Of a stretch of DNA of 64,000 nt, positions 1 to 64,000 are shown in pieces. The stretch is from a virus. The stretch covers positions 1-64,000 of IMG/VR virus record IMGVR_UViG_3300032236_001514. One strand, written 5' to 3'. The first letter of the stretch is position 1, and each line of letters begins with the position of its first letter. Both the position numbers and the translations under genes were made by a program. The notes under the pieces were generated by a model. The model was not told the DNA's origin. It searched no databases and saw only the letters and a list, made by a program, of their open reading frames with translations.

Positions 1-242
1 CAAACATAGCAGGTGGTCAGAACAATTGCATCTATAATAGTTCTTGCTCTTTTATTGCTGGAGGTTGTGCTAACTATACAAACTATGACAATACGTTCTT
101 ATTAGGTTCTGGTTTAAGTGCTAGAGCAGTATGTACAACCCATGTTAATAATTTGAATATTAAAGATATTCCTACATCAGATCCACATATTGTTGGTCAA
201 ATTTGGAGTGATAGCGGAACATTAAAAATAAGTGCAGGTTAA
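1..242 (+). CDS. C-terminal part of a YadA-repeat tail-fibre-like protein (5' truncated)
   Basis: An open frame enters from the left edge (first full codon at base 3) and stops at 240-242. The visible 79 residues carry repeats of the AGG-x-x-N type and end in a short tail with the sequence GQIWSDSGTLKISAG. The repeats match those of the full-length gene at 1156-3198, so this is a paralogous beta-roll adhesin or fibre tip. The ending is of the kind seen in phage tail-fibre C-termini. Only the 3' end is in the window, so length and attachment domain are unknown. Confidence is high that it is coding and moderate on function. Confidence 0.75.
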   Translation, partial: NIAGGQNNCIYNSSCSFIAGGCANYTNYDNTFLLGSGLSARAVCTTHVNNLNIKDIPTSDPHIVGQIWSDSGTLKISAG

Positions 243-280
243 AAACATAGAAAATTGAAATATAAAAGATAAATAATAAT

Positions 281-550
281 ATGAATATTACAATCACACC
301 AGAAACAACAACAGTAACACCAGCCGTAACTATTTCTTTAGATCTTAGTGCAGTAGAAGTATTAGCTGTAAGAGACGATTTCAAACACAAAAGAATTTTT
401 GCTTTTATCAAAGATCTTCCTAAGCCAGTAATTCTTTGGAACGGTGCAGAAGAATATGCAGCAGCAGGAGTTTGGACAAATGAAAGTGTTTTAACACAAG
501 CCACACAAGTTTTAACACTTTCTGCTAATAATCTTCCTTGGGCATTTTAA
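281..550 (+). CDS. Small virion-associated candidate, paralogue of the gene at 5927
   Basis: 89 residues, no recognised domain. The core around residues 22-87 (LSAVEVLAVRD, then K-LPKPVILW-GAEEY-AAG-WTN, ending LPWAF) aligns clearly with the 79-residue protein at 5927-6166, so the phage carries two copies of one small soluble family. Codon 1 follows a TAAATA box by only 5 nt, as for other structural genes here. It sits between two fibre-like genes, which suggests a virion role such as a decoration or fibre-associated protein; that role is inference. Confidence 0.7.
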   Translation: MNITITPETTTVTPAVTISLDLSAVEVLAVRDDFKHKRIFAFIKDLPKPVILWNGAEEYAAAGVWTNESVLTQATQVLTLSANNLPWAF

Positions 551-571
551 TATTCTAAAATATTTTATATA

Positions 572-592
572 GAAACACATTGGGTGTTTTGT
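572..592 (+). terminator. Weak hairpin terminator after the 281-550 gene
   Basis: AAACAC and GTGTTT can pair across a five-base loop just downstream of the stop codon and run into Ts. It is short and AT-rich, so its strength is uncertain. Confidence 0.4.
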
Positions 593-617
593 TTAAGTAA
601 TAGGCATACTAAAAGAA

Positions 618-623
618 TAAGTA
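618..623 (+). promoter_or_regulatory. T4-late-like promoter box TAAGTA
   Basis: TAAGTA lies 10 nt before the ATG at 634 in a leader with no Shine-Dalgarno sequence. The same box precedes the sheath, tube and other late-type genes here. Confidence 0.5.
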
Positions 624-633
624 TTTTTAACAT

Positions 634-1143
634 ATGTCTTCCGTTTCCTTAACACCCATTATATCTGCTAATCCATACAATCAAAATGTAGGTTGGAATA
701 ATTCTTGGATAAAAGTAGATAATAATCAAAATCGTGCATTATTTGCTCAGGCTACCTATGTAGTTAATATCCAAGAAGTAAATGATCTTTTAACCGAACT
801 TATCAATGAAATAAATCAAAAACCAAACGATGATGGGTTTGTTTTTGTTGATGGAACTGATGTTGTAGAAGGTAATTTCCAATCACTAAGAGTTGCAGCA
901 GATTGTAAATTTGCAGGACTTACCGCAGATAATACAATAATTGGTAATTTAACAGCATATGAATTTCCAAATAATTTTGAAATAAGAGGACAAATTTATG
1001 CAATTCAATTAGAGTATGGTGCAGTTATTGCATATAACTCTGTACAACTTGATAGATACCCAAATAGTTTAATTGATATAGTCAATAATAAAGCTCTTGT
1101 AACCATACAAAGAGGTGAGGGAATTGTAACAATCCAAGGATAA
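634..1143 (+). CDS. Unrecognised probable virion protein (fibre region)
   Basis: 169 residues, no signal peptide or membrane segment, no family recognised. The C-terminal half is rich in I, V, N and G with alternating hydrophobic residues, suggesting beta-structure. It is followed after 12 nt by the YadA-repeat fibre gene and preceded by a TAAGTA late-type box, so it is probably expressed with it. A fibre-attachment, trimerisation or chaperone role is possible, but nothing in the sequence proves one. Confidence 0.65.
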   Translation: MSSVSLTPIISANPYNQNVGWNNSWIKVDNNQNRALFAQATYVVNIQEVNDLLTELINEINQKPNDDGFVFVDGTDVVEGNFQSLRVAADCKFAGLTADNTIIGNLTAYEFPNNFEIRGQIYAIQLEYGAVIAYNSVQLDRYPNSLIDIVNNKALVTIQRGEGIVTIQG

Positions 1144-1146
1144 ATA
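1141..1146 (+). promoter_or_regulatory. T4-late-like promoter box TAAATA
   Basis: TAAATA overlaps the stop codon of the preceding gene and lies 9 nt before the ATG at 1156. An AAGGA just upstream is too far away to serve as a ribosome-binding site. Confidence 0.5.
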
Positions 1147-1155
1147 TTATTATAT

Positions 1156-3198
1156 ATGGCACTTACCACAAAAACATTTAACGATTTCAATCTTAATAAT
1201 AATCCACAACCATCCGACTATTTGGTTGGAGTATGCTCAGACGGATCAGCAGAATTCAAAGCAACAGTAAACACAATCGGTGCAAATGTATCCGATCTAA
1301 ATGGTAATATTGTTCCAAGAGAAGGTAATAATAGTTCTACTGGATGTTATTCGGTTGTATCTGGAGGATCTCAAAATTCAACCTCTAATTGTTATAATTT
1401 TGTTGGTGGTGGTTATTTAAACACAGCTTCTGGAACTATTGATTCAGATGGAGAACTGGGTTATAGTGCCGTAGCTGGTGGTTCTTGTAATACCGCTTCT
1501 GGATATGGATCTTTTGTTGGTGGTGGTTTTAATAACACAGCTTCTGCCTATACATCAGTTGTAGCTGGTGGTGACTATAATACTGCCTCTGGTTATGGTT
1601 ATACAACAATTTCTGGCGGTTATAGTAATACTGCTTCTGGATATTCTTCAACAATCTCTGGTGGTTATCACAATTATGCTAATGGTAATTACGCAACAGT
1701 TTCTGGTGGTTGCGATAATTGTGCTAATGCTTATGCATCAACTATTTCTGGCGGTGAAGGCAATTGTGCTTATGCCCAAGGATCAACTATAAGTGGTACT
1801 TGCAATTATATCGGTGGTGAAGGATATGGTGGAACAATCGCTGGTGGTCATGACCACAAAATAGCACAATATGGTGGTTGGGGTTATCAACACACAATCG
1901 GTGGTGGTAATAATAACTCCATAAATAATTCACTTTACCAAGCAACAATTGCTGGCGGTTATAGTAATACTGCTTCTGGATGTTATGCAGTAATTAGTGG
2001 CGGTGCTGAAAACAATGTCTCTTGCGACAATGGAACCGTATCTGGTGGTTGTCATAACAGTGTATGTGGCGAAAGATCCACAATTGGTGGTGGATATTGC
2101 AATCGTGTTAGAAATAATTCAAGCGATTCAACAATTGCTGGTGGTAAATGCAATATCATTCATGTCAATAATGAAAATGCTACAATCTCTGGTGGTGAAG
2201 GTAACCAAATTTGTCAATCTTGGTGTGGACCAACCGATAGTGATGGATCAACAATAGGTGGTGGTTCTTATAATTGCACTTGGGGTACATTTAATACAAT
2301 TGCTGGTGGTGTTAATAACGTATTAGTAAGAGCAGTATACAGTCCATTCTCATACTTTGGTGCTCAAACAATTTCTGGTGGTTATTCAAATTCCGCTTAT
2401 GGTTTATCCACAACCATTAGTGGTGGTGCTGAAAATTATATCGCAACAGATGGTCCTGCTCATGGTTCAACAATCTCTGGTGGTTATCAAAACTGTGTAG
2501 CATCTGGAACAGGTTCAACAATCTCTGGTGGTTATGGAAATAAGATTTACGATAATTCTTCAGTAATCAGTGGTGGTCAAAATAATTGTGCTAGTAGACC
2601 TTATTCAACAGTAAGTGGTGGTTATTACAATTCCGCTTCTGGATATGCTTCAACAGTAAGTGGTGGTTATTGCAACCGTATCAGATGGAACAATGATTAC
2701 TCAACAATCGGTGGCGGTTGCCGTAACATTATCCATAGTAACAGTCATTGTTCAGTAATTGCTGGTGGTTATGGAAATGAAATCTGTGGTGGTAATGAAG
2801 GATCATCCATTATCGGTGGTTATGGAAACATTGTAAATCACAACAATTCACACGTTATTGGTTCAGAAATCACAACAAGTGCTGCTAATACAACATTTGT
2901 AAACAATCTCAGTACAGCTGGAAGAGTTGAGGCAACTCAATTCATAGCAAGTGCTGGATTCCCTGATGGTGGACCCGGCAATTTCGGATATGGCTTTAAT
3001 TCTGGTGATGGAGATACTGGTTTATTCAGTTATAATCCTGCTCTCAGCGGAAGTAACGATGGATTCATAGCTCTCGTTGCTAATGATGAACCAGTTCTCA
3101 GAGCAGATAGTGGTGGTATAACACGCCTCAGACTTGGTGATGTTACATATACATTATCAAGAAATGGTACAACAGGTGCTCTTACATTAACTCCATAA
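1156..3198 (+). CDS. YadA-type beta-roll repeat tail fibre / adhesin
   Basis: 680 residues. Residues about 55-570 are some 30 imperfect repeats of about 15 residues built on STISGG-x-x-N-x-A-S-G, the pattern of the left-handed beta-roll head of YadA-like trimeric adhesins, also found in phage fibres. Residues 1-50 would be the attachment part. From about residue 600 the repeats stop and a domain containing GDGDTGLF and ADSGGITRLRLGD follows, typical of fibre C-termini. Cysteine is unusually frequent in the repeat turns (GGCDNCAN, GGYCNR). The gene is paralogous to the truncated gene at the left edge. A host-binding role on the virion is inferred. Confidence 0.85.
   Translation: MALTTKTFNDFNLNNNPQPSDYLVGVCSDGSAEFKATVNTIGANVSDLNGNIVPREGNNSSTGCYSVVSGGSQNSTSNCYNFVGGGYLNTASGTIDSDGELGYSAVAGGSCNTASGYGSFVGGGFNNTASAYTSVVAGGDYNTASGYGYTTISGGYSNTASGYSSTISGGYHNYANGNYATVSGGCDNCANAYASTISGGEGNCAYAQGSTISGTCNYIGGEGYGGTIAGGHDHKIAQYGGWGYQHTIGGGNNNSINNSLYQATIAGGYSNTASGCYAVISGGAENNVSCDNGTVSGGCHNSVCGERSTIGGGYCNRVRNNSSDSTIAGGKCNIIHVNNENATISGGEGNQICQSWCGPTDSDGSTIGGGSYNCTWGTFNTIAGGVNNVLVRAVYSPFSYFGAQTISGGYSNSAYGLSTTISGGAENYIATDGPAHGSTISGGYQNCVASGTGSTISGGYGNKIYDNSSVISGGQNNCASRPYSTVSGGYYNSASGYASTVSGGYCNRIRWNNDYSTIGGGCRNIIHSNSHCSVIAGGYGNEICGGNEGSSIIGGYGNIVNHNNSHVIGSEITTSAANTTFVNNLSTAGRVEATQFIASAGFPDGGPGNFGYGFNSGDGDTGLFSYNPALSGSNDGFIALVANDEPVLRADSGGITRLRLGDVTYTLSRNGTTGALTLTP
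1310..2870 (+). repeat. Coding tandem repeat array (about 45-bp units)
   Basis: DNA for the fibre repeats recurs as acaatctctggtggttat-like units every roughly 42-48 bases, with variable inserts. Some stretches are near identical (for example around 1620 and 1960, both reading gctggcggttatagtaat-like), which allows slippage or recombination between copies and with the paralogue at the left edge. Confidence 0.75.
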
Positions 3199-3217
3199 TC
3201 ATAAGGTTAATATAAAT

Positions 3218-3248
3218 AAAAAAAAGGGAGCTTCGGCTCCCTTTTTTG
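3218..3248 (+). terminator. Strong intrinsic terminator after the fibre gene
   Basis: GGGAGC-TTCG-GCTCCC with flanking A and T runs forms a long stem with a UUCG tetraloop followed by Ts. It separates the fibre block from the glycosyltransferase operon. Confidence 0.92.
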
Positions 3249-3276
3249 TTGACAAATACTGTTTATACCATAAAAT
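3249..3276 (+). promoter_or_regulatory. Host-type promoter of the glycosyltransferase operon
   Basis: TTGACA (3249-3254), 16-bp spacer, TAAAAT (3271-3276), directly after the terminator and 10 nt before the ATG at 3287. Confidence 0.75.
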
Positions 3277-3286
3277 AATATATTGC

Positions 3287-4234
3287 ATGAAAGAAGAAAA
3301 ACTATATGTTGTTGTTCCGTATTTTAATCATACAAACGCATCAATTAATAGAACTAACCTTGAGTTATGTTTAAAAAATCTTTCTATATATAAAAATAAT
3401 AGAGTTATCCTAGTAGAAGGAGTTTGGAATAAAGAAGCAAAACTTCAAGACTTTTCAGATTCTGTTTATAAACATTTAAAGTTTGATCTACAATCCCCAA
3501 TATGGGTAAAGGAAAATTTAATCAATCTTGGTATCCAATCTCTTAATAATGATTGGGAATATGTTTGTTGGCTTGATAAGGATATTCATTTTCTTAATCC
3601 AAATTGGGATATTGATACTATTAATAAATTAAAAGAATACGACATTATACAGCCTTGGGATAGAGTATTGTATTTAAATAAAAATTACGAAATAGATAGA
3701 AATATAAAAAGTAATAATGAAAATAGTTCTATTTCAATGTTTAATAATTGTCCTGATCCAAACAAAGAAAAAGGATTTCTATCATACGGAAAAACAAAAG
3801 AATTGGGATATGTAAGTCGAGTAGGGCATCCCGGTCATACTTGGGCTACTAATAGAAAGTTTTATGAAAAAATAGGAGGTCTTTTTGATAGATGTATTGT
3901 GGGTGGAGGAGATAGTTTTCTTTTATGTACAATAGACAAAGAGTTTGATTTGCCTTTTTTAGGATTAAAAGAACGTTATAAAAGTTTTTATACAAAATAT
4001 ATTAATTCAGCAAGAGGTACAAAAGTTGGTTATACAAAGGGAACTATTGTACATTACTTTCACGGTGATATGGAAAATAGAAATTATTACAAACGATATA
4101 ATTTATTAGACAATACAATGGATATAGAAAATGATCTTACATATCATGATAATGGGACATTAAAGATTAATAATTCCGACCTAGAAAAAAATATATTAGA
4201 TTATTTCTATTCTAGAAAAGAACACGAAGTATGA
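3287..4234 (+). CDS. GT-A-fold glycosyltransferase (family 2 / galactosyltransferase-like)
   Basis: 315 residues. Early VVVPYFN strand, then CWLDKDIHFLNP around residue 95 supplying a DxD-like metal/sugar-nucleotide motif. The later block GHTWATNRKFYEKIGGLFD...VGGGDSF (about residues 185-210) is the acceptor-side signature of family-2 and galactosyltransferase-C-type enzymes. It should transfer a hexose from a nucleotide sugar; acceptor unknown. First gene of a three-gene operon with 4-nt ATGA overlaps. Position beside the fibre genes suggests modification of virion or host surface glycans (inference). Confidence 0.8.
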   Translation: MKEEKLYVVVPYFNHTNASINRTNLELCLKNLSIYKNNRVILVEGVWNKEAKLQDFSDSVYKHLKFDLQSPIWVKENLINLGIQSLNNDWEYVCWLDKDIHFLNPNWDIDTINKLKEYDIIQPWDRVLYLNKNYEIDRNIKSNNENSSISMFNNCPDPNKEKGFLSYGKTKELGYVSRVGHPGHTWATNRKFYEKIGGLFDRCIVGGGDSFLLCTIDKEFDLPFLGLKERYKSFYTKYINSARGTKVGYTKGTIVHYFHGDMENRNYYKRYNLLDNTMDIENDLTYHDNGTLKINNSDLEKNILDYFYSRKEHEV

Positions 4235-5619
4235 AGTTAATATCTAATGTAGAAGGTATACAATGGCCCCATATACAAGTAGGTTATGCTGCAACATTAA
4301 TGGCGTTGCAACGTCAGTTTGAACAAACCCAATGGTTGCCTACTGAACAACTTATTGAAAATCAATTTAAACAACTTACAGTTTTAGCTAATCATGCTAC
4401 AACTATTCCCTTTCATGCAAAGAATTTAAAGGAAGCTGGTTTTGTTAGAGGTGAGGCAATGACTTTGGATATATGGAATCGTTTACCAACATTAAAAAGA
4501 TCCGATGTTAGAAACCTTAAAGATGAACTTATTGCTCCATCGTATCCAGAATTTTTTGGAAAAAGTGCAGTCGTATATTCTGGTGGATCAACAGGTATAC
4601 CAGTTGGTGTAAAGAAAAGTCAAATGGATTCTCTAATTTGGGAATCCTGTCATATAAGAGAATTAATATGGAACAAGGTCGATGTAAGCAAAGAAGTAGC
4701 TAACTTTAGAGGTCTTAGAAAAGATGTTAGAGAAGAAACACTCAATGATCCAAACACAATAGTAGATAAATCAGGTATTATATGGAATACTTGGAATCCC
4801 CCTGTATCTCTTATAACTAAAACTGGACGTATGGGACTTGTTCAACCCGATCTTCCTCTTTCTGAACAAGCTGAATATGTCTTAAAAAGAAAACCATCAT
4901 ATTTGCTTATGCGTCCTGCTGGATTAAGATTACTTCTTTCTTACTTTAAAGAAAATAATATTAAAGTAGATTTTGTTTTATCTGCTTGGACTATGAGTGA
5001 ACTTGTAGATAATACACTTCGTGATTTATGTTGGGAAGTCTGTAATTGTCCCATATATAATAACTATACATCCAATGAAACAGGTTATATGGCTCTTCAA
5101 TGTCCAGAAGGAATAAACTATCATGTGATGTCTGAAGCTGTTTATTTGGAAGTAGTTGATGAACAAGGTAATGCTTGTAAGCAAGGAGAAATTGGAAAAG
5201 TTCTTGTTACTCCTTTGCATAATTTCACTATGCCTCTTATTAGATATGAGATTGGAGATGAAGCAGAAGTCGGAGAACCATGTTCTTGTGGAAGAGGTCT
5301 ACCTTCTCTCACAAGAATTGTAGGTAGGGCAGAAGATTATTTTTTAATAAACGGAGAAAAGAGAAGAGTAGATCTTGATCACTATAAAATCTGTGATATT
5401 GAAGCGGTAAGAGAATTTCAATTAATACAAAAAACAGAAGAAAAAATAGAATTACATCTAGTAACAAGTAGACCATTAGACGAAAGCGAATTAGCAAGAA
5501 TCAAAAAAGTACAGACACATTCAGTAGCAAAAGATCTTCAGTGGGATCTTGTATTTGTAGATAGTATTCCAAGAACTGCTGCTGGTAAATTACGCCAATT
5601 TATTTCAGAAATTATATGA
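4231..5619 (+). CDS. PaaK/CapK-like adenylate-forming enzyme (ANL superfamily)
   Basis: 462 residues, the usual length of phenylacetate-CoA-ligase-like enzymes. The phosphate-binding loop YSGGSTGIPVGVKK lies near residue 112, followed by an NYTSNETG adenine-site block near 275, MPLIRYEIGDEAEVGE near 333 and SCGRGLPSLTRIVGRAED near 350. The C-terminal PRTAAGKLRQ segment holds the expected catalytic lysine. Such enzymes activate a carboxylate as acyl-AMP, then often pass it to CoA or another acceptor. Start overlaps the glycosyltransferase stop by 4 nt, implying translational coupling. Finding it in a phage is unusual; substrate unknown. Confidence 0.82.
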   Translation: MKLISNVEGIQWPHIQVGYAATLMALQRQFEQTQWLPTEQLIENQFKQLTVLANHATTIPFHAKNLKEAGFVRGEAMTLDIWNRLPTLKRSDVRNLKDELIAPSYPEFFGKSAVVYSGGSTGIPVGVKKSQMDSLIWESCHIRELIWNKVDVSKEVANFRGLRKDVREETLNDPNTIVDKSGIIWNTWNPPVSLITKTGRMGLVQPDLPLSEQAEYVLKRKPSYLLMRPAGLRLLLSYFKENNIKVDFVLSAWTMSELVDNTLRDLCWEVCNCPIYNNYTSNETGYMALQCPEGINYHVMSEAVYLEVVDEQGNACKQGEIGKVLVTPLHNFTMPLIRYEIGDEAEVGEPCSCGRGLPSLTRIVGRAEDYFLINGEKRRVDLDHYKICDIEAVREFQLIQKTEEKIELHLVTSRPLDESELARIKKVQTHSVAKDLQWDLVFVDSIPRTAAGKLRQFISEII

Positions 5620-5813
5620 AAAATAAATCAAATCTAACAGATATAAGAATTGCAAATAGAGTTATTGATGAATTCAGAGAGCAAACTCTTAGACAATCTG
5701 AATTAATTTATAAACTTTCTAATGAGCTTTATATTCTTCAAGAAAAAAAAGATCACTATGCTGATGTCATATCAGAGTTTAGAGATAAAAATAATAATGC
5801 AGAAAATAACTAA
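5616..5813 (+). CDS. Small coiled-coil protein, third gene of the operon
   Basis: 65 charged residues predicted to form one long helix or coiled coil (heptad-like L/I/V spacing, residues 10-55). It overlaps the adenylate-forming enzyme by 4 nt (ATGA), so it is translationally coupled. No family recognised. It may be an adaptor or acyl acceptor, but it lacks a carrier-protein DSL serine motif. Confidence 0.65.
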   Translation: MKNKSNLTDIRIANRVIDEFREQTLRQSELIYKLSNELYILQEKKDHYADVISEFRDKNNNAENN

Positions 5814-5844
5814 AAAAAATACTAGAAATAGAAACACTCAAAGA

Positions 5845-5850
5845 TAAATA
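5845..5850 (+). promoter_or_regulatory. T4-late-like box ahead of the hairpin leader
   Basis: TAAATA within agataaatatta, about 18 nt before a GC-rich hairpin that would lie near the transcript 5' end of the 5927 gene. Confidence 0.5.
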
Positions 5851-5867
5851 TTATCAGAAAGGAATCG

Positions 5868-5887
5868 CCCCCTGTGAGTGCAGGGGG
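5868..5887 (+). promoter_or_regulatory. GC-rich 5'-leader hairpin
   Basis: CCCCCTG pairs with CAGGGGG around the loop TGAGTG. It is the only stem of this GC content nearby and lacks a T run, so it is not a terminator. A 5' stem like this can protect an mRNA from decay, which fits a highly expressed downstream gene. Confidence 0.6.
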
Positions 5888-5926
5888 GATAAAACGAATC
5901 CATAAACAATTAAACAATATAAACAC

Positions 5927-6166
5927 ATGAGCATAAATGTCGTAACACAGCCTCTCCAGACTGTATCTCTCTCCGCAGTAGAAGTACTCGCAGTAAGAGA
6001 TCTTTTCAACGAGAAGACAATCATCGCTAGAGTCAAGGGTCTTCCAAGACCAGTTGTTCTCTGGAAGGGTGAAGCAGAGTACACAGCCGCTGGTGATTGG
6101 ACAAACGTAACAGCAGTAGCAAAGGCTACAGAAGTTCTTTCCTTGTCCTCAATCCCTTGGGCATAA
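5927..6166 (+). CDS. Small, codon-biased protein, paralogue of 281-550
   Basis: 79 residues, about half identical to the protein at 281-550 over LSAVEVLAVRD...LPRPVVLWKGEAEYTAAGDWTN...IPWA. Its DNA is richer in C and G at third positions than almost every neighbour (runs of ctc, acc, aag). With its leader hairpin and own terminator this suggests very high expression, as for an abundant capsid decoration or fibre protein. No known family recognised, so the virion role is inference. Confidence 0.72.
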   Translation: MSINVVTQPLQTVSLSAVEVLAVRDLFNEKTIIARVKGLPRPVVLWKGEAEYTAAGDWTNVTAVAKATEVLSLSSIPWA

Positions 6167-6185
6167 GTTATTTCAAATAACAATC

Positions 6186-6220
6186 AAAAAAAACCACCAA
6201 TTAACTTTGGTGGTTTTTTT
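6186..6220 (+). terminator. Intrinsic terminator after the 5927 gene
   Basis: AAACCACCAA pairs with TTTGGTGGTTT across a short loop, flanked by A and T runs. Confidence 0.9.
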
Positions 6221-6230
6221 ATTTTTTAAG

Positions 6231-6238
6231 TATAAATA
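6231..6238 (+). promoter_or_regulatory. Perfect T4 late promoter box TATAAATA
   Basis: TATAAATA, identical to the T4 late consensus, 5 nt before the ATG at 6244 and directly after a terminator. Confidence 0.65.
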
Positions 6239-6243
6239 TTAAT

Positions 6244-6609
6244 ATGGGACTAGTAAAAATAAATCCAAGAAAAGAAATAATGTTAGGTAAGCATCCAGAA
6301 GGTGTTCAAAGATCACCTCAATGGGAATCTGTAAGAAAGACTCACCTCAAAGATCATCCAAAATGTGAAGTTTGTGAAGGCACAAAACAACTTAATGTAC
6401 ATCATATTAAACCATTTCATTTACATCCTGAATTAGAATTAGAACCAAGCAATCTTATAACTCTTTGTGAGTGTTTAAGTTATGGTATAAATTGTCATTT
6501 ATTAGTAGGTCATCTTGGGAATTATAAAAATGTAAATCCAAATTCGGTTGATGATTCAAAAAGTTGGAATGGAAAATTGAAAGAAGATCATTTTGAAAAA
6601 CCACAATAA
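6244..6609 (+). CDS. HNH endonuclease-like protein
   Basis: 121 residues. CEVC near residue 40, then LNVHHIKPFHLHPELELEPSN (about 50-70), CEC and NCHLLVGHLGNYKNVN form a compact HNH/beta-beta-alpha metal fold with zinc-binding cysteines, as in many free-standing phage HNH proteins. It cuts or nicks DNA. It could be a homing endonuclease or a packaging-associated HNH. It has its own late-type promoter and stands alone before the tmRNA. Confidence 0.8.
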   Translation: MGLVKINPRKEIMLGKHPEGVQRSPQWESVRKTHLKDHPKCEVCEGTKQLNVHHIKPFHLHPELELEPSNLITLCECLSYGINCHLLVGHLGNYKNVNPNSVDDSKSWNGKLKEDHFEKPQ

Positions 6610-6668
6610 AAAAAAATAGTTGACTTCATGAAGTATCTCATTTTATATAAATGGAATGATTTCTTTTG

Positions 6669-6696
6669 TTGACATATGAAAGATTTATAGTAATAT
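6669..6696 (+). promoter_or_regulatory. Promoter of the tmRNA
   Basis: TTGACA (6669-6674), 16-bp spacer, TAATAT (6691-6696), placing the start near 6703. The same pair with the same spacing precedes tRNA-Val at 23676. A TTGACT at 6620 may be a second, weaker -35. Confidence 0.75.
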
Positions 6697-6726
6697 ATCC
6701 ATAGTTCTTTGATAAATAAATTTAAC

Positions 6727-7166
6727 GGGGGTGATAGGATTCGACACATAGTTGGATACTACACTGCATGTCGTAGTTGGTCTGTTGGCTACGTTAAAAG
6801 CAGACTAAAAATAAACGCAAAAGCTATCGCTAATGCAGTTGAAGCAGTCAAGTCAGTTATGACAAATGTTGCAGAGTTCTTCTTCGCTGAAGAGCCTTGC
6901 CTCATGGCAGCATAAACACCAAGAGTCTATCCTACTAAAGCTCTCGGAAACGCAGTAGGTTGAGAAGAACTTGCGATTCTTGGAAAATAAGTGCAAGCGG
7001 TAGTATATGGTCGTTAATCACATATACAGGTAGGTCTCTAAACATAGATAGGTTGGCAACGCCTCGTTACCTATAGACAACGAAAGTACGAAGTTTGCTA
7101 AAACATGTAGATTGTGTATGTAGAAAAATATGTGGACTCGGCTATCGTATGCCGACACCTCCACCA
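6727..7166 (+). ncRNA. ssrA: tmRNA
   Basis: 440-nt transfer-messenger RNA. The 5' end GGGGGTGATAGGATTCGACA matches the conserved bacterial start. GGGGGTG pairs with CACCTCC at 7156-7162 and ACCA (7163-7166) ends the molecule. The resume codon fits GCA in ataaacGCAaaagct, which aligns with the E. coli tagtcGCAaac. The reading frame then runs to TAA at 6913-6915, giving a tag of 32 residues that starts AKAIANAVEA and ends EEPCLMAA, much longer than the usual 8-15. Its role would be ribosome rescue and tagging for proteolysis during infection. The T-loop (ATCGTAT-like) departs from TTCRANY. Confidence 0.93.
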
Positions 7167-7245
7167 AGTTGTCGGACTTACATCCGACTGAAGAGCAAAT
7201 GGAGTAAAGGCTAATGAGATAAAAATAAAACTCCAACAATTTTAA

Positions 7246-7319
7246 GGGGATGTAGCTCAATTGGCTAGAGCAACGCACTTGCACTGCGTAGGTTGTGGAT
7301 TCGAGTTCCACCTTCTCCA
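7246..7319 (+). tRNA. tRNA-Ala(TGC)
   Basis: Cloverleaf with acceptor GGGGATG/CTTCTCC, D arm AGCTCAATTGGCTAGAGC, anticodon stem ACGCA/TGCGT, loop CTTGCAC (anticodon TGC), T loop TTCGAGT. CCA is not fully encoded. Lies 80 nt after the tmRNA, probably on the same transcript. Confidence 0.9.
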
Positions 7320-7420
7320 TTATGATTTTCTATCAATATTTTTAAAAAATTAATAGTTTGTTCGTGTATCATTGAATTCCCAAAAACTCCCATATACTCC
7401 AAAAAACATAAAAAAAATAA

Positions 7421-7449
7421 TTGACTATTTTGATTATATAGTTTATCAT
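7421..7449 (+). promoter_or_regulatory. Host-type promoter for the phosphoesterase gene
   Basis: TTGACT, 17-bp spacer, TATCAT, 20 nt before the ATG at 7470. A TAATAT nearer the gene has no good -35 partner. Confidence 0.5.
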
Positions 7450-7469
7450 TCACATCTAATATAAAAATT

Positions 7470-8585
7470 ATGGCTAACCTAACCGAACAGGAAAAACAAC
7501 AGCTTATTGCTACTGCATTAGAACTCAGAAGTAAAGGCAAAACCAATACAGAAATCTCCAAGATTTTGGACGTACCTAGATCCACTCTATTCGGTTGGAT
7601 TGGAGGAAGCACAAAGAAAATCATCATGGAAGAAACTATTATCGGTGATGAGAATGATCTTTTTGATGTAAATGCTTTTAATAAGCTTTATAGTGTTAAT
7701 AATTCCAGTACTGCCAAGGACGAGATTCTTAGATTCCTTGAGGAACTTGCTCCTATTGAATATCCTGCACCTGTTCGTTCTGGTGTTAAGAAGGAATCAA
7801 CCAAGATGGCGGCTGTCATTGGTGATACTCATTTTGGTCATGAAGATTGGAATACTCTTAATATCTTCTTAGAAACTGTAAGTCTCCTTCGTCCTGAAAA
7901 GGTTATTCTGAACGGAGATACTATGGATATGTTTGCTATTAGCAAATATGCCAAAGATGCTCGACATGATCAATCTCTTCAGAAGGAGCGTGAAGCCTAT
8001 CATAAATTCCTTAAGATGCTTCATGATGTAGTTATTGATTGGAATTGTGAAATCTTTGAAACCAATGCTAATCATTCTGGTAATAGTCAGGAAGGTCGTT
8101 GGTGGAGATATCTCAGTGAGAATCTCGGAGCCGCAGCTTCTGTTCCAGAGGTTATTGAAGCCATGAGCTATCAGAATATCTTTTTCCCTAAAGCTGATTG
8201 GTGTCGTATCAAGTTGGTAGATGAGGTTGTTCTTCCTACTAATTTCATTGTCCATCATGGTACTGTTGTTCGTAAGCATGGTGGTATGTCTGCACGAGGA
8301 GAATATGAAAAGAAGAATACTTCTACTCTTACCAATCATACTCATCGTATTGGATTCACAGCACAACGCTCTCCTGCCGCTGGAGATCGTCCAGAGCAGA
8401 TATTTACTAACTATGAAAATGCTTGTGCTTGTAAGCTCAATCCTGATTATGTAACGGATGCTAACTGGCAGAACGGATTTGCACTTGTGAATTATACTGA
8501 TGATGTAATTGGAGTTGAACAAGTTGTTGTTCATGGTAATGTCGCAAACATCTCTGCACTAGGGAAAACTATAAGAGCTATTTAA
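7470..8585 (+). CDS. HTH-containing metallophosphoesterase
   Basis: 371 residues. Residues 5-46 form a helix-turn-helix of the small resolvase/terminase type (SKGKTNTEISKILDVPRSTLFGWI). From 115 a calcineurin-like phosphoesterase follows: GDTHFGHED (119-121), NGD (150), a NANH motif (199-202) in place of GNH, and VHHG. It is expected to hydrolyse phosphodiesters with two metal ions; substrate unknown. The HTH could direct it to DNA. Only one base separates it from a second phosphoesterase, so the two are co-transcribed. Confidence 0.82.
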   Translation: MANLTEQEKQQLIATALELRSKGKTNTEISKILDVPRSTLFGWIGGSTKKIIMEETIIGDENDLFDVNAFNKLYSVNNSSTAKDEILRFLEELAPIEYPAPVRSGVKKESTKMAAVIGDTHFGHEDWNTLNIFLETVSLLRPEKVILNGDTMDMFAISKYAKDARHDQSLQKEREAYHKFLKMLHDVVIDWNCEIFETNANHSGNSQEGRWWRYLSENLGAAASVPEVIEAMSYQNIFFPKADWCRIKLVDEVVLPTNFIVHHGTVVRKHGGMSARGEYEKKNTSTLTNHTHRIGFTAQRSPAAGDRPEQIFTNYENACACKLNPDYVTDANWQNGFALVNYTDDVIGVEQVVVHGNVANISALGKTIRAI

Positions 8586-8586
8586 A

Positions 8587-9441
8587 ATGAATACCATTGT
8601 CATCGGAGATATCCATAACCATTGGGTAGAAGCTGAAGAAATTGCTTCTCTCTATGACAAAACTCATCAGGTAATCTTTGTCGGTGATTATTTTGATGAT
8701 TTTGGAGATACTGCTATTGATGCAGAACAGACTGCTCGTTGGCTGAAGGAATCTCTTGATAAACCCAATCGTATTCATCTGATGGGTAATCACGATATCA
8801 ATTATTCATATCTCAATTATACAACCGATTCTAATGGTTATGCTCAGAATATCTATGATTGTTCTGGATATGATAGGAGGAAGGATGATGCAATCTCTCG
8901 CATTATGACAGAATCTGATTGGGATAAGATCAAGTTTGCTCATTATGAGAATGGATTCTGGTTTAGTCATGCAGGTTTCCATCCTAATTGGTTTGAACAC
9001 CCGATTAAGGGAATAGACAATAATGTAATCAATCAAAAGCTTACCAAGGCTACTGATGATTATCTCAATCGTACATGGAATGAAACCATCGGTGCTGTAG
9101 GTCGTTGTCGTGGAGGTATGCAAAAGAATGGCGGTATCCTTTGGCTTGATGATCACAGAGAAGCTATTCTTATTTCAAATTTCAAACAGGTATATGGACA
9201 TACACCTACAATGGGAACTATTAGTATATGGGAAGATTCTACTTTTAAAAACTCTGTGAATATCAATGTTGACTGTGGTTTAATGGAAGTAATTGAGATA
9301 GGAGAGGATGAATCTTTTAATGTCATTAAAACAGGTCTTCCTAATTTCTATCTTGCTACTAAGGAAAAGAAAATTAAAGAAGCTACAGAAAGACTTAAAA
9401 ATATAGGTGCTTTTGATCATATTTATAAATATTTAAAATAA
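8587..9441 (+). CDS. Calcineurin-like metallophosphoesterase (PPP-type)
   Basis: 284 residues. Motifs in order: GDIHNH (7-12), FVGDYFDD (about 31-38), LMGNHDINY (about 65), FSHAGFHP (about 125) and VYGHTPTMG (about 202), the complete metal-binding set of the serine/threonine phosphatase and ApaH/PrpE group. It could dephosphorylate proteins, RNA ends or dinucleoside polyphosphates; phage relatives include lambda phosphatase and T4-like PseT-associated enzymes. Located one base downstream of a second phosphoesterase, with no separate promoter seen. Confidence 0.85.
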   Translation: MNTIVIGDIHNHWVEAEEIASLYDKTHQVIFVGDYFDDFGDTAIDAEQTARWLKESLDKPNRIHLMGNHDINYSYLNYTTDSNGYAQNIYDCSGYDRRKDDAISRIMTESDWDKIKFAHYENGFWFSHAGFHPNWFEHPIKGIDNNVINQKLTKATDDYLNRTWNETIGAVGRCRGGMQKNGGILWLDDHREAILISNFKQVYGHTPTMGTISIWEDSTFKNSVNINVDCGLMEVIEIGEDESFNVIKTGLPNFYLATKEKKIKEATERLKNIGAFDHIYKYLK

Positions 9442-9446
9442 AAAGT

Positions 9447-9474
9447 TTGACAATACAATAAATTCTGATATAAT
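9447..9474 (+). promoter_or_regulatory. Host-type promoter predicting a leaderless mRNA
   Basis: TTGACA (9447-9452), 16-bp spacer, TATAAT (9469-9474). The -10 box ends 6 nt before the ATG at 9481, so the A of ATG is the expected +1. Confidence 0.85.
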
Positions 9475-9480
9475 AAAAAA

Positions 9481-10110
9481 ATGGGAATGTTCGATACAAT
9501 TAAATGTGAAGTAACTCTTCCAATCACCAAAAAGATTGCAAAGAATTTTAAAGATAAAAATTGGACTGAGGTTTCTTTCCAAACAAAGGATCTTGATTGT
9601 ATTCTTTCTACATATATTATCAAAAAGAACAATACACTTCTTCATAAGATTGAACGAAACAAATGGATTCCTAGAAAAAAAGAAAAGGGATTCCGTAAAT
9701 TCTTAGATAGAGTCCGTAAAGATAAATGGCGTTCTCCTTATCAGATTATTCATACAGGAACAACTTACAAAAAAATTAAACATACAGGAATTATTAATTT
9801 TTATTGTATACAAAATGATATTAATGATAATGAATGGGATCTAGAATTTGATGCAAAATTTGTAGATGGTATCATGACTTCTTTGAAGTTAAAAAGTGCA
9901 AAAATATGGAGAACATCAAGGGAAATTAAGAAAGATGATAATGATTTTCGTAAAATGTTAGAAACACATGAGAAACATCTACCAAATAAGATCCGTAGGT
10001 TTTTAAATAAGGTAACATTTGGTTATTGGAGATGGTTCTGGAGTAAAATAGCAACTACTATTAGTGGTACAGGAAACAAAATTGGTTTTTTTATTCAAAA
10101 ACATTTATGA
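9481..10110 (+). CDS. Hypothetical protein (MGMFDTI start)
   Basis: 209 residues, basic, no signal peptide or membrane segment. The MGMFDTIKCEVTLP opening resembles a class of small phage proteins of unknown function. No catalytic motif seen. It has its own strong early-type promoter with no room for a leader. Its TGA is overlapped by the ATG of the next small membrane gene. Confidence 0.75.
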   Translation: MGMFDTIKCEVTLPITKKIAKNFKDKNWTEVSFQTKDLDCILSTYIIKKNNTLLHKIERNKWIPRKKEKGFRKFLDRVRKDKWRSPYQIIHTGTTYKKIKHTGIINFYCIQNDINDNEWDLEFDAKFVDGIMTSLKLKSAKIWRTSREIKKDDNDFRKMLETHEKHLPNKIRRFLNKVTFGYWRWFWSKIATTISGTGNKIGFFIQKHL

Positions 10111-10217
10111 AATTCATAGAAAGATGTTCTTGGTTATTAGCAATTCTAACTGGTATAGTAGCTTGGTATTTAATAATAATTGCAATTCGTTATTTGATTT
10201 GGCTAATATCAGAGTAA
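10107..10217 (+). CDS. Tiny membrane protein (36 aa)
   Basis: ATG overlaps the previous stop (ATGA). After MKFIERC almost the whole chain is one hydrophobic helix (LLAILTGIVAWYLIIIAI), then RYLIWLISE. A single-pass phage membrane peptide; could be a lysis accessory or host-membrane effector. No homology recognised. Confidence 0.6.
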   Translation: MKFIERCSWLLAILTGIVAWYLIIIAIRYLIWLISE

Positions 10218-10229
10218 ATAGTTTAACCT

Positions 10230-10385
10230 ATGACACCTGAAGAATTAACATTACTACAAAACATCAATAATAATCTTGGTCTTATTGTAAACAAATTAGG
10301 AGCATCTGAACTTAGTTTAGAACCTGAAATCGAAACAGAAGAAGCTGTAAAAACAAATGCAGAACTTCTGTTGGAGAGCGAATAA
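10230..10385 (+). CDS. Small acidic protein (51 aa)
   Basis: Starts MTPEELTLLQNINNNLG, ends TNAELLLESE. Acidic and helical, no membrane segment. Lies between the tiny membrane protein and the lipoprotein gene with 12- and 2-base gaps, so it is part of this run. Function unknown. Confidence 0.6.
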   Translation: MTPEELTLLQNINNNLGLIVNKLGASELSLEPEIETEEAVKTNAELLLESE

Positions 10386-10387
10386 TC

Positions 10388-10966
10388 ATGAAAAAGTTGG
10401 CTATTTTATTTGCCATAGCTTTTCTTGTTAATGGATGTACCATATATACTGAAAAACAGAGTGAAGCAGTATCTCAATCTGTGTATGCTACAAAAGATTC
10501 TATAGATTTAGCTAGAATTGATTTAGCAGAATCTTATATAAATGAAACTACAAAGTTTATTAATCCTCCTAAAAAGAGAATTCAGATCAATGCTATTTAT
10601 CAAAAGCCTATATCTGTAAATGATTCAAAACAAAGAATTGTAATCGTCCCTGAACAATATAAGAATGATAAAGTAGTTGTTGTTAATTCAACCGATTATG
10701 ACAATCTTTTAAAAGATAAAGAAATCGCAGCAAAACTTAAAAAGGATAATGAATCTTTAACAAAAGCCAAAGAAGATTTTGATAAAGAGCGTATAAAGCA
10801 AAAAGAAATGACCGATAAAATGGTTATTAAACTAAATGAACAGCAAAAGACAATTCTAAAGCAAAGACTCACTATTCTTTGGGAAGGTATTGTTATAGTA
10901 GTTCTTCTTGCACTAATAGCTGGTTATATCTATATCAGAATGAATAGTGGATTTAGATTATTTTAA
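10388..10966 (+). CDS. Lipoprotein with C-terminal membrane anchor, candidate unimolecular spanin
   Basis: 192 residues. A lipoprotein signal peptide ends in the lipobox VNGC (lipidated Cys17). A helical, coiled-coil-prone periplasmic segment spans about 90-155, and a C-terminal hydrophobic helix GIVIVVLLALIAGYIYI lies at about 166-183. Outer-membrane lipid at one end and inner-membrane anchor at the other is the layout of u-spanins such as T1 gp11, which fuse inner and outer membrane at lysis. Holin and lysozyme candidates lie within 2 kb downstream. A structural lipoprotein is the alternative. Confidence 0.65.
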   Translation: MKKLAILFAIAFLVNGCTIYTEKQSEAVSQSVYATKDSIDLARIDLAESYINETTKFINPPKKRIQINAIYQKPISVNDSKQRIVIVPEQYKNDKVVVVNSTDYDNLLKDKEIAAKLKKDNESLTKAKEDFDKERIKQKEMTDKMVIKLNEQQKTILKQRLTILWEGIVIVVLLALIAGYIYIRMNSGFRLF

Positions 10967-11083
10967 ATGGAAAAGATAAAAGAAATATTATCGAAAATTA
11001 AAGACTTCTTAACAAGTCATCCAAAATTTGCTATATTCCTATTCGGATTTATTGTAGGATTTATTTTAGGTACTATATTCTAA
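10967..11083 (+). CDS. Tiny single-pass membrane protein (38 aa)
   Basis: Begins on the base after the preceding stop. Basic N-terminus MEKIKEILSKIKD, then one helix FAIFLFGFIVGFILGTIF with glycine-zipper spacing. Possibly a pinholin-like or antiholin peptide in the lysis run; not provable from sequence. Confidence 0.6.
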   Translation: MEKIKEILSKIKDFLTSHPKFAIFLFGFIVGFILGTIF

Positions 11084-11085
11084 GA

Positions 11086-11091
11086 TAAGTA
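11086..11091 (+). promoter_or_regulatory. T4-late-like box TAAGTA before the GIY-YIG gene
   Basis: TAAGTA 5 nt before the ATG at 11097. Confidence 0.45.
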
Positions 11092-11096
11092 GCTAT

Positions 11097-11882
11097 ATGT
11101 GGCAAAATATTGTCAATATAGGTCAAACTGTTAGTAATAATAAACTTTCTAAAATTTTAGGATTAAATTGTGGTATTTATTGCATTAAAAATCTTATTAC
11201 TAATAAAGTTTATATAGGTAGCTCTGTAAATATTCAATCTAGACTAAAAACACATAAACATTCTCTTTTAAATAATAAACATCATAGTTTAAAACTACAA
11301 AGATCATATAATAAACATGGCATAGAAATTTTTTCTTTTGAAATACTAGAGTTATGTGATAAAAAAGATTTAGAAAAAAACGAAAAAGAATGGATTAATC
11401 ATTTCAATTCATTTAATAATGGTTACAATTCAACCGATGAAGTTGGATCACCTTGGAGAGGTAAAAAACAACCAATAGAAATAAAAAAACTACAAAACTG
11501 TATACCAGTTAAACTAATAGATCCTAGTGGTAATGTAATTGAATCTTATAGTATTAAAGGATTTGCTAAAGAAAATAATTTATCAGAAAATGGTATAAGG
11601 TTGTTGCTTAAAAAAGAAATTAATTTTTATAAAGGATACAGAAGATATCATGAATCTTTAATTAATATAAATTTTGATAGAAAACAATATGATAAAAAAA
11701 GAGGAAATATAAAAAATAATTGTTTAAATTATAGTTTTCTATCACCAAATGGTAGTATTTTTACTGGTAAAAATATAGGATCTTTATGTAAAGAACACAA
11801 ATTAGATAAAGGTGCTATGCATAGAGTTTTAAAAGGTAAACAATCAAATCATAAAAATTGGAGACTATTTCATGAAAGATAA
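11097..11882 (+). CDS. GIY-YIG homing endonuclease (Seg-like)
   Basis: 261 residues. N-terminal GIY-YIG nuclease: CGIYCIKN (about 24-31), KVYIGSS (about 36-42), RLKTHK with the catalytic Arg, and NEKEWINHF supplying the Glu near 100. The C-terminal half has repeated NUMOD-like DNA-binding segments (IKGFAKENNLSENGIRLLLK and a similar one near the end). It is the free-standing Seg/I-TevI type. It interrupts the lysis run and overlaps the next gene by 11 nt in another frame, as expected for intergenic homing. Confidence 0.92.
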   Translation: MWQNIVNIGQTVSNNKLSKILGLNCGIYCIKNLITNKVYIGSSVNIQSRLKTHKHSLLNNKHHSLKLQRSYNKHGIEIFSFEILELCDKKDLEKNEKEWINHFNSFNNGYNSTDEVGSPWRGKKQPIEIKKLQNCIPVKLIDPSGNVIESYSIKGFAKENNLSENGIRLLLKKEINFYKGYRRYHESLININFDRKQYDKKRGNIKNNCLNYSFLSPNGSIFTGKNIGSLCKEHKLDKGAMHRVLKGKQSNHKNWRLFHER

Positions 11883-12315
11883 TATTATTAATATAATTAA
11901 AAGTGCAACTGCTTTTTTACAAAATGGTGTTGCACCACCAAACGTTTCATCTGAGTATAAAAAGGCACTAGAAGATGAAAATCATTTTGCATCGAAAAAG
12001 TTTTTTATAGTTTTTACCGCTGCTATACTTTTAGCATTTTTTTATTTTAGTAGTATTATAATATTATTTTTTATACCACATTTACCAGAAATTGTTACAG
12101 GTTTTGTTACCATGTTTACAAAAACAATAGAGATACTTGCAGTTATTATTGCGTTTTATACAACAGGTCAAGCAGCTGTTGACTTGAGATATAATAGTCA
12201 ATCAAATGCAAGTACAGAAGGAGTAATAGAACAAAAAGAAGTTGATATTAATGAAACAATATTAACTAATAATGCAAAAGAAAATGATTATCATATATCG
12301 GAGGTAGAAGCATGA
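11872..12315 (+). CDS. Two-helix membrane protein, holin candidate
   Basis: 147 residues with two transmembrane helices, about 44-66 (FFIVFTAAILLAFFYF) and 76-98 (IVTGFVTMFTKTIEILAVII), and an acidic C-terminal tail. It lies two genes before the lysozyme and after the spanin candidate, which makes a holin role reasonable. Start ATG is inside the end of the GIY-YIG gene. Stop overlaps the next ATG. Confidence 0.6.
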   Translation: MKDNIINIIKSATAFLQNGVAPPNVSSEYKKALEDENHFASKKFFIVFTAAILLAFFYFSSIIILFFIPHLPEIVTGFVTMFTKTIEILAVIIAFYTTGQAAVDLRYNSQSNASTEGVIEQKEVDINETILTNNAKENDYHISEVEA

Positions 12316-12428
12316 ACTTTAAACAATATTTTTTAGAAGCAGCAAATTTTGCACAGCAAGCAGCCATTGCAATTAACATGAAGAAACATCATAAGAAGCC
12401 AAAGAATAAAGGAAAGAAAAAGAAGTAA
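12312..12428 (+). CDS. Tiny basic protein with capsid-targeting-like N-terminus (38 aa)
   Basis: MNFKQYFLEAANFA resembles the T4 internal-protein targeting segment (M-K-T-Y-Q-E-F-I-A-E-A). The remainder is strongly basic and ends KNKGKKKK. It overlaps the previous stop by ATGA and ends 1 nt before the lysozyme gene. A DNA-binding packaged peptide is a plausible reading. Confidence 0.65.
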   Translation: MNFKQYFLEAANFAQQAAIAINMKKHHKKPKNKGKKKK

Positions 12429-12429
12429 T

Positions 12430-13041
12430 ATGAAAAATCCATCACCAAAAGCACTAGCACTAATTTTAGAATATGAAGTAGGAGGAGGAAAATCTTACTA
12501 CGAAAAACATTTAACCAAACCAGAATGGCCCGGTGGTGCTAGTGGCTTCACTCTTGGTATTGGAGTAGATTGTGGTTACTATTCACCTACTGAACTTGAA
12601 AAGTTATTTTATTTCCTGCCTAAAGATCAACTTGAAATAGTCAAAGGTGCTTCTGGTAAGACAGGACAAGCTGGTAAAGCATACACTCAACAACATAAAA
12701 ACAGTGGTATTGTTGTTACTTGGGATCAAGCCATAGAAATGTTTGATGATCTCATATGGGCAAAGTTTGCTAAACTTGCAGAAAAGGCATTTCCACAGTT
12801 AGATCAACTATGTGACGATGCTTATGGGGCTATTGTTTCGTTAGTTTTCAATAGAGGCTCTGCTATGTCTGGTGATAGTCGTTTAGAGATGAGAAATATT
12901 CGTGATCTTGTACCCAAGAAAGATTATAAGGGTATTGCCAAGGAATTGCGTAAAATGAAGCGTATATGGCAAGGTAAAGGCTTGGATGGACTTCTTGAAA
13001 GACGAGAGGCAGAAGCTAAGTTAGTAGAAACCTGTGCATGA
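12430..13041 (+). CDS. GH24-like lysozyme / endolysin
   Basis: 203 residues, no signal peptide. The N-terminal active site LILEYEVGGG...GFTLGIGVDCGY gives Glu (14 or 16), Thr41 and Asp47, following the E-D/C-T layout of T4-type lysozymes. AIVSLVFNRGSAM (about 139-151) matches the conserved A-L-x-S-F-x-F-N-x-G helix of the family. It should cleave the MurNAc-GlcNAc bond of peptidoglycan and needs a holin to reach it. The next small gene overlaps its stop by 4 nt. Confidence 0.82.
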   Translation: MKNPSPKALALILEYEVGGGKSYYEKHLTKPEWPGGASGFTLGIGVDCGYYSPTELEKLFYFLPKDQLEIVKGASGKTGQAGKAYTQQHKNSGIVVTWDQAIEMFDDLIWAKFAKLAEKAFPQLDQLCDDAYGAIVSLVFNRGSAMSGDSRLEMRNIRDLVPKKDYKGIAKELRKMKRIWQGKGLDGLLERREAEAKLVETCA

Positions 13042-13289
13042 GCCTAGAAAGTATATATCTTAAACAAGTAAAACACACACCAATTAATACCTTTACTAGT
13101 TCTATGGGCAATGGTATAATGCCAATCATAGAAAAAGATCCTACAATAGCAAGACTAGAAGAGGATGTATTTTCCAAACTAAGAGAAATAAGTCCTCCTG
13201 AAGAATTGCAAAAACCTATTAATATACAGCCTCTATCAGTTGAAGATGCTATAAAAGAATTAATAGAATTAGAAAAAGCAAATAAATGA
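13038..13289 (+). CDS. Hypothetical protein (83 aa)
   Basis: Soluble, acidic C-terminal half (VEDAIKELIELEKANK). ATGA overlaps link it to the lysozyme before it and the 104-residue gene after it, so it belongs to the lysis operon. No recognised domain. Confidence 0.65.
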   Translation: MSLESIYLKQVKHTPINTFTSSMGNGIMPIIEKDPTIARLEEDVFSKLREISPPEELQKPINIQPLSVEDAIKELIELEKANK

Positions 13290-13600
13290 ATTTCTTTCAA
13301 TTAAACGAAGAACTAAAGGAAAAATTGGTTCAAGATTATAGTGCTATATTAGCCAAGACTACCTTTTTCAAAGATGGTGTTCTTTTAATACCAGAACCTT
13401 TTTACGAAACTATAATAACATGGAATGATGATATAGATGTAGATACAGTAAAGAGTTCGATAGATCTAATAAAATATTACAGAGAAGATATAAATCAAAA
13501 TTCTCATATGACAGAACTTTTATTTGAATTTACTTTTGGAAAACCTACAGTTTTATGGAGTATCTTCCCTACCAAAGAAGCTCCAGAAGGGATATATTAA
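13286..13600 (+). CDS. Hypothetical protein (104 aa)
   Basis: Soluble, starts MNFFQLNEELKEKLVQDY. Overlaps the previous gene by 4 nt. No family recognised. Its MNFFQ opening is a weak match to the MxF-type N-termini common in this phage. Confidence 0.62.
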   Translation: MNFFQLNEELKEKLVQDYSAILAKTTFFKDGVLLIPEPFYETIITWNDDIDVDTVKSSIDLIKYYREDINQNSHMTELLFEFTFGKPTVLWSIFPTKEAPEGIY

Positions 13601-13604
13601 TAGG

Positions 13605-13610
13605 TAAATA
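13605..13610 (+). promoter_or_regulatory. T4-late-like box TAAATA
   Basis: TAAATA 6 nt before the ATG at 13617. Confidence 0.45.
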
Positions 13611-13616
13611 TAATAT

Positions 13617-14042
13617 ATGTCTGATTTAGAAGCAGCCGCAAAAGCACTGAGTACAGTGAGTATGGTAGATAAACTAACCACATTTGAAGATAAACATCGT
13701 CCGTTTATCAATCTTATCATCAGACCCATGTTTATGCTTATAATCTTTTTGGCTGTTGGTTACTATACAATGTGGATGGCTACTAACTATGTAAAATCAG
13801 ATAAATTTGCCTTATATACCGAAAAACAGATACAAGCAGATAGACAACAAGACGAAGTAGCAAAAAACAGATTTGAAATTACTCAAACAAAACTAGAAAC
13901 CATTATAAATCAACAAGTTGCATATACAGAACAGTTAAAGGCTTATAATCAATTAATGGCAAATTATCAAAAACAGATGGACACTATGAATGATAGAGTC
14001 ATGTATCTTGAAAGATATAACAGAGACAATAACAACAAATGA
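13617..14042 (+). CDS. Single-pass membrane protein with periplasmic coiled coil
   Basis: 141 residues. One transmembrane helix at about 36-55 (PMFMLIIFLAVGYYTMWMA) preceded by a charged cytoplasmic part and followed by a long Q/N-rich coiled coil. This is the shape of an Rz-like inner-membrane spanin or a virion-associated membrane protein. Near the lysozyme, but a u-spanin candidate already exists, so function is open. Stop overlaps the next ATG. Confidence 0.65.
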   Translation: MSDLEAAAKALSTVSMVDKLTTFEDKHRPFINLIIRPMFMLIIFLAVGYYTMWMATNYVKSDKFALYTEKQIQADRQQDEVAKNRFEITQTKLETIINQQVAYTEQLKAYNQLMANYQKQMDTMNDRVMYLERYNRDNNNK

Positions 14043-14833
14043 TCTCCTTCAAGCAATTCTTTTTAGAAAAACTTTCTGAAAGAGTTTATAATCTTTCTTC
14101 AGAGGAGCAACAAGAAGTCAAAAAGATGGCTGATCGTTATGAGCAAAAGTTTGATAAACAACTTTTTAAGAAATTGGTTGTATTAAAAAAGAAGCCTGAA
14201 GATTTTTACAAGAAGGAACTCAATAAAAAAGGAGTAATAAATGCAGGTATGCTTCCTCTTGGTTTGATAGCTTATTATGATGATAAGGATAAAGAAAATA
14301 AAGAAATCCCTGTATATGTAAGTTTTGAAAGAGATTCCAAAGATAGAGCATTATATCAAAGAGATGAAGACAATGATGGAAAAGCTTATTGGGAAGCTAT
14401 CATCCTTTATTTTTATAAAATGTCTTTTGATAGAGAAATAATAGAAGATATACTTGTTCATGAACTTATTCATGCAAAACAACATCATAAATATCCCGGT
14501 AAAAAGTATACAAAAGGAGGGAAATATTACTGGCTTGATCCTCTTGAAGTGGCTGCTTATACTTCAAATATAATCAAGGCATTGGATGATTTTCTCCAAA
14601 AATCTACACCAGAAGAAAAGCAAAAGATAATTGAACTACTTAAGAATTTTATCACAAAGGGAATAATAGACTTTGGTGGAGATACACCTTGGTTCTTAAA
14701 TGATAAAAAGCAATTCCTCCATGCTCTTTACGATAATAGAAACAATCCAAAAGAACCAAGATATAGAAGAGAATTTAAGAGATTCTATAAAAAAATATTC
14801 TCTATATACCAAGATTTAAAAAATAATCCTTGA
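14039..14833 (+). CDS. Zincin metallopeptidase-like protein with capsid-targeting-like N-terminus
   Basis: 264 residues. ILVHELIHAKQHHKYPG near residue 140 holds the HExxH zinc motif, followed by DPLEVAAYTSN, whose Glu could be the third ligand. The first residues MISFKQFFLEKLSERV match the MxFKQFFLE pattern seen on other proteins here and on T4 packaged internal proteins. The combination suggests a protease carried in the capsid and delivered to the host; that is inference. Overlaps the preceding gene by 4 nt. Confidence 0.72.
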   Translation: MISFKQFFLEKLSERVYNLSSEEQQEVKKMADRYEQKFDKQLFKKLVVLKKKPEDFYKKELNKKGVINAGMLPLGLIAYYDDKDKENKEIPVYVSFERDSKDRALYQRDEDNDGKAYWEAIILYFYKMSFDREIIEDILVHELIHAKQHHKYPGKKYTKGGKYYWLDPLEVAAYTSNIIKALDDFLQKSTPEEKQKIIELLKNFITKGIIDFGGDTPWFLNDKKQFLHALYDNRNNPKEPRYRREFKRFYKKIFSIYQDLKNNP

Positions 14834-14866
14834 TTTAATAACAATTTATAGTAAGATAGTGCCATT

Positions 14867-15070
14867 ATGACAAACATGCTGTGGCCCAATAAATCACTCA
14901 TCAAAGGTTCTAAGCTTTATGATGTAAAAAAGAAACTTGCCAATCGTCCCAAAGGCATTAGCAATCAAGATTGGAAGGAATATATAGCCGAAGAAAAGCT
15001 TAATAAGCTTATCGTTTTAGATCAGGTTCCAAAAACTAAAAAGTCTTCTACTCCTCGTTACGAGGAGTAA
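14867..15070 (+). CDS. Hypothetical basic protein (67 aa)
   Basis: Lysine-rich, soluble, residues 25-45 likely helical (NQDWKEYIAEEKLNKLI). No family recognised. Upstream 33 nt are AT-rich without a ribosome-binding sequence. Confidence 0.62.
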   Translation: MTNMLWPNKSLIKGSKLYDVKKKLANRPKGISNQDWKEYIAEEKLNKLIVLDQVPKTKKSSTPRYEE

Positions 15071-15078
15071 GTAGATTC

Positions 15079-15273
15079 ATGCCATATAAAATCAAAAAAT
15101 TTGGTAGTGGATATAAAGTTTGTAAGAAGAAAGGTGGAAAGTGCTTTAGTAAAAAGCCTCTATCAAAGCAAAAAGCCAAAGCTCAACTTTCTGCAATAGG
15201 TCTTCATACACACGAATCTAAAAAACCATCATTACAAGAACTGATCGAACAAGTCCTTTCTAACTACTTGTAA
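15079..15273 (+). CDS. Small viral protein with KKPLSKQKAKAQLSAI motif
   Basis: 64 residues. MPYKIKKFGSGYKVCKKKGGKCFSKKPLSKQKAKAQLSAI is the layout of a widespread small phage and giant-virus protein: a basic beta-hairpin followed by a helix. Function unknown. It follows a TAAGTA box 4-5 nt before the ATG. Confidence 0.7.
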   Translation: MPYKIKKFGSGYKVCKKKGGKCFSKKPLSKQKAKAQLSAIGLHTHESKKPSLQELIEQVLSNYL

Positions 15274-15277
15274 GTAT

Positions 15278-15454
15278 ATGGTGAGAAAAAAATTCCCTTA
15301 CAAACAAGGAGTAGTAAAGACTCCCACTCATCCAACTCTTATTATAGGACAGGTAGTAGAAATCTTAGAAGATTGTGGGGATCATTATAAAGTCAGAGTA
15401 TTCATCAATGGAAAAACCGAAACCATTCAAAAGAATGAAGTAGTAGTAAATTAA
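15278..15454 (+). CDS. Small beta-rich protein (58 aa)
   Basis: MVRKKFPYKQGVVKTP...IIGQVVEILEDCGDHYKVRVFINGKTETIQKNEVVVN looks like a small SH3/KOW-type barrel. The start lies within a TAAGTATATG box that overlaps the previous stop. Function unknown. Confidence 0.6.
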   Translation: MVRKKFPYKQGVVKTPTHPTLIIGQVVEILEDCGDHYKVRVFINGKTETIQKNEVVVN

Positions 15455-15457
15455 TTC

Positions 15458-15486
15458 TTGATATTACCAGAAATATAGAATATACT
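15458..15486 (+). promoter_or_regulatory. Promoter of the Met-Thr-Glu tRNA cluster
   Basis: TTGATA, 17-bp spacer, TATACT, about 18 nt before the first tRNA. Confidence 0.65.
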
Positions 15487-15503
15487 TTGTAAATAATAAA
15501 GAT

Positions 15504-15579
15504 AGCAGGAGGTCGGGGGCGGTCCCCCAAAGTGGCTCATAATCACTTGATGAAGGTTCAACTCCTTCTCCTGCCACCA
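15504..15579 (+). tRNA. tRNA-Met(CAT), atypical
   Basis: Anticodon stem AGTGG/TCACT with loop CTCATAA (CAT), T arm GAAGG-TTCAACT-CCTTC, encoded ACCA end. If numbered from the CCA, position 1 (A) faces C72, an unpaired end as in initiator tRNAs, but the three G-C pairs of initiators are absent. The D arm is an odd GGGGG...CCCCC hairpin and position 8 is not T. Confidence 0.75.
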
Positions 15580-15591
15580 AATTAAATAAAC

Positions 15592-15662
15592 GGTCTGTTA
15601 GTTAAATGGTATAACTTCGCCTTTGTAACGCGAAATTGTCAGTTCGATTCTGACACGGACCT
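15592..15662 (+). tRNA. tRNA-Thr(TGT)
   Basis: Acceptor GGTCTGT/ACGGACC, D arm AGTTAAATGGTATAACT, anticodon loop TTTGTAA (TGT), T arm with TTCGATT. CCA not encoded. Confidence 0.88.
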
Positions 15663-15676
15663 GATTTATTTATAAT

Positions 15677-15749
15677 GGCCCCATAGTGTAGTGGTTTCGC
15701 ACGGAAGATTTTCAATCTTTAAGGCTGGTTTCAAATACCAGTGGGGCTG
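15677..15749 (+). tRNA. tRNA-Glu(TTC)
   Basis: Acceptor GGCCCCA/TGGGGCT, anticodon stem GAAGA/TCTTT with loop TTTTCAA (TTC), T loop TTCAAAT-like. The 3' half overlaps the last 38 bases of the endonuclease gene on the opposite strand. Confidence 0.88.
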
Positions 15750-16608
15750 TTCTTTTAGTTCCGTTAAAATGACCAGAACATTTAACACAACAAAATACAT
15801 TTTTTGTTTTTAACTTTCTATCTTTTGAAAATGTATTTTTACAATTAGTACAAATATAATCATATTTTGGTTTATATTCATCATATAATGATGCAAAATT
15901 AGAAGTATTATATTTTTCTTTTACATAATCAAAAACATATTTTAAATCATTTTTTCTTAAAACTTTAACAATATAACCAAAACTTTCTGCTAATTTTGTT
16001 TTTTTATTAACGGATTCTTTTGATTCATATCCTTTTATTTCTATTATAGTTTTTTTATCGTCTAATAAAAAATCGGGATAATATTTTAAACCATTTTTTT
16101 CTAGGAATGTTGGAAATCTTTCAAATTTTATACCATGATCTAGATTATAAATAACCCAACATAACTCATAAGTTGATCCACAATATATACCTTTATAATA
16201 ACCGTGTTTACTTCTACCTGATCCGATTCTATAGCCACCTGATGTTTTTGGTATATTTTTATTTCTATGTTTTATGTAACAATGATTTGAACAAGTTTTT
16301 CTTTTTTTGGATATAAAAATATTATCACACTCTATACATTTTTTTTCTTTTGGTGGGAGCGGTGGTTTCACAGAACCCCAGTAACCATGAGTTTTTATTT
16401 TATTTAAAATAGAATTTTTTATTTTATTTTTCCATTCATTTGAATATATTCTTTTTTTGTTATTATGAATAGCACCGCATGATCTACTACAAAATTTTCT
16501 TAAATGTTCTTTTTTACTATGTTTAGAAATTTCAAAAATTCCATTACATGTTAAGCAGTTTTTTTCTATAAATTCTTGAGGTCTTTTAAAATTTGTGATA
16601 TTATTCAT
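15712..16608 (-). CDS. Zinc-finger plus PD-(D/E)XK homing-type endonuclease
   Basis: 298 residues. The N-terminal zinc finger (CLTC...KKEHLRKFCSRSCG, about 18-45) is followed by a second (CIEC...CSNHC, about 91-113). A nuclease core KYYPDFLLDDKKTIIEIKGY (about 177-196) holds the P-D-x-E-x-K triad, and a C-terminal zinc ribbon (CTNC...CCVKC) follows. ATG at 16606-16608 follows TGTAAGTATTGAT, the same leader as two other endonuclease genes here. Its 3' end runs into tRNA-Glu on the other strand, so it is inserted against the tRNA array. Expected to cut tRNA-flanking DNA of related phages. Confidence 0.82.
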   Translation of the reverse strand: MNNITNFKRPQEFIEKNCLTCNGIFEISKHSKKEHLRKFCSRSCGAIHNNKKRIYSNEWKNKIKNSILNKIKTHGYWGSVKPPLPPKEKKCIECDNIFISKKRKTCSNHCYIKHRNKNIPKTSGGYRIGSGRSKHGYYKGIYCGSTYELCWVIYNLDHGIKFERFPTFLEKNGLKYYPDFLLDDKKTIIEIKGYESKESVNKKTKLAESFGYIVKVLRKNDLKYVFDYVKEKYNTSNFASLYDEYKPKYDYICTNCKNTFSKDRKLKTKNVFCCVKCSGHFNGTKRTAPLVFETSLKD

Positions 16609-16636
16609 ATCAATACTTACAATTAATCAATGACAT

Positions 16637-16671
16637 ATCAAGAGTTCAAATCCTCTTGGCGATGCCATTTG
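16637..16671 (+). pseudogene. Relic of a tRNA 3' half
   Basis: CAAGAG-TTCAAATC-CTCTTG followed by GCGATGCCA looks like the T arm and acceptor 3' strand of a tRNA, but no matching 5' half (GGCATCG) lies upstream; the endonuclease gene is there instead. Probably a tRNA broken by the insertion. The interval to 16796 contains two small hairpins (AATCCT/AGGATT and GAAAAGT/ACTTTTC) and no gene that I can identify. Confidence 0.4.
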
Positions 16672-16796
16672 ACTTTTTAAAAAAGTAAGTAAATATTCAC
16701 ATCGGTTAACTGTACAGTTACAAGTTCCAATTCGAAAAATCCTGCCGAAGGATTCTGGACACGTTTTTGAAAAGTATCGTTGAAACTTTTCAACTT

Positions 16797-16871
16797 GGGG
16801 ATGTAGCTCAATGGTAGAGCATCTCGTTGCCAACGAGATTGTTGAGAGTTCGAGCCTCTTCATCCCCTCCA
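16797..16871 (+). tRNA. tRNA-Gly(GCC)
   Basis: Acceptor GGGGATG/CATCCCC, D arm AGCTCAATGGTAGAGC, anticodon stem TCTCG/CGAGA with loop TTGCCAA (GCC), T arm with TTCGAGC, encoded TCCA. Confidence 0.93.
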
Positions 16872-16878
16872 TTTTTTT

Positions 16879-16953
16879 GCAATATTGGTATAATGGTTAT
16901 TATGTGGCTCTTCCAAAGCTGAGACGAGAGTTCGATTCTCTCATATTGCACCA
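16879..16953 (+). tRNA. tRNA-Gly(TCC)
   Basis: Acceptor GCAATAT/ATATTGC, anticodon stem TGGCT/AGCTG with loop CTTCCAA (TCC), T arm GAGAG-TTCGATT-CTCTC, encoded ACCA. Only 7 nt after tRNA-Gly(GCC). Confidence 0.92.
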
Positions 16954-17132
16954 ATATCTTCCATAAAAAGTCTTATCAAATATCCTAAACTTAATCCTTT
17001 AAACTTAGGATATATAAATATCCCTCCGTTAGTAAAACCTCCCACTTCCTCTTCGGTTCCGTCTTCTTTTCTTAGAAAAACTAGATAATAATCATCTGCA
17101 ATTCTTTTACAGGAATAATCATTATATAGCAT
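16941..17132 (-). CDS. Possible small protein (63 aa) overlapping tRNA-Gly end
   Basis: Open frame on the minus strand, stop inside the 3' end of tRNA-Gly(TCC). GGIFIYPKFKGLSLGYLIRLFMED faintly resembles the acetyl-CoA-binding loop of GNAT acetyltransferases, but the chain is far too short for that fold. Sensible phage-like composition. It could be a truncated gene remnant. Confidence 0.4.
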   Translation of the reverse strand: MLYNDYSCKRIADDYYLVFLRKEDGTEEEVGGFTNGGIFIYPKFKGLSLGYLIRLFMEDIGAI

Positions 17133-17150
17133 AACAATATTTATAACATG

Positions 17151-17156
17151 TAAGTA
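17151..17156 (+). promoter_or_regulatory. T4-late-like box TAAGTA
   Basis: TAAGTA 5 nt before the ATG at 17162, in the middle of the tRNA array. Confidence 0.45.
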
Positions 17157-17161
17157 TTGTT

Positions 17162-17293
17162 ATGATTACTGCCGAAGAAGGAGTAGGTTGGGGGCTGATG
17201 CTCTTTCCTTTTTTGGCAGTTGCATTTACTGTTTGGTTGGTGAAGCATTCTTTTTTATTCTTCATGTGGATGTTTAAGAAAATAAAAAAATAG
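17162..17293 (+). CDS. Tiny membrane protein (43 aa) inside the tRNA array
   Basis: MITAEEGVGWGLMLFPFLAVAFTVWLVKHS... One long hydrophobic helix (about 8-38) followed by basic KKIKK. Single-pass membrane peptide, function unknown; the late-type leader supports a real gene. Confidence 0.6.
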   Translation: MITAEEGVGWGLMLFPFLAVAFTVWLVKHSFLFFMWMFKKIKK

Positions 17294-17300
17294 ATTTTTC

Positions 17301-17328
17301 TTTACATTCAATGTTTTTTTGATAAGAT
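17301..17328 (+). promoter_or_regulatory. Promoter of the Ser-Ser-His-Cys tRNA cluster
   Basis: TTTACA, 16-bp spacer, TAAGAT, 11 nt before tRNA-Ser(ACT). The stretch ttgataagatatataaata recurs at 17875 before tRNA-Pro. Confidence 0.65.
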
Positions 17329-17339
17329 ATATAAATAAT

Positions 17340-17429
17340 GGGAGCGTGACTGAGTGATTTAAAGTATCCGATTACTAATCGGAAGAACCTTCATCGGTTC
17401 CGTGGGTTTGAATCCCACCGCTCCTTCCA
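17340..17429 (+). tRNA. tRNA-Ser(ACT), unusual anticodon
   Basis: Class II cloverleaf with long variable arm (GAACC...GGTTC). Acceptor GGGAGCG/CGCTCCT, anticodon stem TCCGA/TCGGA with loop TTACTAA, giving ACT rather than the usual GCT for AGY serine codons. T loop TTTGAAT, encoded TCCA. Confidence 0.88.
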
Positions 17430-17433
17430 AAAT

Positions 17434-17525
17434 GGCAGGTTGGTAGAGTCTGGTTTATTGCACCGCACTTGAAATGCGGAGAACCTTCATCGGTTCCGTG
17501 GGTTCGAATCCCACACCTGCTTCCA
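17434..17525 (+). tRNA. tRNA-Ser(TGA)
   Basis: Class II. Acceptor GGCAGGT/ACCTGCT, anticodon stem CCGCA/TGCGG, loop CTTGAAA (TGA). Its variable arm and T arm (gaaccttcatcggttccgtg region) are nearly identical to tRNA-Ser(ACT), so the two are recent duplicates. Confidence 0.93.
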
Positions 17526-17537
17526 CTTTAAAACAAT

Positions 17538-17681
17538 ATGGGATCAAACAAAAAAGGAGTATTAACAAAATGCCAAGAATGGGCAAAGCATCTTCGCCCA
17601 TTTAATAAGCGTGTCTTTTGGAGTAAAGAAAGAAGCTTGACGAAGAAAGACATAAATAATAGAATCAAAGAAGGTGATTAA
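17538..17681 (+). CDS. Small basic protein (47 aa) between tRNAs
   Basis: MGSNKKGVLTKCQEWAKHLRP...KRVFWSKERSLTKKDI: the WAKHLR-KR-FW-KER pattern is of a kind I associate with small conserved proteins of T4-like phages. Function unknown. It is transcribed with the flanking serine and histidine tRNAs. Confidence 0.65.
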   Translation: MGSNKKGVLTKCQEWAKHLRPFNKRVFWSKERSLTKKDINNRIKEGD

Positions 17682-17685
17682 TCAT

Positions 17686-17760
17686 GGTGACTATAGTTTA
17701 ATGGTAGAACTGCTGTTTGTGGCACAGCTAGTACGAGTTCAATTCTCGTTAGTCACCCCA
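17686..17760 (+). tRNA. tRNA-His(GTG)
   Basis: Has the histidine hallmark of an extra G at -1 (17686) facing C73. Acceptor GTGACTA/TAGTCAC, anticodon stem GCTGT/ACAGC, loop TTGTGGC (GTG), T loop TTCAATT, encoded CCA. Confidence 0.92.
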
Positions 17761-17761
17761 T

Positions 17762-17848
17762 GCGTCAGTGCCTGAGTAGACGAAAGGATTGGTCTGCAAA
17801 ACCAATTGCGAAAGCACATCGTAGGTGCAAATCCTACCTGACGCTCCA
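17762..17848 (+). tRNA. tRNA-Cys(GCA) with long variable arm
   Basis: Acceptor GCGTCAG/CTGACGC, discriminator T73 as for cysteine, encoded CCA, anticodon stem TTGGT/ACCAA, loop CTGCAAA (GCA). Unlike normal tRNA-Cys it has a long variable arm (TGC-GAAA-GCA), a T loop TGCAAAT and a D loop without GG. Folding is otherwise good. Confidence 0.82.
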
Positions 17849-17856
17849 CTTTTTAC

Positions 17857-17884
17857 TTGTAAAACCAACAAAATTTGATAAGAT
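17857..17884 (+). promoter_or_regulatory. Promoter of the Pro-Asn-Leu tRNA cluster
   Basis: TTGTAA, 16-bp spacer, TAAGAT, 10 nt before tRNA-Pro. Confidence 0.6.
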
Positions 17885-17894
17885 ATATAAATAA

Positions 17895-17967
17895 CGTGAT
17901 GTCGCCTAGTGGCTATGGCACTTGCTTTGGGAGCAAGGAATCGAGAGTTCGAGTCTCTCCATCACGA
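17895..17967 (+). tRNA. tRNA-Pro(TGG)
   Basis: Acceptor CGTGATG/CATCACG, anticodon stem CTTGC/GCAAG, loop TTTGGGA (TGG), T arm GAGAG-TTCGAGT-CTCTC. CCA not encoded. Confidence 0.9.
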
Positions 17968-17988
17968 GATGTTCTTTAAAAGTTTAAT

Positions 17989-18246
17989 TGGTATGTAGCT
18001 CAATGGTAGAGCGTTCGGCTGTATTAAGTTGCAGCTTATGATAGTAATATCATAATGAGAATGCCGCTAAGTCGGTGAAAGCTGAAATGCTAACGCCGAG
18101 CTAGCAGATCGAAAGATCGGGCAAGTGTAGAGACTTTACACGGCACATCCTTATGGGATGAAGACAAAGTCCATTCCATTAGGAAATAAAACTAATGGGT
18201 AGATGTAACCGAATGGTTGTAGGTTCGAGTCCTACCATACCAGCCA
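17989..18246 (+). tRNA. tRNA-Asn(GTT) interrupted by a group I intron
   Basis: Exons 17989-18022 and 18206-18246. Joined, they give a standard 75-nt tRNA: acceptor TGGTATG/CATACCA, D arm AGCTCAATGGTAGAGC, anticodon stem TTCGG/CCGAA, loop CTGTTAA (GTT), T arm GTAGG-TTCGAGT-CCTAC, G73 and encoded CCA, all matching bacterial tRNA-Asn identity. The intron splits the anticodon between its second and third bases. Confidence 0.9.
18023..18205 (+). ncRNA. Small group I intron in tRNA-Asn (183 nt)
   Basis: The 5' exon ends in U and the intron ends in G, as group I splicing requires. The internal guide GCAGC (18031-18035) pairs with exon bases GCTGT to form P1 with the U-G wobble at the splice site. 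Internal blocks such as gaaatgctaacgccgagct and cgctaagtcggtgaaagc resemble the P4-P6/J region of tRNA-type (IC3) introns. No ORF inside. It would self-splice using guanosine. Confidence 0.87.
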
Positions 18247-18250
18247 CTTT

Positions 18251-18332
18251 GGGGAAATGGCGAAATTGGCAGACGCACTAGACTTAGGATCTAGCGGAGA
18301 AATCCATGAGGGTTCGAGTCCCTCTTTCCCCA
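18251..18332 (+). tRNA. tRNA-Leu(TAG)
   Basis: Class II. Acceptor GGGGAAA/TTTCCCC, anticodon stem CTAGA/TCTAG, loop CTTAGGA (TAG), variable arm GGAGAAATCC, T arm GAGGG-TTCGAGT-CCCTC. Confidence 0.93.
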
Positions 18333-18374
18333 CTTTCAAAATTGTTTTTTCTGAGTACGATTGTAAGTATTTAT

Positions 18375-19046
18375 ATGATTAAAATATGTCCCAAGTGTAA
18401 TAAAGAACATAAAAAAAGAGGAGTTTTTTGTGGTAGGAGTTGTGGAAATTTTAGAAAATGGACAGAAGAACAAAAAATACAAAAGTCAATTACAGCAAAA
18501 AATAGTGATAAGGTAAAGAATTCATTAATAAAAGCTAGGATCGCATCTTCTAACTCTAAAAAAAGAAGAAAAACAAAAAGAATATCTATGGATTGTATCT
18601 TTTGTTTAAAACCATTTCTAATAGTTCCTTATATGAAAAATAAAAGAAAATTTTGTAATGGTACTTGTAGAAATTTATTTAATAATAAAAATATAAAAGG
18701 ATCTAGAAGTAAAGCTGAAATATTATTAGAAAAAGAATTAAATAATAGATTTCCTGATTTAAAAATTAATTACAATGATAGAAAAAAATTAAATGGTTTA
18801 GAACTAGATGTGTATTTCCCTGAACTACAATTAGCTATAGAATGGAATGGAATTTTTCATTATAAAAGTACAAAAGGTTCTATTTTAGAAAAATACAAAA
18901 TTAAAGATGACATGAAAATTAAAAAATGTAAAGAACTAGGAATAGAACTTTTAGTAATAAAAGATTTGACATCTCATGATAAGTTTATTAGACTAAATAT
19001 AAGAAATGTAATAGATACGGTAGTGGCTCGACAAGAAAGGCAATAG
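18375..19046 (+). CDS. Zinc-finger plus Vsr-like (EDxHD) homing-type endonuclease
   Basis: 223 residues from the ATG at 18375, which follows TGTAAGTATTTAT; an upstream in-frame ATG lies inside tRNA-Leu and is not credible. Residues 3-24 form a zinc finger (CPKC...RGVFCGRSCG), with a second at about 75-97 (CIFC...FCNGTC). The nuclease core LELDVYFPELQLAIEWNGIFHY (about 138-160) matches the I/L-D...A-I-E-F/W-N-G-x-x-x-H motif of EDxHD homing enzymes. The last 30 bases of the gene lie inside tRNA-Trp, so the element abuts its probable target. Confidence 0.82.
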   Translation: MIKICPKCNKEHKKRGVFCGRSCGNFRKWTEEQKIQKSITAKNSDKVKNSLIKARIASSNSKKRRKTKRISMDCIFCLKPFLIVPYMKNKRKFCNGTCRNLFNNKNIKGSRSKAEILLEKELNNRFPDLKINYNDRKKLNGLELDVYFPELQLAIEWNGIFHYKSTKGSILEKYKIKDDMKIKKCKELGIELLVIKDLTSHDKFIRLNIRNVIDTVVARQERQ

Positions 19047-19092
19047 TCTCCAAAACTATCAAATGTAGGGGCAGTACCTACCTACCGTGCCA
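19017..19092 (+). tRNA. tRNA-Trp(CCA), divergent
   Basis: Acceptor ACGGTAG/CTACCGT, anticodon stem ATAGT/ACTAT with loop CTCCAAA (CCA), T stem GTAGG/CCTAC, G73 and encoded CCA as for bacterial tRNA-Trp. T loop is GGCAGTA and the D loop lacks GG, so the usual D-T loop contact is missing. Overlaps the end of the upstream endonuclease gene. Confidence 0.75.
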
Positions 19093-19100
19093 TTTTTAAT

Positions 19101-19128
19101 TTGACATATATAATTAAAATGTTATAAT
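19101..19128 (+). promoter_or_regulatory. Promoter of structured RNA 1
   Basis: TTGACA, 16-bp spacer, TATAAT: full consensus, start expected near 19135. Confidence 0.88.
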
Positions 19129-19134
19129 ATAAAT

Positions 19135-19305
19135 ATTCCACGGTCGCACCGTGGCGTATCAGAGGAGTTTGCTTGTTGGTGGGTTTGTACTCTTGATATG
19201 TACGGTAAACACAGGCTTAGACGAAAGCGTTCGGGAATCTCCGATCCTTCGTTGAATTTTGAGACAATTCTCTAGAGTAAAGCTCAGTACACCACCACTT
19301 TTTTT
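19135..19305 (+). ncRNA. Unassigned structured RNA 1 (about 170 nt)
   Basis: Follows a consensus promoter with no open frame. Starts with a perfect 7-bp hairpin CCACGGT-CGC-ACCGTGG (19138-19154). TATCA...GAGT can pair with ACTC...TGATA around 19157-19200, and TGGTGG near 19175 can pair with CCACCA at 19291-19297, just before a T run at 19299-19305. GC-richer than nearby DNA. It does not match tRNA, tmRNA, 6S or RNase P signatures that I can recall. Confidence 0.65.
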
Positions 19306-19306
19306 C

Positions 19307-19333
19307 TTGCAATTCTCAAGAAAAAGCTATAAA
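19307..19333 (+). promoter_or_regulatory. Promoter of structured RNA 2
   Basis: TTGCAA, 15-bp spacer, TATAAA, start expected near 19340. Weaker than the promoter of RNA 1. Confidence 0.5.
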
Positions 19334-19339
19334 ATATAA

Positions 19340-19527
19340 AAATAGTCGATGTAATGCTACCAAACGCCTGTCTCAAGTCAGGGGAGAACGGATACCGAAG
19401 CCGTTGGAACGCAGAGAGCATAGACTCGTCTGGTGTTACGATACCGAGGTACACGGTGAGCATTAGACGTTAAACAAACGAAATGAGGGATTGGGTATTA
19501 GTCATACTCAGTCCCTCATTTTTTTTA
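19340..19527 (+). ncRNA. Unassigned structured RNA 2 (about 185 nt)
   Basis: TAATGCT near 19351 pairs with AGCATTA near 19460, closing a multi-hairpin domain: CCTG...CAGG, AACGG...CCGTT, and ACCGAGGTACACGGT. It ends in a strong terminator. No coding frame. The pairing pattern does not match a family I recognise; a 6S-like length is noted but the single long hairpin of 6S is not present. Confidence 0.65.
19482..19527 (+). terminator. Intrinsic terminator of structured RNA 2
   Basis: AATGAGGGA...TCCCTCATT continues inward as TGGGTAT...ATACTCA, a near-perfect 17-bp stem followed by Ts. Confidence 0.92.
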
Positions 19528-19555
19528 TTAGGTTGACTGCTTAAAAGGATAGATG

Positions 19556-19583
19556 TTGAATATCAAAGTTGTTGTGTTATAAT
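19556..19583 (+). promoter_or_regulatory. Promoter of the purA operon
   Basis: TTGAAT, 16-bp spacer, TATAAT, 11 nt before the ATG at 19595. Confidence 0.72.
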
Positions 19584-19594
19584 ATACACAATTA

Positions 19595-19774
19595 GATGCG
19601 CTCAAAAAGGAGAGAATTGATTTCAAAACTTGGAATATGCCCACCAGAATTGGTAAAAGCATTTGCTCCTGTTCGTGCTCGTATTAAAAGGGCTGTTGAC
19701 AGTTGCTCTAAAACTGTTACACTAGAGCAAGCAATAGAACAAATAAAAAAATTCAATGAGACTAAAACAAATTG
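19595..19774 (+). CDS. Small basic protein upstream of purA (59 aa)
   Basis: MRSKRRELISKLGICPPELVKAFAP...: helical, basic N-terminus. It is the first frame after the promoter and overlaps the start of the adenylosuccinate synthetase gene by 19 nt in another frame, implying coupled translation. No family recognised. Confidence 0.65.
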
Positions 19775-20769
19775 AACATGTAGATATTATTGTGGGTCTT
19801 GCTTGGGGAGATGAAGGCAAGGGAAAAATCTCAAGCGCACTTGCAAAGAACTATGATATGGTATGTCGTTGGAATGGTGGACCTAATGCTGGTCATACTG
19901 TTTATATTGATGACAAGAAGTACAAGACTCATCTTATTCCATCTGGAGTATTTCATGGAAAGCCTTCTATCATTGGTCCTAACTGTGTAGTTAATATCAG
20001 TAAATTTTGGGAGGAGATGGAATATCTTAAAGAGAACGGATTTGATATTTCTTTAGTAAAGATCCATCCTCATGCTCATATGATTACCAAAGATCATATT
20101 AAGTTTGATTTGGATTATCTCAAGCCTAAATTAGGAACTACAGGTCAAGGTATTGCTCCTTGCTATGCAGCCAAGGCAAATCGTGTAGGAGTACAAATCA
20201 AAGATTCTTCCATAGATCCACAGTATCATTGGGATGGTCATCTTGAAGGAAAGATTCTCTGTGAAGGCGCACAAAGCATTTGGCTTGATGTGAACTATGG
20301 AGATTATCCTTATGTGACAAGTTCCGAGACCTTTCCTCATAATGCATGTTCTCTTGGATTCTCTCCTAAGAAGATTCGTAATATTATTGGTGTTGCAAAG
20401 ATTTATGATACCAAGAGTGGAGTAGATCCTTTGTTTCCTGAGAGTCTTTGGGAGAATGAAGAACTCAATAAGATTATCGAAGAAGGCAAAGAATTTGGAA
20501 CTACTACTGGTAGAAAGAGACTTGTGAATTATCTGAATATGCCAAAACTTTTACAGGCTATTAATCTCTCTGGAGTAAATAAACTTATCATCAATAAATG
20601 TGATGTCTTGGAAAAGTTAAATATTAATAAACTATGGATCAATCAGGTTCGCACCTACGGTTCCTTCGAAGAAGTAAAGGATGTAATAAGACTTTATATT
20701 TCTACAGGAAATGTTAATGGAATGAACGATTCTGATATTGTCTTTTCAGGAGATGTGACTAAAATATAA
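19756..20769 (+). CDS. purA: Adenylosuccinate synthetase, short archaeal/PurZ-like form
   Basis: 337 residues, nearly 100 shorter than bacterial PurA (about 430) and close to archaeal PurA and phage PurZ. P-loop WGDEGKGK keeps the catalytic Asp (D19); NAGHT keeps the catalytic His (H47). GTTGQG (127-132), EGAQ (170-173), YPYVTSS and TTTGRKR (249-255) are in order, and NKCD (280-283) is the GTP-base motif. Joins aspartate to IMP, or to dGMP if it is PurZ-type, with GTP. The retained Asp and NKxD fit PurA or a GTP-using PurZ0-like enzyme better than canonical PurZ. Confidence 0.88.
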   Translation: MRLKQIEHVDIIVGLAWGDEGKGKISSALAKNYDMVCRWNGGPNAGHTVYIDDKKYKTHLIPSGVFHGKPSIIGPNCVVNISKFWEEMEYLKENGFDISLVKIHPHAHMITKDHIKFDLDYLKPKLGTTGQGIAPCYAAKANRVGVQIKDSSIDPQYHWDGHLEGKILCEGAQSIWLDVNYGDYPYVTSSETFPHNACSLGFSPKKIRNIIGVAKIYDTKSGVDPLFPESLWENEELNKIIEEGKEFGTTTGRKRLVNYLNMPKLLQAINLSGVNKLIINKCDVLEKLNINKLWINQVRTYGSFEEVKDVIRLYISTGNVNGMNDSDIVFSGDVTKI

Positions 20770-20771
20770 AA

Positions 20772-21398
20772 ATGAGCAATTCAACATCAAGTGCATTTCA
20801 TGGTCTGCCTTTCGAATCTGGAAAGCAAGGAGAAACTGTATCTGTTCCAAGCATTAGGGACTATCTAGAAGAGATTTCTAAAGATGATAATGTTAATGTT
20901 GATGAATATCTTTCCAATCCTGAAAATACAAAAGCAATAGAAATTAGGAGTAATATTAACATGCTTCCTGATATGTTACTAAATCCTAAAATGACCTATG
21001 ATTGGAAAGATAGATTACTTTCGTTATGGATTCAGTTTAAAAATATAAAGTATTGTGGATATAACCCTTTTGATTTTGCTATATATCCAGAATATAATAA
21101 CCTTTTCTATACATTTAAAAAATCTACTCCTTGGAATAGATTCAAATATTTTATAAGATCACAAATACGAGATTTAAGATGGGCATGGGATTATACTCCA
21201 GATCATATTGTTCATTATAATAAAAACAAGTCTAGAATAGGTTGGTTTGAAAATAAAATAAAAGACTTGTTCTTTTTAAATTGGGATAATAATAAAAATC
21301 AAACAATAAAAGAATTAAAGGAAAAGGGATATCGTGTAGAAAATAATCGCATCTGGCATGAACCTATTTCTATAAATGAGGATAAAAAAATAATTTAA
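20772..21398 (+). CDS. Hypothetical protein (208 aa) after purA
   Basis: Two bases after the purA stop, so likely co-transcribed. Aromatic-rich (many W, Y, F) with the pattern WKDRLLSLWIQFKNI and NRFKYFIRSQIRDLRWAWDY; soluble. No family recognised. It might assist the nucleotide pathway, but only its position suggests that. Confidence 0.65.
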   Translation: MSNSTSSAFHGLPFESGKQGETVSVPSIRDYLEEISKDDNVNVDEYLSNPENTKAIEIRSNINMLPDMLLNPKMTYDWKDRLLSLWIQFKNIKYCGYNPFDFAIYPEYNNLFYTFKKSTPWNRFKYFIRSQIRDLRWAWDYTPDHIVHYNKNKSRIGWFENKIKDLFFLNWDNNKNQTIKELKEKGYRVENNRIWHEPISINEDKKII

Positions 21399-21403
21399 TT
21401 TTT

Positions 21404-21474
21404 TACCCGATGGTGTAATGGTAACACTTCAGAATTTGGATCTGACATTCATGGTTCGAGTCCATGTCGGGTAG
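21404..21474 (+). tRNA. tRNA-Gln(TTG)
   Basis: Acceptor TACCCGA/TCGGGTA with G73 as in bacterial tRNA-Gln, D arm with GGTAA, anticodon stem TCAGA/TCTGA, loop ATTTGGA (TTG), T arm CATGG-TTCGAGT-CCATG. Confidence 0.92.
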
Positions 21475-21475
21475 T

Positions 21476-21898
21476 TTATTTTTTCTCTAGTATATTTTTA
21501 ATTTCCTCTAGAAGAATTTTCATTTCTGCTCTTTCGTCTTTAGCCTTTAAAATATAATCCAAAGCAGTTTTATCTATCCTTATATCTTCTGCTAATTTTT
21601 TTATAATAATATTAGTTTCTTCATCTATTTGAACATCATGTATTAAATGCGTTCTATCTCTATCACTTTGTCTATTAGATGACATTAAAATCAAAGGAGT
21701 AGCATAAGCAGCCTCAAATGAGAGAAAGAGATTGAGAAAAATAAAGGGATATGGATCAAAATTTACAATCTTAAATGTATTTAAAGCTATCCAAAGAGTC
21801 AGTAGTATAGATTGAATTATAATAAATTTCCAAGAGCCTATAAATTCGGTTATTATATCGGCTAATTTTATTCCAAATTCTTTTAGATTGACATTCAT
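21476..21898 (-). CDS. DUF1003 family membrane protein
   Basis: 140 residues. LADIITEFIGSWKFIIIQSILLTLWIALNT (helix 1), FDPYPFIFLNLFLSFEAAYATPLILMS (helix 2), then SNRQSDRDR: the full DUF1003 signature. A coiled-coil tail follows. Function of the family is unknown; usually chromosomal in bacteria, so possibly acquired from a host. Its stop lies 2 nt beyond tRNA-Gln on the other strand. Confidence 0.88.
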   Translation of the reverse strand: MNVNLKEFGIKLADIITEFIGSWKFIIIQSILLTLWIALNTFKIVNFDPYPFIFLNLFLSFEAAYATPLILMSSNRQSDRDRTHLIHDVQIDEETNIIIKKLAEDIRIDKTALDYILKAKDERAEMKILLEEIKNILEKK

Positions 21899-21925
21899 GA
21901 TAATTATTATATACTTATTTTTTAT

Positions 21926-22465
21926 ATGAATTTTAAAGATTATTATAATAGAGAAAAACCTACTATCTATGTTGATATGGATGGAGTTCTCTGTGATTTT
22001 AAGAATCCTATTACAAAAGCATTAGGAAAAATTTCCTATGATGAAGTAACCCAAGAAGATGTTAATGAATACTTTAAGACAAATGATGTCAAAGATTTTT
22101 TTGCAAATTTACCAAAATATCCATATTCTGACTTTTTAATTAGATTTATCATCAATAAAGTAGGAAAATATAATATCTGTTCTCGTCCAATGGAAGAATA
22201 TCCCAAGCCTACTATAGAAGGCAAAAACATATGGATTGATAGGGAACTGAGAGAAAAACCAGAACAGAGAATCTTTACCTTTAATAAAGAAGATTATGCA
22301 ATTTCTGAATATGCTATGGGAAGTTCAAAGCCTAATATCCTAATTGATGATTGGTATAAAAATATAGATGCTTGGAAAAAGGCAGGTGGTATTGCTATTC
22401 AATATGATGCTGATGAGGATAGTATGGAAGATCTTATAAAAAAATTATCTAAGTATATGGGATGA
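21926..22465 (+). CDS. HAD-family 5'(3')-deoxyribonucleotidase-like
   Basis: 179 residues. Motif I VDMDGVLCDF (16-25) with nucleophile Asp, a CSRP motif II region near 92, the motif III lysine around 128-134, and LIDDWYKNIDAWKKAGG as motif IV. This is the 5'-nucleotidase C group that dephosphorylates deoxynucleoside monophosphates, and would adjust dNMP pools together with the dCMP deaminase and dNMP kinase. N-terminus MNFKDYYNREKP resembles that of the gene at 25103. Confidence 0.83.
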   Translation: MNFKDYYNREKPTIYVDMDGVLCDFKNPITKALGKISYDEVTQEDVNEYFKTNDVKDFFANLPKYPYSDFLIRFIINKVGKYNICSRPMEEYPKPTIEGKNIWIDRELREKPEQRIFTFNKEDYAISEYAMGSSKPNILIDDWYKNIDAWKKAGGIAIQYDADEDSMEDLIKKLSKYMG

Positions 22466-22662
22466 TACACGAATTTAACCATCCTATACCAGTAGTAACT
22501 CCATTAGGTGATGCTTATGTGATTTATGTAACTCATAGTGGAATGTTTGAAAATGATGTGTTCACTGTTGCTCTTTGTGAAGATGGTCAGATAAGACATT
22601 TTGCTAGTGATCAGATCAAAATGTATATAAATGCAACCTTTGGTATAGGAAAAGGTAAATAA
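22462..22662 (+). CDS. Small beta-rich protein (66 aa)
   Basis: Coupled to the nucleotidase by an ATGA overlap. TPLGDAYVIYVTHSGMFENDVFTVALCEDGQIRHFASDQIKMY suggests a small SH3-like barrel, as in other tiny T4-like phage proteins. Function unknown. Confidence 0.68.
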   Translation: MIHEFNHPIPVVTPLGDAYVIYVTHSGMFENDVFTVALCEDGQIRHFASDQIKMYINATFGIGKGK

Positions 22663-22666
22663 TAAT

Positions 22667-22975
22667 ATGAATAAAAAAGATTTAACCTCATTAATGGAAG
22701 CATATGATACTTTGGCTACACCAAATGAACAAAATGCTACCTCTACAGAACTCTCAACAGTTGCCGATGTAACAACACAGACAAGTTCAGAAGGCGATAC
22801 ACAAGAAGAAAGAAAGAGTATGATTGATTCCAACCTTAAGACTATTGGGCAACATCTTTCAGAAATCGAACAAGCTATAGGACAAGGACATGAAGTAGAG
22901 CCTTGGATGGAAGAAAAGATTGCAGTTGCAACAGATTCAATAGTTAGAATCGCTAATGCAATTAGAAACCGATAA
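22667..22975 (+). CDS. Hypothetical helical protein (102 aa)
   Basis: MNKKDLTSLMEAYDTL opens it, a segment shared in pattern with the genes at 40755, 35611(-) and 29267(-). Then a T/S-rich acidic stretch, and a C-terminal helical part DSNLKTIGQHLSEIEQAIGQGHEVEPWMEEKIAVATDSI typical of small virion-associated proteins of T4-like phages. Function unknown. Confidence 0.68.
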   Translation: MNKKDLTSLMEAYDTLATPNEQNATSTELSTVADVTTQTSSEGDTQEERKSMIDSNLKTIGQHLSEIEQAIGQGHEVEPWMEEKIAVATDSIVRIANAIRNR

Positions 22976-23111
22976 AGATCCAGAAACTAAAGCTAAACAA
23001 CTTCAGGAAGTCCTAAAGGCAGTAGGTGATAAACTCAGAAGTGATCCCATTCGTCTAGAGGCATATAGAAAATTTAAAGCTAATTTTCTAAAGAGAAGAT
23101 ATATTGGTTAA
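22956..23111 (+). CDS. Small helical protein (51 aa), overlapping neighbours
   Basis: MQLETDKDPETKAKQLQEVLKAVGDKLRSDPIRLEAYRKFKANFLKRRYIG. Overlaps the previous gene by 20 nt and the 3' end of the HNH endonuclease (other strand) by 24 nt. It may have been shortened by that insertion. Confidence 0.58.
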   Translation: MQLETDKDPETKAKQLQEVLKAVGDKLRSDPIRLEAYRKFKANFLKRRYIG

Positions 23112-23624
23112 TTTTTTAATTCTGTATCTCTTATTATAAGATGATCTTTTGGTGTTTTTAGTATTTCTACCACAAAAAGTTTCGGTCTGAGAGTGACAAT
23201 TAGGACAAAGCAATCTCAAATTTGATGGGAAATTATTATCAGAATTACCATCTATATGATCTACATGTAAAGAAATTTCTTTATCCTGCCAATTCGATAG
23301 TTTACAAATTTCACACTTATATCCTTTTTTTTCACTTAAGTACTTTCTTAAAGTTTCTGAATGACAACTTTCTCCGTTTTCTATTCTTTTTGTTGTATCG
23401 GTTTCGAATCTATATCTGCCACAACATTTATTACTGCAAAATTTTCCGTTTGATGATTTAACATGGTAAACAAACTCTTTTTTACATTGTAAACAAATAG
23501 ATTCTTTACCTGTTTTTTTCCTTTTAGGATATTTCGAACCATTTAATTTAGCTGCACAAGATCTATTGCAGAATTTTTTAGCATATTTGTTTGTTATTTC
23601 TTTATTACATGTTGCACATTTCAT
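23088..23624 (-). CDS. Zinc-finger plus HNH homing-type endonuclease
   Basis: 178 residues. N-terminal finger CATCNKEITNKYAKKFCNRSCAAKLNG (about 3-29) is clearly related to those of the endonucleases at 15712 and 18375; a second finger CLQC...FCSNKCCGRY follows. The nuclease is HNH: CEIC (about 104), LHVDHIDGNSDNN (about 117-129), LRLLCPNCHSQTETF. The leader TGTAAGTATTAAT before its ATG is almost the same as in the other two. Inserted just upstream of tRNA-Val/Arg. Confidence 0.9.
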   Translation of the reverse strand: MKCATCNKEITNKYAKKFCNRSCAAKLNGSKYPKRKKTGKESICLQCKKEFVYHVKSSNGKFCSNKCCGRYRFETDTTKRIENGESCHSETLRKYLSEKKGYKCEICKLSNWQDKEISLHVDHIDGNSDNNFPSNLRLLCPNCHSQTETFCGRNTKNTKRSSYNKRYRIKKLTNISSL

Positions 23625-23675
23625 ATTAATACTTACAATAGTCTGTGTACATATTCAAATAGTCTGGGTTTTGAT

Positions 23676-23703
23676 TTGACATTTGTATTATATATGTTAA
23701 TAT
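23676..23703 (+). promoter_or_regulatory. Promoter of tRNA-Val and tRNA-Arg
   Basis: TTGACA, 16-bp spacer, TAATAT, 17 nt before tRNA-Val. Same boxes as the tmRNA promoter. Confidence 0.8.
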
Positions 23704-23719
23704 ATAAATATATAAACAT

Positions 23720-23793
23720 GGGAGGTTAGTTTATCGGTAAAACGCTTGGTTTACATCCATGAGTGAGTGGTTCGACTCCACTACTTCCTACCA
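23720..23793 (+). tRNA. tRNA-Val(TAC)
   Basis: Acceptor GGGAGGT/ACTTCCT with G-T pairs, anticodon loop TTTACAT (TAC; one T-T mismatch in the stem), T arm GTGG-TTCGACT-CCAC, encoded ACCA. Confidence 0.88.
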
Positions 23794-23801
23794 CTTTAAT
23801 A

Positions 23802-23878
23802 GGAACTGTAGCTCAATTGGATAGAGCATTTCGCTACGGACGAAAAGGTTAGAGGTTCGAGTCCTCTCAGTTCCGCCA
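23802..23878 (+). tRNA. tRNA-Arg(ACG)
   Basis: Acceptor GGAACTG/CAGTTCC, D arm AGCTCAATTGGATAGAGC, anticodon stem TTTCG/CGAAA with loop CTACGGA (ACG), T loop TTCGAGT, encoded GCCA. Confidence 0.94.
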
Positions 23879-23884
23879 AAATAT

Positions 23885-23913
23885 TTGACAAGTATAAAAA
23901 TAAGTGATATAAT
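23885..23913 (+). promoter_or_regulatory. Host-type promoter predicting a leaderless mRNA
   Basis: TTGACA (23885-23890), 17-bp spacer, TATAAT (23908-23913), 6 nt before the ATG at 23920. Confidence 0.85.
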
Positions 23914-23919
23914 AGGAAA

Positions 23920-24438
23920 ATGTCTTCGTATATTTTAACTCCAGAAATAATTCAAATATGTGAAGAGTTTGCTGAAAATTGTTTTCCTACAAATAGGATA
24001 CAGTACACAAAAAGAAATCAAACCAATCCTGAAAAAATAAAAAAAGATATTAGGATTGGAAAAATGGGAGAATTTGCTGTTTATAATTTAATGTTAGAAA
24101 AGAAGGTTAAGAACATCACTAAATCAGATTTAAAGATTTATTATGAACATAATAAGAGCTTTGATTCTGATTTAAAATGTGATAACTATAATCTTCATGT
24201 AAAATCACAATGTCTAGAATCTGCATCAAGATTTGGAATAAGTTGGACATTTCAAAAAAAAGATCCTATTGTTATCAGACCATCAATTTATGATTATTTT
24301 ATAGGTACAATAGTTGATGAAAAGAATAAAAAAATAGAAATCAAGCTTTCAAAACCAGTTAAAAACTTAATTTTTGGTGAACCTGTTTTAGATATTCTTA
24401 AGAAAACAAAAATTTGTGTATATCTAAAGGATAATTGA
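23920..24438 (+). CDS. Hypothetical protein, possible restriction-endonuclease fold
   Basis: 172 residues. IGKMGEFAVYNLM (about 46-58) followed by FDSDLKCDNYNLHVKSQ (about 87-103) gives G-x-x-G-E...D-x-D...V-K-S-Q, the layout of PD-(D/E)XK nucleases, but the proline is missing and assignment is tentative. Early-type promoter with no leader, head of a run of three such genes. Confidence 0.72.
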   Translation: MSSYILTPEIIQICEEFAENCFPTNRIQYTKRNQTNPEKIKKDIRIGKMGEFAVYNLMLEKKVKNITKSDLKIYYEHNKSFDSDLKCDNYNLHVKSQCLESASRFGISWTFQKKDPIVIRPSIYDYFIGTIVDEKNKKIEIKLSKPVKNLIFGEPVLDILKKTKICVYLKDN

Positions 24439-24462
24439 CATTTATAAAATTTCATCTATAAT
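24435..24462 (+). promoter_or_regulatory. Host-type promoter predicting a leaderless mRNA
   Basis: TTGACA overlaps the previous stop codon; 16-bp spacer; TATAAT ends 6 nt before the ATG at 24469. Confidence 0.87.
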
Positions 24463-24468
24463 ATAAGA

Positions 24469-24741
24469 ATGCCAACTATTAGAATTCCAGTACCTCTTAG
24501 AAAGATCACAAACGATCTAGAAGTTATATCAATAGAAGGATCTACTATTGGTGAAGTCTTAATGATGCTTTGTTCAAGATATCCAGAATTATATGATAGG
24601 TTATTTGATACAGATTCAAATGTTCGTAGATTCATTAATATATTTCTTAATGATGAGGACATTAAGTTTCTTAAAGATCTTGATACAGAAGTTAAAGAAA
24701 CTGATGAAATTTCTATAGTTCCAGCAATAGCAGGAGGCTAA
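24469..24741 (+). CDS. CysO/MoaD/ThiS-like ubiquitin-fold sulfur carrier
   Basis: 90 residues ending in Gly-Gly, the thiocarboxylate-forming tail of sulfur carriers. IRIPVPLRKITNDLE at the start, GSTIGEVLMMLCSRYPEL in the helix, RRFINIFLNDEDIKFLKDLDT in the core and the ending ISIVPAIAGG follow mycobacterial CysO more closely than MoaD. Known CysO works with a cysteine synthase and a JAMM peptidase; neither is visible here. It may use host E1-like MoeB/ThiF or act on host proteins. The codons for the last Gly-Gly (aggagg) also form the Shine-Dalgarno of the next gene. Confidence 0.88.
   Translation: MPTIRIPVPLRKITNDLEVISIEGSTIGEVLMMLCSRYPELYDRLFDTDSNVRRFINIFLNDEDIKFLKDLDTEVKETDEISIVPAIAGG
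24734..24739 (+). promoter_or_regulatory. Perfect Shine-Dalgarno AGGAGG
   Basis: AGGAGG at the end of the CysO-like gene, 5 nt before the next ATG at 24745. It stands out because most genes here have no such site. Confidence 0.7.
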
Positions 24742-24744
24742 TTT

Positions 24745-25095
24745 ATGAAGAAAGTATTAAAACCAGCAGAAAGAGAAGAAGCGGCTTACTATTCCGATTT
24801 CACAGGAAAGCCTCTTAGTCAATGTGGACCAGAAGTTGATCTTAAAATGTCTTTTGATTATGAATCAAAATATGATGGAGCACGTTTTACTCTTCATTTA
24901 TCAGATGAAGATGCTGATCAGATTTTAAAGTTTCTATCTACCAAAATTTCTAATGATTGTAGGAAAGAGATACAAAAGAATCTAGAGCAGCTTGATGTTC
25001 AATATGATGATGCTATGGATTCTCGTGCGTGGGGAGAGTGTGATTTACTCCACAACAACAGAGAAGTCTATAAGAAACTTCTTAACCTTGAGTAA
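24745..25095 (+). CDS. Hypothetical protein (116 aa), coupled to the CysO-like gene
   Basis: MKKVLKPAEREEAAYYSDFTGKPLSQCGPEVDLKMSF: resembles a small conserved protein of environmental myoviruses. Soluble and acidic, with the C-terminal part helical. Begins 3 nt after the upstream stop. Function unknown, but proximity makes a link to the carrier protein worth testing. Confidence 0.7.
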   Translation: MKKVLKPAEREEAAYYSDFTGKPLSQCGPEVDLKMSFDYESKYDGARFTLHLSDEDADQILKFLSTKISNDCRKEIQKNLEQLDVQYDDAMDSRAWGECDLLHNNREVYKKLLNLE

Positions 25096-25102
25096 GTAGT
25101 TC

Positions 25103-26017
25103 GTGCAGTTTAACGACTATTATAAAGCCAGTAACATCAATGAATGTACTTCTGTTGGTATCTCAATAGAAGGTAAGGTTATTTTAACCAAGAACAGAGA
25201 TCGTACATATTATCCTAGAATAAAAATTGTTAGAGAGTTAATAAATGGACTTGAAGTAGCCTATATGTATGATGAGGATACTGACTATTCAGAGGGAATG
25301 AATGAAGCTCATATCGGTATTTTAAATACTACTCTTCAAGGTAAAAAAGATGAAAATGAAGGTAGTAGTAAAAACAAGGGAAAACGTCTTAGAAGATTAA
25401 GTGGTGATGGTAATAAAATTAGAACTGCTTTAGGATATACTGATCCTGAAAAGGTTGTAAAATCATTAGATCTATTTGATAGAGGTCTTGGTGGTCATAC
25501 TACTGTTGCATATGAGAATGGATTTATTTCAATTGAAAAGTTAAAATTTGGAAAACCAGTTATCAAAAAATATGATAAAAATGGTGTTATCGTAAGAGCC
25601 AATCATGGTATTGCATATCCAGATCAGGGATATCAATTTGGCAAAGATAGAGAGTCAACACTTTCCAGAGTATTTTGGGCTACCAAAGAAGCAAGACTTG
25701 CTATCAGTCCAGAAGATTTATTAAACAAAATGAGAGAACACCATCAAGGAGTTCATGGTTATCTTGAGCCATATAGAACCAATTATAAAGTATGGACATC
25801 ATCACAGATACTTTTAAATGTAACTGATTTACAAATGATATTTGTAGTTGATGAAAATGCTGATTTTATTGGAATTGAAGATAGAATTCCAAAAGGACAT
25901 ACACCTAAAATTGATATACAAATTCAGAAGTTAGAAACAAAATTTGTCACCAGAGATGCAAACTATAAAGGTGACGAAAGAGAAAATACAGAAGATACTA
26001 CAAATTTTAGCTTGTAA
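25103..26017 (+). CDS. Ntn-hydrolase-like protein (C45/NRDE type)
   Basis: 304 residues, GTG start at 25103 (MQFNDYYKASNINE). Cys15 then begins CTSVGISIEGKVILTKNRDRTYYPRIKIV, with the N-R-D motif and a later MNEAHIGILNTTL, the layout of Cys-type N-terminal-nucleophile hydrolases such as acyltransferase C45 and NRDE/TANGO2 proteins. In that family the residues before Cys are removed by self-cleavage, here just after a short MxFxDYY leader. It would hydrolyse an amide bond; substrate unknown. A TAAGTA box precedes it. Confidence 0.62.
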   Translation: MQFNDYYKASNINECTSVGISIEGKVILTKNRDRTYYPRIKIVRELINGLEVAYMYDEDTDYSEGMNEAHIGILNTTLQGKKDENEGSSKNKGKRLRRLSGDGNKIRTALGYTDPEKVVKSLDLFDRGLGGHTTVAYENGFISIEKLKFGKPVIKKYDKNGVIVRANHGIAYPDQGYQFGKDRESTLSRVFWATKEARLAISPEDLLNKMREHHQGVHGYLEPYRTNYKVWTSSQILLNVTDLQMIFVVDENADFIGIEDRIPKGHTPKIDIQIQKLETKFVTRDANYKGDERENTEDTTNFSL

Positions 26018-26042
26018 TTCTTAAATAAATATCATATCATAT

Positions 26043-26642
26043 ATGGATATGAATCAACATTTACGTCAAGAAACGGTTTTGGTACTCAATAGATGCTGGC
26101 AAGCAATTCATGTAAAAAGTCCAGCAGAAGCGTTGTCGATGATGTATGATGATTCTGCAACAGGATTGAATATCATAGGAAATGATTGTATGGTTCCTCT
26201 TCGTTGGACTGATTGGGTGAATCTTCCTTATGATGAAAATGACTTATATATTAAGACTGTTAATGGAAGTATTAAGATTCCAAAAGTAATAGTTCTTTCC
26301 AAGTTTGATAAGGTTCCTAGAAAGCGTCCTAAATTTACTACAAGAAATGTTTGGATTCGTGATAACGGTACTTGTCAATATACAGGCAAAAAGCTTAATC
26401 ATAGTGAGGGAAATATTGACCATGTACTTCCAAAGAGCCGTGGTGGTGTTACAAGCTGGACTAATTGCGTATTAGCGCATAAAGAAGTAAATGCTAAAAA
26501 AGCAGATAAGACTCCCGAAGAATCAGGTCTTAAACTTCTTCGTAAGCCTTCAGCACCCAAGGATATGCCTGTTACTTTTTACATTAGGAATAAACATAAT
26601 ATCAGAGAATGGGAAATCTTCCTTAAAGATTTTACAAATTAA
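26043..26642 (+). CDS. HNH endonuclease (long, McrA-like host type)
   Basis: 199 residues. ETVLVLNRCWQAIHVKSPAEALSMMY at the start and RDNGTCQYTGKKL...GNIDHVLPKSRGGVTSWTN (about 110-140), KEVNAKKADKTPEESGLKLL are the complete pattern of a common bacterial and phage HNH protein. The second zinc cysteines are partly lost (CQYTGK). Located 3 nt before dCMP deaminase. May act in host DNA breakdown or recombination. Confidence 0.88.
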   Translation: MDMNQHLRQETVLVLNRCWQAIHVKSPAEALSMMYDDSATGLNIIGNDCMVPLRWTDWVNLPYDENDLYIKTVNGSIKIPKVIVLSKFDKVPRKRPKFTTRNVWIRDNGTCQYTGKKLNHSEGNIDHVLPKSRGGVTSWTNCVLAHKEVNAKKADKTPEESGLKLLRKPSAPKDMPVTFYIRNKHNIREWEIFLKDFTN

Positions 26643-26645
26643 TAT

Positions 26646-27074
26646 ATGGAAAAAAAACCTAATAGATTATCATGGGAAGAATATGCATTAAAGATTGCTG
26701 AAGTAACGGCTCTTCGTTCTGAAGATCCTTATATGAAGGTAGGATCTTGTGTTCTTAATTCTGACAATAGAATCATTGGTGTAGGATATAATGGTCTAGC
26801 TGCTGGTAAACATGTTACAGATGAATTCTGGAGCGATAGAGACCAACGTAGGAAGTATATGATACATGCTGAAGCCAATGCTCTTTCTCTTATAGATCGT
26901 GGACAAGGTGTTCTACTTGCCTGTACTCTTCTCCCTTGTAGTTCATGTGCTACTTTAATAGCTGGACACGCAATCAAAAAGGTAGTTTACAGAGAGACCT
27001 ATAAGAGAGACGAATCAGCCTTAGAAATTTTTGATTTTTATGGTATCAAGTGTGAACAACACTTGTGGAGTTAA
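26646..27074 (+). CDS. dCMP deaminase
   Basis: 142 residues. Zinc and catalytic motifs HAEAN (H74, E76) and PCSSC (C98, C101), with the N-terminal SWEEYALKIAEVTALRSEDP and KVGSCVLN typical of deoxycytidylate deaminase. Converts dCMP to dUMP for dTTP synthesis; allosteric residues as in T4 Cd are not clearly visible. Works with the ribonucleotide reductase and dNMP kinase of this window. Confidence 0.9.
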   Translation: MEKKPNRLSWEEYALKIAEVTALRSEDPYMKVGSCVLNSDNRIIGVGYNGLAAGKHVTDEFWSDRDQRRKYMIHAEANALSLIDRGQGVLLACTLLPCSSCATLIAGHAIKKVVYRETYKRDESALEIFDFYGIKCEQHLWS

Positions 27075-27085
27075 TATTAAACTCC
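27067..27085. terminator. Hairpin between converging genes
   Basis: GGAGTT and AACTCC pair across an AT loop that contains both stop codons. Possibly a bidirectional terminator, but there is no long T run. Confidence 0.35.
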
Positions 27086-27580
27086 AGCAGCAGTATATAA
27101 ACGATAGAGAACATCTAAAGAAGAATTAAGATCTTCTCTGTTTATTATACTGTTAATGTGATCAAGAGTAGGAACATCATTAACATCCATATTGGCAGTT
27201 TTTCTGATAAAGTCTTTTAACTTTATAGGATCTACCTTATGGTATTTGAAAGGTGATGGATTTGTAAGATCAAGATCAAATTCTAATTCTACATCATCAA
27301 TTAAATCTTTAATAGCCTGTCTATCAAGACCAACATGAATTCCTCTAAGTTTTTTTAACTTCTTAGGAGTTTCAATTTCATCTTCTTCTTGCTTGTAATT
27401 TTCACCTTTCATAACATTTTCAATGACATTATCAACGGTGCGTCTATTTTCCTTTACAAGCTTGGAATATGGTGAATTTTTTAATAGAAAGGATTCCTCT
27501 ACTGTAAGCTTCTTTCCAAAAAAGAAATGTTGTTCTGCTAATCTTTTTAAATATTTTCTGTTTTTCATATTATATTGCAA
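27077..27580 (-). CDS. Hypothetical protein (167 aa) after the MoxR gene
   Basis: Starts 11 nt inside the end of the MoxR gene (ATG at 27580, or MKN at 27568). Helical and charged, with no domain recognised. ESFLLKNSPYSKLVKENRRTVDNVIENVMKG and VPTLDHINSIINREDLNSSLDVLYRLY are its most regular parts. Last gene of the MoxR operon. Confidence 0.68.
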   Translation of the reverse strand: MQYNMKNRKYLKRLAEQHFFFGKKLTVEESFLLKNSPYSKLVKENRRTVDNVIENVMKGENYKQEEDEIETPKKLKKLRGIHVGLDRQAIKDLIDDVELEFDLDLTNPSPFKYHKVDPIKLKDFIRKTANMDVNDVPTLDHINSIINREDLNSSLDVLYRLYTAAGV

Positions 27581-29267
27581 ATTCTCCTAATTGTTCAAAT
27601 ACACCACCATCAGGATTTTTATCTGACTTTGGCTCATTGATATCTGCCTTGGTTGCTGGATCATATGTACCATATTGTAAGAAGGCTATAAAAAGTCTCT
27701 TCTGTACTTCTGGGAATTGACTTAGAATACCTCTGAGTAAGATACCAGCCCATTCAATATTTGTTCTGGCTAATACTTTGGCAGCACCTTCAAATATCTT
27801 GAATACCTGTGGATCACTATTGATGTGATCATTTAGGAATTTAACTACTTCAGCTTCGTTCATTGTATCTTCATCTAATTCATCAAGATGAACACCACTA
27901 TTAACAAGTTTGTTTGCTGCTGTTCTTAGTCTTGATTTGATATTATAAATAATTTGTCCTAGTTTAGCTGTTTTAATAGTACCTCTATCTTTCTTTCCAA
28001 GATCCTTTTGTTTTAATACTTCATCAAGATTGAAATTCTTAATTTCATCTACCCAACTCATGAAAGCAGTGACCCATTTTCTACCAGTGATTTTTGCACC
28101 TCTTTCGATAACATATTTTTCAAAGGGATATTCAGGTTTTACACCACTTTGAATTGCTTTTTTATAATCCTGAATTGCCTTTTTATACATCTTTGAAAAT
28201 GCAACGAAAGCACGAGGAGAAGCAAATGGTCTTTGTTCAGATTGAATATCGGTTAGATTTTCTGTTGTGTAGAAATAATCATCTGGATTTTCCTTAATAA
28301 AGTTAATGACTCTTTCATCAACACCAACACTTTCTGCCCAATCACACCATCCATCAGGATCTACTGTTAAAATACCAATACCACCTGTCTGTCTACCTAA
28401 GAAGGCAGCACTAAGAGGTTCTGAATCAACACCTCTACCGGGGATGTTTGATGCTGCTACTATTGCAAGTCCTTGTGAAAGTTTGTCATCGGCTACTGTT
28501 CTCTTCTGAATAAGCTTGAGTAATGCACTTCTTACATCAACAGTACCTAAGTTAACTTCATCCAAGAAAATGAATCCTTCTAGATTCTTTCTTGTAATCA
28601 GATAAAGTTCCATTCCCTTTACATATTTCTGATAACCAGCTTCAGCCTTTCCTTGTTCAGGAAGACCTTTAATATCAAGACGATCAAGTTCTGTAGCAGT
28701 TAATTCTAATACTACAAAATAGTTTTGTGGATTGTTTAATACTTCTAATTTCTTTTGTTCATCAACTTCAGACCAATCCACATATTCTCTAACAGAAGAA
28801 CCATTCTCTTCTGGTTGGTTTGCGTCAAACTTCTGTGTAGCAAAACTATAGTCACTTGGCTTTATGTATTCTCCCTTTGTTGAAGATCTTGCAATCTGTT
28901 CTGCAAATGATCTTACAGTATCACTCTTACCAATACCGGGATCACCAAGAATTAAAAGAGGTTCTTTTGTTACGAAAGCAGCATTGATTGCAAGATGTAG
29001 TGTTTTATATGACCATGTATCAAGATTAGGAGCGTCTGCAAGTGCCTTAGAAGTACCTAAATCTCTTTTGTATCCTGCTCTGGAAATAAGATCCAAATCT
29101 TCCATATCATCGGTTTCATTAGGAGTTTGTTCAAGTGCTTTTAAATTACCACCAGCCATTTGATTAGCTTCCTGATCACTTGCAGCTTCTTTGAGAACTA
29201 CTATATTAGAGAATACTTTGCTATATTCTTCCATTAAATTTTCTAAATCTTTATTCTTGATTGACAT
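27570..29267 (-). CDS. MoxR-type AAA+ ATPase
   Basis: 565 residues. Walker A LILGDPGIGKSDTVRSF (106-122), Walker B GFIFLDEVNLGTVDVRSALL near 235, sensor 1 IVAASNIPGRG near 270. MoxR ATPases act as chaperones with VWA-domain partners; the partner gene lies just upstream on the same strand. N-terminus MSIKNKDLENLMEEYSKVF belongs to the recurring targeting-like set. A TGTAAATAATAG late-type leader precedes the ATG. Likely remodels a metal- or virion-related complex. Confidence 0.87.
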   Translation of the reverse strand: MSIKNKDLENLMEEYSKVFSNIVVLKEAASDQEANQMAGGNLKALEQTPNETDDMEDLDLISRAGYKRDLGTSKALADAPNLDTWSYKTLHLAINAAFVTKEPLLILGDPGIGKSDTVRSFAEQIARSSTKGEYIKPSDYSFATQKFDANQPEENGSSVREYVDWSEVDEQKKLEVLNNPQNYFVVLELTATELDRLDIKGLPEQGKAEAGYQKYVKGMELYLITRKNLEGFIFLDEVNLGTVDVRSALLKLIQKRTVADDKLSQGLAIVAASNIPGRGVDSEPLSAAFLGRQTGGIGILTVDPDGWCDWAESVGVDERVINFIKENPDDYFYTTENLTDIQSEQRPFASPRAFVAFSKMYKKAIQDYKKAIQSGVKPEYPFEKYVIERGAKITGRKWVTAFMSWVDEIKNFNLDEVLKQKDLGKKDRGTIKTAKLGQIIYNIKSRLRTAANKLVNSGVHLDELDEDTMNEAEVVKFLNDHINSDPQVFKIFEGAAKVLARTNIEWAGILLRGILSQFPEVQKRLFIAFLQYGTYDPATKADINEPKSDKNPDGGVFEQLGEFAI

Positions 29268-29305
29268 ATTATCTATTATTTACACTTATATTTACAAAAT
29301 TTACT

Positions 29306-31075
29306 TTAATATTTGATATTAACTTCTACAACTCTTCCTGCATATTTTTCTAATATATCTGTTTTACCACCGGGAGTGATCAAATATAGAATTCTATTCT
29401 GTTCTACTTTTGGTATGGAAGGATTTTCTTCTGTATGACCATCAGTAAAATATATAAGACCTTCTATTTTCTTAATTTGCTTAGAATCTAAATATTGTTT
29501 AACACAGCTTAAATAAGTTCCTCCGTCATTTCTTATCTTCATTTTACCCAATTCTGCCTTAATCTTATCAAGACTCATGGTTTTACTGTCGATATTAGTC
29601 TCTGTATAAACATCATCCATCCAGAAAAGAACCTTTAATTTTACGGTTTTTCTACTTGATACGATTGATGCTACTTCATTTAAGAATGTATGAATCTGAT
29701 TTGATGATATAGAACCACTAGTATCAATAGCCACAATAAGGTCTAACTTGTCTTTTACAAGCTTTTCACTAGGCATATAGGTACTAGCACCCACCCAATA
29801 ACGAGAACTTGGTCTTCTCCAATTCTGTTCCATAGTAGGAAGACCTCCTACGAAATTTCTTAATAAAGATTTCCAATCTGTTTTTGTTTTTAAAATTTCC
29901 TTTTTAATGAGTCCACCTGTTCCGCTTCCTGCACCTGTTCCACGACTAGCTGAACCCGGATTTTCTCTTAAAGTCTGATCATATGCTTTTTGTATTATGT
30001 CAGTAAGATCCTTTTCCTGTTGATCTAGATCCTTTTTAGAATCTGTTTCATTAGGTTCATATCTTTCATCGTTATTTGGTGCTTGTATAGGAGTAGGCTT
30101 CTTAGGCTTTTTTTTAGCTTCGGTTTCCTTTTGTTCCTCTGGTTTTCCACCACCGCCTCCACTACCTTCGCCTTCTTGCTCACTCTCACCGCTTCCCTTA
30201 CCTTTGCCCTTTCCTTCTCCCTCACCTTCACCTTCACCTTCACCTTCTCCCTCACCTTCGCCTTTATCTCCCTTGCCTTTTCCCTTGCCTTTGCCTTCCT
30301 TATCACCAGATTCTCCCTCTCCCTCTCCCTCCCCTTCACCTTCAGAATCGCCCTCACCTTCCTGCCCCTCTCCTTCGCCCTCTTGTTCATCCTCTTCACC
30401 AGTAGGATCAATAGGCTGATCGAACTTCTCTGAAGATTCAATATCATCCTGAACCTTGTCAGGATCTTTCTTTTGCCAATTTTCAATGAATGTATACATC
30501 TTTTCTGCTGTAAAATCAGTAATATCCACATTACCATATTTTTCGATACGCCATCTTCCATCTGTTCCTTTTCTTGGTAATAGTGCTCTAAAATCATCAC
30601 TATCAGGAAGCTTAAATCCATCTTCTGAAAGATCTCTATTGATAATATAATCTGTAGCTACATTCCATAGTTGATGGTTTCTTGATCCTTTTCTGAAAAA
30701 GGATAGACCAACAACATGACCGCATTCATGAACTAAAACTGCTGTAACTCCATCTTGATCAAGATTTTTTGTAGCAAAAATTGGATTGATATAGATATTT
30801 CCTATAGCATCAACAGCCATAGTATCGACATCATAAGTCATTACTGTCTTTAATGTGTTTAAAATTCTCCAATAGAAAGGGAAAGTCTTCTGGAGAACAT
30901 ATCTAGAACGAGCCAATCTAAGATCAAGTTCTTTGAAAGTTTCATCGTCAATAGTAGGTGCATTCTTTTCCTTTTGCTCCTTTATAAGTCTTTTGGGCTT
31001 TTGATGAATACGATTTTTTTCTATAACCGAAAGGTATCTTTCGAAAATCTGATTCATGTCCTTATCGTATATCAT
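29306..31075 (-). CDS. Metallopeptidase-like plus VWA domain protein (MoxR partner)
   Basis: 589 residues. Residues 45-200: putative metallopeptidase with AVLVHECGHVVG (HExxH at 116-120). Residues about 225-300 are a low-complexity GE/GK-rich linker. Residues about 440-589 form a von Willebrand A domain with the MIDAS motif DTSGS near 450 and a T-D-G-H site. The arrangement matches bacterial DUF2201-type proteins paired with MoxR ATPases. TAAATA lies 7 nt before the ATG. The first residues MIYDKDMNQIFERYLSV resemble other targeting-like starts. Confidence 0.87.
   Translation of the reverse strand: MIYDKDMNQIFERYLSVIEKNRIHQKPKRLIKEQKEKNAPTIDDETFKELDLRLARSRYVLQKTFPFYWRILNTLKTVMTYDVDTMAVDAIGNIYINPIFATKNLDQDGVTAVLVHECGHVVGLSFFRKGSRNHQLWNVATDYIINRDLSEDGFKLPDSDDFRALLPRKGTDGRWRIEKYGNVDITDFTAEKMYTFIENWQKKDPDKVQDDIESSEKFDQPIDPTGEEDEQEGEGEGQEGEGDSEGEGEGEGEGESGDKEGKGKGKGKGDKGEGEGEGEGEGEGEGEGKGKGKGSGESEQEGEGSGGGGGKPEEQKETEAKKKPKKPTPIQAPNNDERYEPNETDSKKDLDQQEKDLTDIIQKAYDQTLRENPGSASRGTGAGSGTGGLIKKEILKTKTDWKSLLRNFVGGLPTMEQNWRRPSSRYWVGASTYMPSEKLVKDKLDLIVAIDTSGSISSNQIHTFLNEVASIVSSRKTVKLKVLFWMDDVYTETNIDSKTMSLDKIKAELGKMKIRNDGGTYLSCVKQYLDSKQIKKIEGLIYFTDGHTEENPSIPKVEQNRILYLITPGGKTDILEKYAGRVVEVNIKY
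30170..30400 (-). repeat. Low-complexity GE/GK-encoding repeat
   Basis: ccttcaccttcaccttctccc-type 6- and 12-base repeats encode the acidic then basic glycine-rich linker of the VWA protein. Long antisense open frames here are by-products of the repeat. Confidence 0.85.
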
Positions 31076-31143
31076 ATTACCTATTTATCAGATTTAAATA
31101 CTTTTACACTAAATAATAGATATTTTTTGGATAAGTTATTATT

Positions 31144-31719
31144 ATGAACAATTTATCAGAAAACGTACAGATGAGAAAACCAGAACATACAATGAATACT
31201 ATGGTTGTTCCTTCTATTAACATTAGCCCAAGTGTAGTTAATATAGGAGAAAATATCAATAAAGCATTTGAGGAAAGAGCAAATAGATTCAGAAGACCTG
31301 TTCCTTCCGAGGAAAATATAAAGAGCCAAATTGCAAAACTTGTTGGTGATAGATTGAAATATTATTATGAAAATATTGAAGCACATCCTTCTGAAATGGG
31401 ATTTCCTAAAGATTGGAAAGTAGAACAAGTTAAGGCTGATTATATTAATGGATATTATGTTTATGCGTGTATTGTATTAAACACAGAAGAAAATAATCGT
31501 TGGTTTGTTTTCTTTGATGCAAAATCAAATGCTTCCAAAAACATTGATCCTCACTATTTTAACATCAAAACAAAACATTTCAATATTGATAAGTTCCCTA
31601 TGGACATGATTGTAAATGCTCCTCAAGAAGCAAAAGGAAAAGCAATAGAAATGACCGAGAAGCAATTTGCTGATACAGTTGGATCTAAGAGAGTTGGTGG
31701 TATTCTTTCTAAGCTTTAA
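31144..31719 (+). CDS. Hypothetical protein (191 aa)
   Basis: Soluble. The C-terminal 120 residues (RLKYYYENIEAHPSEMGFPKDWKVEQVKADYINGYYVYACIVLN...RWFVFFDAKSN) look like a compact alpha/beta domain; no family recognised. Preceded by GGATAAGTTATTATT, a late-type box. Divergent from the VWA gene. Confidence 0.7.
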   Translation: MNNLSENVQMRKPEHTMNTMVVPSINISPSVVNIGENINKAFEERANRFRRPVPSEENIKSQIAKLVGDRLKYYYENIEAHPSEMGFPKDWKVEQVKADYINGYYVYACIVLNTEENNRWFVFFDAKSNASKNIDPHYFNIKTKHFNIDKFPMDMIVNAPQEAKGKAIEMTEKQFADTVGSKRVGGILSKL

Positions 31720-31720
31720 T

Positions 31721-31918
31721 CTAAGCTGTTATAATTGTAAATTTAAAAAGAAATAATCCGTGAGATTTTCCTTTAGTTAATTCTTTTTTAGCACTTACGA
31801 TTAATTTATTTTTTGCTAGTAATAGTCTTTTCTGTTCTAATGCAGAATCTGCTTCTTCTGGAGTTCCAAAGAAGCCGCTCCATTTAATTACGTTGCTATC
31901 GTATTTTGGAACATCCAT
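31721..31918 (-). CDS. Hypothetical protein (65 aa)
   Basis: KWSGFFGTPEEADSALEQKRLLLAKNKLIVSAKKEL: helical, basic. TAAGTA precedes its ATG by 8 nt. Ends next to the converging gene. Function unknown. Confidence 0.6.
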   Translation of the reverse strand: MDVPKYDSNVIKWSGFFGTPEEADSALEQKRLLLAKNKLIVSAKKELTKGKSHGLFLFKFTIITA

Positions 31919-31967
31919 ACATATAATACTTAATATATGTATGATACTAGTTTTCTAGAAAAAAAAA

Positions 31968-32054
31968 TGGTGGGCAGAGAAGGACTCGAACCTTCGATGT
32001 CATTTAAGACGGGAAATTTACAGTCTCCTGCAATAGCCACTATGCGATCTACCC
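31968..32054 (-). tRNA. tRNA-Tyr(GTA)
   Basis: Class II on the minus strand. Acceptor GGGTAGA/TCTGCCC, anticodon stem GGAGA/TTTCC, loop CTGTAAA (GTA), long variable arm, T arm GAAGG-TTCGAGT-CCTTC, encoded ACCA. It is the only tRNA far from the main array. Confidence 0.93.
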
Positions 32055-32065
32055 ATTATAAAATT

Positions 32066-32341
32066 TTAATCTTCTTTTAAAGCTTCTTCGAGAAGAATGT
32101 TGAATGTATCATTGATGGTACAATCATTATCCAAAGAATGTTTAATAAGAAATAAAAGAAGTTCTTTTGGATATTCATCTAATTCAACATCAAGCTTCTT
32201 CCATTTTCTGAGAAAGACAGAACCATCTTCCTGAATCTCCCATGTAAACTTATCACCTTTGTTAAGACCATACTCTTGCATTTCCTCATCGGTAAACTCA
32301 AGGTATGCTTCTTCTCTAGTTTTGATTTCTTTATATTTCAT
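32066..32341 (-). CDS. Small regulator-like protein with AbrB-type hairpin (91 aa)
   Basis: EEMQEYGLNKGDKFTWEIQEDGSVFLRKW (about 18-46) resembles the swapped-hairpin AbrB/MazE DNA-binding fold; the C-terminal half is an acidic helix. Could be a transcription regulator or antitoxin-like protein. The ATG lies 6 nt after an early-type -10 box. Confidence 0.65.
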   Translation of the reverse strand: MKYKEIKTREEAYLEFTDEEMQEYGLNKGDKFTWEIQEDGSVFLRKWKKLDVELDEYPKELLLFLIKHSLDNDCTINDTFNILLEEALKED

Positions 32342-32347
32342 TTTTAT

Positions 32348-32376
32348 ATATTAACATTATGACCTAATAATGTCAA
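32348..32376 (-). promoter_or_regulatory. Host-type promoter predicting a leaderless mRNA (minus strand)
   Basis: Reading the minus strand: TTGACA (32376-32371), 17-bp spacer, TAATAT ending at 32348, then 6 nt to the ATG at 32341. Confidence 0.8.
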
Positions 32377-32749
32377 CAAATTCTTTTGGAAGAACTACAT
32401 TTAAAGGATATCCTTCAAATAAAGGTGCAATATCTTCTTCTTTATAAGAAGCCAAACCACATCCTATTTTTGTTACAAGAAAAGTAAAGTCAGGATTTTG
32501 TTCTGCATAAATAAGAAATTCATTAACATAATCTTTAATCTCTATTAAATCCAAAGTTTTAATAACATAGTCTTTGGTAGGTATGGCATAGGTTTTTCCT
32601 TGATGACCAACGCCAATTCCCCATACTGCACCGAATCTATCAAATGCAAGTTTGGCTGCTCCTGCTCCGTGTATTCCAGCTTCATTAGAACCGAATACAA
32701 AGATTTCATCATTTTCTAGATGTGATATATTGTTAGGTGTAAATCTCAT
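32357..32749 (-). CDS. Macro-domain-like phage protein (A1S_2505 type)
   Basis: 130 residues from ATG at 32749; an upstream TTG at 32761 is possible but less likely. IFVFGSNEAGIHGAGAAKLAFDRFGA, GVGHQGKTYAIPTKD and FLVTKIGCGLASYKEEDIAPLF are the conserved blocks of a small phage family with a macro-domain (ADP-ribose-binding) fold. It may bind or hydrolyse ADP-ribose derivatives and so counter host ADP-ribose-based defence; that is inference. Confidence 0.78.
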   Translation of the reverse strand: MRFTPNNISHLENDEIFVFGSNEAGIHGAGAAKLAFDRFGAVWGIGVGHQGKTYAIPTKDYVIKTLDLIEIKDYVNEFLIYAEQNPDFTFLVTKIGCGLASYKEEDIAPLFEGYPLNVVLPKEFVDIIRS

Positions 32750-32839
32750 ATTTTTTGACAATATCTGGATGATGTTTAATACGATCTATTGTATATACCA
32801 ATTTTCATTCCTATATACTATAGGAAATAACCAAAAAGA

Positions 32840-33082
32840 TCAAGAAGTTTTTTCTACTCTTTTTAGTTTTGTGTAGTATTTAGGATCTTCAAACAGATGA
32901 TCCATAGCAATTGTTTTTGCTGTTTCTTCGTCTTGAGTATGCTCTCTTTCTACCTCAAGACCCGCATTTAATTCGCTCTGAAGCTCTTCTAAACTTACAT
33001 TATGCTTAGTAGCAAGGCTCTCAATAGTCTGACCTTTTGCCAGACCATTTAAAACATTTTCTACTAGAGTATTGAACTTCAT
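32840..33082 (-). CDS. DUF5661-like small protein (80 aa)
   Basis: C-terminal EEREHTQDEETAKTIAMDHLFEDPKYYTKL-type block (about 47-75) is the DUF5661 signature. Residues 15-38 (KGQTIESLATKHNVSLEELQSEL) look like a small HTH. It begins MKFNTLVENVLNGL, one of the recurring targeting-like starts, and TAAGTA lies 5 nt before the ATG. DUF5661 proteins are common in large myoviruses; function unknown. Confidence 0.8.
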   Translation of the reverse strand: MKFNTLVENVLNGLAKGQTIESLATKHNVSLEELQSELNAGLEVEREHTQDEETAKTIAMDHLFEDPKYYTKLKRVEKTS

Positions 33083-33093
33083 AAAATTACTTA

Positions 33094-33339
33094 CTAAAAT
33101 TCTATCTTAAAATTAGTATATGTTCTATTATTTAAGTTTTTATCTGTTTCTTTTACTACTTGACCAGTTAGGATTAATCCTAACTTTTTGAATAAAGTCA
33201 GTTTATAATTTTCTTGTAAATGTTTATTAATAACATCAATATTAGGATTATCTACATAACCTTCCTGATTGGGTTTGGCTGTTTGTGCAGAACAAACACC
33301 AATCAGAAATAAGAATATTATGCTTCGCAGGATTTGCAT
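33094..33339 (-). CDS. Small exported protein (81 aa)
   Basis: Cleavable signal peptide MQILRSIIFLFLIGVCSA, then about 62 soluble residues. Its start overlaps the end of nrdA by 22 nt, so it is in the nrdA operon. No cysteine in a lipobox position. Function unknown; a periplasmic effector such as superinfection exclusion is possible. Confidence 0.7.
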   Translation of the reverse strand: MQILRSIIFLFLIGVCSAQTAKPNQEGYVDNPNIDVINKHLQENYKLTLFKKLGLILTGQVVKETDKNLNNRTYTNFKIEF

Positions 33340-34976
33340 GTCATAATTGAACGAGCAAGTTCCTTTGCTGGATTGGTTGATCTTTGATAATAGAGACTCT
33401 TAATACCCTGTTCCCATGCAAAAATGATAAGTTCATTAACAGCCTTTGGTGGTGTTCCAGCAGGAATAAGCATGTTTAAACTCTGCCCCTGATCAATATA
33501 CTTTTGACGAGAAGCAGCCTGAATAATAATTTCCTTCTGAGAAGTCTCTTCAAATGTCTTAAAAACATCTTTCTCTTCTTGGGTGAGGAAATCAACATGC
33601 TGAACCGATCCACTATGCTTGAGAATGTCCATCCAAGTGTCATCATCATTCTTACCTTTTTCTTTTAAGAGCTTCTTGAGATAGGGATTCTTATATGAGA
33701 ACTTTCCTTTGGCAAGATCCTTAACATAATAGTTACTATTATTTGGTTCAATAGACGGACTAACCTGACCTAAGATAAATGAGGATGACGTTGTAGGAGC
33801 AACAGCAAGTGTAGTAGTATTTCTGCGACCATAACCTTTAAGAAGTTCTGGTTCACCAATTAATTCGGAAAGTTCTTTAGTTGCTTTGTCTGCTCTTTCA
33901 CGAATGGTTTTCCAAATAGTTGAATTAAGAAGTTTTGCTTCCATTGACTCAAATGCAATCATTTTTGACTGCAAGAGAGAATGCCAACCAAGAACACCAA
34001 GACCTAATGCACGATGACGAATTGCGAAATTGCGAGGAGCATCCATGAATTTCATACCCTTCGTTTTTTCAATGAACTCTGACATGACAGCATCCAAGAA
34101 ATAAATCATTGTCTCAACTGCATCAGTATCTTTCCACTCTTCCCATCTCTCTAAATTCATTGAAGATAGATCGCAAACAAATGATTCATCATCACTATTT
34201 GGAAGCATGATTTCTGTGCAAAGATTTGATTGAGTAATCTTTAGTTTCTTATCATTATAAACTTGTGGTGCTTGTTTGTTTACATTATCAGTAAAGAAAA
34301 TATATGGATAACCAGACTCAAATCTCTTCTTGAGTACCAATCCCCAAATTCTTCTTTTTTCTTTATCACCATCAAGCATGGATTTCATCCATTCATCAGA
34401 AATAGTAACACCAATAGAAAGATCTTGAATTTCATTTCCCTCACCTCTGATCTTTAAAAACTCTTCAATGTCTCCATGATCAATAGGAAGATAAGCTGCA
34501 AAAGATCCACGACGAACATTACCTTGAGATACAACGTTCATGAGTTTATTAAACAACTCCATAAAATGTACTGATCCTGTTGATTCTCCACCAGATGAAA
34601 TAGCCTCGCCCCTTGCTCTAAGATCACCAAAGTAAGCAGAAGTTCCTCCACCATTTTTTGTCATGATACCAACCTCGGCAACCTTCTCCAAGATCCCTGC
34701 CATTGTATCGGGAATATGAGAACCAAAACAAGAAATAGGAAGACCTCTCTTACGACCAAAGTTTGAAACTATAGGAGAACTCAAAGAGTAAAATCCCTTA
34801 GATACATAATCTTCAAATTTATCAGCAAATCCTTTTATGTTTAAAATTCTTTCTGCTGTTTCTGCAATGTCTCTATATCTTTTCTTTGGTTCTTCTCCTT
34901 CAAGTAGATATCCTCTATGTAAAAATTTAATAGAATCTTTATTAAGCCAATAGTACGGTTCTTGTGTTGTTGTCAT
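33318..34976 (-). CDS. nrdA: Ribonucleoside-diphosphate reductase large subunit (class I), short form
   Basis: 552 residues versus about 750 for T4 and E. coli NrdA; the N-terminal ATP-cone is absent. Catalytic residues are present: CFG (C83), N-L-C-T-E (N251, radical C253, E255), C268, the radical-path tyrosines in SLYYQR near 533 and a C-terminal CKSC redox pair. Reduces NDPs or NTPs to deoxynucleotides with NrdB. Loss of the ATP-cone means dATP would not shut it off. A homing endonuclease gene separates it from nrdB. Confidence 0.93.
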   Translation of the reverse strand: MTTTQEPYYWLNKDSIKFLHRGYLLEGEEPKKRYRDIAETAERILNIKGFADKFEDYVSKGFYSLSSPIVSNFGRKRGLPISCFGSHIPDTMAGILEKVAEVGIMTKNGGGTSAYFGDLRARGEAISSGGESTGSVHFMELFNKLMNVVSQGNVRRGSFAAYLPIDHGDIEEFLKIRGEGNEIQDLSIGVTISDEWMKSMLDGDKEKRRIWGLVLKKRFESGYPYIFFTDNVNKQAPQVYNDKKLKITQSNLCTEIMLPNSDDESFVCDLSSMNLERWEEWKDTDAVETMIYFLDAVMSEFIEKTKGMKFMDAPRNFAIRHRALGLGVLGWHSLLQSKMIAFESMEAKLLNSTIWKTIRERADKATKELSELIGEPELLKGYGRRNTTTLAVAPTTSSSFILGQVSPSIEPNNSNYYVKDLAKGKFSYKNPYLKKLLKEKGKNDDDTWMDILKHSGSVQHVDFLTQEEKDVFKTFEETSQKEIIIQAASRQKYIDQGQSLNMLIPAGTPPKAVNELIIFAWEQGIKSLYYQRSTNPAKELARSIMTCKSCEA

Positions 34977-35019
34977 AAAATTGATACCTATATCTTAGCA
35001 GATTACTAGTGAATAGCAA

Positions 35020-35310
35020 TCAAAATTTATAACTTAAACGAGATCTTAATTCATCTTCACTTATTTTTTTTTGTCTGTAATCTATCCACAAATAAAAATC
35101 TTCAACCGTAAGATTATCTGGAATAATAGTTTTACCTAAATATTTTTTAAAAGGATTTTTATTACCATTTAAACCTAAAAGTGTTTTATCATCAATTCTT
35201 ATAAAATTTCCACAATTTTTAATTCTAATAGGTTTATTTAATGGTAAATCTTCTGTGACAATATTATTATTTTGGTTTAATATATTTTCAACCAGAATAT
35301 CAAATTTCAT
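35020..35310 (-). CDS. Hypothetical protein with MKFDILVENIL start (96 aa)
   Basis: I place the start at the ATG at 35310, 4 nt after the preceding gene, rather than at 35388 inside it, because MKFDILVENILNQ matches the start of the DUF5661 gene (MKFNTLVENVLNG). C-terminal part VEDFYLWIDYRQKKISEDELRSRL is helical. Function unknown. Confidence 0.68.
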   Translation of the reverse strand: MKFDILVENILNQNNNIVTEDLPLNKPIRIKNCGNFIRIDDKTLLGLNGNKNPFKKYLGKTIIPDNLTVEDFYLWIDYRQKKISEDELRSRLSYKF

Positions 35311-35314
35311 ATTT

Positions 35315-35611
35315 TTATTCTCCGAATTCGGAAGGATTGAATAATTTTGATAAAGTTTCTTTGGTTTTGTTGTTATCACTTCCACCATAAGGTCTCATAC
35401 CATTTGGATAACGTCTTTTTATTTCTTCTATTACTTTAATGAGTCTATCAAATATATCAAAATTTACTTTATCGTCTAAAAATGCATCTTCTATCATATC
35501 ATAAATATGATTAACTAATTTATTTCCGTTTTCTTCTAATTTAGAATTTCTTTCTTTGGTATAAGTTTCTTTATAAGCATTCTCTAACAAAATTGTATCT
35601 TTATTTCTCAT
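35315..35611 (-). CDS. Hypothetical helical protein (98 aa)
   Basis: MRNKDTILLENAYKETYTKER start of the recurring N-K-D-x-x-x-L-E-x-x-Y type. Helical, soluble. TAAATA precedes the ATG. It lies in the nrd operon with no evident enzymatic motif. Confidence 0.65.
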   Translation of the reverse strand: MRNKDTILLENAYKETYTKERNSKLEENGNKLVNHIYDMIEDAFLDDKVNFDIFDRLIKVIEEIKRRYPNGMRPYGGSDNNKTKETLSKLFNPSEFGE

Positions 35612-35643
35612 ATTTAATATTTACCAAAAAAAAAAAAACATTT

Positions 35644-37119
35644 TTATGAAATTTTTTTATTCCATTCAAATTTCATACTACCACAATCATAGATTTTATT
35701 ATAACCCAATTTTTTCATGATTTGCGATTCTGTTTTGGTTTTATCGTATCCTTTTTTAATCAATACATCCTTTCTAAATGAAAATCTATTGTATTTTTTA
35801 TTTCCTTTCACATAGAAATAGTTAGGTTTAGTATCATATTGGTGTTTAAATCCAAGTTTTTCATACATTATACCTGTTCCATATTTTTTATCACAGTAAC
35901 TTGTAATTTTTTTTGGGTTGTGTTTTTTAATAAAAAAATCTAATAGTTTAGATGCTCCGCCGACAATGTTGGTGTTTAATACACTACACATTCTTAGTAA
36001 CTCAAATTCATCAACTTTTGATTTTGTTCCTAAATTTTTTCTATTATTACCCAAAGTCAAAAGCATTACTAATTTATCATTGTGATATAATCCATATCTA
36101 TACTTTGATATACAATGACCTTGTATATGATTCATTTTTAAAAATTCTTTAGAATCATTTAGACAAACTTCCTTTATTTCACACTTCCTAGCAAAAATTC
36201 TGTTTTCGTTTTTATTGAATGAATTTCTTAAAATACTTTCACATACAGATCTTTTTTCTATCCAATCATCTTCAAATATATGAATAAGACGATATCCTAA
36301 AGAATTCATCTTATTGGTTTTTTCTTGATGGTAATTTTTTTCTTTGAATAAATCACTATGCCAATAAAGACCATTAAATTCTATGGCTATTTTTTGATCA
36401 TTACACAAAATATCAATTTCTTTAATATCTTTAATATTTCTAACGGAAGTATTTATATTTTCTATTTCCATTGATTTTAAAAATTTTTCTATTTCCAATT
36501 CATATGAACTTACAAATGTTGTACATTTCGGACAAAATCCACCACCAGCCATGTGTATATATGGTTTGCATGTATAATCTCCATGTTTTGGACAAGTTAT
36601 AATAACTTCATCATGTGCCTTAAAATATTTTACTTTATCATAATTGTAAAAATTTTTATGTAAGTTTGAAGATATTTCTACAAATTTTAAAGTATCAAAA
36701 CGATCATTTTCAATTCTGCAATCTTTGCACCCAAAAAAATTACTTCTTAGTACATTTCTAGGTGCTGTTTTATATTCTCCGTGTTTTTTACAAAAAAATA
36801 CAATAGGATCTTTTAATGTTTTAAATTCTTTGATTTTTGAAAAATCATAATTTTTAAAATTTTTCCTATTTTTTATTTCTTCTAAAAAACCACCCAATCC
36901 TTTTTTAGATGCATCTGATGTTTTTTTCCTAGCACATAAAAAACATCCTTGTTTATTGTTTATATGGTTACTTGGTTTCATTTCAAAAAAACCATGTGTT
37001 GGGCATTTTATTTTTACTTTTTTTAAACTATGTTCATAATTTGTAAGAGAATAATCATAAAACCCATTATGGATTTTATTTGATCTTTCGATAAAAGTTT
37101 TATTATCTAGTTTTTGCAT
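35644..37119 (-). CDS. Homing endonuclease of EDxHD type with zinc-ribbon repeats
   Basis: 491 residues. Three N-terminal repeats each with KCPTHGFFEMKPSNHI-like or CPKHGDYTCKPYIHM plus C-x-x-C (about 34-62, 108-135, 173-200) would read DNA. The catalytic Vsr-like domain IDILCNDQKIAIEFNGLYWHSD (about 235-256) and HIFEDDW complete the E-D-x-H-D set. The rest may be a second GNAT-like or accessory domain. It sits between nrdA and nrdB, a classic site for free-standing homing genes in T4-like phages. TAAGTATATC precedes its ATG. Confidence 0.87.
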   Translation of the reverse strand: MQKLDNKTFIERSNKIHNGFYDYSLTNYEHSLKKVKIKCPTHGFFEMKPSNHINNKQGCFLCARKKTSDASKKGLGGFLEEIKNRKNFKNYDFSKIKEFKTLKDPIVFFCKKHGEYKTAPRNVLRSNFFGCKDCRIENDRFDTLKFVEISSNLHKNFYNYDKVKYFKAHDEVIITCPKHGDYTCKPYIHMAGGGFCPKCTTFVSSYELEIEKFLKSMEIENINTSVRNIKDIKEIDILCNDQKIAIEFNGLYWHSDLFKEKNYHQEKTNKMNSLGYRLIHIFEDDWIEKRSVCESILRNSFNKNENRIFARKCEIKEVCLNDSKEFLKMNHIQGHCISKYRYGLYHNDKLVMLLTLGNNRKNLGTKSKVDEFELLRMCSVLNTNIVGGASKLLDFFIKKHNPKKITSYCDKKYGTGIMYEKLGFKHQYDTKPNYFYVKGNKKYNRFSFRKDVLIKKGYDKTKTESQIMKKLGYNKIYDCGSMKFEWNKKIS

Positions 37120-37169
37120 ACTAGATATACTTAGTGTAAGAACTGGTCGATTGCAAGAAAAATGTTTAA

Positions 37170-38141
37170 TTAAAACAATTCAGATTCATCAAAACACTGT
37201 GATTTTTTAGAATATTCTGTTGGTCTACCGTGAAAAAAGTCAGTCATGTTATTACCAATCAATTCTTCTGAAAACCACATTGTCTTCTTAAGAATTTCCT
37301 TATCAATTTCAAACACAGGCTTGAATTTAATTTGAATGAGCGATTCATTAATACGATTCTTGATAAACTCTTTGAGAATTGGAGCAGATAAGTTTTCTTC
37401 GTTAATACCATTAACCATCCAATCTACAATTTCCGATTCAGACTTAAACGCTTCTCTTGCTTCGTGTGCAATCTTAGCTTCAAGCTCCGCATCAAAAAGT
37501 TCTGGATACTCTTCTCTAATTGTATTAATGATTCTTGTGCCAACAAGACCATGAATCTGTTCTTCGTTACGAGTATATTTTACTTGTTGGTCTGTGTCTT
37601 TAAGAACGTTCTTAAAACGAGCAAACCAATTGATTACATAGAATTGTGAGAATAAAGAAACATTCTCAACAAACAATGTGAATAAAATCAAAGCATAGAG
37701 ATATTGTTTCTTAGAATCCTTATAAAATCTGTGAGTATATTTTCTAAGATATTTCACTCTTCCTTCGATCCAATCTAGCTTTAAATTCTTTTCAAAAATA
37801 TCTTCCAATCCAAGAGCAGAAATTAATCTTTCGTATGCATTATTGTGAATAACTTCAACATTTGCCATTACATATCCAAGATCCGAAAGTGATGGATGGG
37901 GAAGATTTTCTCCAAGCTTTGCCCAAAATGTTTTGACTGCAATTTCAATCTGACCAATTGCAGAAAGAGTACGAATGACAATTTCTCTTTCTTGATCATT
38001 CAAATTTACTTTGAATTGTTGAACATCAGATTTAAAATTAAATTCTTTGTCTGTCCAAAAGCCATTGTGCATTGCTTCGATGAATTCTTCTGTCCAAGGA
38101 TAGTTGTTAGGTTTACGGCTTATTTGTTCTTCGAATATCAT
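37170..38141 (-). CDS. nrdB: Ribonucleoside-diphosphate reductase small subunit (class I)
   Basis: 323 residues. Diiron ligands E66, E96, H99, E159, E194 and H197 are in order, and Y103 (V-E-V-I-H-N-N-A-Y) stands where E. coli Tyr122 forms the radical. It generates the radical passed to NrdA. The C-terminus ends FDESELF, the kind of acidic/aromatic tail that docks into the large subunit. TAAATA lies 14 nt before the ATG. Confidence 0.94.
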   Translation of the reverse strand: MIFEEQISRKPNNYPWTEEFIEAMHNGFWTDKEFNFKSDVQQFKVNLNDQEREIVIRTLSAIGQIEIAVKTFWAKLGENLPHPSLSDLGYVMANVEVIHNNAYERLISALGLEDIFEKNLKLDWIEGRVKYLRKYTHRFYKDSKKQYLYALILFTLFVENVSLFSQFYVINWFARFKNVLKDTDQQVKYTRNEEQIHGLVGTRIINTIREEYPELFDAELEAKIAHEAREAFKSESEIVDWMVNGINEENLSAPILKEFIKNRINESLIQIKFKPVFEIDKEILKKTMWFSEELIGNNMTDFFHGRPTEYSKKSQCFDESELF

Positions 38142-38168
38142 AAAATTGTACTTCTATTTACAACAATT

Positions 38169-38576
38169 TTATGATTTTCTTTGACGTTTGACAACTCTTT
38201 TATTTTTATTTTTTTTGTATTTTCGTTTTCTCTTCTCCATCAAACTTTTATGTAATTCTGCTTTATATAGTTTATTTGAAAGATCTCTCAAAAAGCGTGT
38301 TGTATCTAATAAAGATATGTTATTTATGAGACGAGATTCGGTGTATATTACTTTGGTTTCACTCCAAGAAGGATATAGGTAATGGACACATTCATGATAT
38401 GCGGTTCTTAAAAAGTCTTTGCGATGATCAAATTCTAAAATTTCCATCTCATAATCACAAATTCCATGACAGGCTCTCATTTTCCTAAAAAGGAAGAATT
38501 CAGGCGGTTTTCTCTTTACTAACCTTAAGCACTGGTTATAAATGGATGCTAGATCCCTTTTAGATAGTTTTTCCAT
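38169..38576 (-). CDS. Zincin-like small metallopeptidase (135 aa)
   Basis: FLRTAYHECVHYLYPSWSETKVIYTE holds HExxH (about 62-66) and a downstream Glu as possible third ligand. The C-terminal 30 residues are extremely basic (KRKRKYKKNKNKRVVKRQRKS), suggesting nucleic-acid contact. Likely a small SprT/WLM-type protease; substrate unknown. Divergent from the AAA gene. Confidence 0.75.
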   Translation of the reverse strand: MEKLSKRDLASIYNQCLRLVKRKPPEFFLFRKMRACHGICDYEMEILEFDHRKDFLRTAYHECVHYLYPSWSETKVIYTESRLINNISLLDTTRFLRDLSNKLYKAELHKSLMEKRKRKYKKNKNKRVVKRQRKS

Positions 38577-38650
38577 AGATACCTAATAATTATAGACAAA
38601 AACAATATCATGTAAAGAACTTTTTTCCTTTACTCTGACAAAAATATTTC

Positions 38651-38678
38651 TTGCATATAGAGTTGTTTTAGGTATACT
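38651..38678 (+). promoter_or_regulatory. Host-type promoter predicting a leaderless mRNA
   Basis: TTGCAT (38651-38656), 16-bp spacer, TATACT (38673-38678), 6 nt before the ATG at 38685. Confidence 0.75.
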
Positions 38679-38684
38679 AATAGG

Positions 38685-39917
38685 ATGTTCTTGCAGAAAA
38701 AAGATAAAATACAATCACTGAGGATTTCTGGAAATGAAGATCCTTTTTATAATGTCATTAATGACAACGAGTTCCCTATAAGGAGGTATATCGAAAAAAA
38801 ATATGGAACTTCTATAGGATTGTTCTATACAGATGATGAATATACAGGTGATATATTCAAGTTTTTGATGGATAATTCCAAGCTTCTTTCATATACTTCT
38901 GTAGGAAAGCTTTCCTTGGTTATAAAGGATACTTATAGAGGAATGAGAGGCGGTACATTTTGGTTTTACTATAAAAACGTATATATTCGCATTTCTTTAA
39001 AAGACCAACCAGATGATGTAGAGACGGCATTTGCAAATTCCAGTTTATCAATTCCTCCGGGTTCCTTAAATGTTTTTACCGAAAGTGAAGAAGAAAAGGA
39101 ATATAATCCTGATAATAAAATATTTACATTAACCTTTGCAGCACCAGTTACAGTTGATAAATTTCCTATTGAAGATTTTGAGAAATTTATTCTTCAGAAA
39201 ACCAAAGGAAGAGTTCATATCTTTATTAAGAATCAATACGGAGAATATGACTTTGAACCTATCAAGTTAGATACAATAAAAGATATGGATCTTGTTTTAA
39301 ATTATGGTGAAAAGTTCACAGAGATTAATGATATTGTAACTACCAGATTAAAAGAAAAACCTAGTGGTCTTTATATGTTTCATGGATCACCCGGCACAGG
39401 TAAAACTACATATATTAAATATCTAGCAAATATAGTTGATAGAGACTTTATTTATGTCCCTACTAACATGCTTGAATATTTTACAACAGATCCTAATAGT
39501 CTTTCTATTCTTTTACGCAAACCCAATTCGGTTCTTGTTCTAGAAGATGCTGAAAAGGCTATTATGAAGCGTGAAGACGGTGGAAGCAATTCTTCTGTAT
39601 CTTCTCTTCTCAATCTTTCTGATGGTATCATGAGTGATATCATGAAGACTGCAATTATTCTTACATATAATTGTGCTAAACAAGATATTGATGAGGCTCT
39701 TCGTCGTAAGGGAAGACTTCAGATTGACTATGAATTCACTCCTCTTACTAAGAAGGATGCTATTAGACTTGCAGAAACCTTAAACTATCCAAAAAATTTC
39801 ATTAAAGAAGAGATTAAAGATTCTATGTCTCTCGCAGACATTTACAATCTTCAGACTAAGATTCAATTCCAAGAAAAGAAAGAGAAACATGATCGTGTTG
39901 TAGGATTTGGAAAATGA
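38685..39917 (+). CDS. AAA+ ATPase (BCS1-like)
   Basis: 410 residues. Walker A FHGSPGTGKTT near 233-243, Walker B SVLVLEDAEKA near 285, sensor/arginine-finger region ALRRKGRLQIDYEFTPLT near 345, as in Bcs1-type AAA proteins. The N-terminal 200 residues are specific to this protein. Coupled by ATGA to a nuclease gene; together they could process DNA or unfold a protein substrate. Confidence 0.85.
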   Translation: MFLQKKDKIQSLRISGNEDPFYNVINDNEFPIRRYIEKKYGTSIGLFYTDDEYTGDIFKFLMDNSKLLSYTSVGKLSLVIKDTYRGMRGGTFWFYYKNVYIRISLKDQPDDVETAFANSSLSIPPGSLNVFTESEEEKEYNPDNKIFTLTFAAPVTVDKFPIEDFEKFILQKTKGRVHIFIKNQYGEYDFEPIKLDTIKDMDLVLNYGEKFTEINDIVTTRLKEKPSGLYMFHGSPGTGKTTYIKYLANIVDRDFIYVPTNMLEYFTTDPNSLSILLRKPNSVLVLEDAEKAIMKREDGGSNSSVSSLLNLSDGIMSDIMKTAIILTYNCAKQDIDEALRRKGRLQIDYEFTPLTKKDAIRLAETLNYPKNFIKEEIKDSMSLADIYNLQTKIQFQEKKEKHDRVVGFGK

Positions 39918-40729
39918 TAAATTTTAATCCTCCAAATTTACAAACTCTTATAGAGTTATATGATTCGTTTTCTTCTGTTAGATTTTTTGATAAAGATCAT
40001 AACTATGAAATTGATGGAGAGAAAGCTATAACTTCTGTTTCTGGTCTTATAGGAAGATATGAGAAGCCTTTTGATACACAAAAGATAGCGGAGCGTGTTG
40101 CCAATAAACAAGGAGTTTCTGTTAAACAAATCATTGAACAATGGGAATATAACAAAAATTATTCATGTCACAAAGGTTCTGAATTCCACCTTTATGTTGA
40201 GAATTTCTTGGAAAGAAGATTTGCTCCTTTGGATAGACAGGCAATTATAAATTTTATTAGTGGTAGTGCAGGATATCATAAAGAAGATTTAGAAAAATAT
40301 TACCAAGAAATGGCTTTGTTTATCAGGAACTTTAAGAATTTCTATGATTGGTGGAAACAAGATCATATCCTTATTAAATCTGAGTTTGTAGTTGGTGATA
40401 AAAGATCAAAGGTTTGTGGAACTATTGATAACCTTTCCTTCAATAAAAAAACCAATGAATTTGCTATCTTTGATTACAAAACAAATAAGAAAATTAATAG
40501 GAAAAATGATTATGGAGAAACTTTATTAGATCCGTATGATTACATTCCTAAATGCGAATTGTCAAAGTATAGTCTACAGCTTTGGCTTTACAAATTAATC
40601 ATCGAAAGAAATTCACCATTTCAAGTAGGAGAGTTGGGGATAGTTTGGGTAGCTGGTGAAGATGATTATGAACTGATTAAACCAGTTGATTATAGAAAAG
40701 AAGCTGCACAAATGCTAGAAAGCGTCTGA
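39914..40729 (+). CDS. PD-(D/E)XK nuclease (RecB/Cas4-like)
   Basis: 271 residues. An H-x-x-x-E block (SCHKGSEFHLYVE, about 76-88), CGTIDNLSFNKKTNEFAIFDYKTNKK (about 169-194) with D, then D-x-K, and the QLWLYK helix near 222 are the RecB-family nuclease motifs. It likely degrades or trims single-stranded ends in phage recombination. Overlaps the AAA gene by 4 nt. Confidence 0.85.
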   Translation: MINFNPPNLQTLIELYDSFSSVRFFDKDHNYEIDGEKAITSVSGLIGRYEKPFDTQKIAERVANKQGVSVKQIIEQWEYNKNYSCHKGSEFHLYVENFLERRFAPLDRQAIINFISGSAGYHKEDLEKYYQEMALFIRNFKNFYDWWKQDHILIKSEFVVGDKRSKVCGTIDNLSFNKKTNEFAIFDYKTNKKINRKNDYGETLLDPYDYIPKCELSKYSLQLWLYKLIIERNSPFQVGELGIVWVAGEDDYELIKPVDYRKEAAQMLESV

Positions 40730-40754
40730 TTGATTTGTAAGTAGGTCTACATAT

Positions 40755-40955
40755 ATGAATAAACAAGACCTAGTATTATTAGAAAGCCTTTATGAAAAGG
40801 TTGTAGAAGAAGCCAAGAAAAAGATAAATCCTTGGGCTGTTTGTGGTAAGATCGAAAACAAACCTAAAAAGGAAAGATGTGTAAAAGATGTAAAAAAGAG
40901 TGCAAAGAAATACGGCAAAAAGATTACATCTAAAGCAGTAAAGAAAAAGAAATAA
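40755..40955 (+). CDS. Small basic protein with targeting-like N-terminus (66 aa)
   Basis: MNKQDLVLLESLYEKVVEEAKK opens it, like the gene at 22667. The rest is very lysine-rich with two cysteines (WAVCGKIENKPKKERCVKDVKK), a pattern of small phage proteins of unknown role. It may bind DNA inside the capsid (inference). Confidence 0.68.
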   Translation: MNKQDLVLLESLYEKVVEEAKKKINPWAVCGKIENKPKKERCVKDVKKSAKKYGKKITSKAVKKKK

Positions 40956-40987
40956 ATAAAATTTATTGAATTGTATTCAAACGAAGG

Positions 40988-40993
40988 TAAATA
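40988..40993 (+). promoter_or_regulatory. T4-late-like box TAAATA
   Basis: TAAATA 12 nt before the ATG at 41006. Confidence 0.5.
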
Positions 40994-41005
40994 ATATTAC
41001 AACAT

Positions 41006-41830
41006 ATGTCATTCATTCAATCATACCTCTCAGTATTAAACGAAGATACCACAAAGAAGAACTCCAGCGTTGCAGTTGACAATACCGGAGAGCTTGAAGG
41101 TGCAGAAAAGGCAAAATCCCTCTCAAAGGATTCTGGTCCTGAGTCTGTCAAGGAAGTCGAAAAGCCTGTTAAGGGACCACATTCCGAACAGGATGCCGAT
41201 GCTCTTCCAAAGGCAGTAAGCAGTGAGTCAAAGAATCCATTTGATCTTCTCTACAATAAAATCCTTGCACAAGAAGCTTTCGGTGACGAAGCTGGTGACT
41301 CATTTGACTTCGAAGGTAAGATCGAAGATCACGGTGATGACACAGGACTTGATCTTGAAATGGGTGATAAAGAAGAGTCTGAAGAAGGCGAAGAGGAAGG
41401 CGAAGAGCACAGTCTTCAATCTGTATTAGATCATCTTAAATCCGCTGTTGAAGCTTTAGAAGCACTTGCAGCACACGAAGAATCCGAAGAAGAATCTGAA
41501 GAGTCTGAGGAAGGCGAAGAAGAAGGTTCTGAGGATGAGTCTGAGGAAGAAGAAGCTGAAGAAATTCCTTTTGCAAATGAAGCTGTAGAAGCTGAAATAG
41601 AGGGACACGCTTTAGTTGATCAAGAAAAGCTAGAAAAGGGTCTTACAAAGGCTTCTAGCCACACAGTAAAAGGTGCAGTTCCTGTAACCAAGAAGAAAGC
41701 TGAAGTTGTTAAGGGTAAGAAGGTTGACGGCAAGCCAGAAGAACTTCACGCTGATTGTGAGTCTCTTACAGGTAAAAGTAAACAGAATGTTGGTGGAGTA
41801 ACTGCTGGTAAAGGTCTTTTTGATCAGTAA
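41006..41830 (+). CDS. Acidic prohead-core-like / internal protein
   Basis: 274 residues. Extremely acidic in the middle (runs such as EESEEGEEEGEE, EESEESEEGEEEG), helical, with a lysine-rich C-terminal 60 residues. Codon use is more biased than neighbours, consistent with high expression. MSFIQSYLSVLNED at the start contains L-N-E, a fit to the (I/L)-x-E cleavage rule of T4 prohead protease. A scaffold/core role like T4 gp22 or gp67 is the best guess. Confidence 0.72.
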   Translation: MSFIQSYLSVLNEDTTKKNSSVAVDNTGELEGAEKAKSLSKDSGPESVKEVEKPVKGPHSEQDADALPKAVSSESKNPFDLLYNKILAQEAFGDEAGDSFDFEGKIEDHGDDTGLDLEMGDKEESEEGEEEGEEHSLQSVLDHLKSAVEALEALAAHEESEEESEESEEGEEEGSEDESEEEEAEEIPFANEAVEAEIEGHALVDQEKLEKGLTKASSHTVKGAVPVTKKKAEVVKGKKVDGKPEELHADCESLTGKSKQNVGGVTAGKGLFDQ

Positions 41831-41854
41831 TAATAGTATAAAATAATAATAACG

Positions 41855-41889
41855 AAAAAAATTCCGTCCTTGTGACGGAATTTTTTTTT
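41855..41889 (+). terminator. Strong intrinsic terminator
   Basis: ATTCCGTC-CTTGT-GACGGAAT flanked by A and T runs, after the acidic protein gene. Confidence 0.94.
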
Positions 41890-41894
41890 GTAAG

Positions 41895-41900
41895 TAAGTA
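41895..41900 (+). promoter_or_regulatory. T4-late-like box TAAGTA
   Basis: TAAGTAAGTATATAAAC directly after the terminator; the second TAAGTA ends 7 nt before the ATG at 41908. Confidence 0.55.
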
Positions 41901-41907
41901 TATAAAC

Positions 41908-42258
41908 ATGGAAAATTTTTCAAAATTCTTTAGTGCTTCTAAGGAAAGGTTTACTCCTAATACAAGAAAGCATCATCAAAATCCTATTCGTTCTACTAAT
42001 AGGAAACATCAAAATCAGGTTGCTAGGTTTTATGGATCTGCTGGTAAAAAGGATGATCCTGTTATTGATAATATTGTTAAGAACAATAAAAAAGGAAAAT
42101 GGAACATCAATGCTCCTTCTGCACATAGAATTCTAAAGACATATAGAATAAATCATATTCCTGATAAATCATACACTAAGGCTATTAATAAAACAGGCAT
42201 CAATATAAATTATGATGCCAATACTAAGCTTTTTACTTTAAGTAGGTTAACGAACTAA
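41908..42258 (+). CDS. Small basic protein (116 aa)
   Basis: The start is set at ATG 41908; an in-frame ATG at 41872 lies in the terminator stem. MENFSKFFSASKERF is a targeting-like amphipathic start. The rest is basic (NTRKHHQNPIRSTNRKHQNQ) with a C-terminal domain ending YDANTKLFTLSRL. Function unknown; possibly packaged with DNA. Confidence 0.68.
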   Translation: MENFSKFFSASKERFTPNTRKHHQNPIRSTNRKHQNQVARFYGSAGKKDDPVIDNIVKNNKKGKWNINAPSAHRILKTYRINHIPDKSYTKAINKTGININYDANTKLFTLSRLTN

Positions 42259-42265
42259 GAGTAAT

Positions 42266-42922
42266 ATGGAGACCTTAAGATATCTTAATAAACAAGAAAA
42301 CCAATCACAAAGAAAACTTTTTTCTGATTGGTGGAAAGAGCAAATTGAAATCAACGGTCAAGAAATTCTCTATTATACAAATACCACAACATTATCTTCT
42401 TCTAATTTTCTTTATGGTGAAGATCCTATAGCAGGATTTGGTGCTGGTAATAAAATGATAGTTTTGTTAAATCTTAACAATGATGCTTTGCTTCTTTCTA
42501 AATTTGGAATTTTAGCAGATAGTGATATGTCAGGTGTTATTCATCCTAATCATTTTACAATGATTTATGGATTGTCTTCTGAACCTAAATCAGGAGATGT
42601 AATGACACTTTCTGAATATGGAGCCGATAGATTAAATTATCCAAAAAGAGGTCCAACTGTTTATCAACTAACAGAAGTAATTGATGAATTTCAAGGCAAT
42701 CCTCTAGGAGGTCATTATGTATGGTTCTTTAAGGCTAAGAGATTTGACTATAGCTTTGAGACAGGAACCTCAACAGATAACTTTGGAACAGTTGCACCAA
42801 ATGCAGGTGCAGGAAATAATCAACTTGATGATAATGACAAAGCCAATGAAGCTGGTCTTAATAATTTCGATTATATAAGTGATAATCCTTGTGATAATAC
42901 TTCTGTTTACGGAAATTATTGA
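42266..42922 (+). CDS. Neck / head-completion-like structural protein
   Basis: 218 residues. FSDWWKEQIEINGQEILYYTNT, GEDP...AGNKMIVLLNLNNDALLLSKFGI and HPNHFTMIYGLSSEPKSGDVMTLSEYG are reminiscent of virion proteins in cyanomyovirus-like phages, near T4 gp13/gp14 in position. A head-tail connector or neck role is inferred from this and from the following morphogenesis block. Converges with a minus-strand gene, overlapping by 7 nt. Confidence 0.65.
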   Translation: METLRYLNKQENQSQRKLFSDWWKEQIEINGQEILYYTNTTTLSSSNFLYGEDPIAGFGAGNKMIVLLNLNNDALLLSKFGILADSDMSGVIHPNHFTMIYGLSSEPKSGDVMTLSEYGADRLNYPKRGPTVYQLTEVIDEFQGNPLGGHYVWFFKAKRFDYSFETGTSTDNFGTVAPNAGAGNNQLDDNDKANEAGLNNFDYISDNPCDNTSVYGNY

Positions 42923-43218
42923 ATAATATCAATCTCTAAATTGGAATTTGGCTCTTCCTCGGAGTAACAAATTTCAATATTATAGTCTTCCTGAAGAATC
43001 TTTTTTAGAATAATATCTTGAGTTGCTGTAATATAATCACGAATAGGTTTTGGTTTATAAACAATATCATTAGGAGCAATTCCTCTTTGTTCTGCTTTTT
43101 CTGCTACGATATTAACTGCTTCATATAATGCTATCCATTTAGCTAACATTGATGCTTCATTATTAGTTTTCTCCCACCAAGAAAGTGTCTGTTGAGGTTT
43201 GTTTTTTGTTATTTTCAT
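42916..43218 (-). CDS. Hypothetical protein (100 aa)
   Basis: Start set at ATG 43218 (MKITKNKPQQTLSWWEK), just after the upstream gene's stop, instead of at 43254 inside it. Residues 20-50 helical (MLAKWIALYEAVNIVAEKAEQRG). Acidic C-terminus. Function unknown. Confidence 0.65.
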   Translation of the reverse strand: MKITKNKPQQTLSWWEKTNNEASMLAKWIALYEAVNIVAEKAEQRGIAPNDIVYKPKPIRDYITATQDIILKKILQEDYNIEICYSEEEPNSNLEIDIIQ

Positions 43219-43222
43219 TTTT

Positions 43223-43678
43223 TTATTCCTTAGAAACTGGAATTGTTGGAACACTAGGATCAGGGATCGTAGGAGTTAATGTAAGAGGTTCTGTAACTCT
43301 GGCTACTGTGAAATTGATATTTACATAGTTTTTCTTTTCACAACTTTCACATATAAACTCAACTCTTTCATTCTCATCTGGAATAAAGGTCATAACATTA
43401 TGTTTTTTACAGTATGCACATTCAAGAATAGTTGATAACTGCTCAAGTTTATCAAGCTCCTTTTGTCGTGTAATCTGATTAAAATAATTATTTATGATAC
43501 TACCAATAAATCCAAATAGAATATATTGAATACTAAATGCAAGAACGAAACCAGCAATATAATTTCCATTTAGCATCCATATGGATAAGGAAATAAGTGC
43601 TGATGTGATCAACACTGTAATTGTAGATCGAATGAATAATACTGTTTCTTTTGTAACTTTCATGCCTATAGTATGCAT
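43223..43678 (-). CDS. Membrane protein with cytoplasmic zinc ribbon (151 aa)
   Basis: Two transmembrane helices (about 16-36 and 42-64, with FVLAFSIQYILFGFIGSI), a coiled-coil linker, then a zinc ribbon CAYCKKHN...CESCEKK (about 89-119) and a proline-rich end. ATG at 43663 (MKVTKETV) is an alternative start. A membrane-tethered adaptor; function unknown. Confidence 0.7.
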   Translation of the reverse strand: MHTIGMKVTKETVLFIRSTITVLITSALISLSIWMLNGNYIAGFVLAFSIQYILFGFIGSIINNYFNQITRQKELDKLEQLSTILECAYCKKHNVMTFIPDENERVEFICESCEKKNYVNINFTVARVTEPLTLTPTIPDPSVPTIPVSKE

Positions 43679-43705
43679 GAAATAACTAATAATGTAAAGA
43701 ACTTT

Positions 43706-44158
43706 TTAATATTTTTCGCCTGTTATAGGGGATTGGGGAGGCAATTCTTCTGCTAAATTAGCTACTGTTATTATATTTGCTCCTATAACTTCTATACGTT
43801 TTAGAGATTCATTTGCAATATTCATGAGTGATTTTACAGCACTTTTTTGTTTTTCATTCAATGAAGGATTTTCCTTTATACATCTTTCCATCTTCTTAAC
43901 AGCTGCTAAAAGATATACAAAACTGTCTGATAAATCATCAGTAACAGTATTTAAGGGCCAAGGAATAGATGGTGTATTTTGAGGATCTGGAGCAGTAGGA
44001 GGAAATACTGGAGGTGATCCAGCCTGATATGGGAAGGTATAACCAGCACTACTTGAATAGGGCTGATAATCTTTACGAGGCATTTCACTTGTGCCACCGT
44101 ATTGACGGTTATTCCACAAGCCATCTAAAGATTCTTCTAATACCTTATTGAGATCCAT
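43706..44158 (-). CDS. Hypothetical protein with targeting-like N-terminus (150 aa)
   Basis: MDLNKVLEESLDGLW start, then a Pro/Tyr/Gly-rich segment (YQPYSSSAGYTFPYQAGSPPVFPPTAP), then a helical domain SDSFVYLLAAVKKMERCIKENP...ANESLKRIEVIG. Probably structural or packaged. It starts 1 base before the end of the zinc-ribbon gene. Confidence 0.65.
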   Translation of the reverse strand: MDLNKVLEESLDGLWNNRQYGGTSEMPRKDYQPYSSSAGYTFPYQAGSPPVFPPTAPDPQNTPSIPWPLNTVTDDLSDSFVYLLAAVKKMERCIKENPSLNEKQKSAVKSLMNIANESLKRIEVIGANIITVANLAEELPPQSPITGEKY

Positions 44159-44159
44159 A

Positions 44160-44342
44160 TTAACCTACTTTTCCCATCTTTACTAGATTACCACATCTTG
44201 CACAAACCCATCTACAAATGTTTTCTACGACTTTTGTATGAGGATTCTGAACTGGAGTTACATTGCCCTGTACTTGAGCACCACAGAAGGAACATCCAAC
44301 TGGTTTGTTTGTAACTGTATTATATGAAGGATTATTATTCAT
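44160..44342 (-). CDS. Small zinc-ribbon protein (60 aa)
   Basis: CSFC (17-20) and CARC (49-52) form one zinc ribbon. TAAATA precedes the ATG by 5 nt. Small nucleic-acid or protein adaptor; no specific family recognised. Confidence 0.7.
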   Translation of the reverse strand: MNNNPSYNTVTNKPVGCSFCGAQVQGNVTPVQNPHTKVVENICRWVCARCGNLVKMGKVG

Positions 44343-44350
44343 ATTTCTAT

Positions 44351-45199
44351 TTACTTAGAATCTGTTGGTTTCCAAGTATTTTCATATGCCTTGGTTTGTT
44401 CGGTTGTCTGTAATTCCTTGAATTTATGGGTAATAAATTTACAAAGTTCAGAACGAACAATATCATCTTCGGTCAATTCCATGCAGAAAATACCATGTTC
44501 TTTTGCCTCATCATTATTGAAAAGGTTATACACTTTATCAAAACCTGATTTACCAGCAGGTAAATCACTCTGCTCTGGATCACCACAGAGGAATACCTTT
44601 GAAAATTCACCGATACGACTCATAAGAGTATGTATTTCTCTTTTTGAGAAATTCTGAACCTCATCAGCACATACAAACTTTGCAGAGAAATGAAGACCTC
44701 TTGCAAAATTAATTGGACAAATTGTTAAACGATTATCTTTCTCAAGCCTGTCTAATTGGGCTTTACAGAGAAGTTCTTCGAATTTATCATGGAAAGGTGT
44801 CAGATAAACATTAAATTTTTCAGCAACATCACCGGGAAGAAATCCAAGTTTTGAATCTGATGATTCAACTGCTGATCTCACAAGAACCATGTCGGATATT
44901 CTTCTCATATTAAGAAGAGTCAACCCACAATACATCGCAAGAGTTGTTTTGGATGTACCAGCCGGACCTTTAAGAAATAATACCTTTGTTTTCTTATCTA
45001 AGAAAGTAGCAATAATTTCTTTTTGCTTATCTGTCCAAGGTAAATTTTTGATTGTTAAATCAAAAGATATTTTATCTCTTTGAAAGACATAAGGGGAATT
45101 ATCTTCTGTCTTGCCAGCTTGAATTACGGTTGGCTCGTGGTTAATTCTGCCAGATTGTTTTCTGTCAGACTGTCTCTTGGGACGAGTTTTTTTACTCAT
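44351..45199 (-). CDS. phoH: PhoH-like P-loop ATPase
   Basis: 282 residues. Walker A FLKGPAGTSKTTLA (75-88), the SAVESSDSKLGFLPGDVAEKF block, Walker B FVCADEVQNF (about 171-180), VFLCGDPEQSDLP sensor. All PhoH signatures are present. PhoH proteins are ATPases linked to RNA helicase-like activity and are frequent in myoviruses, where they may act on host RNA metabolism. N-terminal 45 residues are basic and phage-specific. Confidence 0.93.
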   Translation of the reverse strand: MSKKTRPKRQSDRKQSGRINHEPTVIQAGKTEDNSPYVFQRDKISFDLTIKNLPWTDKQKEIIATFLDKKTKVLFLKGPAGTSKTTLAMYCGLTLLNMRRISDMVLVRSAVESSDSKLGFLPGDVAEKFNVYLTPFHDKFEELLCKAQLDRLEKDNRLTICPINFARGLHFSAKFVCADEVQNFSKREIHTLMSRIGEFSKVFLCGDPEQSDLPAGKSGFDKVYNLFNNDEAKEHGIFCMELTEDDIVRSELCKFITHKFKELQTTEQTKAYENTWKPTDSK

Positions 45200-45267
45200 A
45201 GAATTTTACGCTTTAAGAATTTTATCTTAAAACGATTAATGTTTATTTCTAATATTTACTCTAAACA

Positions 45268-45702
45268 CTAAGCTTGTTTAAGAGGGTTATATTGAGTTGC
45301 ATTTGGCTGATGTGTTGTCTGTGTACTTGTAGTTGTACCAGATTCCCCTTCAGTCTCATCTGCTGTTTTTGTTGTAGAAGTTGTGGGCTGTTTTGGTTTT
45401 AATGTTTCAGCAGCAGAAAGGAAAGCTTCCTTTTCATGATCTTCTAAATTGGGATTATCAGGATTCATCTTGATTTTATTAAATGCACTGTGAAGCGGAT
45501 TATCCTCAATATCAGCAGGAGAACTGAACAACTGACTTGCTAATGCTTTAGCATTTGGATTTGCATTAATAGCTCCACTATTATTAATAGCCTTGTCTAT
45601 TGTTTGAACTGCTTGTTTTAAGATTGGGTTGTTTGGTGATTGAATTCCAGCCTCATTTAATGATTCAAATGCTTTTTCTATTATTTTGGTAAAGTTGTTC
45701 AT
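45268..45702 (-). CDS. Hypothetical protein with targeting-like N-terminus (144 aa)
   Basis: ATG at 45702 (MNNFTKIIEKAFESLNEAG) preferred over 45726, since it reproduces the short amphipathic start with L-N-E-A, a good fit to a T4-type prohead-protease site. The remainder is Ala/Asn-rich, then T/S/Q-rich and probably unfolded at the end. A packaged or core protein is plausible. Confidence 0.66.
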   Translation of the reverse strand: MNNFTKIIEKAFESLNEAGIQSPNNPILKQAVQTIDKAINNSGAINANPNAKALASQLFSSPADIEDNPLHSAFNKIKMNPDNPNLEDHEKEAFLSAAETLKPKQPTTSTTKTADETEGESGTTTSTQTTHQPNATQYNPLKQA

Positions 45703-45772
45703 TCTACCTATAATTATATGTGTCATATCAATTTTCTCAATAAAAAATGAGTAAATGGATATTGGTCAAAGG

Positions 45773-45778
45773 TAAATA
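45773..45778 (+). promoter_or_regulatory. T4-late-like box TAAATA before the sheath gene
   Basis: AGGTAAATAG 12 nt before the ATG at 45791. Confidence 0.55.
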
Positions 45779-45790
45779 GTATTATAATTT

Positions 45791-47989
45791 ATGGCAACAA
45801 GAACAATCACATCTCCCGGTGTACAAATTAATGAAGTAGATCTCAGTGTAATTGCAAGACCATCTGGCGCAACAAATGTTTTCGTTACAGGTTTTGCTGC
45901 ACAAGGACCAACTGATGAAATTATCAATGTAGGAAGTATTTCAGAATACGAAAGTGTTTTTGGAACTCCTACAAATGCAGCAGAAAGATATCTCTATCAC
46001 TCTGCTCGTCAGGTTCTAACTCAGTCACCAGCTAATCTCTTAGTAACCAGAATGCCATATGGATCTGGTTCAGGTGAAGGTTTTTCAAATCAGTATAGTG
46101 CATTAGTTTATCCTATTTCAAGTGATTCTGCCAAGTATGAGGATTCCACAAATTTCCAAGTATTAGAACCTTATTCAGTTCTTTTAACCGATGAACAATA
46201 TCAGAACATTGTAGAAAACAATGTAGTATGGGCTGATGGATACACAGATGGTACTATCTACATCGCTGATGATATCAAGTATGGTGGTATCGTAGTTCTT
46301 GATTCTGCTAAGACTTCAGTAAACAACCTTTATGAGGGATATTATGTTGCATTAGCCGACAATTCAAACAACAATCCTGCAACTGACTTTGATGCAATCC
46401 AAGGTGCAAAGGCTGCATATACAATCGATGATGGTACACATCAATACTTCACAACTATTCCTGATGCTCGTCTAAACTTCAGCTTAATACAGGCTTACTC
46501 AGCAACAGGTACAAGCGTATCACAGACAATCGAACAATTCCCAAGAGATTATGATTTTGGAACTCCTTTCTATAATGATTGCTTAACCTTAATGGTATTT
46601 AAGCTTCGTACTTCTATCTATGCCCAAGACACAGTTGTTCTTGATGCAGTAGTAACAGAAGGACACACTGGTTCACTCTACGGTCTCCGTACACAGAACA
46701 ATAAGAACGGTGGAGCACCTATTTCATTCTTCTTGGATAATGTTACTAATCAGTCATCTTCAAATATCAAGGTTATAACAAATCCTTATATTTCAAATAC
46801 TGGAAATTGGTTAACACCAGAAGGTATACCAGCCAAGACAGTAAGATTGGCTTCAGAAACAAAGAATATGTTCTCACAGGGCGTATATATTTCTGATACA
46901 AATACAGTAGCAGGTGATGTTGGTAACGTACCTCTCAAGCTCCAGAGAATTCTCAGTAACATCGACAATCTTGATTTAGAGCTTGATGTAACAGCAGAAG
47001 CTGGTCTAGGAACAATCTGGACAAGTGCCAAGGCAAGATGGTGTGATCCTAACTATGGAAATAGTAACTACATGGAGCCTAAAATCTTTGATGAGAATTA
47101 TAACGTAAATATCTCTGTTCTTAAGACTCAGACAAATGATCCAGTTGGTGGTGTTGCCTCTGACTATCAGGATATTGCTGGACAATTCCTAGCCTTTGCT
47201 GATAATACAAGAAAGGATCATGTTTTTATTGCTGATCCTCTCAGAAATATCTTCGTACAAGGTTCAAACACAAAGGTAGCCAAGAATGCTGGATTCGTAT
47301 TCTCATCTGATGTATATTGGCCCTTAAAGAACCTTTATGCTGGTAGTATTTCAAGCTATGCAACAGTATATGGTAACTGGCTCAAGACAAATGATGCAGC
47401 TTCTAACAAGCAAGTATGGGTTCCTGCTTCTGGTTGGGTTGCAGCAACATTTGCTACAGTATCTCAGAATAGCTATCCTTGGATTGCACCAGCAGGTTTC
47501 AGTCGTGGAGCACTCACAAACGTAACTGACGTAGGTATTAGTCCAACTCAGAAACAGCGTGATCTTCTCTACAGAATCAATGTAAACCCAATTGCATTCT
47601 TCCCCGGTGATGGTTATGTAATCTTCGGACAGAAGACACTCTACACCAAGCCATCAGCATTCGACAGAATCAATGTAAGAAGACTCTTCCTCACATTAGA
47701 AAAGACAACAAAGAATGTCTTAAAGTTCTATGTGTTCGAGCCTAATACATTCACAACAAGAACTCGTTTAGCTAACGCACTCAAGCCAACATTCGATCAG
47801 GCTAAGACTTATGAAGGTCTTTATGACTACAAGATCGTATGTGACGAGAGAAACAATACACCTGATGTCATTGACAACAATGAGTTAAGAGTTTCAATCT
47901 ATATTCAACCAGTAAGAACTGCTGAATTTATATTGTGTGACTTCATCGCAACACGCACTGGAGTTAACTTTAATGAACTGATTGGCTAA
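45791..47989 (+). CDS. Contractile tail sheath protein
   Basis: 732 residues. The N-terminus TITSPGVQINEVDLSVIARPSGATNVFVTGFAAQGPTDE and SEYESVFGTP are typical of T4 gp18-type sheaths. The C-terminal DINVRRLFLTLEKTTKN-like segment, then NNTPDVIDNNELRVSIYIQPVRTAEFILCDFIATRTGV, is the conserved sheath handshake/core domain. Longer than T4 gp18 (659), so an extra surface domain is likely in the middle. Codons are strongly biased, consistent with abundant expression. It contracts around the tube on infection. Confidence 0.95.
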   Translation: MATRTITSPGVQINEVDLSVIARPSGATNVFVTGFAAQGPTDEIINVGSISEYESVFGTPTNAAERYLYHSARQVLTQSPANLLVTRMPYGSGSGEGFSNQYSALVYPISSDSAKYEDSTNFQVLEPYSVLLTDEQYQNIVENNVVWADGYTDGTIYIADDIKYGGIVVLDSAKTSVNNLYEGYYVALADNSNNNPATDFDAIQGAKAAYTIDDGTHQYFTTIPDARLNFSLIQAYSATGTSVSQTIEQFPRDYDFGTPFYNDCLTLMVFKLRTSIYAQDTVVLDAVVTEGHTGSLYGLRTQNNKNGGAPISFFLDNVTNQSSSNIKVITNPYISNTGNWLTPEGIPAKTVRLASETKNMFSQGVYISDTNTVAGDVGNVPLKLQRILSNIDNLDLELDVTAEAGLGTIWTSAKARWCDPNYGNSNYMEPKIFDENYNVNISVLKTQTNDPVGGVASDYQDIAGQFLAFADNTRKDHVFIADPLRNIFVQGSNTKVAKNAGFVFSSDVYWPLKNLYAGSISSYATVYGNWLKTNDAASNKQVWVPASGWVAATFATVSQNSYPWIAPAGFSRGALTNVTDVGISPTQKQRDLLYRINVNPIAFFPGDGYVIFGQKTLYTKPSAFDRINVRRLFLTLEKTTKNVLKFYVFEPNTFTTRTRLANALKPTFDQAKTYEGLYDYKIVCDERNNTPDVIDNNELRVSIYIQPVRTAEFILCDFIATRTGVNFNELIG

Positions 47990-47999
47990 TACTATAGGA

Positions 48000-48005
48000 T
48001 AAATA
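48000..48005 (+). promoter_or_regulatory. T4-late-like box TAAATA before the tube gene
   Basis: GGATAAATATTT, 10 nt before the ATG at 48016. Confidence 0.55.
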
Positions 48006-48015
48006 TTTAAAACAT

Positions 48016-48576
48016 ATGGGAAACTTATTCGCAAACCAAGACATTGATGCATTCTTCCAGACTGCAATTAACAGAGACTTTGCTCGTCAAAATCTCTTCC
48101 GTGTACTCTACATAAACTCAGGTGCAACAAACATCGTATTCGATCAGAACGACTTGGTTTATGTAACATCAACCTCTCTCCCACAGAGAGCTATCACAAA
48201 CATTTCAGTTCCTTTCATGGGTCTGAAGTTCAATGTTCCCGGTACAGCTAATTATCCCGGTAGTGAATCATGGAATGTTACATTCCGTATGCCACAGGAT
48301 CTTGGAATTCGTCAAAAGCTCGAACTCTGGACTCGTGGTACATTCGATGATGCTACAAGTACAGGTGCTTATGAAGTCAAGGATCTTGGTGGAGTAGGAT
48401 TAGCTCTTATGGGCAAAGGTGGACAGGTTCTTAGAGTTTATAACCTTGTTGGTGCATATTGTACAAACGTTGGACAATATACACTTAACAGCACAACCGC
48501 TGGTGAAATCGTAGAGCTACAAGCAACAATCGCTTACCAATTCTGGATTCAGCCAGAAGCTTCTCCAATAGGATAA
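48016..48576 (+). CDS. Tail tube protein (T4 gp19-like)
   Basis: 186 residues, directly after the sheath. DAFFQTAINRDFARQNLFRVLYI, TSTSLPQRAITNISVPFMGLKFNVPGT and WNVTFRMPQDLGIRQKLELW are the gp19-type tube blocks. Codon bias as strong as in the sheath gene. It forms the inner hexameric tube that conducts the DNA. Confidence 0.93.
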   Translation: MGNLFANQDIDAFFQTAINRDFARQNLFRVLYINSGATNIVFDQNDLVYVTSTSLPQRAITNISVPFMGLKFNVPGTANYPGSESWNVTFRMPQDLGIRQKLELWTRGTFDDATSTGAYEVKDLGGVGLALMGKGGQVLRVYNLVGAYCTNVGQYTLNSTTAGEIVELQATIAYQFWIQPEASPIG

Positions 48577-48598
48577 CTTATCTAAATAACCGTAGGGA

Positions 48599-48604
48599 TA
48601 AGTA
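48599..48604 (+). promoter_or_regulatory. T4-late-like box TAAGTA
   Basis: GGGATAAGTATTC, 6 nt before the ATG at 48611. Confidence 0.5.
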
Positions 48605-48610
48605 TTCTAA

Positions 48611-49564
48611 ATGGCTACTAGTCCCTACCGTTATTATTTAGATGTAATAAGCAATTGGCCCACAGCCATTGCACCTGAGAGTCAGTGGTTTATAAACTTT
48701 GATCTTCCTACTGTAGGAGCATTAAAAAATATTTCTAATATACAGAAATATGATAGCGGAAGTGGTTCTGATACTGTTTGGAATATACCACAAACTACTG
48801 TTAATAAATTAATCAGTAAAGAAAATCAATTTGCTACTGATAATCTCATTGGTTGTGTATTTGCTAGAGAAGTAACAGTACCGGGTGAAACTATTGATGC
48901 AGGTAATGTTGGTTTAGATTACGGTGGTTATCAAGCACCAGCTACCTCAAATGGTAGAAACAAGTACGGAAAGCTCCATGTTGTTTTTAGCGAAACCAAT
49001 AGTTCATTCTTAGATTTTGTAATAAGACCTTGGATTATTTTAGTAGGTTATTATGGGCTGTTAGCAAGAGGTGAAAAGTCTCCTAAGAAAGTAAAATGTA
49101 ATTATGCTGATGTTGTATACATAGCTAAAACTGGACCTTATAGCCCCTCTATACAAAGAAAAATAATAAGATATTTTAATATAGCTCCTGTTTCTATAGG
49201 TTCTATATCCAATACATATGCAAGTGAAGGTATGCAATACAAAGGAGTAGACTTTGTGTATGATTACTATAGTGTATTAGATCCTTCAAGCGGATCAAGC
49301 GGAACATTAAATCCAGCATTAAACGAAACAAAAACTAATAATCCAAATTCTACTGTAAAGGTAGCTCCTATAAAACAACCAAATCCTGTTCAGTACCAAA
49401 ATCCTAATATTACAAATCCATTAGAGTATAGTCAACCATTTAAGTTACCTACTGTTAATCTTGCAAGTAGTTCAGTTACTCCACAAGGGGATATATACAT
49501 TAACCAAATTTCTGGATCTATACCATCTAATAATGCTTTCAATACTATAAATTTAAACAAGTAA
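48611..49564 (+). CDS. Tail-tube-related baseplate protein (gp48/gp54-like candidate)
   Basis: 317 residues. N-terminal 230 residues look like a tube-fold domain (QWFINFDLPTVGALKNIS, FAREVTVPGETIDAG, APVSIGSISNTYASEGMQYKGVDFVYDYY), followed by an N/P/T-rich, probably flexible C-terminus. This fits a tube-initiator or tail-terminator protein between tube and hub genes. Which T4 counterpart it matches is not certain. Confidence 0.72.
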   Translation: MATSPYRYYLDVISNWPTAIAPESQWFINFDLPTVGALKNISNIQKYDSGSGSDTVWNIPQTTVNKLISKENQFATDNLIGCVFAREVTVPGETIDAGNVGLDYGGYQAPATSNGRNKYGKLHVVFSETNSSFLDFVIRPWIILVGYYGLLARGEKSPKKVKCNYADVVYIAKTGPYSPSIQRKIIRYFNIAPVSIGSISNTYASEGMQYKGVDFVYDYYSVLDPSSGSSGTLNPALNETKTNNPNSTVKVAPIKQPNPVQYQNPNITNPLEYSQPFKLPTVNLASSSVTPQGDIYINQISGSIPSNNAFNTINLNK

Positions 49565-49567
49565 GGT

Positions 49568-49573
49568 TAAATA
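49568..49573 (+). promoter_or_regulatory. T4-late-like box TAAATA
   Basis: TTAAATAGGATAG, 6 nt before the ATG at 49580. Confidence 0.45.
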
Positions 49574-49579
49574 GGATAG

Positions 49580-50539
49580 ATGGAGTATTACATATATTCA
49601 GTTGAATTGCCGTTTTCTGGTGTAGAGCTTTTTTACAGAGAACTTAATACGAAGGAACAATTAATATTAGCAAAGTCTAATACCTTTCTCCCTTCTGGAG
49701 AAGAATTTGATTCTGATTATGCTAGAGTATTACAGAATGTAATATCAAATTGTGTAGAAAACAAAGAAGATTTTTACAGATTAAATATAATTGATTATAT
49801 TTTATTTTTAACAAAATTAAGAATAGTAACATTAAGAGCAAATTTAGATGTTCATTTTGAAAACAAATCTAATCCTTCTGACCTTAAATCAAAAATAACA
49901 TTAGATCTTAATACATTCATGAAGCTTCTTTATGAAGCTGCTTCAGAAGCACTAGATAATGATGAATTAGATTCTGGTAAAATAAAGATAAAATTAGGTT
50001 GGCCCAATATAAGATCAGAAAATATTTTTCTTTCTAAAAGTAATGAAGAAGGTGTTGAAAAAATATTAACAACTCTTCCTGAATATATAAAAACAATTTA
50101 TATATCAGATGATAATATCATTAATTTAGATTATTTTAACACAAAAGAAAAGAAAGAAATATACGAAAGAATGCCTGTATCTCTGAGAACAAATATACAA
50201 ATAAAGGTATTAAATTATATTAAAATATTAGCATCAAAAAATTTATTTAATATACCTAAAATGGAGTATTTTAAGCTTAATTTTTATAATAAATCATATT
50301 TAGATTTAGTTAGATTGTTCTTTTCAGGAGAACTAAAATCTATATACAATGACTATTACATATTAGCATCCAAAAATATAAATCCAGAATATGTAGATAA
50401 TATGCCTATAACAGATAGAAAAGTATTTTGTTCCTTTATAGATGAAGAAATAAAAGCTAAATCTGCTAATGGTACTAATATACCTACAACAGGAGATTCT
50501 ACTCAATTACAGGATTTAATAGATGAATTTGAGGGATAG
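49580..50539 (+). CDS. Baseplate hub / assembly protein candidate
   Basis: 319 residues. The opening VELPFSGVELFYRELNTKEQLILAKSNTF and LNIIDYILFLTKLRIVTL resemble the T4-like hub-assembly families (gp26/gp51 area), which share the tail-assembly-chaperone-like 'lxxkeql' start. Rich in I, L and K, probably helical. Located between tube and tape-measure genes. Assigned mainly by context. Confidence 0.65.
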   Translation: MEYYIYSVELPFSGVELFYRELNTKEQLILAKSNTFLPSGEEFDSDYARVLQNVISNCVENKEDFYRLNIIDYILFLTKLRIVTLRANLDVHFENKSNPSDLKSKITLDLNTFMKLLYEAASEALDNDELDSGKIKIKLGWPNIRSENIFLSKSNEEGVEKILTTLPEYIKTIYISDDNIINLDYFNTKEKKEIYERMPVSLRTNIQIKVLNYIKILASKNLFNIPKMEYFKLNFYNKSYLDLVRLFFSGELKSIYNDYYILASKNINPEYVDNMPITDRKVFCSFIDEEIKAKSANGTNIPTTGDSTQLQDLIDEFEG

Positions 50540-50549
50540 GTGAGTAATT

Positions 50550-51365
50550 ATGTTTATGTCAGAAGAAACTAAAAATATAAGCTTCAATGATGCTTTAAAC
50601 ATGCTTGATTCCGTTTCTAAGGAATCTTTCTTAACCGATGCTTGGATTCCTTCTCTTAATAGATCCGTAAAAATTAAAGAGATAACAGCCAAACAACAAA
50701 AAACTATTCTAGAGTCTGCAATTGATTCGGCTGTATCTAAATCTACCTTTGGTAAAGTGTTTTTTAATATTATTACAGCTAATTGCTTAGAAGAAAAAAG
50801 TGTTGTAGAAAATCTAACAATAGCCGACAAAGCTTCTATTGCTTTTGCAATGAGAGCACAAATTTCAAATACCGTAAAAGTTGTATTCAAAGAAGAACCA
50901 AAAATAGAAAATAAAATATCTCTTGATAGTATTTTAACAAAGTTTTCTGAATATGTACACCCAACAAGTGAATTTTTAGAGATTTCTAAGAATGGAGTAA
51001 ACATTAGTACAGAAATATCTCTTCCAACAATTTCTGAAGAATTTAAATTCGATTCTTTCTTATATGGTAAGAAAGCAAAAGAAGATCAGGTAGAAGAAGT
51101 AAAAGATATCATCACTAGTGCCTTTTTAGGAGAAGCTGCAAAATATATAAAGGAAATAACGATTGATGGAACTTCTTTAGGTTATTCGAATTTAGGAATA
51201 TCTCAAAAATTAATGTTCGTAGAAAAACTTTCTGCTACTCTTGTACAAAGAATATTAGAAAAAATAATTGGTTGGAAGTCTAATTTAGATAAAATCTACA
51301 CTGTAAGTCATGAAGGTCTTGATAAGACCATTGAAATAGATAATCTTCTTTTTTTAAGTAATTGA
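50550..51365 (+). CDS. Baseplate hub subunit candidate (gp26-like)
   Basis: 271 residues. TDAWIPSLNRSVKIKEITAKQQKTILESAI is the hallmark opening of T4-like gp26-type hub proteins in cyanomyoviruses. Soluble alpha/beta. M at 50556 (MSEETKN) is an alternative start. Adjacent to the tape-measure candidate, which hub proteins surround. Confidence 0.7.
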   Translation: MFMSEETKNISFNDALNMLDSVSKESFLTDAWIPSLNRSVKIKEITAKQQKTILESAIDSAVSKSTFGKVFFNIITANCLEEKSVVENLTIADKASIAFAMRAQISNTVKVVFKEEPKIENKISLDSILTKFSEYVHPTSEFLEISKNGVNISTEISLPTISEEFKFDSFLYGKKAKEDQVEEVKDIITSAFLGEAAKYIKEITIDGTSLGYSNLGISQKLMFVEKLSATLVQRILEKIIGWKSNLDKIYTVSHEGLDKTIEIDNLLFLSN

Positions 51366-51386
51366 TCTAATAATATCCATATAGAT

Positions 51387-51392
51387 TAAGTA
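51387..51392 (+). promoter_or_regulatory. T4-late-like box TAAGTA
   Basis: GATTAAGTATTTC, 7 nt before the ATG at 51400. Confidence 0.5.
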
Positions 51393-51399
51393 TTTCTAT

Positions 51400-53463
51400 A
51401 TGGAATTAAATGAACTTCAGCAAAGACTCTTAGAGAAATTAGAGAGTATAAGCACTGATGATATTTTAAGGGCTATCTTCTCTATAGAAGGTCAGCCTTC
51501 ATATGCTTCCGTAAATAAGATACAGCAACTCAGAGAATCTATTTTAGGTAGTGCTGAACATATTGCCGAAGAAGTTTCTAAAAAGGCTAATAGCACAGAT
51601 ATAGTATTCGATGCTTTAGGACTACCAAAAGACAATTCCAATGCAAAGGCACTTGATTTAATTCGCCAAGATACTTGGCAGCAAATATCCGAAGTTAATA
51701 AGAAAATTAGAGAAAAATATAATTTCTCAGATGAGGCTTTAAAGCACATGGCAGATCCCTTTGCTTTAAATGAAACAAGAGAAAATTCAAGAAAAGCATT
51801 AAATCAAAGATTTTTAGAAATAAAAGATAAACTGGAAAGCGTTGATTTGAGTATAGTTCCTTTTGAACTTTTAAACCAACCTAAATTAACAGATAGAGAA
51901 AATAAATTCTTAAAAGACAAAGAATCAGAATCTTTAGCTTCTACTCCTAAATTCTACGAACCAGAAGAAAAAGCTGTAACATTAAACCAAAAACAATTTT
52001 CTGATATAATAAATGCAATTAATTTAAGTAGCGAAACACAAAAAAATTTACTAGATAAGCTATTAAAAAATGTAGATAGACAAAATGAACTATTGAAAGA
52101 TTCACAAAAACCATCTTCAAAAGAAAATAGTCTAATAGATGAAATTTTAAAAGGCGTAGGTGAATATGCCATTTTAAGAACAATTCTAAAGAGTGGTATG
52201 TTTAGATTTTTAGGTAAGCTTACAAAACTTGGTAGTATCATAGGAGTTGCTGCGGTAGCATGGGCTTCATTGGCAAAACCCATATCACATATTGTAGATG
52301 GAATGTTTGGTACTAAGACAGAATTAATCGTAGATAGAATTAATAAAAATATTGGATTAGACACTAAAGAAAGTATTATGAAATTAGTTGCTGGTACTAT
52401 GGGTGTGCTTTTAGCTAAAAATACACTTGGTCTTTTATGGTCTTCAGTAACAAAAAAAGGTAGAAGAGAAATAGTTAGTGAAGGAGCTAAAAGCTTGGCA
52501 AAAACAACTCCTAGATGGAAGAGTATATTAGGATTGAAATCCGCTAAAGAAGCAGCTATAGTTGAAGAAGCAGCAGAAAAAACAGCAAAAGCAACTAAAG
52601 CTACTGGTGCTGTTGGGGAGACTGCTATTAAAACAGGAAAGGCTGGCGGATTGTTATCGAAAATAACAAGTAAAACAGGATTAAGCACATTAAGAGGAGT
52701 AACTGGAAGACTAGTAGGATCTAGTATACCAATTGTTGGTGCTCTTATGTCACTAGGTATTGCTGCTGTTGATTGGCAAAAAGGAGATACATTAGGAGCT
52801 ACATTAAATTTAATAGGTGCATTATCTAATGTATTATATCTATTAGGACCAGAAATGGCTCCTATAGTTTCTGCAATAGAGTTTGGTATGACTGCCTTGG
52901 ACATAGCTATGGATTTTGCTTCTGGTGGAGACGTAGAGAAAAAAAACTCTATGATTCCAAATTTTTTCAAAGGACTTTTAGGTATAAAAACAAAAAAGCC
53001 ATCTATAACAGAAAAACCACCAATAAAAGAAAAAGAACTTACTTCAGAAGAAAACATTCAAAAAGCTTCTGTTATATCTTCACAACAAACCGAAGAAGTT
53101 ATTGAAATGGGACCAGAAGGATCTAGAGTTATCACCAGACCTAAACTAATAAATCCAGAGAATGAAAAAAATTATAGGATTTTAAAACCAATATCAGAAC
53201 CTACTTCTCCTACTGTAAGGGATATAGCTTCTGTTCCACAACCTACTTTCTCTAGTACAGTTTCTTTAGATAATCAATCATTAGAAAAATTATCTTCTAT
53301 GCTATCTAAAATGACTCCATCACCTGTAACTTCTGTAAATATTGGAGGTGGTGGAGGTGAATCACAAGTAGCATTAAGTAGTGAAAGAGATGGTATCTAT
53401 GAAGGAAGAAGAAGAAGAAAACCTCTTCATATCTGGGATACAACTAATCCTTCTACCTATTAA
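51400..53463 (+). CDS. Tape measure / hub protein candidate (gp29-like)
   Basis: 687 residues. N-terminal 250 residues helical and charged. Hydrophobic segments follow near 270-300 (FLGKLTKLGSIIGVAAVAWASLA) and 440-510 (SSIPIVGALMSLGIAAVDW, LGATLNLIGALSNVLYLLG, SAIEFGMTALDIAMDF), then a flexible P/S/E-rich C-terminus ending in a Gly run and RRRRK. Helical body with membrane-active segments is usual for tape measures, which set tail length and may enter the inner membrane. At about 0.15 nm per residue it would give a T4-sized tail. Confidence 0.75.
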   Translation: MELNELQQRLLEKLESISTDDILRAIFSIEGQPSYASVNKIQQLRESILGSAEHIAEEVSKKANSTDIVFDALGLPKDNSNAKALDLIRQDTWQQISEVNKKIREKYNFSDEALKHMADPFALNETRENSRKALNQRFLEIKDKLESVDLSIVPFELLNQPKLTDRENKFLKDKESESLASTPKFYEPEEKAVTLNQKQFSDIINAINLSSETQKNLLDKLLKNVDRQNELLKDSQKPSSKENSLIDEILKGVGEYAILRTILKSGMFRFLGKLTKLGSIIGVAAVAWASLAKPISHIVDGMFGTKTELIVDRINKNIGLDTKESIMKLVAGTMGVLLAKNTLGLLWSSVTKKGRREIVSEGAKSLAKTTPRWKSILGLKSAKEAAIVEEAAEKTAKATKATGAVGETAIKTGKAGGLLSKITSKTGLSTLRGVTGRLVGSSIPIVGALMSLGIAAVDWQKGDTLGATLNLIGALSNVLYLLGPEMAPIVSAIEFGMTALDIAMDFASGGDVEKKNSMIPNFFKGLLGIKTKKPSITEKPPIKEKELTSEENIQKASVISSQQTEEVIEMGPEGSRVITRPKLINPENEKNYRILKPISEPTSPTVRDIASVPQPTFSSTVSLDNQSLEKLSSMLSKMTPSPVTSVNIGGGGGESQVALSSERDGIYEGRRRRKPLHIWDTTNPSTY

Positions 53464-53466
53464 TAT

Positions 53467-54480
53467 ATGAACGGAAAAACTACATCACTTTATAAAATAG
53501 AACCTAAAACAGAAACTGCTGCTTTTGGTGTTAATTTCTATTACCCAAAAATAACACCAGCAGGTGATTCTGGATTCGGTGGTAATATTGATATTTTAAA
53601 TAAATTTAGATGGAAAGCTAGTGATGGATTAAGTGATGAAGTTCCTTATGTAATATTAATGGAATATGAACTCCCTTATGGATTGTGGACTTCTAGATTA
53701 ACTAATATACTTGATTCGATAAAATCTTCTTTATTCAGTGGTGAGTCTGATCCTTATATAAAATTATACACAGGAACAGCCACAGGATTTTCGTATGTTC
53801 TGCCATATCTATTAAAAAATGGAGATAGTGTAAGAGGAAATGGTGTAAAAAATGCATGGAAGGAAGTTGATATAACACAATCAATAGGAAAAGTTCCTTT
53901 AGTAGGTAGAGATTTAGCTGGTATAGGTAAGAGTATTTCAGATACTTTGCAAGTAGTGGGAGAAACCTTTTCACCCGGCTATGGTGCTGAAAAAATAATG
54001 AATTATTCCAGTACTGAAAGAAAATCTATAACAATAACATTTCCTTTGTACAATACTGTTGATGAAGGAGAAGCTATTAATAATTTTGATTTTGTAAATC
54101 TTTTTGCTTTGCAAAATTTAAAAACAAGAACTAGTTGGCTTACCTTTGTTCCTCCTAAATTATATGTAGTAGAAGGAGTGGGTCTTGGTGGAATATATAT
54201 GCCAGCATGTTATGTCTCTAATTATGATTTCAAAGCAATAGGAACAACAAGATATGTAAAAGCATATGGTAATAGTGGAAAAGATTATTTAATTCCAGAA
54301 GCGTATAAAGTATCTATAACACTAACAGAACTTGTTCCTGAAAGTAGTAACATAATGTGGGGAGCATTAGGAGGTCCAAAGGTTCAAATAATAAATAGTC
54401 CTGCTTCTGTAGAACAAACAAGAGCTACTATAAGTGTGAGAGAAAATAATATCATACAGCCGGGTAATTTAGTTGCTTAA
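53467..54480 (+). CDS. Baseplate tube-cap protein (gp48/gp54-like)
   Basis: 337 residues. YILMEYELPYGL, ERKSITITFPLYNTVDEGEAINNFDFVNLFALQN, and PEAYKVSITLTELVPESSNIMWGA at the C-terminus form the tube-like fold of T4-type gp48/gp54 cap proteins that sit between hub and tube. The middle includes a small hydrophobic segment (VGRDLAGIGKSISDTLQVVG). Follows the tape-measure candidate by 3 nt. Confidence 0.72.
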   Translation: MNGKTTSLYKIEPKTETAAFGVNFYYPKITPAGDSGFGGNIDILNKFRWKASDGLSDEVPYVILMEYELPYGLWTSRLTNILDSIKSSLFSGESDPYIKLYTGTATGFSYVLPYLLKNGDSVRGNGVKNAWKEVDITQSIGKVPLVGRDLAGIGKSISDTLQVVGETFSPGYGAEKIMNYSSTERKSITITFPLYNTVDEGEAINNFDFVNLFALQNLKTRTSWLTFVPPKLYVVEGVGLGGIYMPACYVSNYDFKAIGTTRYVKAYGNSGKDYLIPEAYKVSITLTELVPESSNIMWGALGGPKVQIINSPASVEQTRATISVRENNIIQPGNLVA

Positions 54481-54484
54481 TATT

Positions 54485-54841
54485 ATGAAACAAAGTGAAT
54501 ATCCAGATCTACCAGTAATTTCTTCATATAGATATGAAAATTTTTTTAATGTCTATACAGATGGAAATGATTTCAAATTTTACAATTTGTTAAGATCTAT
54601 TAACCTTTTTCCTGCTAATAATTCAGAAGTAGAAGATGTTTATAATACCACATTTAATGATACATGGCATTTAATATCATACAAGTATTATAATACTATA
54701 GATCTTTGGTGGTTAGTATGTGCATATAATGAAATACAAAATCCTGTAAAAATGCCTGAACCCGGTACTCAGATAAAACTATTAAAATCTAACTATGTTT
54801 CAGATATCATTTCTGAGTTAAACAAGCAGATTAAGCAATAG
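54485..54841 (+). CDS. Baseplate wedge protein (gp53-like)
   Basis: 118 residues from ATG 54485; a TTG-initiated longer form is not needed. RYENFFNVYTDG, FNDTWHLISYKYYNTIDLWWLVCAYNEIQNPVKMPEPGTQIKLL is the gp53 signature with its LysM-like end (D-x-W-x-x-I-S...Y-x-x-x-x-x-W-W-L-I...N-x-I-x-x-P). It joins wedges around the hub. Confidence 0.82.
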   Translation: MKQSEYPDLPVISSYRYENFFNVYTDGNDFKFYNLLRSINLFPANNSEVEDVYNTTFNDTWHLISYKYYNTIDLWWLVCAYNEIQNPVKMPEPGTQIKLLKSNYVSDIISELNKQIKQ

Positions 54842-54860
54842 ATAAAATTTGGTACATTCA

Positions 54861-54866
54861 TAAGTA
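54861..54866 (+). promoter_or_regulatory. T4-late-like box TAAGTA before the terminase
   Basis: CATAAGTACC, 11 nt before the ATG at 54878. Confidence 0.45.
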
Positions 54867-54877
54867 CCTATTAAACA

Positions 54878-57787
54878 ATGGCAAAGAAGAAAGAACAGGA
54901 AAGTAATTCTTTAGATGAGTTAACTATGGATGATATTTTGGTAGATGGAAAATTCTATCAAGGCAATGAGAATATCCTTCGTAAGGATGCTACATTTAAA
55001 TGGACAGAAGAGATGTTGGCAGAGCTTAAACTCTGTGCCAAGAGTATTCTTCATTTTGCAGAAAACCATTTCTATATTATTACCGAGGATGGTAAAAGAA
55101 AGATTGAACTATACAAATACCAAAAGAGACTTTTAAAGGCTTTTAAATCCAATAGATTCAATGTAATCCTATCTAGCCGTCAAAGTGGTAAGGCATTGGC
55201 TTTGAATACGCCCATACCAACACCTAATGGTTATGTTATGATGGGTGATCTTAAAGACGGAGATCAAATATTTGGATCAGATGGTAATATATATAACATA
55301 AAAAAAGCACACGAAATTCTTAATCATAGAGAATGTTATAAACTAACATTTGATAACGGGGAATCTATAGTTGCAGATGCTGAACACCTTTGGTTTACGC
55401 AGACAAAAAAAGATAGAAAAAGAAAATATAATAGAGAAGGTAGCGTAAAAACTACCAAAGAAATTTTTAATAGTTTATTTTATACTTCCAATAACGAGCC
55501 TAATCATAGAATACCTATGTGTTTGAATGGTATAGAGTTTGAAGAAAAAAATCTACCAATATCTCCATATATTCTTGGACTTTGGTTGGGGGACGGTGCA
55601 ACTGATGGCTCAAGAATAACTGTTGGTAAAAGAGATATAAAATATATTATTGATATTTTAGAAAAAAATCAAGAATTCAAAATTATAAAAGTTCAAGAAG
55701 ATAAAAATGGTGTTTTTGCTATAAATTTAACAAATGAAGAGAGAAAAAAAGATTCTTTACACACAAAATTAAGATTAAATGCTTTATTGGGAAATAAACA
55801 CATCCCAGAATTATATCTATTATCTTCTAGAGAGCAAAGATTAGAATTATTAAAAGGATTGATGGATTCTGATGGTTATATAACACCTAAAGGTCATGCA
55901 TATTTCTATAATACCAATTTAAAATTGGTCAAACAAGTTCAATCTCTTATAACTAGTTTAGGATATAAAGCCTTTTATAAAGAGAAAATAGCAAAAATAA
56001 ATGGAGTGGAGTGTGGTCTTGTTGGAAGTGTTTACTTTAAACCAAGAGAATTTGTTGTTAAATTACCATTTAAAGTAGATAGATTAAAAGATAATTTAAG
56101 CATTGTATCAGAATCAAATAGAAACCAATATCATTATATTAAAAATATAGAAAAAACAGAAAGTGTTCCTGTTAGGTGTATAACCGTTGATAGTCCAAAT
56201 TCTCTATATCTTTGTGGTAGAAACTTCATACCAACTCATAATACAACTACAATTACCATTTACGCTCTTTGGTTGGTGTGTTTCCAATCAGATAAGAGAA
56301 TTACTATTGTAGCCAACAAGGAATCAACAGCAAAGGAAATTTTTGCCAGAATCAAGATGGCATATGAACAGCTTCCGATTTACATGAAGCCAAATATTAA
56401 GTCTTGGAGAAAAGATGGCTTTGTTCTTGGTAATGATTCTGCAATAACAATCAGCACTACATCCTCATCTGGTCCTCGTGGTACTACCAGTAATCTTCTT
56501 ATTATTGACGAGATGGCTCACTGTCCAGATGATCTTATGAGAGAACTCTGGAAGTCTGCTATTCCTATTATTTCTTCAATGAAGAAATCACAGGTTGTAG
56601 TTATTAGTACTCCTAATGGTAAAAATAATAAATTCTATGATCTTTATGAAGATAGTAAGAAGGAAGGAAGTGAGTGGAATCTAGAAGTTGTTAACTATTG
56701 GGATGTACCGGGTCGTGATGAGGAGTGGGTAAAAAAGACAATGGCAATGATGGGATCAAAAGATGATTTTGATCAGGAGTATTGTAATGTTTTCCATGAT
56801 CCTAATAAAAGTGTGATTGATGAAGAGTATCTTACTAAATTAAAAGGTGAATGCCCAGAACCAGTTTTAGTATTGGAAGATGGTGCTTACAAGATATTTG
56901 AGCTTCCAAATCCAGATAGTTTTTATGTTATAGGTGTTGACGTTGGTGAAGGTATAGGAAGAACAAATACTGTTGCTCAAATTTTAGATGTTTCTAATCT
57001 ACAAAATATTAAACAAGTAGCTATATTTGCTTCTAATAATATAAATCCATTTCACTTTGGAACACGACTAATGGGTGTTCTTCAGGATTGGGGAAGACCT
57101 CCTATCTTGGTTGAAAATAATAACAACGGACAGCAAATTTTGGACGTTCTTTGCCAGACTCATAACTATGAGAATGTAGTATCATATCACTTTGAAGGTT
57201 TTAGTAAGCACTATAATAATACTCATAGATACGGTATACATAATCATACTAATACTAGATATAAAGGTATAACAAACTTTAGATATTGGGTCAATAGTTT
57301 AAAAGCTGTTAAGCTCAATGACATGGATACTATCTTAGAGATAAACAGTTTTGTTCGTCTTCCAAATTATACATATACAAAGAAAAATGAAAAGGATCTT
57401 GATGATCGTGTATTTGGTCTTATATGGGCATTATTCATTCTTGATCCTTCTTTGGTAGCTAGATACTTTACAATACAAGAATTGGACGATCAAGGTCGCC
57501 CAATGAAAATTTTTCCTCTTAGTGATAATAAGGATCTTATAAAGAATAGTCCATTACTAATAGGAGGTGGTGCTAGTATAGTAAAGAAACCTTCGGTTAA
57601 TACTCCTTATTCTCATGTAGGTGGAATGGATATGGCTACTGGATTTGACCTTTTCTCTGATGACAGAGCAAATTTACTAAGATGGATGTTAGAAACAGAG
57701 GAAGCTGATAGGATGTTACCTCCACAAATTGATGATAATTCGGATAAGTCTTCTATGGACACTTATCATCCAACTATAATATTTTAA
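54878..57787 (+). CDS. Terminase large subunit interrupted by an intein
   Basis: 969 residues encoded; removal of 350 intein residues leaves 619, close to T4 gp17 (610). N-extein 1-105 ends in the Walker A motif SRQSGK; C-extein resumes with TTT at 456. Walker B LLIIDEMAH is near 541-549, the coupling motif VISTPNGKNNKFYDLYE near 578, and the RNase-H-like nuclease carries FYVIGVDVGEG near 685, VEN near 745 and DDRVFGLIWAL near 842. It drives DNA into the prohead with ATP and cuts concatemers. Splicing between GK and T is required for ATPase activity. Confidence 0.96.
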   Translation: MAKKKEQESNSLDELTMDDILVDGKFYQGNENILRKDATFKWTEEMLAELKLCAKSILHFAENHFYIITEDGKRKIELYKYQKRLLKAFKSNRFNVILSSRQSGKALALNTPIPTPNGYVMMGDLKDGDQIFGSDGNIYNIKKAHEILNHRECYKLTFDNGESIVADAEHLWFTQTKKDRKRKYNREGSVKTTKEIFNSLFYTSNNEPNHRIPMCLNGIEFEEKNLPISPYILGLWLGDGATDGSRITVGKRDIKYIIDILEKNQEFKIIKVQEDKNGVFAINLTNEERKKDSLHTKLRLNALLGNKHIPELYLLSSREQRLELLKGLMDSDGYITPKGHAYFYNTNLKLVKQVQSLITSLGYKAFYKEKIAKINGVECGLVGSVYFKPREFVVKLPFKVDRLKDNLSIVSESNRNQYHYIKNIEKTESVPVRCITVDSPNSLYLCGRNFIPTHNTTTITIYALWLVCFQSDKRITIVANKESTAKEIFARIKMAYEQLPIYMKPNIKSWRKDGFVLGNDSAITISTTSSSGPRGTTSNLLIIDEMAHCPDDLMRELWKSAIPIISSMKKSQVVVISTPNGKNNKFYDLYEDSKKEGSEWNLEVVNYWDVPGRDEEWVKKTMAMMGSKDDFDQEYCNVFHDPNKSVIDEEYLTKLKGECPEPVLVLEDGAYKIFELPNPDSFYVIGVDVGEGIGRTNTVAQILDVSNLQNIKQVAIFASNNINPFHFGTRLMGVLQDWGRPPILVENNNNGQQILDVLCQTHNYENVVSYHFEGFSKHYNNTHRYGIHNHTNTRYKGITNFRYWVNSLKAVKLNDMDTILEINSFVRLPNYTYTKKNEKDLDDRVFGLIWALFILDPSLVARYFTIQELDDQGRPMKIFPLSDNKDLIKNSPLLIGGGASIVKKPSVNTPYSHVGGMDMATGFDLFSDDRANLLRWMLETEEADRMLPPQIDDNSDKSSMDTYHPTIIF
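55193..56242 (+). mobile_element. Class 3 intein with LAGLIDADG endonuclease
   Basis: 350 residues (terminase residues 106-455), inserted inside Walker A. It starts with Ala (ALALNTPIPTPNG), not Cys or Ser, and ends THN before +1 Thr. The three residues that define class 3 inteins are present: Trp in block B (AEHLW, intein W67), Cys in block F (VRCITVD, C329) and Thr in block G (PTHN, T348). The homing endonuclease has two dodecapeptide motifs, ILGLWLGDGA (127-136) and LLKGLMDSDGY (219-229). The class is inferred from sequence alone. Confidence 0.9.
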
Positions 57788-57789
57788 CT

Positions 57790-58389
57790 ATGAATCAAGC
57801 CGTTTTAAATAGATCTAGAAGCGATAAATTTGCATTTGTTTTAGAGTTGCCAAAAGCTCTAAAACAACAGCAAGATGTCGTTTTACAGAAGGAATATAAT
57901 GCAGATAGTGTACAATTTACTACATATGGATCACCAGTTCCTACAATTAATATACCTGAAATAAAGGTTCCTTTTGGAGGTCAGGTTTATAATACTTCTA
58001 GTATTTCTCGTCCATCATATCCACCAATATCACTTAAATTTTTAGTAGATAATGGTTATCAAAACTATTGGATTTTATGGAAATGGTTGAATCTTTTTAA
58101 TGATAATAAAGAAGGAACAACCAATTTAAATTCTCCTTTAAATTCAAGAAAAGATGATATTATTTTAACTAATCCTATTACTGAATATGCTGCTAATTTT
58201 AGCTTATTTGGTTTAGATGAATTTAATAATCGAATTATATCATTTAATTATACACAGGCATTTATAACAGGATTAAGTCCAATTGAATTTTCATTCCAAA
58301 ATCCTGCTGAAATCACTTGTACTGCTACATTCGTATTCAATCAATTGCAAATAGATCTTATTAAAGATATTAATGTATCTTCTTGTTAA
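57790..58389 (+). CDS. Tube-fold-like baseplate or tail protein (199 aa)
   Basis: SDKFAFVLELPKALKQQ at the start and PPISLKFLVDNGYQNYWILWKWLNLFND in the middle match the tube/sheath-completion fold seen in T4 gp19/gp54 relatives; the C-terminus ITCTATFVFNQLQIDLI is a paired strand ending. Located just after the terminase and 2 nt before the hub gene. A tail-completion or hub-tube adaptor is likely. Confidence 0.68.
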   Translation: MNQAVLNRSRSDKFAFVLELPKALKQQQDVVLQKEYNADSVQFTTYGSPVPTINIPEIKVPFGGQVYNTSSISRPSYPPISLKFLVDNGYQNYWILWKWLNLFNDNKEGTTNLNSPLNSRKDDIILTNPITEYAANFSLFGLDEFNNRIISFNYTQAFITGLSPIEFSFQNPAEITCTATFVFNQLQIDLIKDINVSSC

Positions 58390-58391
58390 TT

Positions 58392-60041
58392 ATGGCTGAT
58401 TCTACATCTACAGCTGGAACAAATACCGATCAAAGATTTATACACCAAATCAGAGATAAGCTTTTCCATATAGAAATATGGATGTATAATCAGTTAGATA
58501 AATTCGATCCATTTCCTATACCTTTTTTCTTTGTTGAGGGATTATGTATAGAAGAAACATTAATGAATTGGATAACAAAAGGTTGGTTAGTGTTATCTAA
58601 TGACTATGAAATTATAGAAAGAGGTTCTTTATCATTTAAAAATGATAAAACTTTTATAGAACAAATAAAAGCACCTTTCATGTTTAGATCCGATGGTAGA
58701 AATAAAATATCAATAAAGATAAAACCAATCAATACATCTAATAATAGTATAAATGATGACTTACCTAAAGAACAGTGGGAAATGCAATACGATTTTGTTA
58801 TCTATGATATAGAAGATCTTCCTACTGAGACAGCTGCTAGAAAACTTAGAAAATTTTATTTTTGGGAAGAAAGATATCAAATATTCTTAGAAAGAAATAT
58901 TGAATGGTCTACCGCAAAATATGCAAAAGGATCTTATGATATTGAAAGAACACTTCCTGTAGGAGGTTTACAAGAAACTAGTAATAAAGGAGAAAATGTA
59001 CACGGAGCTATTGAATCTATTATAAGAGCAGCTGCTTCTCATACATCAGATCCATTTTTTCCTGATATAAAAATAGGAAGTAAAGAAGGACCAAAGGGAA
59101 TAGACAATCCTTATTTCCCTTTAGATAACTTTGATAAAGAAAATTGGGATGCAGGTTCTCCTGATAGTAGAGTATTTTATACTTCTCCTGCTAATAGTTG
59201 TGTATTAAAAGATTTGAGTTATGTAATGGGTTCATTAAAGGCTTCTGATGGAAGTCCTTTGTTCTTAACACTAGATAGATATTATAGAGATGATGGTAAG
59301 AAATGGCAATTAATTTCTATGAGTAAATTTTTCATTGATGCAAAAAAGAATCAAGTAGAAAGATTACTAATAGAAGACAATCAAGATCCTGTAGGTGCTC
59401 CTCCATATCATGCCAGAGCACCACAGGAAGAAGAAAGCACTATTAGAAATTTCCAATCAGGAATAGCTTCTAGAATATTAACATATAATTTTGCACCTAT
59501 GGCTTCTACGGATGATTTAATCTTTACCAATTGTCCTGTACATACTTTTGATTTTTCTAATTCAACTTTTAATATTGGGTTTGAAGGAAATACAGTAAAA
59601 GATCTTTTAAAGAATATGAAAGAAATGGCAGATAAGGGACTTTATTCTTATAAAAATGAAAAACAATTGTTAATGAATGTTAATAAGACCAAGTATACAG
59701 GACTCATGACTTCTAATAACATGGTTACAAGGAGATTTTTTCCTAGTGATATTTCATATGTTTCTATGGCAAAAGAATTTTTATTTTTAAATCAAGCAGT
59801 TAATTTTACTGCTTATGGATTAACATTAAGAACTCCGGGCAAGTTTATTTTTATAGATCGTGCAGTTTCTACATTAGAAAGAAATCCTTTTGATGATAGA
59901 TTTTTAGGACAATGGATGATGATAAAAGTAGTTCATTTATTCACAAAGGAAAAATATATGAATGATGTATTAGCAACTAAGATAGATTCATATAATAGAT
60001 GGTTTGCTGAAGTAGATAAAGACGATCCTAAATATTATTAA
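58392..60041 (+). CDS. Baseplate hub-like protein (gp27-type candidate)
   Basis: 549 residues from ATG 58392; an overlapping TTG start at 58383 is less likely. No transmembrane segment. FHIEIWMYNQLDKFDPFPIPFFFVEGLCIEETLMNW resembles the tube-like entry domain of hub proteins, and ANMVTRRFFPSD-type strands plus PGKFIFIDRA, LGQWMMIKVVHLFTKEKYMNDVLATKIDSY near the end are typical of the gp27/gpD fold, which forms the trimeric platform on which the spike sits. Assigned by pattern and context. Confidence 0.7.
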   Translation: MADSTSTAGTNTDQRFIHQIRDKLFHIEIWMYNQLDKFDPFPIPFFFVEGLCIEETLMNWITKGWLVLSNDYEIIERGSLSFKNDKTFIEQIKAPFMFRSDGRNKISIKIKPINTSNNSINDDLPKEQWEMQYDFVIYDIEDLPTETAARKLRKFYFWEERYQIFLERNIEWSTAKYAKGSYDIERTLPVGGLQETSNKGENVHGAIESIIRAAASHTSDPFFPDIKIGSKEGPKGIDNPYFPLDNFDKENWDAGSPDSRVFYTSPANSCVLKDLSYVMGSLKASDGSPLFLTLDRYYRDDGKKWQLISMSKFFIDAKKNQVERLLIEDNQDPVGAPPYHARAPQEEESTIRNFQSGIASRILTYNFAPMASTDDLIFTNCPVHTFDFSNSTFNIGFEGNTVKDLLKNMKEMADKGLYSYKNEKQLLMNVNKTKYTGLMTSNNMVTRRFFPSDISYVSMAKEFLFLNQAVNFTAYGLTLRTPGKFIFIDRAVSTLERNPFDDRFLGQWMMIKVVHLFTKEKYMNDVLATKIDSYNRWFAEVDKDDPKYY

Positions 60042-60042
60042 T

Positions 60043-60354
60043 ATGAATAGAGATTCACTAAGACAAAGTTTACAGAATAATAGAATTCAAAGATTAGAGT
60101 CTTCCAATAAGCCAAATATGCCATCTATATCTACGATGGCATCTAATGCCGCACAAGCAGTTGTTAGAAATGTACAAAGTGTTGCTGCTGGAAATGATCT
60201 AAGACTATCCTCTGATGAGGCAAATGCTCGTCTTTCTGTCTGTAAAGGATGTGAATTTTTTGATAAAAATCAAGAGAGGTGTGGTAAATGCGGTTGTTTC
60301 ATGGCACTTAAAACATATCTCAAGGCTGAGAGATGCCCTGTAGGTAAGTGGTAA
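60043..60354 (+). CDS. Small protein with C-terminal zinc ribbon (103 aa)
   Basis: N-terminal helical region, then CKGCEFFDKNQERCGKCGCFMALKTYLKAERCPVGKW (about 66-103) with at least five cysteines, a ribbon of the kind found in small T4-like proteins of unknown function. It overlaps the converging dNMP kinase gene by 35 nt. Confidence 0.75.
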   Translation: MNRDSLRQSLQNNRIQRLESSNKPNMPSISTMASNAAQAVVRNVQSVAAGNDLRLSSDEANARLSVCKGCEFFDKNQERCGKCGCFMALKTYLKAERCPVGKW

Positions 60355-60934
60355 CAACCTTTTCTACCTTATCATTGATATAGACACAATAATCTGTCAT
60401 ATCTTTAAAATTAGGAATTTCAAAGACAAAATCTGCTTCTTCCTTTAGTAGAATATTGTTTTTTTCTTCGAATTCATTGGCTGGTTTTATTCCATTTCGC
60501 TCCAAGAATATAAGAATTCCTTTCTTTTCATTTTTTAACCAGTATAATTCATCCTTTTCAAACTCTGCATACCTAATATCTGGAATAATAGGAACAAAAT
60601 TCTTTGCAAATTGTTTATTTTTGTTCAATGTTTCAATAAAATAACGTCCTTCGGTCTGATTCCTCATATAACGTCCATATTCGACCATTAAAGGGCGTAG
60701 AAGCGTCTTTTGTAGGTATTCTGTTGGATCTACCTCAACACCCAATTTCTTTAAAATAAGCTCTCTTAAGTCCTTTCTAATGACATCACCTGCTATAGAA
60801 CACCTCTTAGCCTTTATTTTACTCTGACTTTTAAGCTCAAAGTACATACTTAAACAAGAACAAAAGGTATCTTTACCTACTAAAGCGGCTCCAGATATCC
60901 CAATTGGTGGATAGTAAATCGATGTTTTAGGCAT
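60320..60934 (-). CDS. Deoxynucleoside monophosphate kinase
   Basis: 204 residues. P-loop GISGAALVGKDTF (12-24), VIRKDLRELILKKLGV lid-like helix, VEYGRYMRN and IIPDIRYAEFEKDEL (about 115-130) match the phage dNMP kinase family (T4 gp1). Phosphorylates dNMPs to dNDPs. It is the only minus-strand gene in the morphogenesis block, standing isolated between structural genes. Confidence 0.87.
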   Translation of the reverse strand: MPKTSIYYPPIGISGAALVGKDTFCSCLSMYFELKSQSKIKAKRCSIAGDVIRKDLRELILKKLGVEVDPTEYLQKTLLRPLMVEYGRYMRNQTEGRYFIETLNKNKQFAKNFVPIIPDIRYAEFEKDELYWLKNEKKGILIFLERNGIKPANEFEEKNNILLKEEADFVFEIPNFKDMTDYCVYINDKVEKVVTTYLQGISQP

Positions 60935-60955
60935 AAGTTATTATAGTAACATATT

Positions 60956-62338
60956 ATGGCAACATATCAAACAATAACTATTACTGATCCTTTAAAATTA
61001 AAGGAACTTCAAGATGCTTCTGGATTAAAGCCTACAGGAACAGATCCAGTTGTTTCCACTTTTGACACTGGTGATAGAAATAAATATGCAGCACAATTAG
61101 ATATATTGGTTAATGGGTTTAATTCCATAGGTCATGAATGGAAAATAGACACTTCTAAAAAAGCTCATCCTTTCATGATAACCGGATATAATCCTAGTGA
61201 TCCTGCAAAATGTACCTATAATGATTTCATAGGATGGATGGATAAACATAAAATTTTAGAAAAATGTAGAGCTTTGACACCAGCAGGAAAAAAAGGAGAA
61301 TTGGTAAATGCTGGTATGCTTGGTGCATATACATTAGGAACATCAATGATGCCGATGAATGCAATGACCGGACCTTCACAAAATACTCCACCGTTGATGG
61401 ATTCGTTGTTAAACAGTATAGATCCTAATATGGTTACAAATATAGAAAATGTTTGTAATATGATAAGATCTAGATCATATTTTAGTTTACCAGCCTCTGG
61501 TTTTGGTTCTTTACAAACTCTTTTATACAAGGCACAAGGAGCAGTTCAGGGATTCGTAGAAGCAATTTATAATCTATATCAAGGTGTTATAGATTTAATG
61601 CGTAAATTTGCTATCATAATAAATGGATATATAGCAATGTTTAATAAAATTGTTTATGATTTCATTTGCCAATATCTTATAGATTTGGATTTAGTTTGTT
61701 CAATTTTAGGAGCAGCCCAATCATTACTTGATGATGTTGCCTTTTTTGCACAATTATTTGATGGTGGTGACGGTATGTTTAATGCAATTAACAGTATACA
61801 AACTGTAATAAATTATGCAGCCGAAACACTCGCATATGCATATAATCCTATAACACTTTTAAATTTAATACCCGGTGTAGGTAATATGATGGCACAGTTT
61901 GATCAATTACTTGGTGATCCAGAAGCATTTATGGGTAATTTAATAACACAATTTGGTTTAGGTACTGTTGGGAATAATAAAGCATTACAAATAGCTAATG
62001 CTATTATGTTGCGTTATGGAGTAACAAGTCAACTCGGTCCTTTAGGTCCGATTTTATTACAAGCTGGTGTTGCTGGAAATAGCAGTGATTGGTATAGAAC
62101 AGGAAATCTTGGAACAGGAGATTATGGTAAAGGTCTTGTTGGTCCTATTGGAAATCTAGGATTAGGAAATATTACATTTAATCCGGGTTATTTTGATCCT
62201 GATAATCCTTTAAAATTTTTGGATGTAAACTCAAATCCTTATTTTAATGCTGCAAAAACAAATATTGCAGATTTTACAAATAATGCAAAGGATATACCCG
62301 GAGCAGTTGCTAATTTTGTAAAAAAACCTCTTGCATAG
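60956..62338 (+). CDS. Unrecognised large structural protein (460 aa)
   Basis: N-terminal domain ITITDPLKLKELQDASGLKP, then a helical, Ala/Gly/Ile-rich middle (about 190-310: YKAQGAVQGFVEAIYNLYQGVIDLMRKF, LLDDVAFFAQLFDGGDGMFNAINSIQT) and a Gly/Asn/Pro-rich C-terminus. Hydrophobic helices without clear membrane topology suggest a baseplate or injected protein. Located between hub and spike genes, so baseplate-associated. Its end overlaps the spike frame only if a TTG start were used. Confidence 0.68.
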   Translation: MATYQTITITDPLKLKELQDASGLKPTGTDPVVSTFDTGDRNKYAAQLDILVNGFNSIGHEWKIDTSKKAHPFMITGYNPSDPAKCTYNDFIGWMDKHKILEKCRALTPAGKKGELVNAGMLGAYTLGTSMMPMNAMTGPSQNTPPLMDSLLNSIDPNMVTNIENVCNMIRSRSYFSLPASGFGSLQTLLYKAQGAVQGFVEAIYNLYQGVIDLMRKFAIIINGYIAMFNKIVYDFICQYLIDLDLVCSILGAAQSLLDDVAFFAQLFDGGDGMFNAINSIQTVINYAAETLAYAYNPITLLNLIPGVGNMMAQFDQLLGDPEAFMGNLITQFGLGTVGNNKALQIANAIMLRYGVTSQLGPLGPILLQAGVAGNSSDWYRTGNLGTGDYGKGLVGPIGNLGLGNITFNPGYFDPDNPLKFLDVNSNPYFNAAKTNIADFTNNAKDIPGAVANFVKKPLA

Positions 62339-62345
62339 TAGTATT

Positions 62346-63410
62346 ATGGAACCAGTATATGGAATACATTTAGGTTTGGTTATTAGTGATAATGCTGATC
62401 CAGAAGGTAGAAATAGAGTTCAGGTATGGATTCCATATCTTTCTACTACTCTTTATAAATCTATAAATTCTAAACTAAAAAATTTAAATATTAAAAGTCC
62501 TAGTGATTTGGATAGCGTAGATCCTACTATAATGGAAACGCTTAGACTAATACTTCCTTGGGCTGAATATGGTGCTCCTTTATTTGGAGGATCTAGCGGA
62601 AACTATAGTAGTGCAACAGGTATAACATCTACTACAAATACTTCTCCTTTTCCTAATAGTCCTCCTTTATATCCACCTTCTTTAGAAAGTAGTTCTGAAA
62701 GTCTTAGATATGATGGTAATAAGCTACCCGCTGATTCTTCAACAGGAATTATTACAGTTGATGATGATAAAATATTACCTAGTACAAATCCAGTTTATAC
62801 AAAAGATAATAGTTTAGGTATTGTTGTAAATAATCCAAATTTAATTGGAAAAAAATTTAATTTGACAAATTCTGATGGTAGTCCTTTTCTTGCAGTATCT
62901 GACATATATTCTACTGATGGTAAAGGTACACTATTAGTATCAAAGGGACAACCTGTAGTTCTTGTTGGTTTTGATACAAATGATTCTCATGGTGTAGGTT
63001 CAAATTACAATTCTTCTATAACAGAAATAAGTCCATTAGCTGCTAGTGCTGTTGGTTTAACTTATATACCCGGAGGAGGTATAAATAAAAATGGAGGATC
63101 TTTAGGAGGAATTGTTAAAGGATCAGCATCATTTATAGTAAATCCATCATCAGATGCAAATGCAATTATAGCACAAAATAATTCTGATTCTTTAAAAGAA
63201 TCTGGAATAAGACCAGTTCCACGATTATGTAGAAGTGCTGCTTATGCAAAAGAATCAAACATAGCAACAGCAGGATCTGCCGTAGGAACATTTACTACAC
63301 CAAATGCTGGATCAAAGGTTTGGGTATTTTTTATGGGAGGAGACATACAACGTCCTGTATATTTTGCTCAAGCGGTAAATACAGGAGATGTAAAGGCATT
63401 TACAGGTTAA
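62346..63410 (+). CDS. Baseplate spike protein with OB-fold (gp5-like)
   Basis: 354 residues from ATG 62346. GIHLGLVISDNADPEGRNRVQVWIPYLS (about 5-32) is the OB-fold entry of T4 gp5/VgrG spikes; LPWAEYGAPLFGG continues it. Residues 90-260 are low-complexity S/T/N-rich, then CRSAAYAKESNIATAGSAVGTFTTPNAGSKVWVFFMGGDIQRPVYFAQA completes the OB domain. The fold seems split by an insertion of about 200 residues. No lysozyme domain is present. Confidence 0.85.
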   Translation: MEPVYGIHLGLVISDNADPEGRNRVQVWIPYLSTTLYKSINSKLKNLNIKSPSDLDSVDPTIMETLRLILPWAEYGAPLFGGSSGNYSSATGITSTTNTSPFPNSPPLYPPSLESSSESLRYDGNKLPADSSTGIITVDDDKILPSTNPVYTKDNSLGIVVNNPNLIGKKFNLTNSDGSPFLAVSDIYSTDGKGTLLVSKGQPVVLVGFDTNDSHGVGSNYNSSITEISPLAASAVGLTYIPGGGINKNGGSLGGIVKGSASFIVNPSSDANAIIAQNNSDSLKESGIRPVPRLCRSAAYAKESNIATAGSAVGTFTTPNAGSKVWVFFMGGDIQRPVYFAQAVNTGDVKAFTG

Positions 63411-63413
63411 CAT

Positions 63414-64000
63414 ATGGCAGATTCAATAAACAATACAGAAAATAAAAGAACAGGTTCTCATGGTTTTAGTAGTCAAACAGCTGGAATCCAGTTTGTAGAT
63501 AGAATAGTTAAAGATCCCGGAGGTGCTATACCTGATGATAAATCTTATACTATTTGGCAAAACGCTTGGAAAACTTTTACAAAAATGTTCAAAGGCACTT
63601 GGGCTGTAAATGCAACGGAAGATGTCATTATAAATGCTGGTAATGAAGTTCATATAACCTGTCATAACAAACAAGAAATAACAACAGGTGGAGATGCACA
63701 ATATATAAAAGGTACAAAGGTACAAATACATGGTGAAAAAAGCCAAAAGGAAAGTGATAATATTACAAAACATCATGAGCTTTTACAACAAGTTGATAAA
63801 AAGGTTAAAGAAACCATAGAAAACACAGAGCCTGAAATGGTTAAATGTTCAAATTGTGCTCAGAAAAGATTGGTGGATGATAAAAGTGATAATTGGGTAA
63901 CAATTTTAAATGCTATACAACGTACAGTAAACAATATTCCTTTTTTAAGAGGTCCGTTTTCTGCTATAAAATTTCTTATATCTAAAATATATGCAGTAAT
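63414..64000 (+). CDS. Spike-associated protein, cut by the window end
   Basis: ATG at 63414, 3 nt after the spike stop; no stop before 64000, so at least 195 residues. The first 60 residues contain PDDKSYTIWQNAWKTFTKMFKGTWAVNA; then DVIINAGNEVHITCHNKQEITTGGDAQYIKGTKVQIHGE is a beta-helix-like repeat region of the type that forms spike tips. A CxxC (KCSNCAQ) near 143 may bind metal. Likely works with the preceding OB-fold protein as the second half of the spike. Confidence 0.72.
   Translation, partial: MADSINNTENKRTGSHGFSSQTAGIQFVDRIVKDPGGAIPDDKSYTIWQNAWKTFTKMFKGTWAVNATEDVIINAGNEVHITCHNKQEITTGGDAQYIKGTKVQIHGEKSQKESDNITKHHELLQQVDKKVKETIENTEPEMVKCSNCAQKRLVDDKSDNWVTILNAIQRTVNNIPFLRGPFSAIKFLISKIYAV

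Follow-up and report, generated by a model that had tools for sequence, protein, structure and literature searches.

A 183-nt group I intron splits the anticodon of a phage tRNA-Asn gene and has relatives in viral contigs and bacteria

The window analysed here, a stretch of 64,000 nt, lies within a 65,264-base IMG/VR virus record and encodes a tail sheath, a terminase, a tail tube and a ribonucleotide reductase, together with a large tRNA cluster. When ARAGORN is run in its default mode, it calls nothing between the tRNA-Pro and tRNA-Leu genes of this cluster and misses a tRNA-Asn gene. With introns allowed, it reports a tRNA-Asn(gtt) at 17989-18246 (+) with an intron of 183 nt after the second anticodon base (Table 1). 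Once the insert is removed, a cloverleaf with a GUU anticodon is obtained, and the exons are complete: all stems are kept and the CCA is encoded. An empty-site homologue is available in another viral contig (L383, positions 1622-1696), whose uninterrupted tRNA-Asn aligns with the joined exons without an insert (61 of the 74 aligned positions are identical). A preliminary description of this DNA had proposed the same arrangement, tRNA-Asn(GTT) exons with a 183-nt insert between anticodon bases 2 and 3, and its coordinates were exact: ARAGORN with introns agrees with them and L383 aligns across the junction. It was also right about the bases at the borders, the 5' exon ending in U (U18022) and the intron in G (G18205), and about a guide GCAGC pairing with the exon sequence GCTGT, with a U-G at the junction (U18022 with G18031).

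In the sampled genes of the window phage, for which the tRNA would be used, Asn codons make up 7.2% of the total and 81% of them are AAT. Upstream of other genes of the cluster, the sequence ATATATAAATA occurs just 5' of tRNA-Ser, tRNA-Pro and tRNA-Val (17327-17337, 17883-17893 and 23700-23710), and it has 4 matches in the window for 0.46 expected. These copies are possible tRNA promoters, in which case tRNA-Asn would be read from the copy that precedes tRNA-Pro.

Table 1. Features of the split tRNA-Asn locus, in window coordinates.
Feature	Position	Strand	Description	Basis
5' exon, tRNA-Asn(GUU)	17989..18022	+	ends at anticodon bases G34 U35	ARAGORN -i; empty-site homologue L383
P1	18017..18036	+	exon GGCTGT 18017-18022 with guide GCAGCT 18031-18036; U.G at 5' splice site	
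Group I intron, 183 nt, without ORF	18023..18205	+	final base omega-G 18205	RF00028, covariation
P2 hairpin, GUAA loop	18037..18054	+	all 7 pairs changed on both sides	
P3	18062-18066 with 18141-18145	+	100% paired; 5/5 pairs compensatory	
P4	18072-18077/18094-18099	+	within P3 span 18062..18145	
P5	18080-18082/18089-18091	+	within P3 span	
P6	18100-18101/18125-18126	+	within P3 span	
P6a	18104-18110/18115-18122	+	within P3 span	
P7	18132-18136 with 18167-18171 (18132..18171)	+	pseudoknotted with P3; invariant 8/8; expected guanosine-binding helix	
P8 hairpin and J8/7	18146..18166	+		alignment, pair test
P9.0 and P9 hairpin	18173..18204	+	weaker: 64-69% of cells paired	
3' exon, tRNA-Asn	18206..18246	+	begins with anticodon base U36; encoded CCA at end	ARAGORN -i
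17-bp leader TTGTAAGTATTTATATG	18361..18377	+	ends at ATG of the 18375-19046 gene	
Free-standing homing-endonuclease-like gene, 223 aa	18375..19046	+	129 nt downstream of tRNA-Asn	

The insert matches the Rfam family RF00028 (Intron_gpI) with E = 2.5e-10 in a 451-base stretch and E = 8.6e-12 in the genome, at a score of 44.8 bits that is slightly lower than the curated gathering cut-off of 50 bits. Two related introns (L134 and L111) reach 89 and 65 bits with the same model. The preliminary description had proposed a covariance search and had named a score below threshold, jointly with failed splicing, as its refutation. The score does lie under the cut-off, but the E-value and the covariation overrule it. 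A model built from the window intron itself (R1) gives it 228.6 bits, and the folding energy of the insert lies at z = -6.0 relative to shuffles.

We wrote by hand a P1-P9 model that includes the P3/P7 pseudoknot and tested it on an alignment of 8 related introns. Changes on both sides were found in 25 of the 54 pairs, against 15.2 in shuffles, and none of 500 shuffles reached 25. In the same 8 sequences, 88% of the cells were paired, compared with 32-39% in slid controls. The window intron and the nearest one, L147, differ at 8 pairs in a compensatory way, at one pair on one side only, and at one pair that is broken. At the splice sites, the U.G of P1 and the next three pairs are invariant in all 8 sequences, and the terminal G is invariant across the 8 relatives. 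The both-sided changes, the covariation of P3 and the invariance of P7 indicate that the helices were kept by selection. A chance origin of the group I features is excluded by the RF00028 E-value, the fold z-score and a covariation above that of the 500 shuffles and of every slid control. We are therefore highly confident that the insert at 18023-18205 of this phage tRNA-Asn gene is a true group I intron, for which self-splicing is predicted, and the small group I intron of the preliminary description is borne out by the core, the family match and the covariation. More precisely, the insert is minimal and ORF-less, with a resemblance to subgroup IC3 that is tentative: all 8 sequences have a GNRA tetraloop as L2, and L9 is not such a tetraloop.

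The chemistry of group I introns is established: a guanosine held in P7 attacks the 5' splice site, and the freed exon end then attacks after the terminal G. In the tRNA-Asn precursor, P1 would arise from pairing between the exon end GGCUGU and the internal guide GCAGCU. An external guanosine docked in P7 would attack after U35, which the U.G pair keeps in place within P1, and the released U35 would attack after the terminal G, so that U35 and U36 would be joined into a normal tRNA-Asn(GUU). Sequence features are present for each of these steps, from which we infer catalysis and splicing in infected cells. As the anticodon stays split until splicing, the unspliced precursor would lack an assembled GUU anticodon.

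The intron is far from isolated. The core motif GTGTAGAGACTN{1,6}ACGG occurs in at least 120 stretches of viral contigs, many of which are read by ARAGORN as split tRNAs, mostly tRNA-Leu(UAA); other phage tRNAs in viral contigs (Leu, Lys and others) also bear introns. At the identical tRNA-Asn site, we found at least 20 further distinct introns in viral contigs, 18 of them from the core-motif scan and a second scan with a pattern of the tRNA-Asn 5' exon plus the guide, and 2 from a third scan. Contigs among these carriers encode terminase, major tail, minor tail, rIIA or RNA-ligase proteins. The same site is occupied in bacterial genomes by at least 7 introns, including those of an Elusimicrobia (L267), a Nitrospira (L293) and a Burkholderiaceae (L307); one in Magasanikbacteria (L298) was left out of this count because its insert exceeds 300 nt. 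Some isotypes given by ARAGORN at other loci (Tyr ata, SeC, Pyl and others) look like misplaced intron borders and were not taken as new isotypes. Some relatives are only 173-176 nt long according to ARAGORN. A blastn search with the window intron in 50,697 phage records gave nothing beyond short or weak pieces.

Two huge-phage genomes, of 735 kb and 595 kb, likewise contain introns in tRNA-Leu(UAA). In huge phage L406 (LR756511.1), the gene at 868-1654 carries a 700-nt intron enclosing an HNH-like ORF. The isolated Agrobacterium phage Atu_ph07 (L404, MF403008.1, 111390-114744) has an unannotated tRNA-Leu(UAA) at 1494-1855 with a 278-nt group I intron; the paper describing this phage gives 33 tRNAs, without any mention of introns. 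In L158, a single phage tRNA cluster contains two matches to group I introns (2217-2428 and 3505-3710). Outside tRNA genes, two unannotated small group I introns lie around annotated capsid genes of an uncultured Autographiviridae phage (L123, KT997847.1, 1443-1638 and 2152-2347).

Group I introns of subgroup IC3 are well known in bacterial tRNA genes, namely the cyanobacterial and plastid tRNA-Leu(UAA), the tRNA-Ile(CAU) of Azoarcus and the tRNA-Arg(CCU) of Agrobacterium. They consist of a small ORF-less ribozyme in the anticodon loop, with a guide that pairs with the anticodon arm, a U.G pair at the 5' site and a terminal G. The core motif of the window intron, GTGTAGAGACT...ACGG, is very like theirs. 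The window intron differs from them in residing in a phage gene, in interrupting a tRNA-Asn and in its length of 183 nt; it is inserted after the second anticodon base, whereas tRNA-Leu introns are inserted after the first, and it is not sister to the bacterial tRNA-Asn introns sampled. The tRNA-Leu(UAA) genes of Atu_ph07 (MF403008), LR756501 and LR756511 resemble the window in being phage tRNAs split by a group I intron, but here again the insertion follows the first anticodon base and the introns measure 278, 205 and 700 nt, the last with the HNH-like ORF. The introns of phage protein genes (DNA polymerase, terminase, capsid, ribonucleotide reductase) are likewise phage-borne, and GGCAAGWGTAGAGACTTTA is common to the polymerase-like and capsid-like ones; unlike the window intron, they lie in coding genes, and examples have HNH or LAGLIDADG genes inside or beside them.

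These observations bear on a published generalisation. In their 2014 review, Hausner et al. stated that all phage introns observed to date were in protein-coding genes, despite the many phage tRNA genes, and proposed a reason for it (PMC3984707). The tRNA introns of many viral contigs and of the isolated phage Atu_ph07 go against this statement. No published report of a phage tRNA intron was found in the literature searched, outside of which lie most subscription journals and preprints. The preliminary description knew of no such intron in a phage tRNA-Asn, in line with PMC3984707. The case is not unique, as many viral contigs and bacterial chromosomes have tRNA-Asn introns. The wider result, and a more interesting one than the single tRNA-Asn case, is that group I introns regularly reside in phage tRNA genes. 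Since the default mode of ARAGORN missed the window tRNA-Asn, published phage tRNA counts may be incomplete. The set also adds very small natural ribozymes, of 183 nt in the window and 173-176 nt among its relatives, whose activity is predicted, and it identifies the tRNA-Asn anticodon as a repeatedly colonised site.

How did the intron reach this gene? Among the matches listed, the nearest introns (L147, L162 and L202, mutually identical) are 88% identical to the window intron, while the tRNA exons around them are 73% identical. The ribonucleotide reductase genes of the same phages show 70-74% nucleotide identity. Beyond the tRNA there is no homology in the flanks, and the tRNA with its intron is the sole similar part at the locus. 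The higher identity of the intron than of the exons, between flanks without homology, implies a movement of the intron between phages, and lateral transfer among them is most likely. The tRNA introns have the motif GGCAAGWGTAGAGACTTTA in common with introns of phage genes that, to judge from their translations, are DNA-polymerase-like (L384, L399) or capsid-like (L389, L390, L394, L402); these protein-gene introns carry HNH or LAGLIDADG genes. The intron would then belong to a lineage carried by phages, whose members move laterally and insert in tRNA genes as well as in phage DNA-polymerase and capsid genes. We searched the viral contigs for the 5' exon of the window's tRNA and for a relative of the nearby gene 14039-14833 and obtained none in either case; hence, an intronless allele from the same species is absent from the comparison. 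A sister contig with 98% identity covers most of 19269-62599 and begins at about 19269, just past the locus.

The mobility of the intron may involve the adjacent gene. There is no ORF inside the 183-nt intron, and the product of 18375-19046 matches PHROG_559 (E 3.6e-17) and PHROG_3339, annotated as homing endonuclease (E 6.3e-14). Homologues of this protein are encoded beside an intron-bearing tRNA-Asn in L225 (41% amino acid identity) and beside the intronless tRNA-Asn of L383 (59%). The tRNA region has three endonuclease-like genes, and each of them has the leader TTGTAAGTATTNATATG ending at its start codon, at 16606-16622 (-), 18361-18377 (+) and 23622-23638 (-); this 17-bp pattern has 3 matches where 0.01 are expected by chance. 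The arrangement suggests a candidate role for the 18375-19046 gene in mobilising the window intron in trans.

Such a role would amount to collaborative homing, where the adjacent endonuclease cuts the intronless tRNA-Asn and the intron-bearing phage then serves as the repair template, so that intron and endonuclease are copied together. Such homing would add to the explanation of a laterally moving intron and is not opposed to it. Arrangements of an intron with a neighbouring endonuclease, and collaborative homing itself, are known for other phage introns (PMC10448857), and SegB of phage T4 is a free-standing endonuclease among tRNA genes (PMC2988022, PMC10448857). The putative endonuclease of the window, also free-standing beside a presumed tRNA target, belongs to another family than SegB, and in the window the neighbouring tRNA has an intron. 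In most viral loci, a homing-endonuclease-like ORF is found no more than about 300 nt away from the intron-bearing tRNA-Asn, and relatives of the window's endonuclease adjoin tRNA-Asn in both L225 and L383. Intron-bearing tRNAs are nearer to such an ORF than their neighbours are (p = 0.005 for 12 deduplicated Asn loci, p = 0.002 for 20 loci of all isotypes), with p-values that are favoured because the list of endonucleases was built from seeds and motifs chosen near these introns. Against this, phage tRNA clusters are rich in endonucleases anyway, and the endonucleases beside introns fall in several families. Moreover, the endonuclease of L383 adjoins a tRNA-Asn that is intact, which means that resistance there does not require the intron. 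On balance, we regard collaborative homing at this locus as possible but somewhat doubtful. It is with similar reserve that we propose that phage tRNA genes hold a large overlooked pool of mobile group I introns, many of them ORF-less and spread in trans by adjoining endonucleases, of which the window's intron and 18375-19046 would be one pair. With an ORF-less intron adjoining a free-standing endonuclease, the locus offers a testable case.

An origin of the intron from the host's own tRNA-Asn appears quite unlikely. It would agree with the bacterial chromosomes that have group I introns at the same site (L267, L293, L307) and with the tree, where the Burkholderiaceae intron L307 groups with the phage intron L160; this grouping makes exchange with hosts possible, and introns may have been exchanged in this way. 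The tree is based on 104 core columns, mostly paired, and branch supports near the window are 40-64. A clade uniting the window's group with the bacterial tRNA-Asn introns was rejected (AU p = 0.001), as was a single origin of all tRNA-Asn introns (AU p = 3e-7), both p-values being optimistic because paired columns depend on each other and the program's own warning was that replicates were too few. Two further points oppose a host origin: the nearest introns among the matches listed are viral, and the core motif is common to phage protein-gene introns. The preliminary description had left the choice between a jump from a host tRNA and a phage-adapted intron; the second fits better, given its viral nearest relatives and the core motif in polymerase and capsid genes, and the host jump fits less well.

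It is very improbable that the intron has decayed, no longer splices and sits in a tRNA gene that is dead. The RF00028 score slightly below the cut-off and the variation of P9 among relatives could be read that way, but the helices are preserved by compensatory changes, P7 is invariant, and the tRNA exons retain all stems and the encoded CCA. Finally, it is extremely unlikely that a misassembly or a piece of bacterial DNA has been taken for a phage: the contig's source is metagenomic, without a cultured isolate, but it has genes for tail sheath, terminase, tail tube and ribonucleotide reductase, most of 19269-62599 recurs in the 98% identical sister contig, the 88% identical intron is found on three other contigs, and an isolated phage, Atu_ph07, has an intron-bearing tRNA-Leu.

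Several other elements of the window deserve mention. ARAGORN also misses a tRNA-Trp(CCA) at 19017-19092, whose T loop is non-standard and which overlaps the last part of the endonuclease gene 18375-19046; in L383, a similar tRNA-Trp sits between the tRNA-Asn and the endonuclease. At 16627-16668, beside the endonuclease-like gene 15712-16608 (-), lies an apparent orphan 3' half of a tRNA, perhaps from a tRNA broken by insertion. A phage tmRNA at 6727-7166 (95 bits with Rfam) is not called by the tRNA finder; on visual inspection its apparent tag is AKAIANAVEAVKSVMTNVAEFFFAEEPCLMAA, an unusually long one. A stretch of about 120 nt at 19347-19470 is closed by a TAATGCT/AGCATTA stem and has a weak twister-P1 match (22 bits, below the cut-off); with z -1.4, its fold does not clearly surpass that of shuffles. 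The large terminase subunit (54878-57787) has a LAGLIDADG-bearing interruption that is probably an intein. The gene at 19756-20769 encodes a 337-aa homologue of adenylosuccinate synthetase (E 2e-80), perhaps of the PurZ type that serves to make modified phage DNA.
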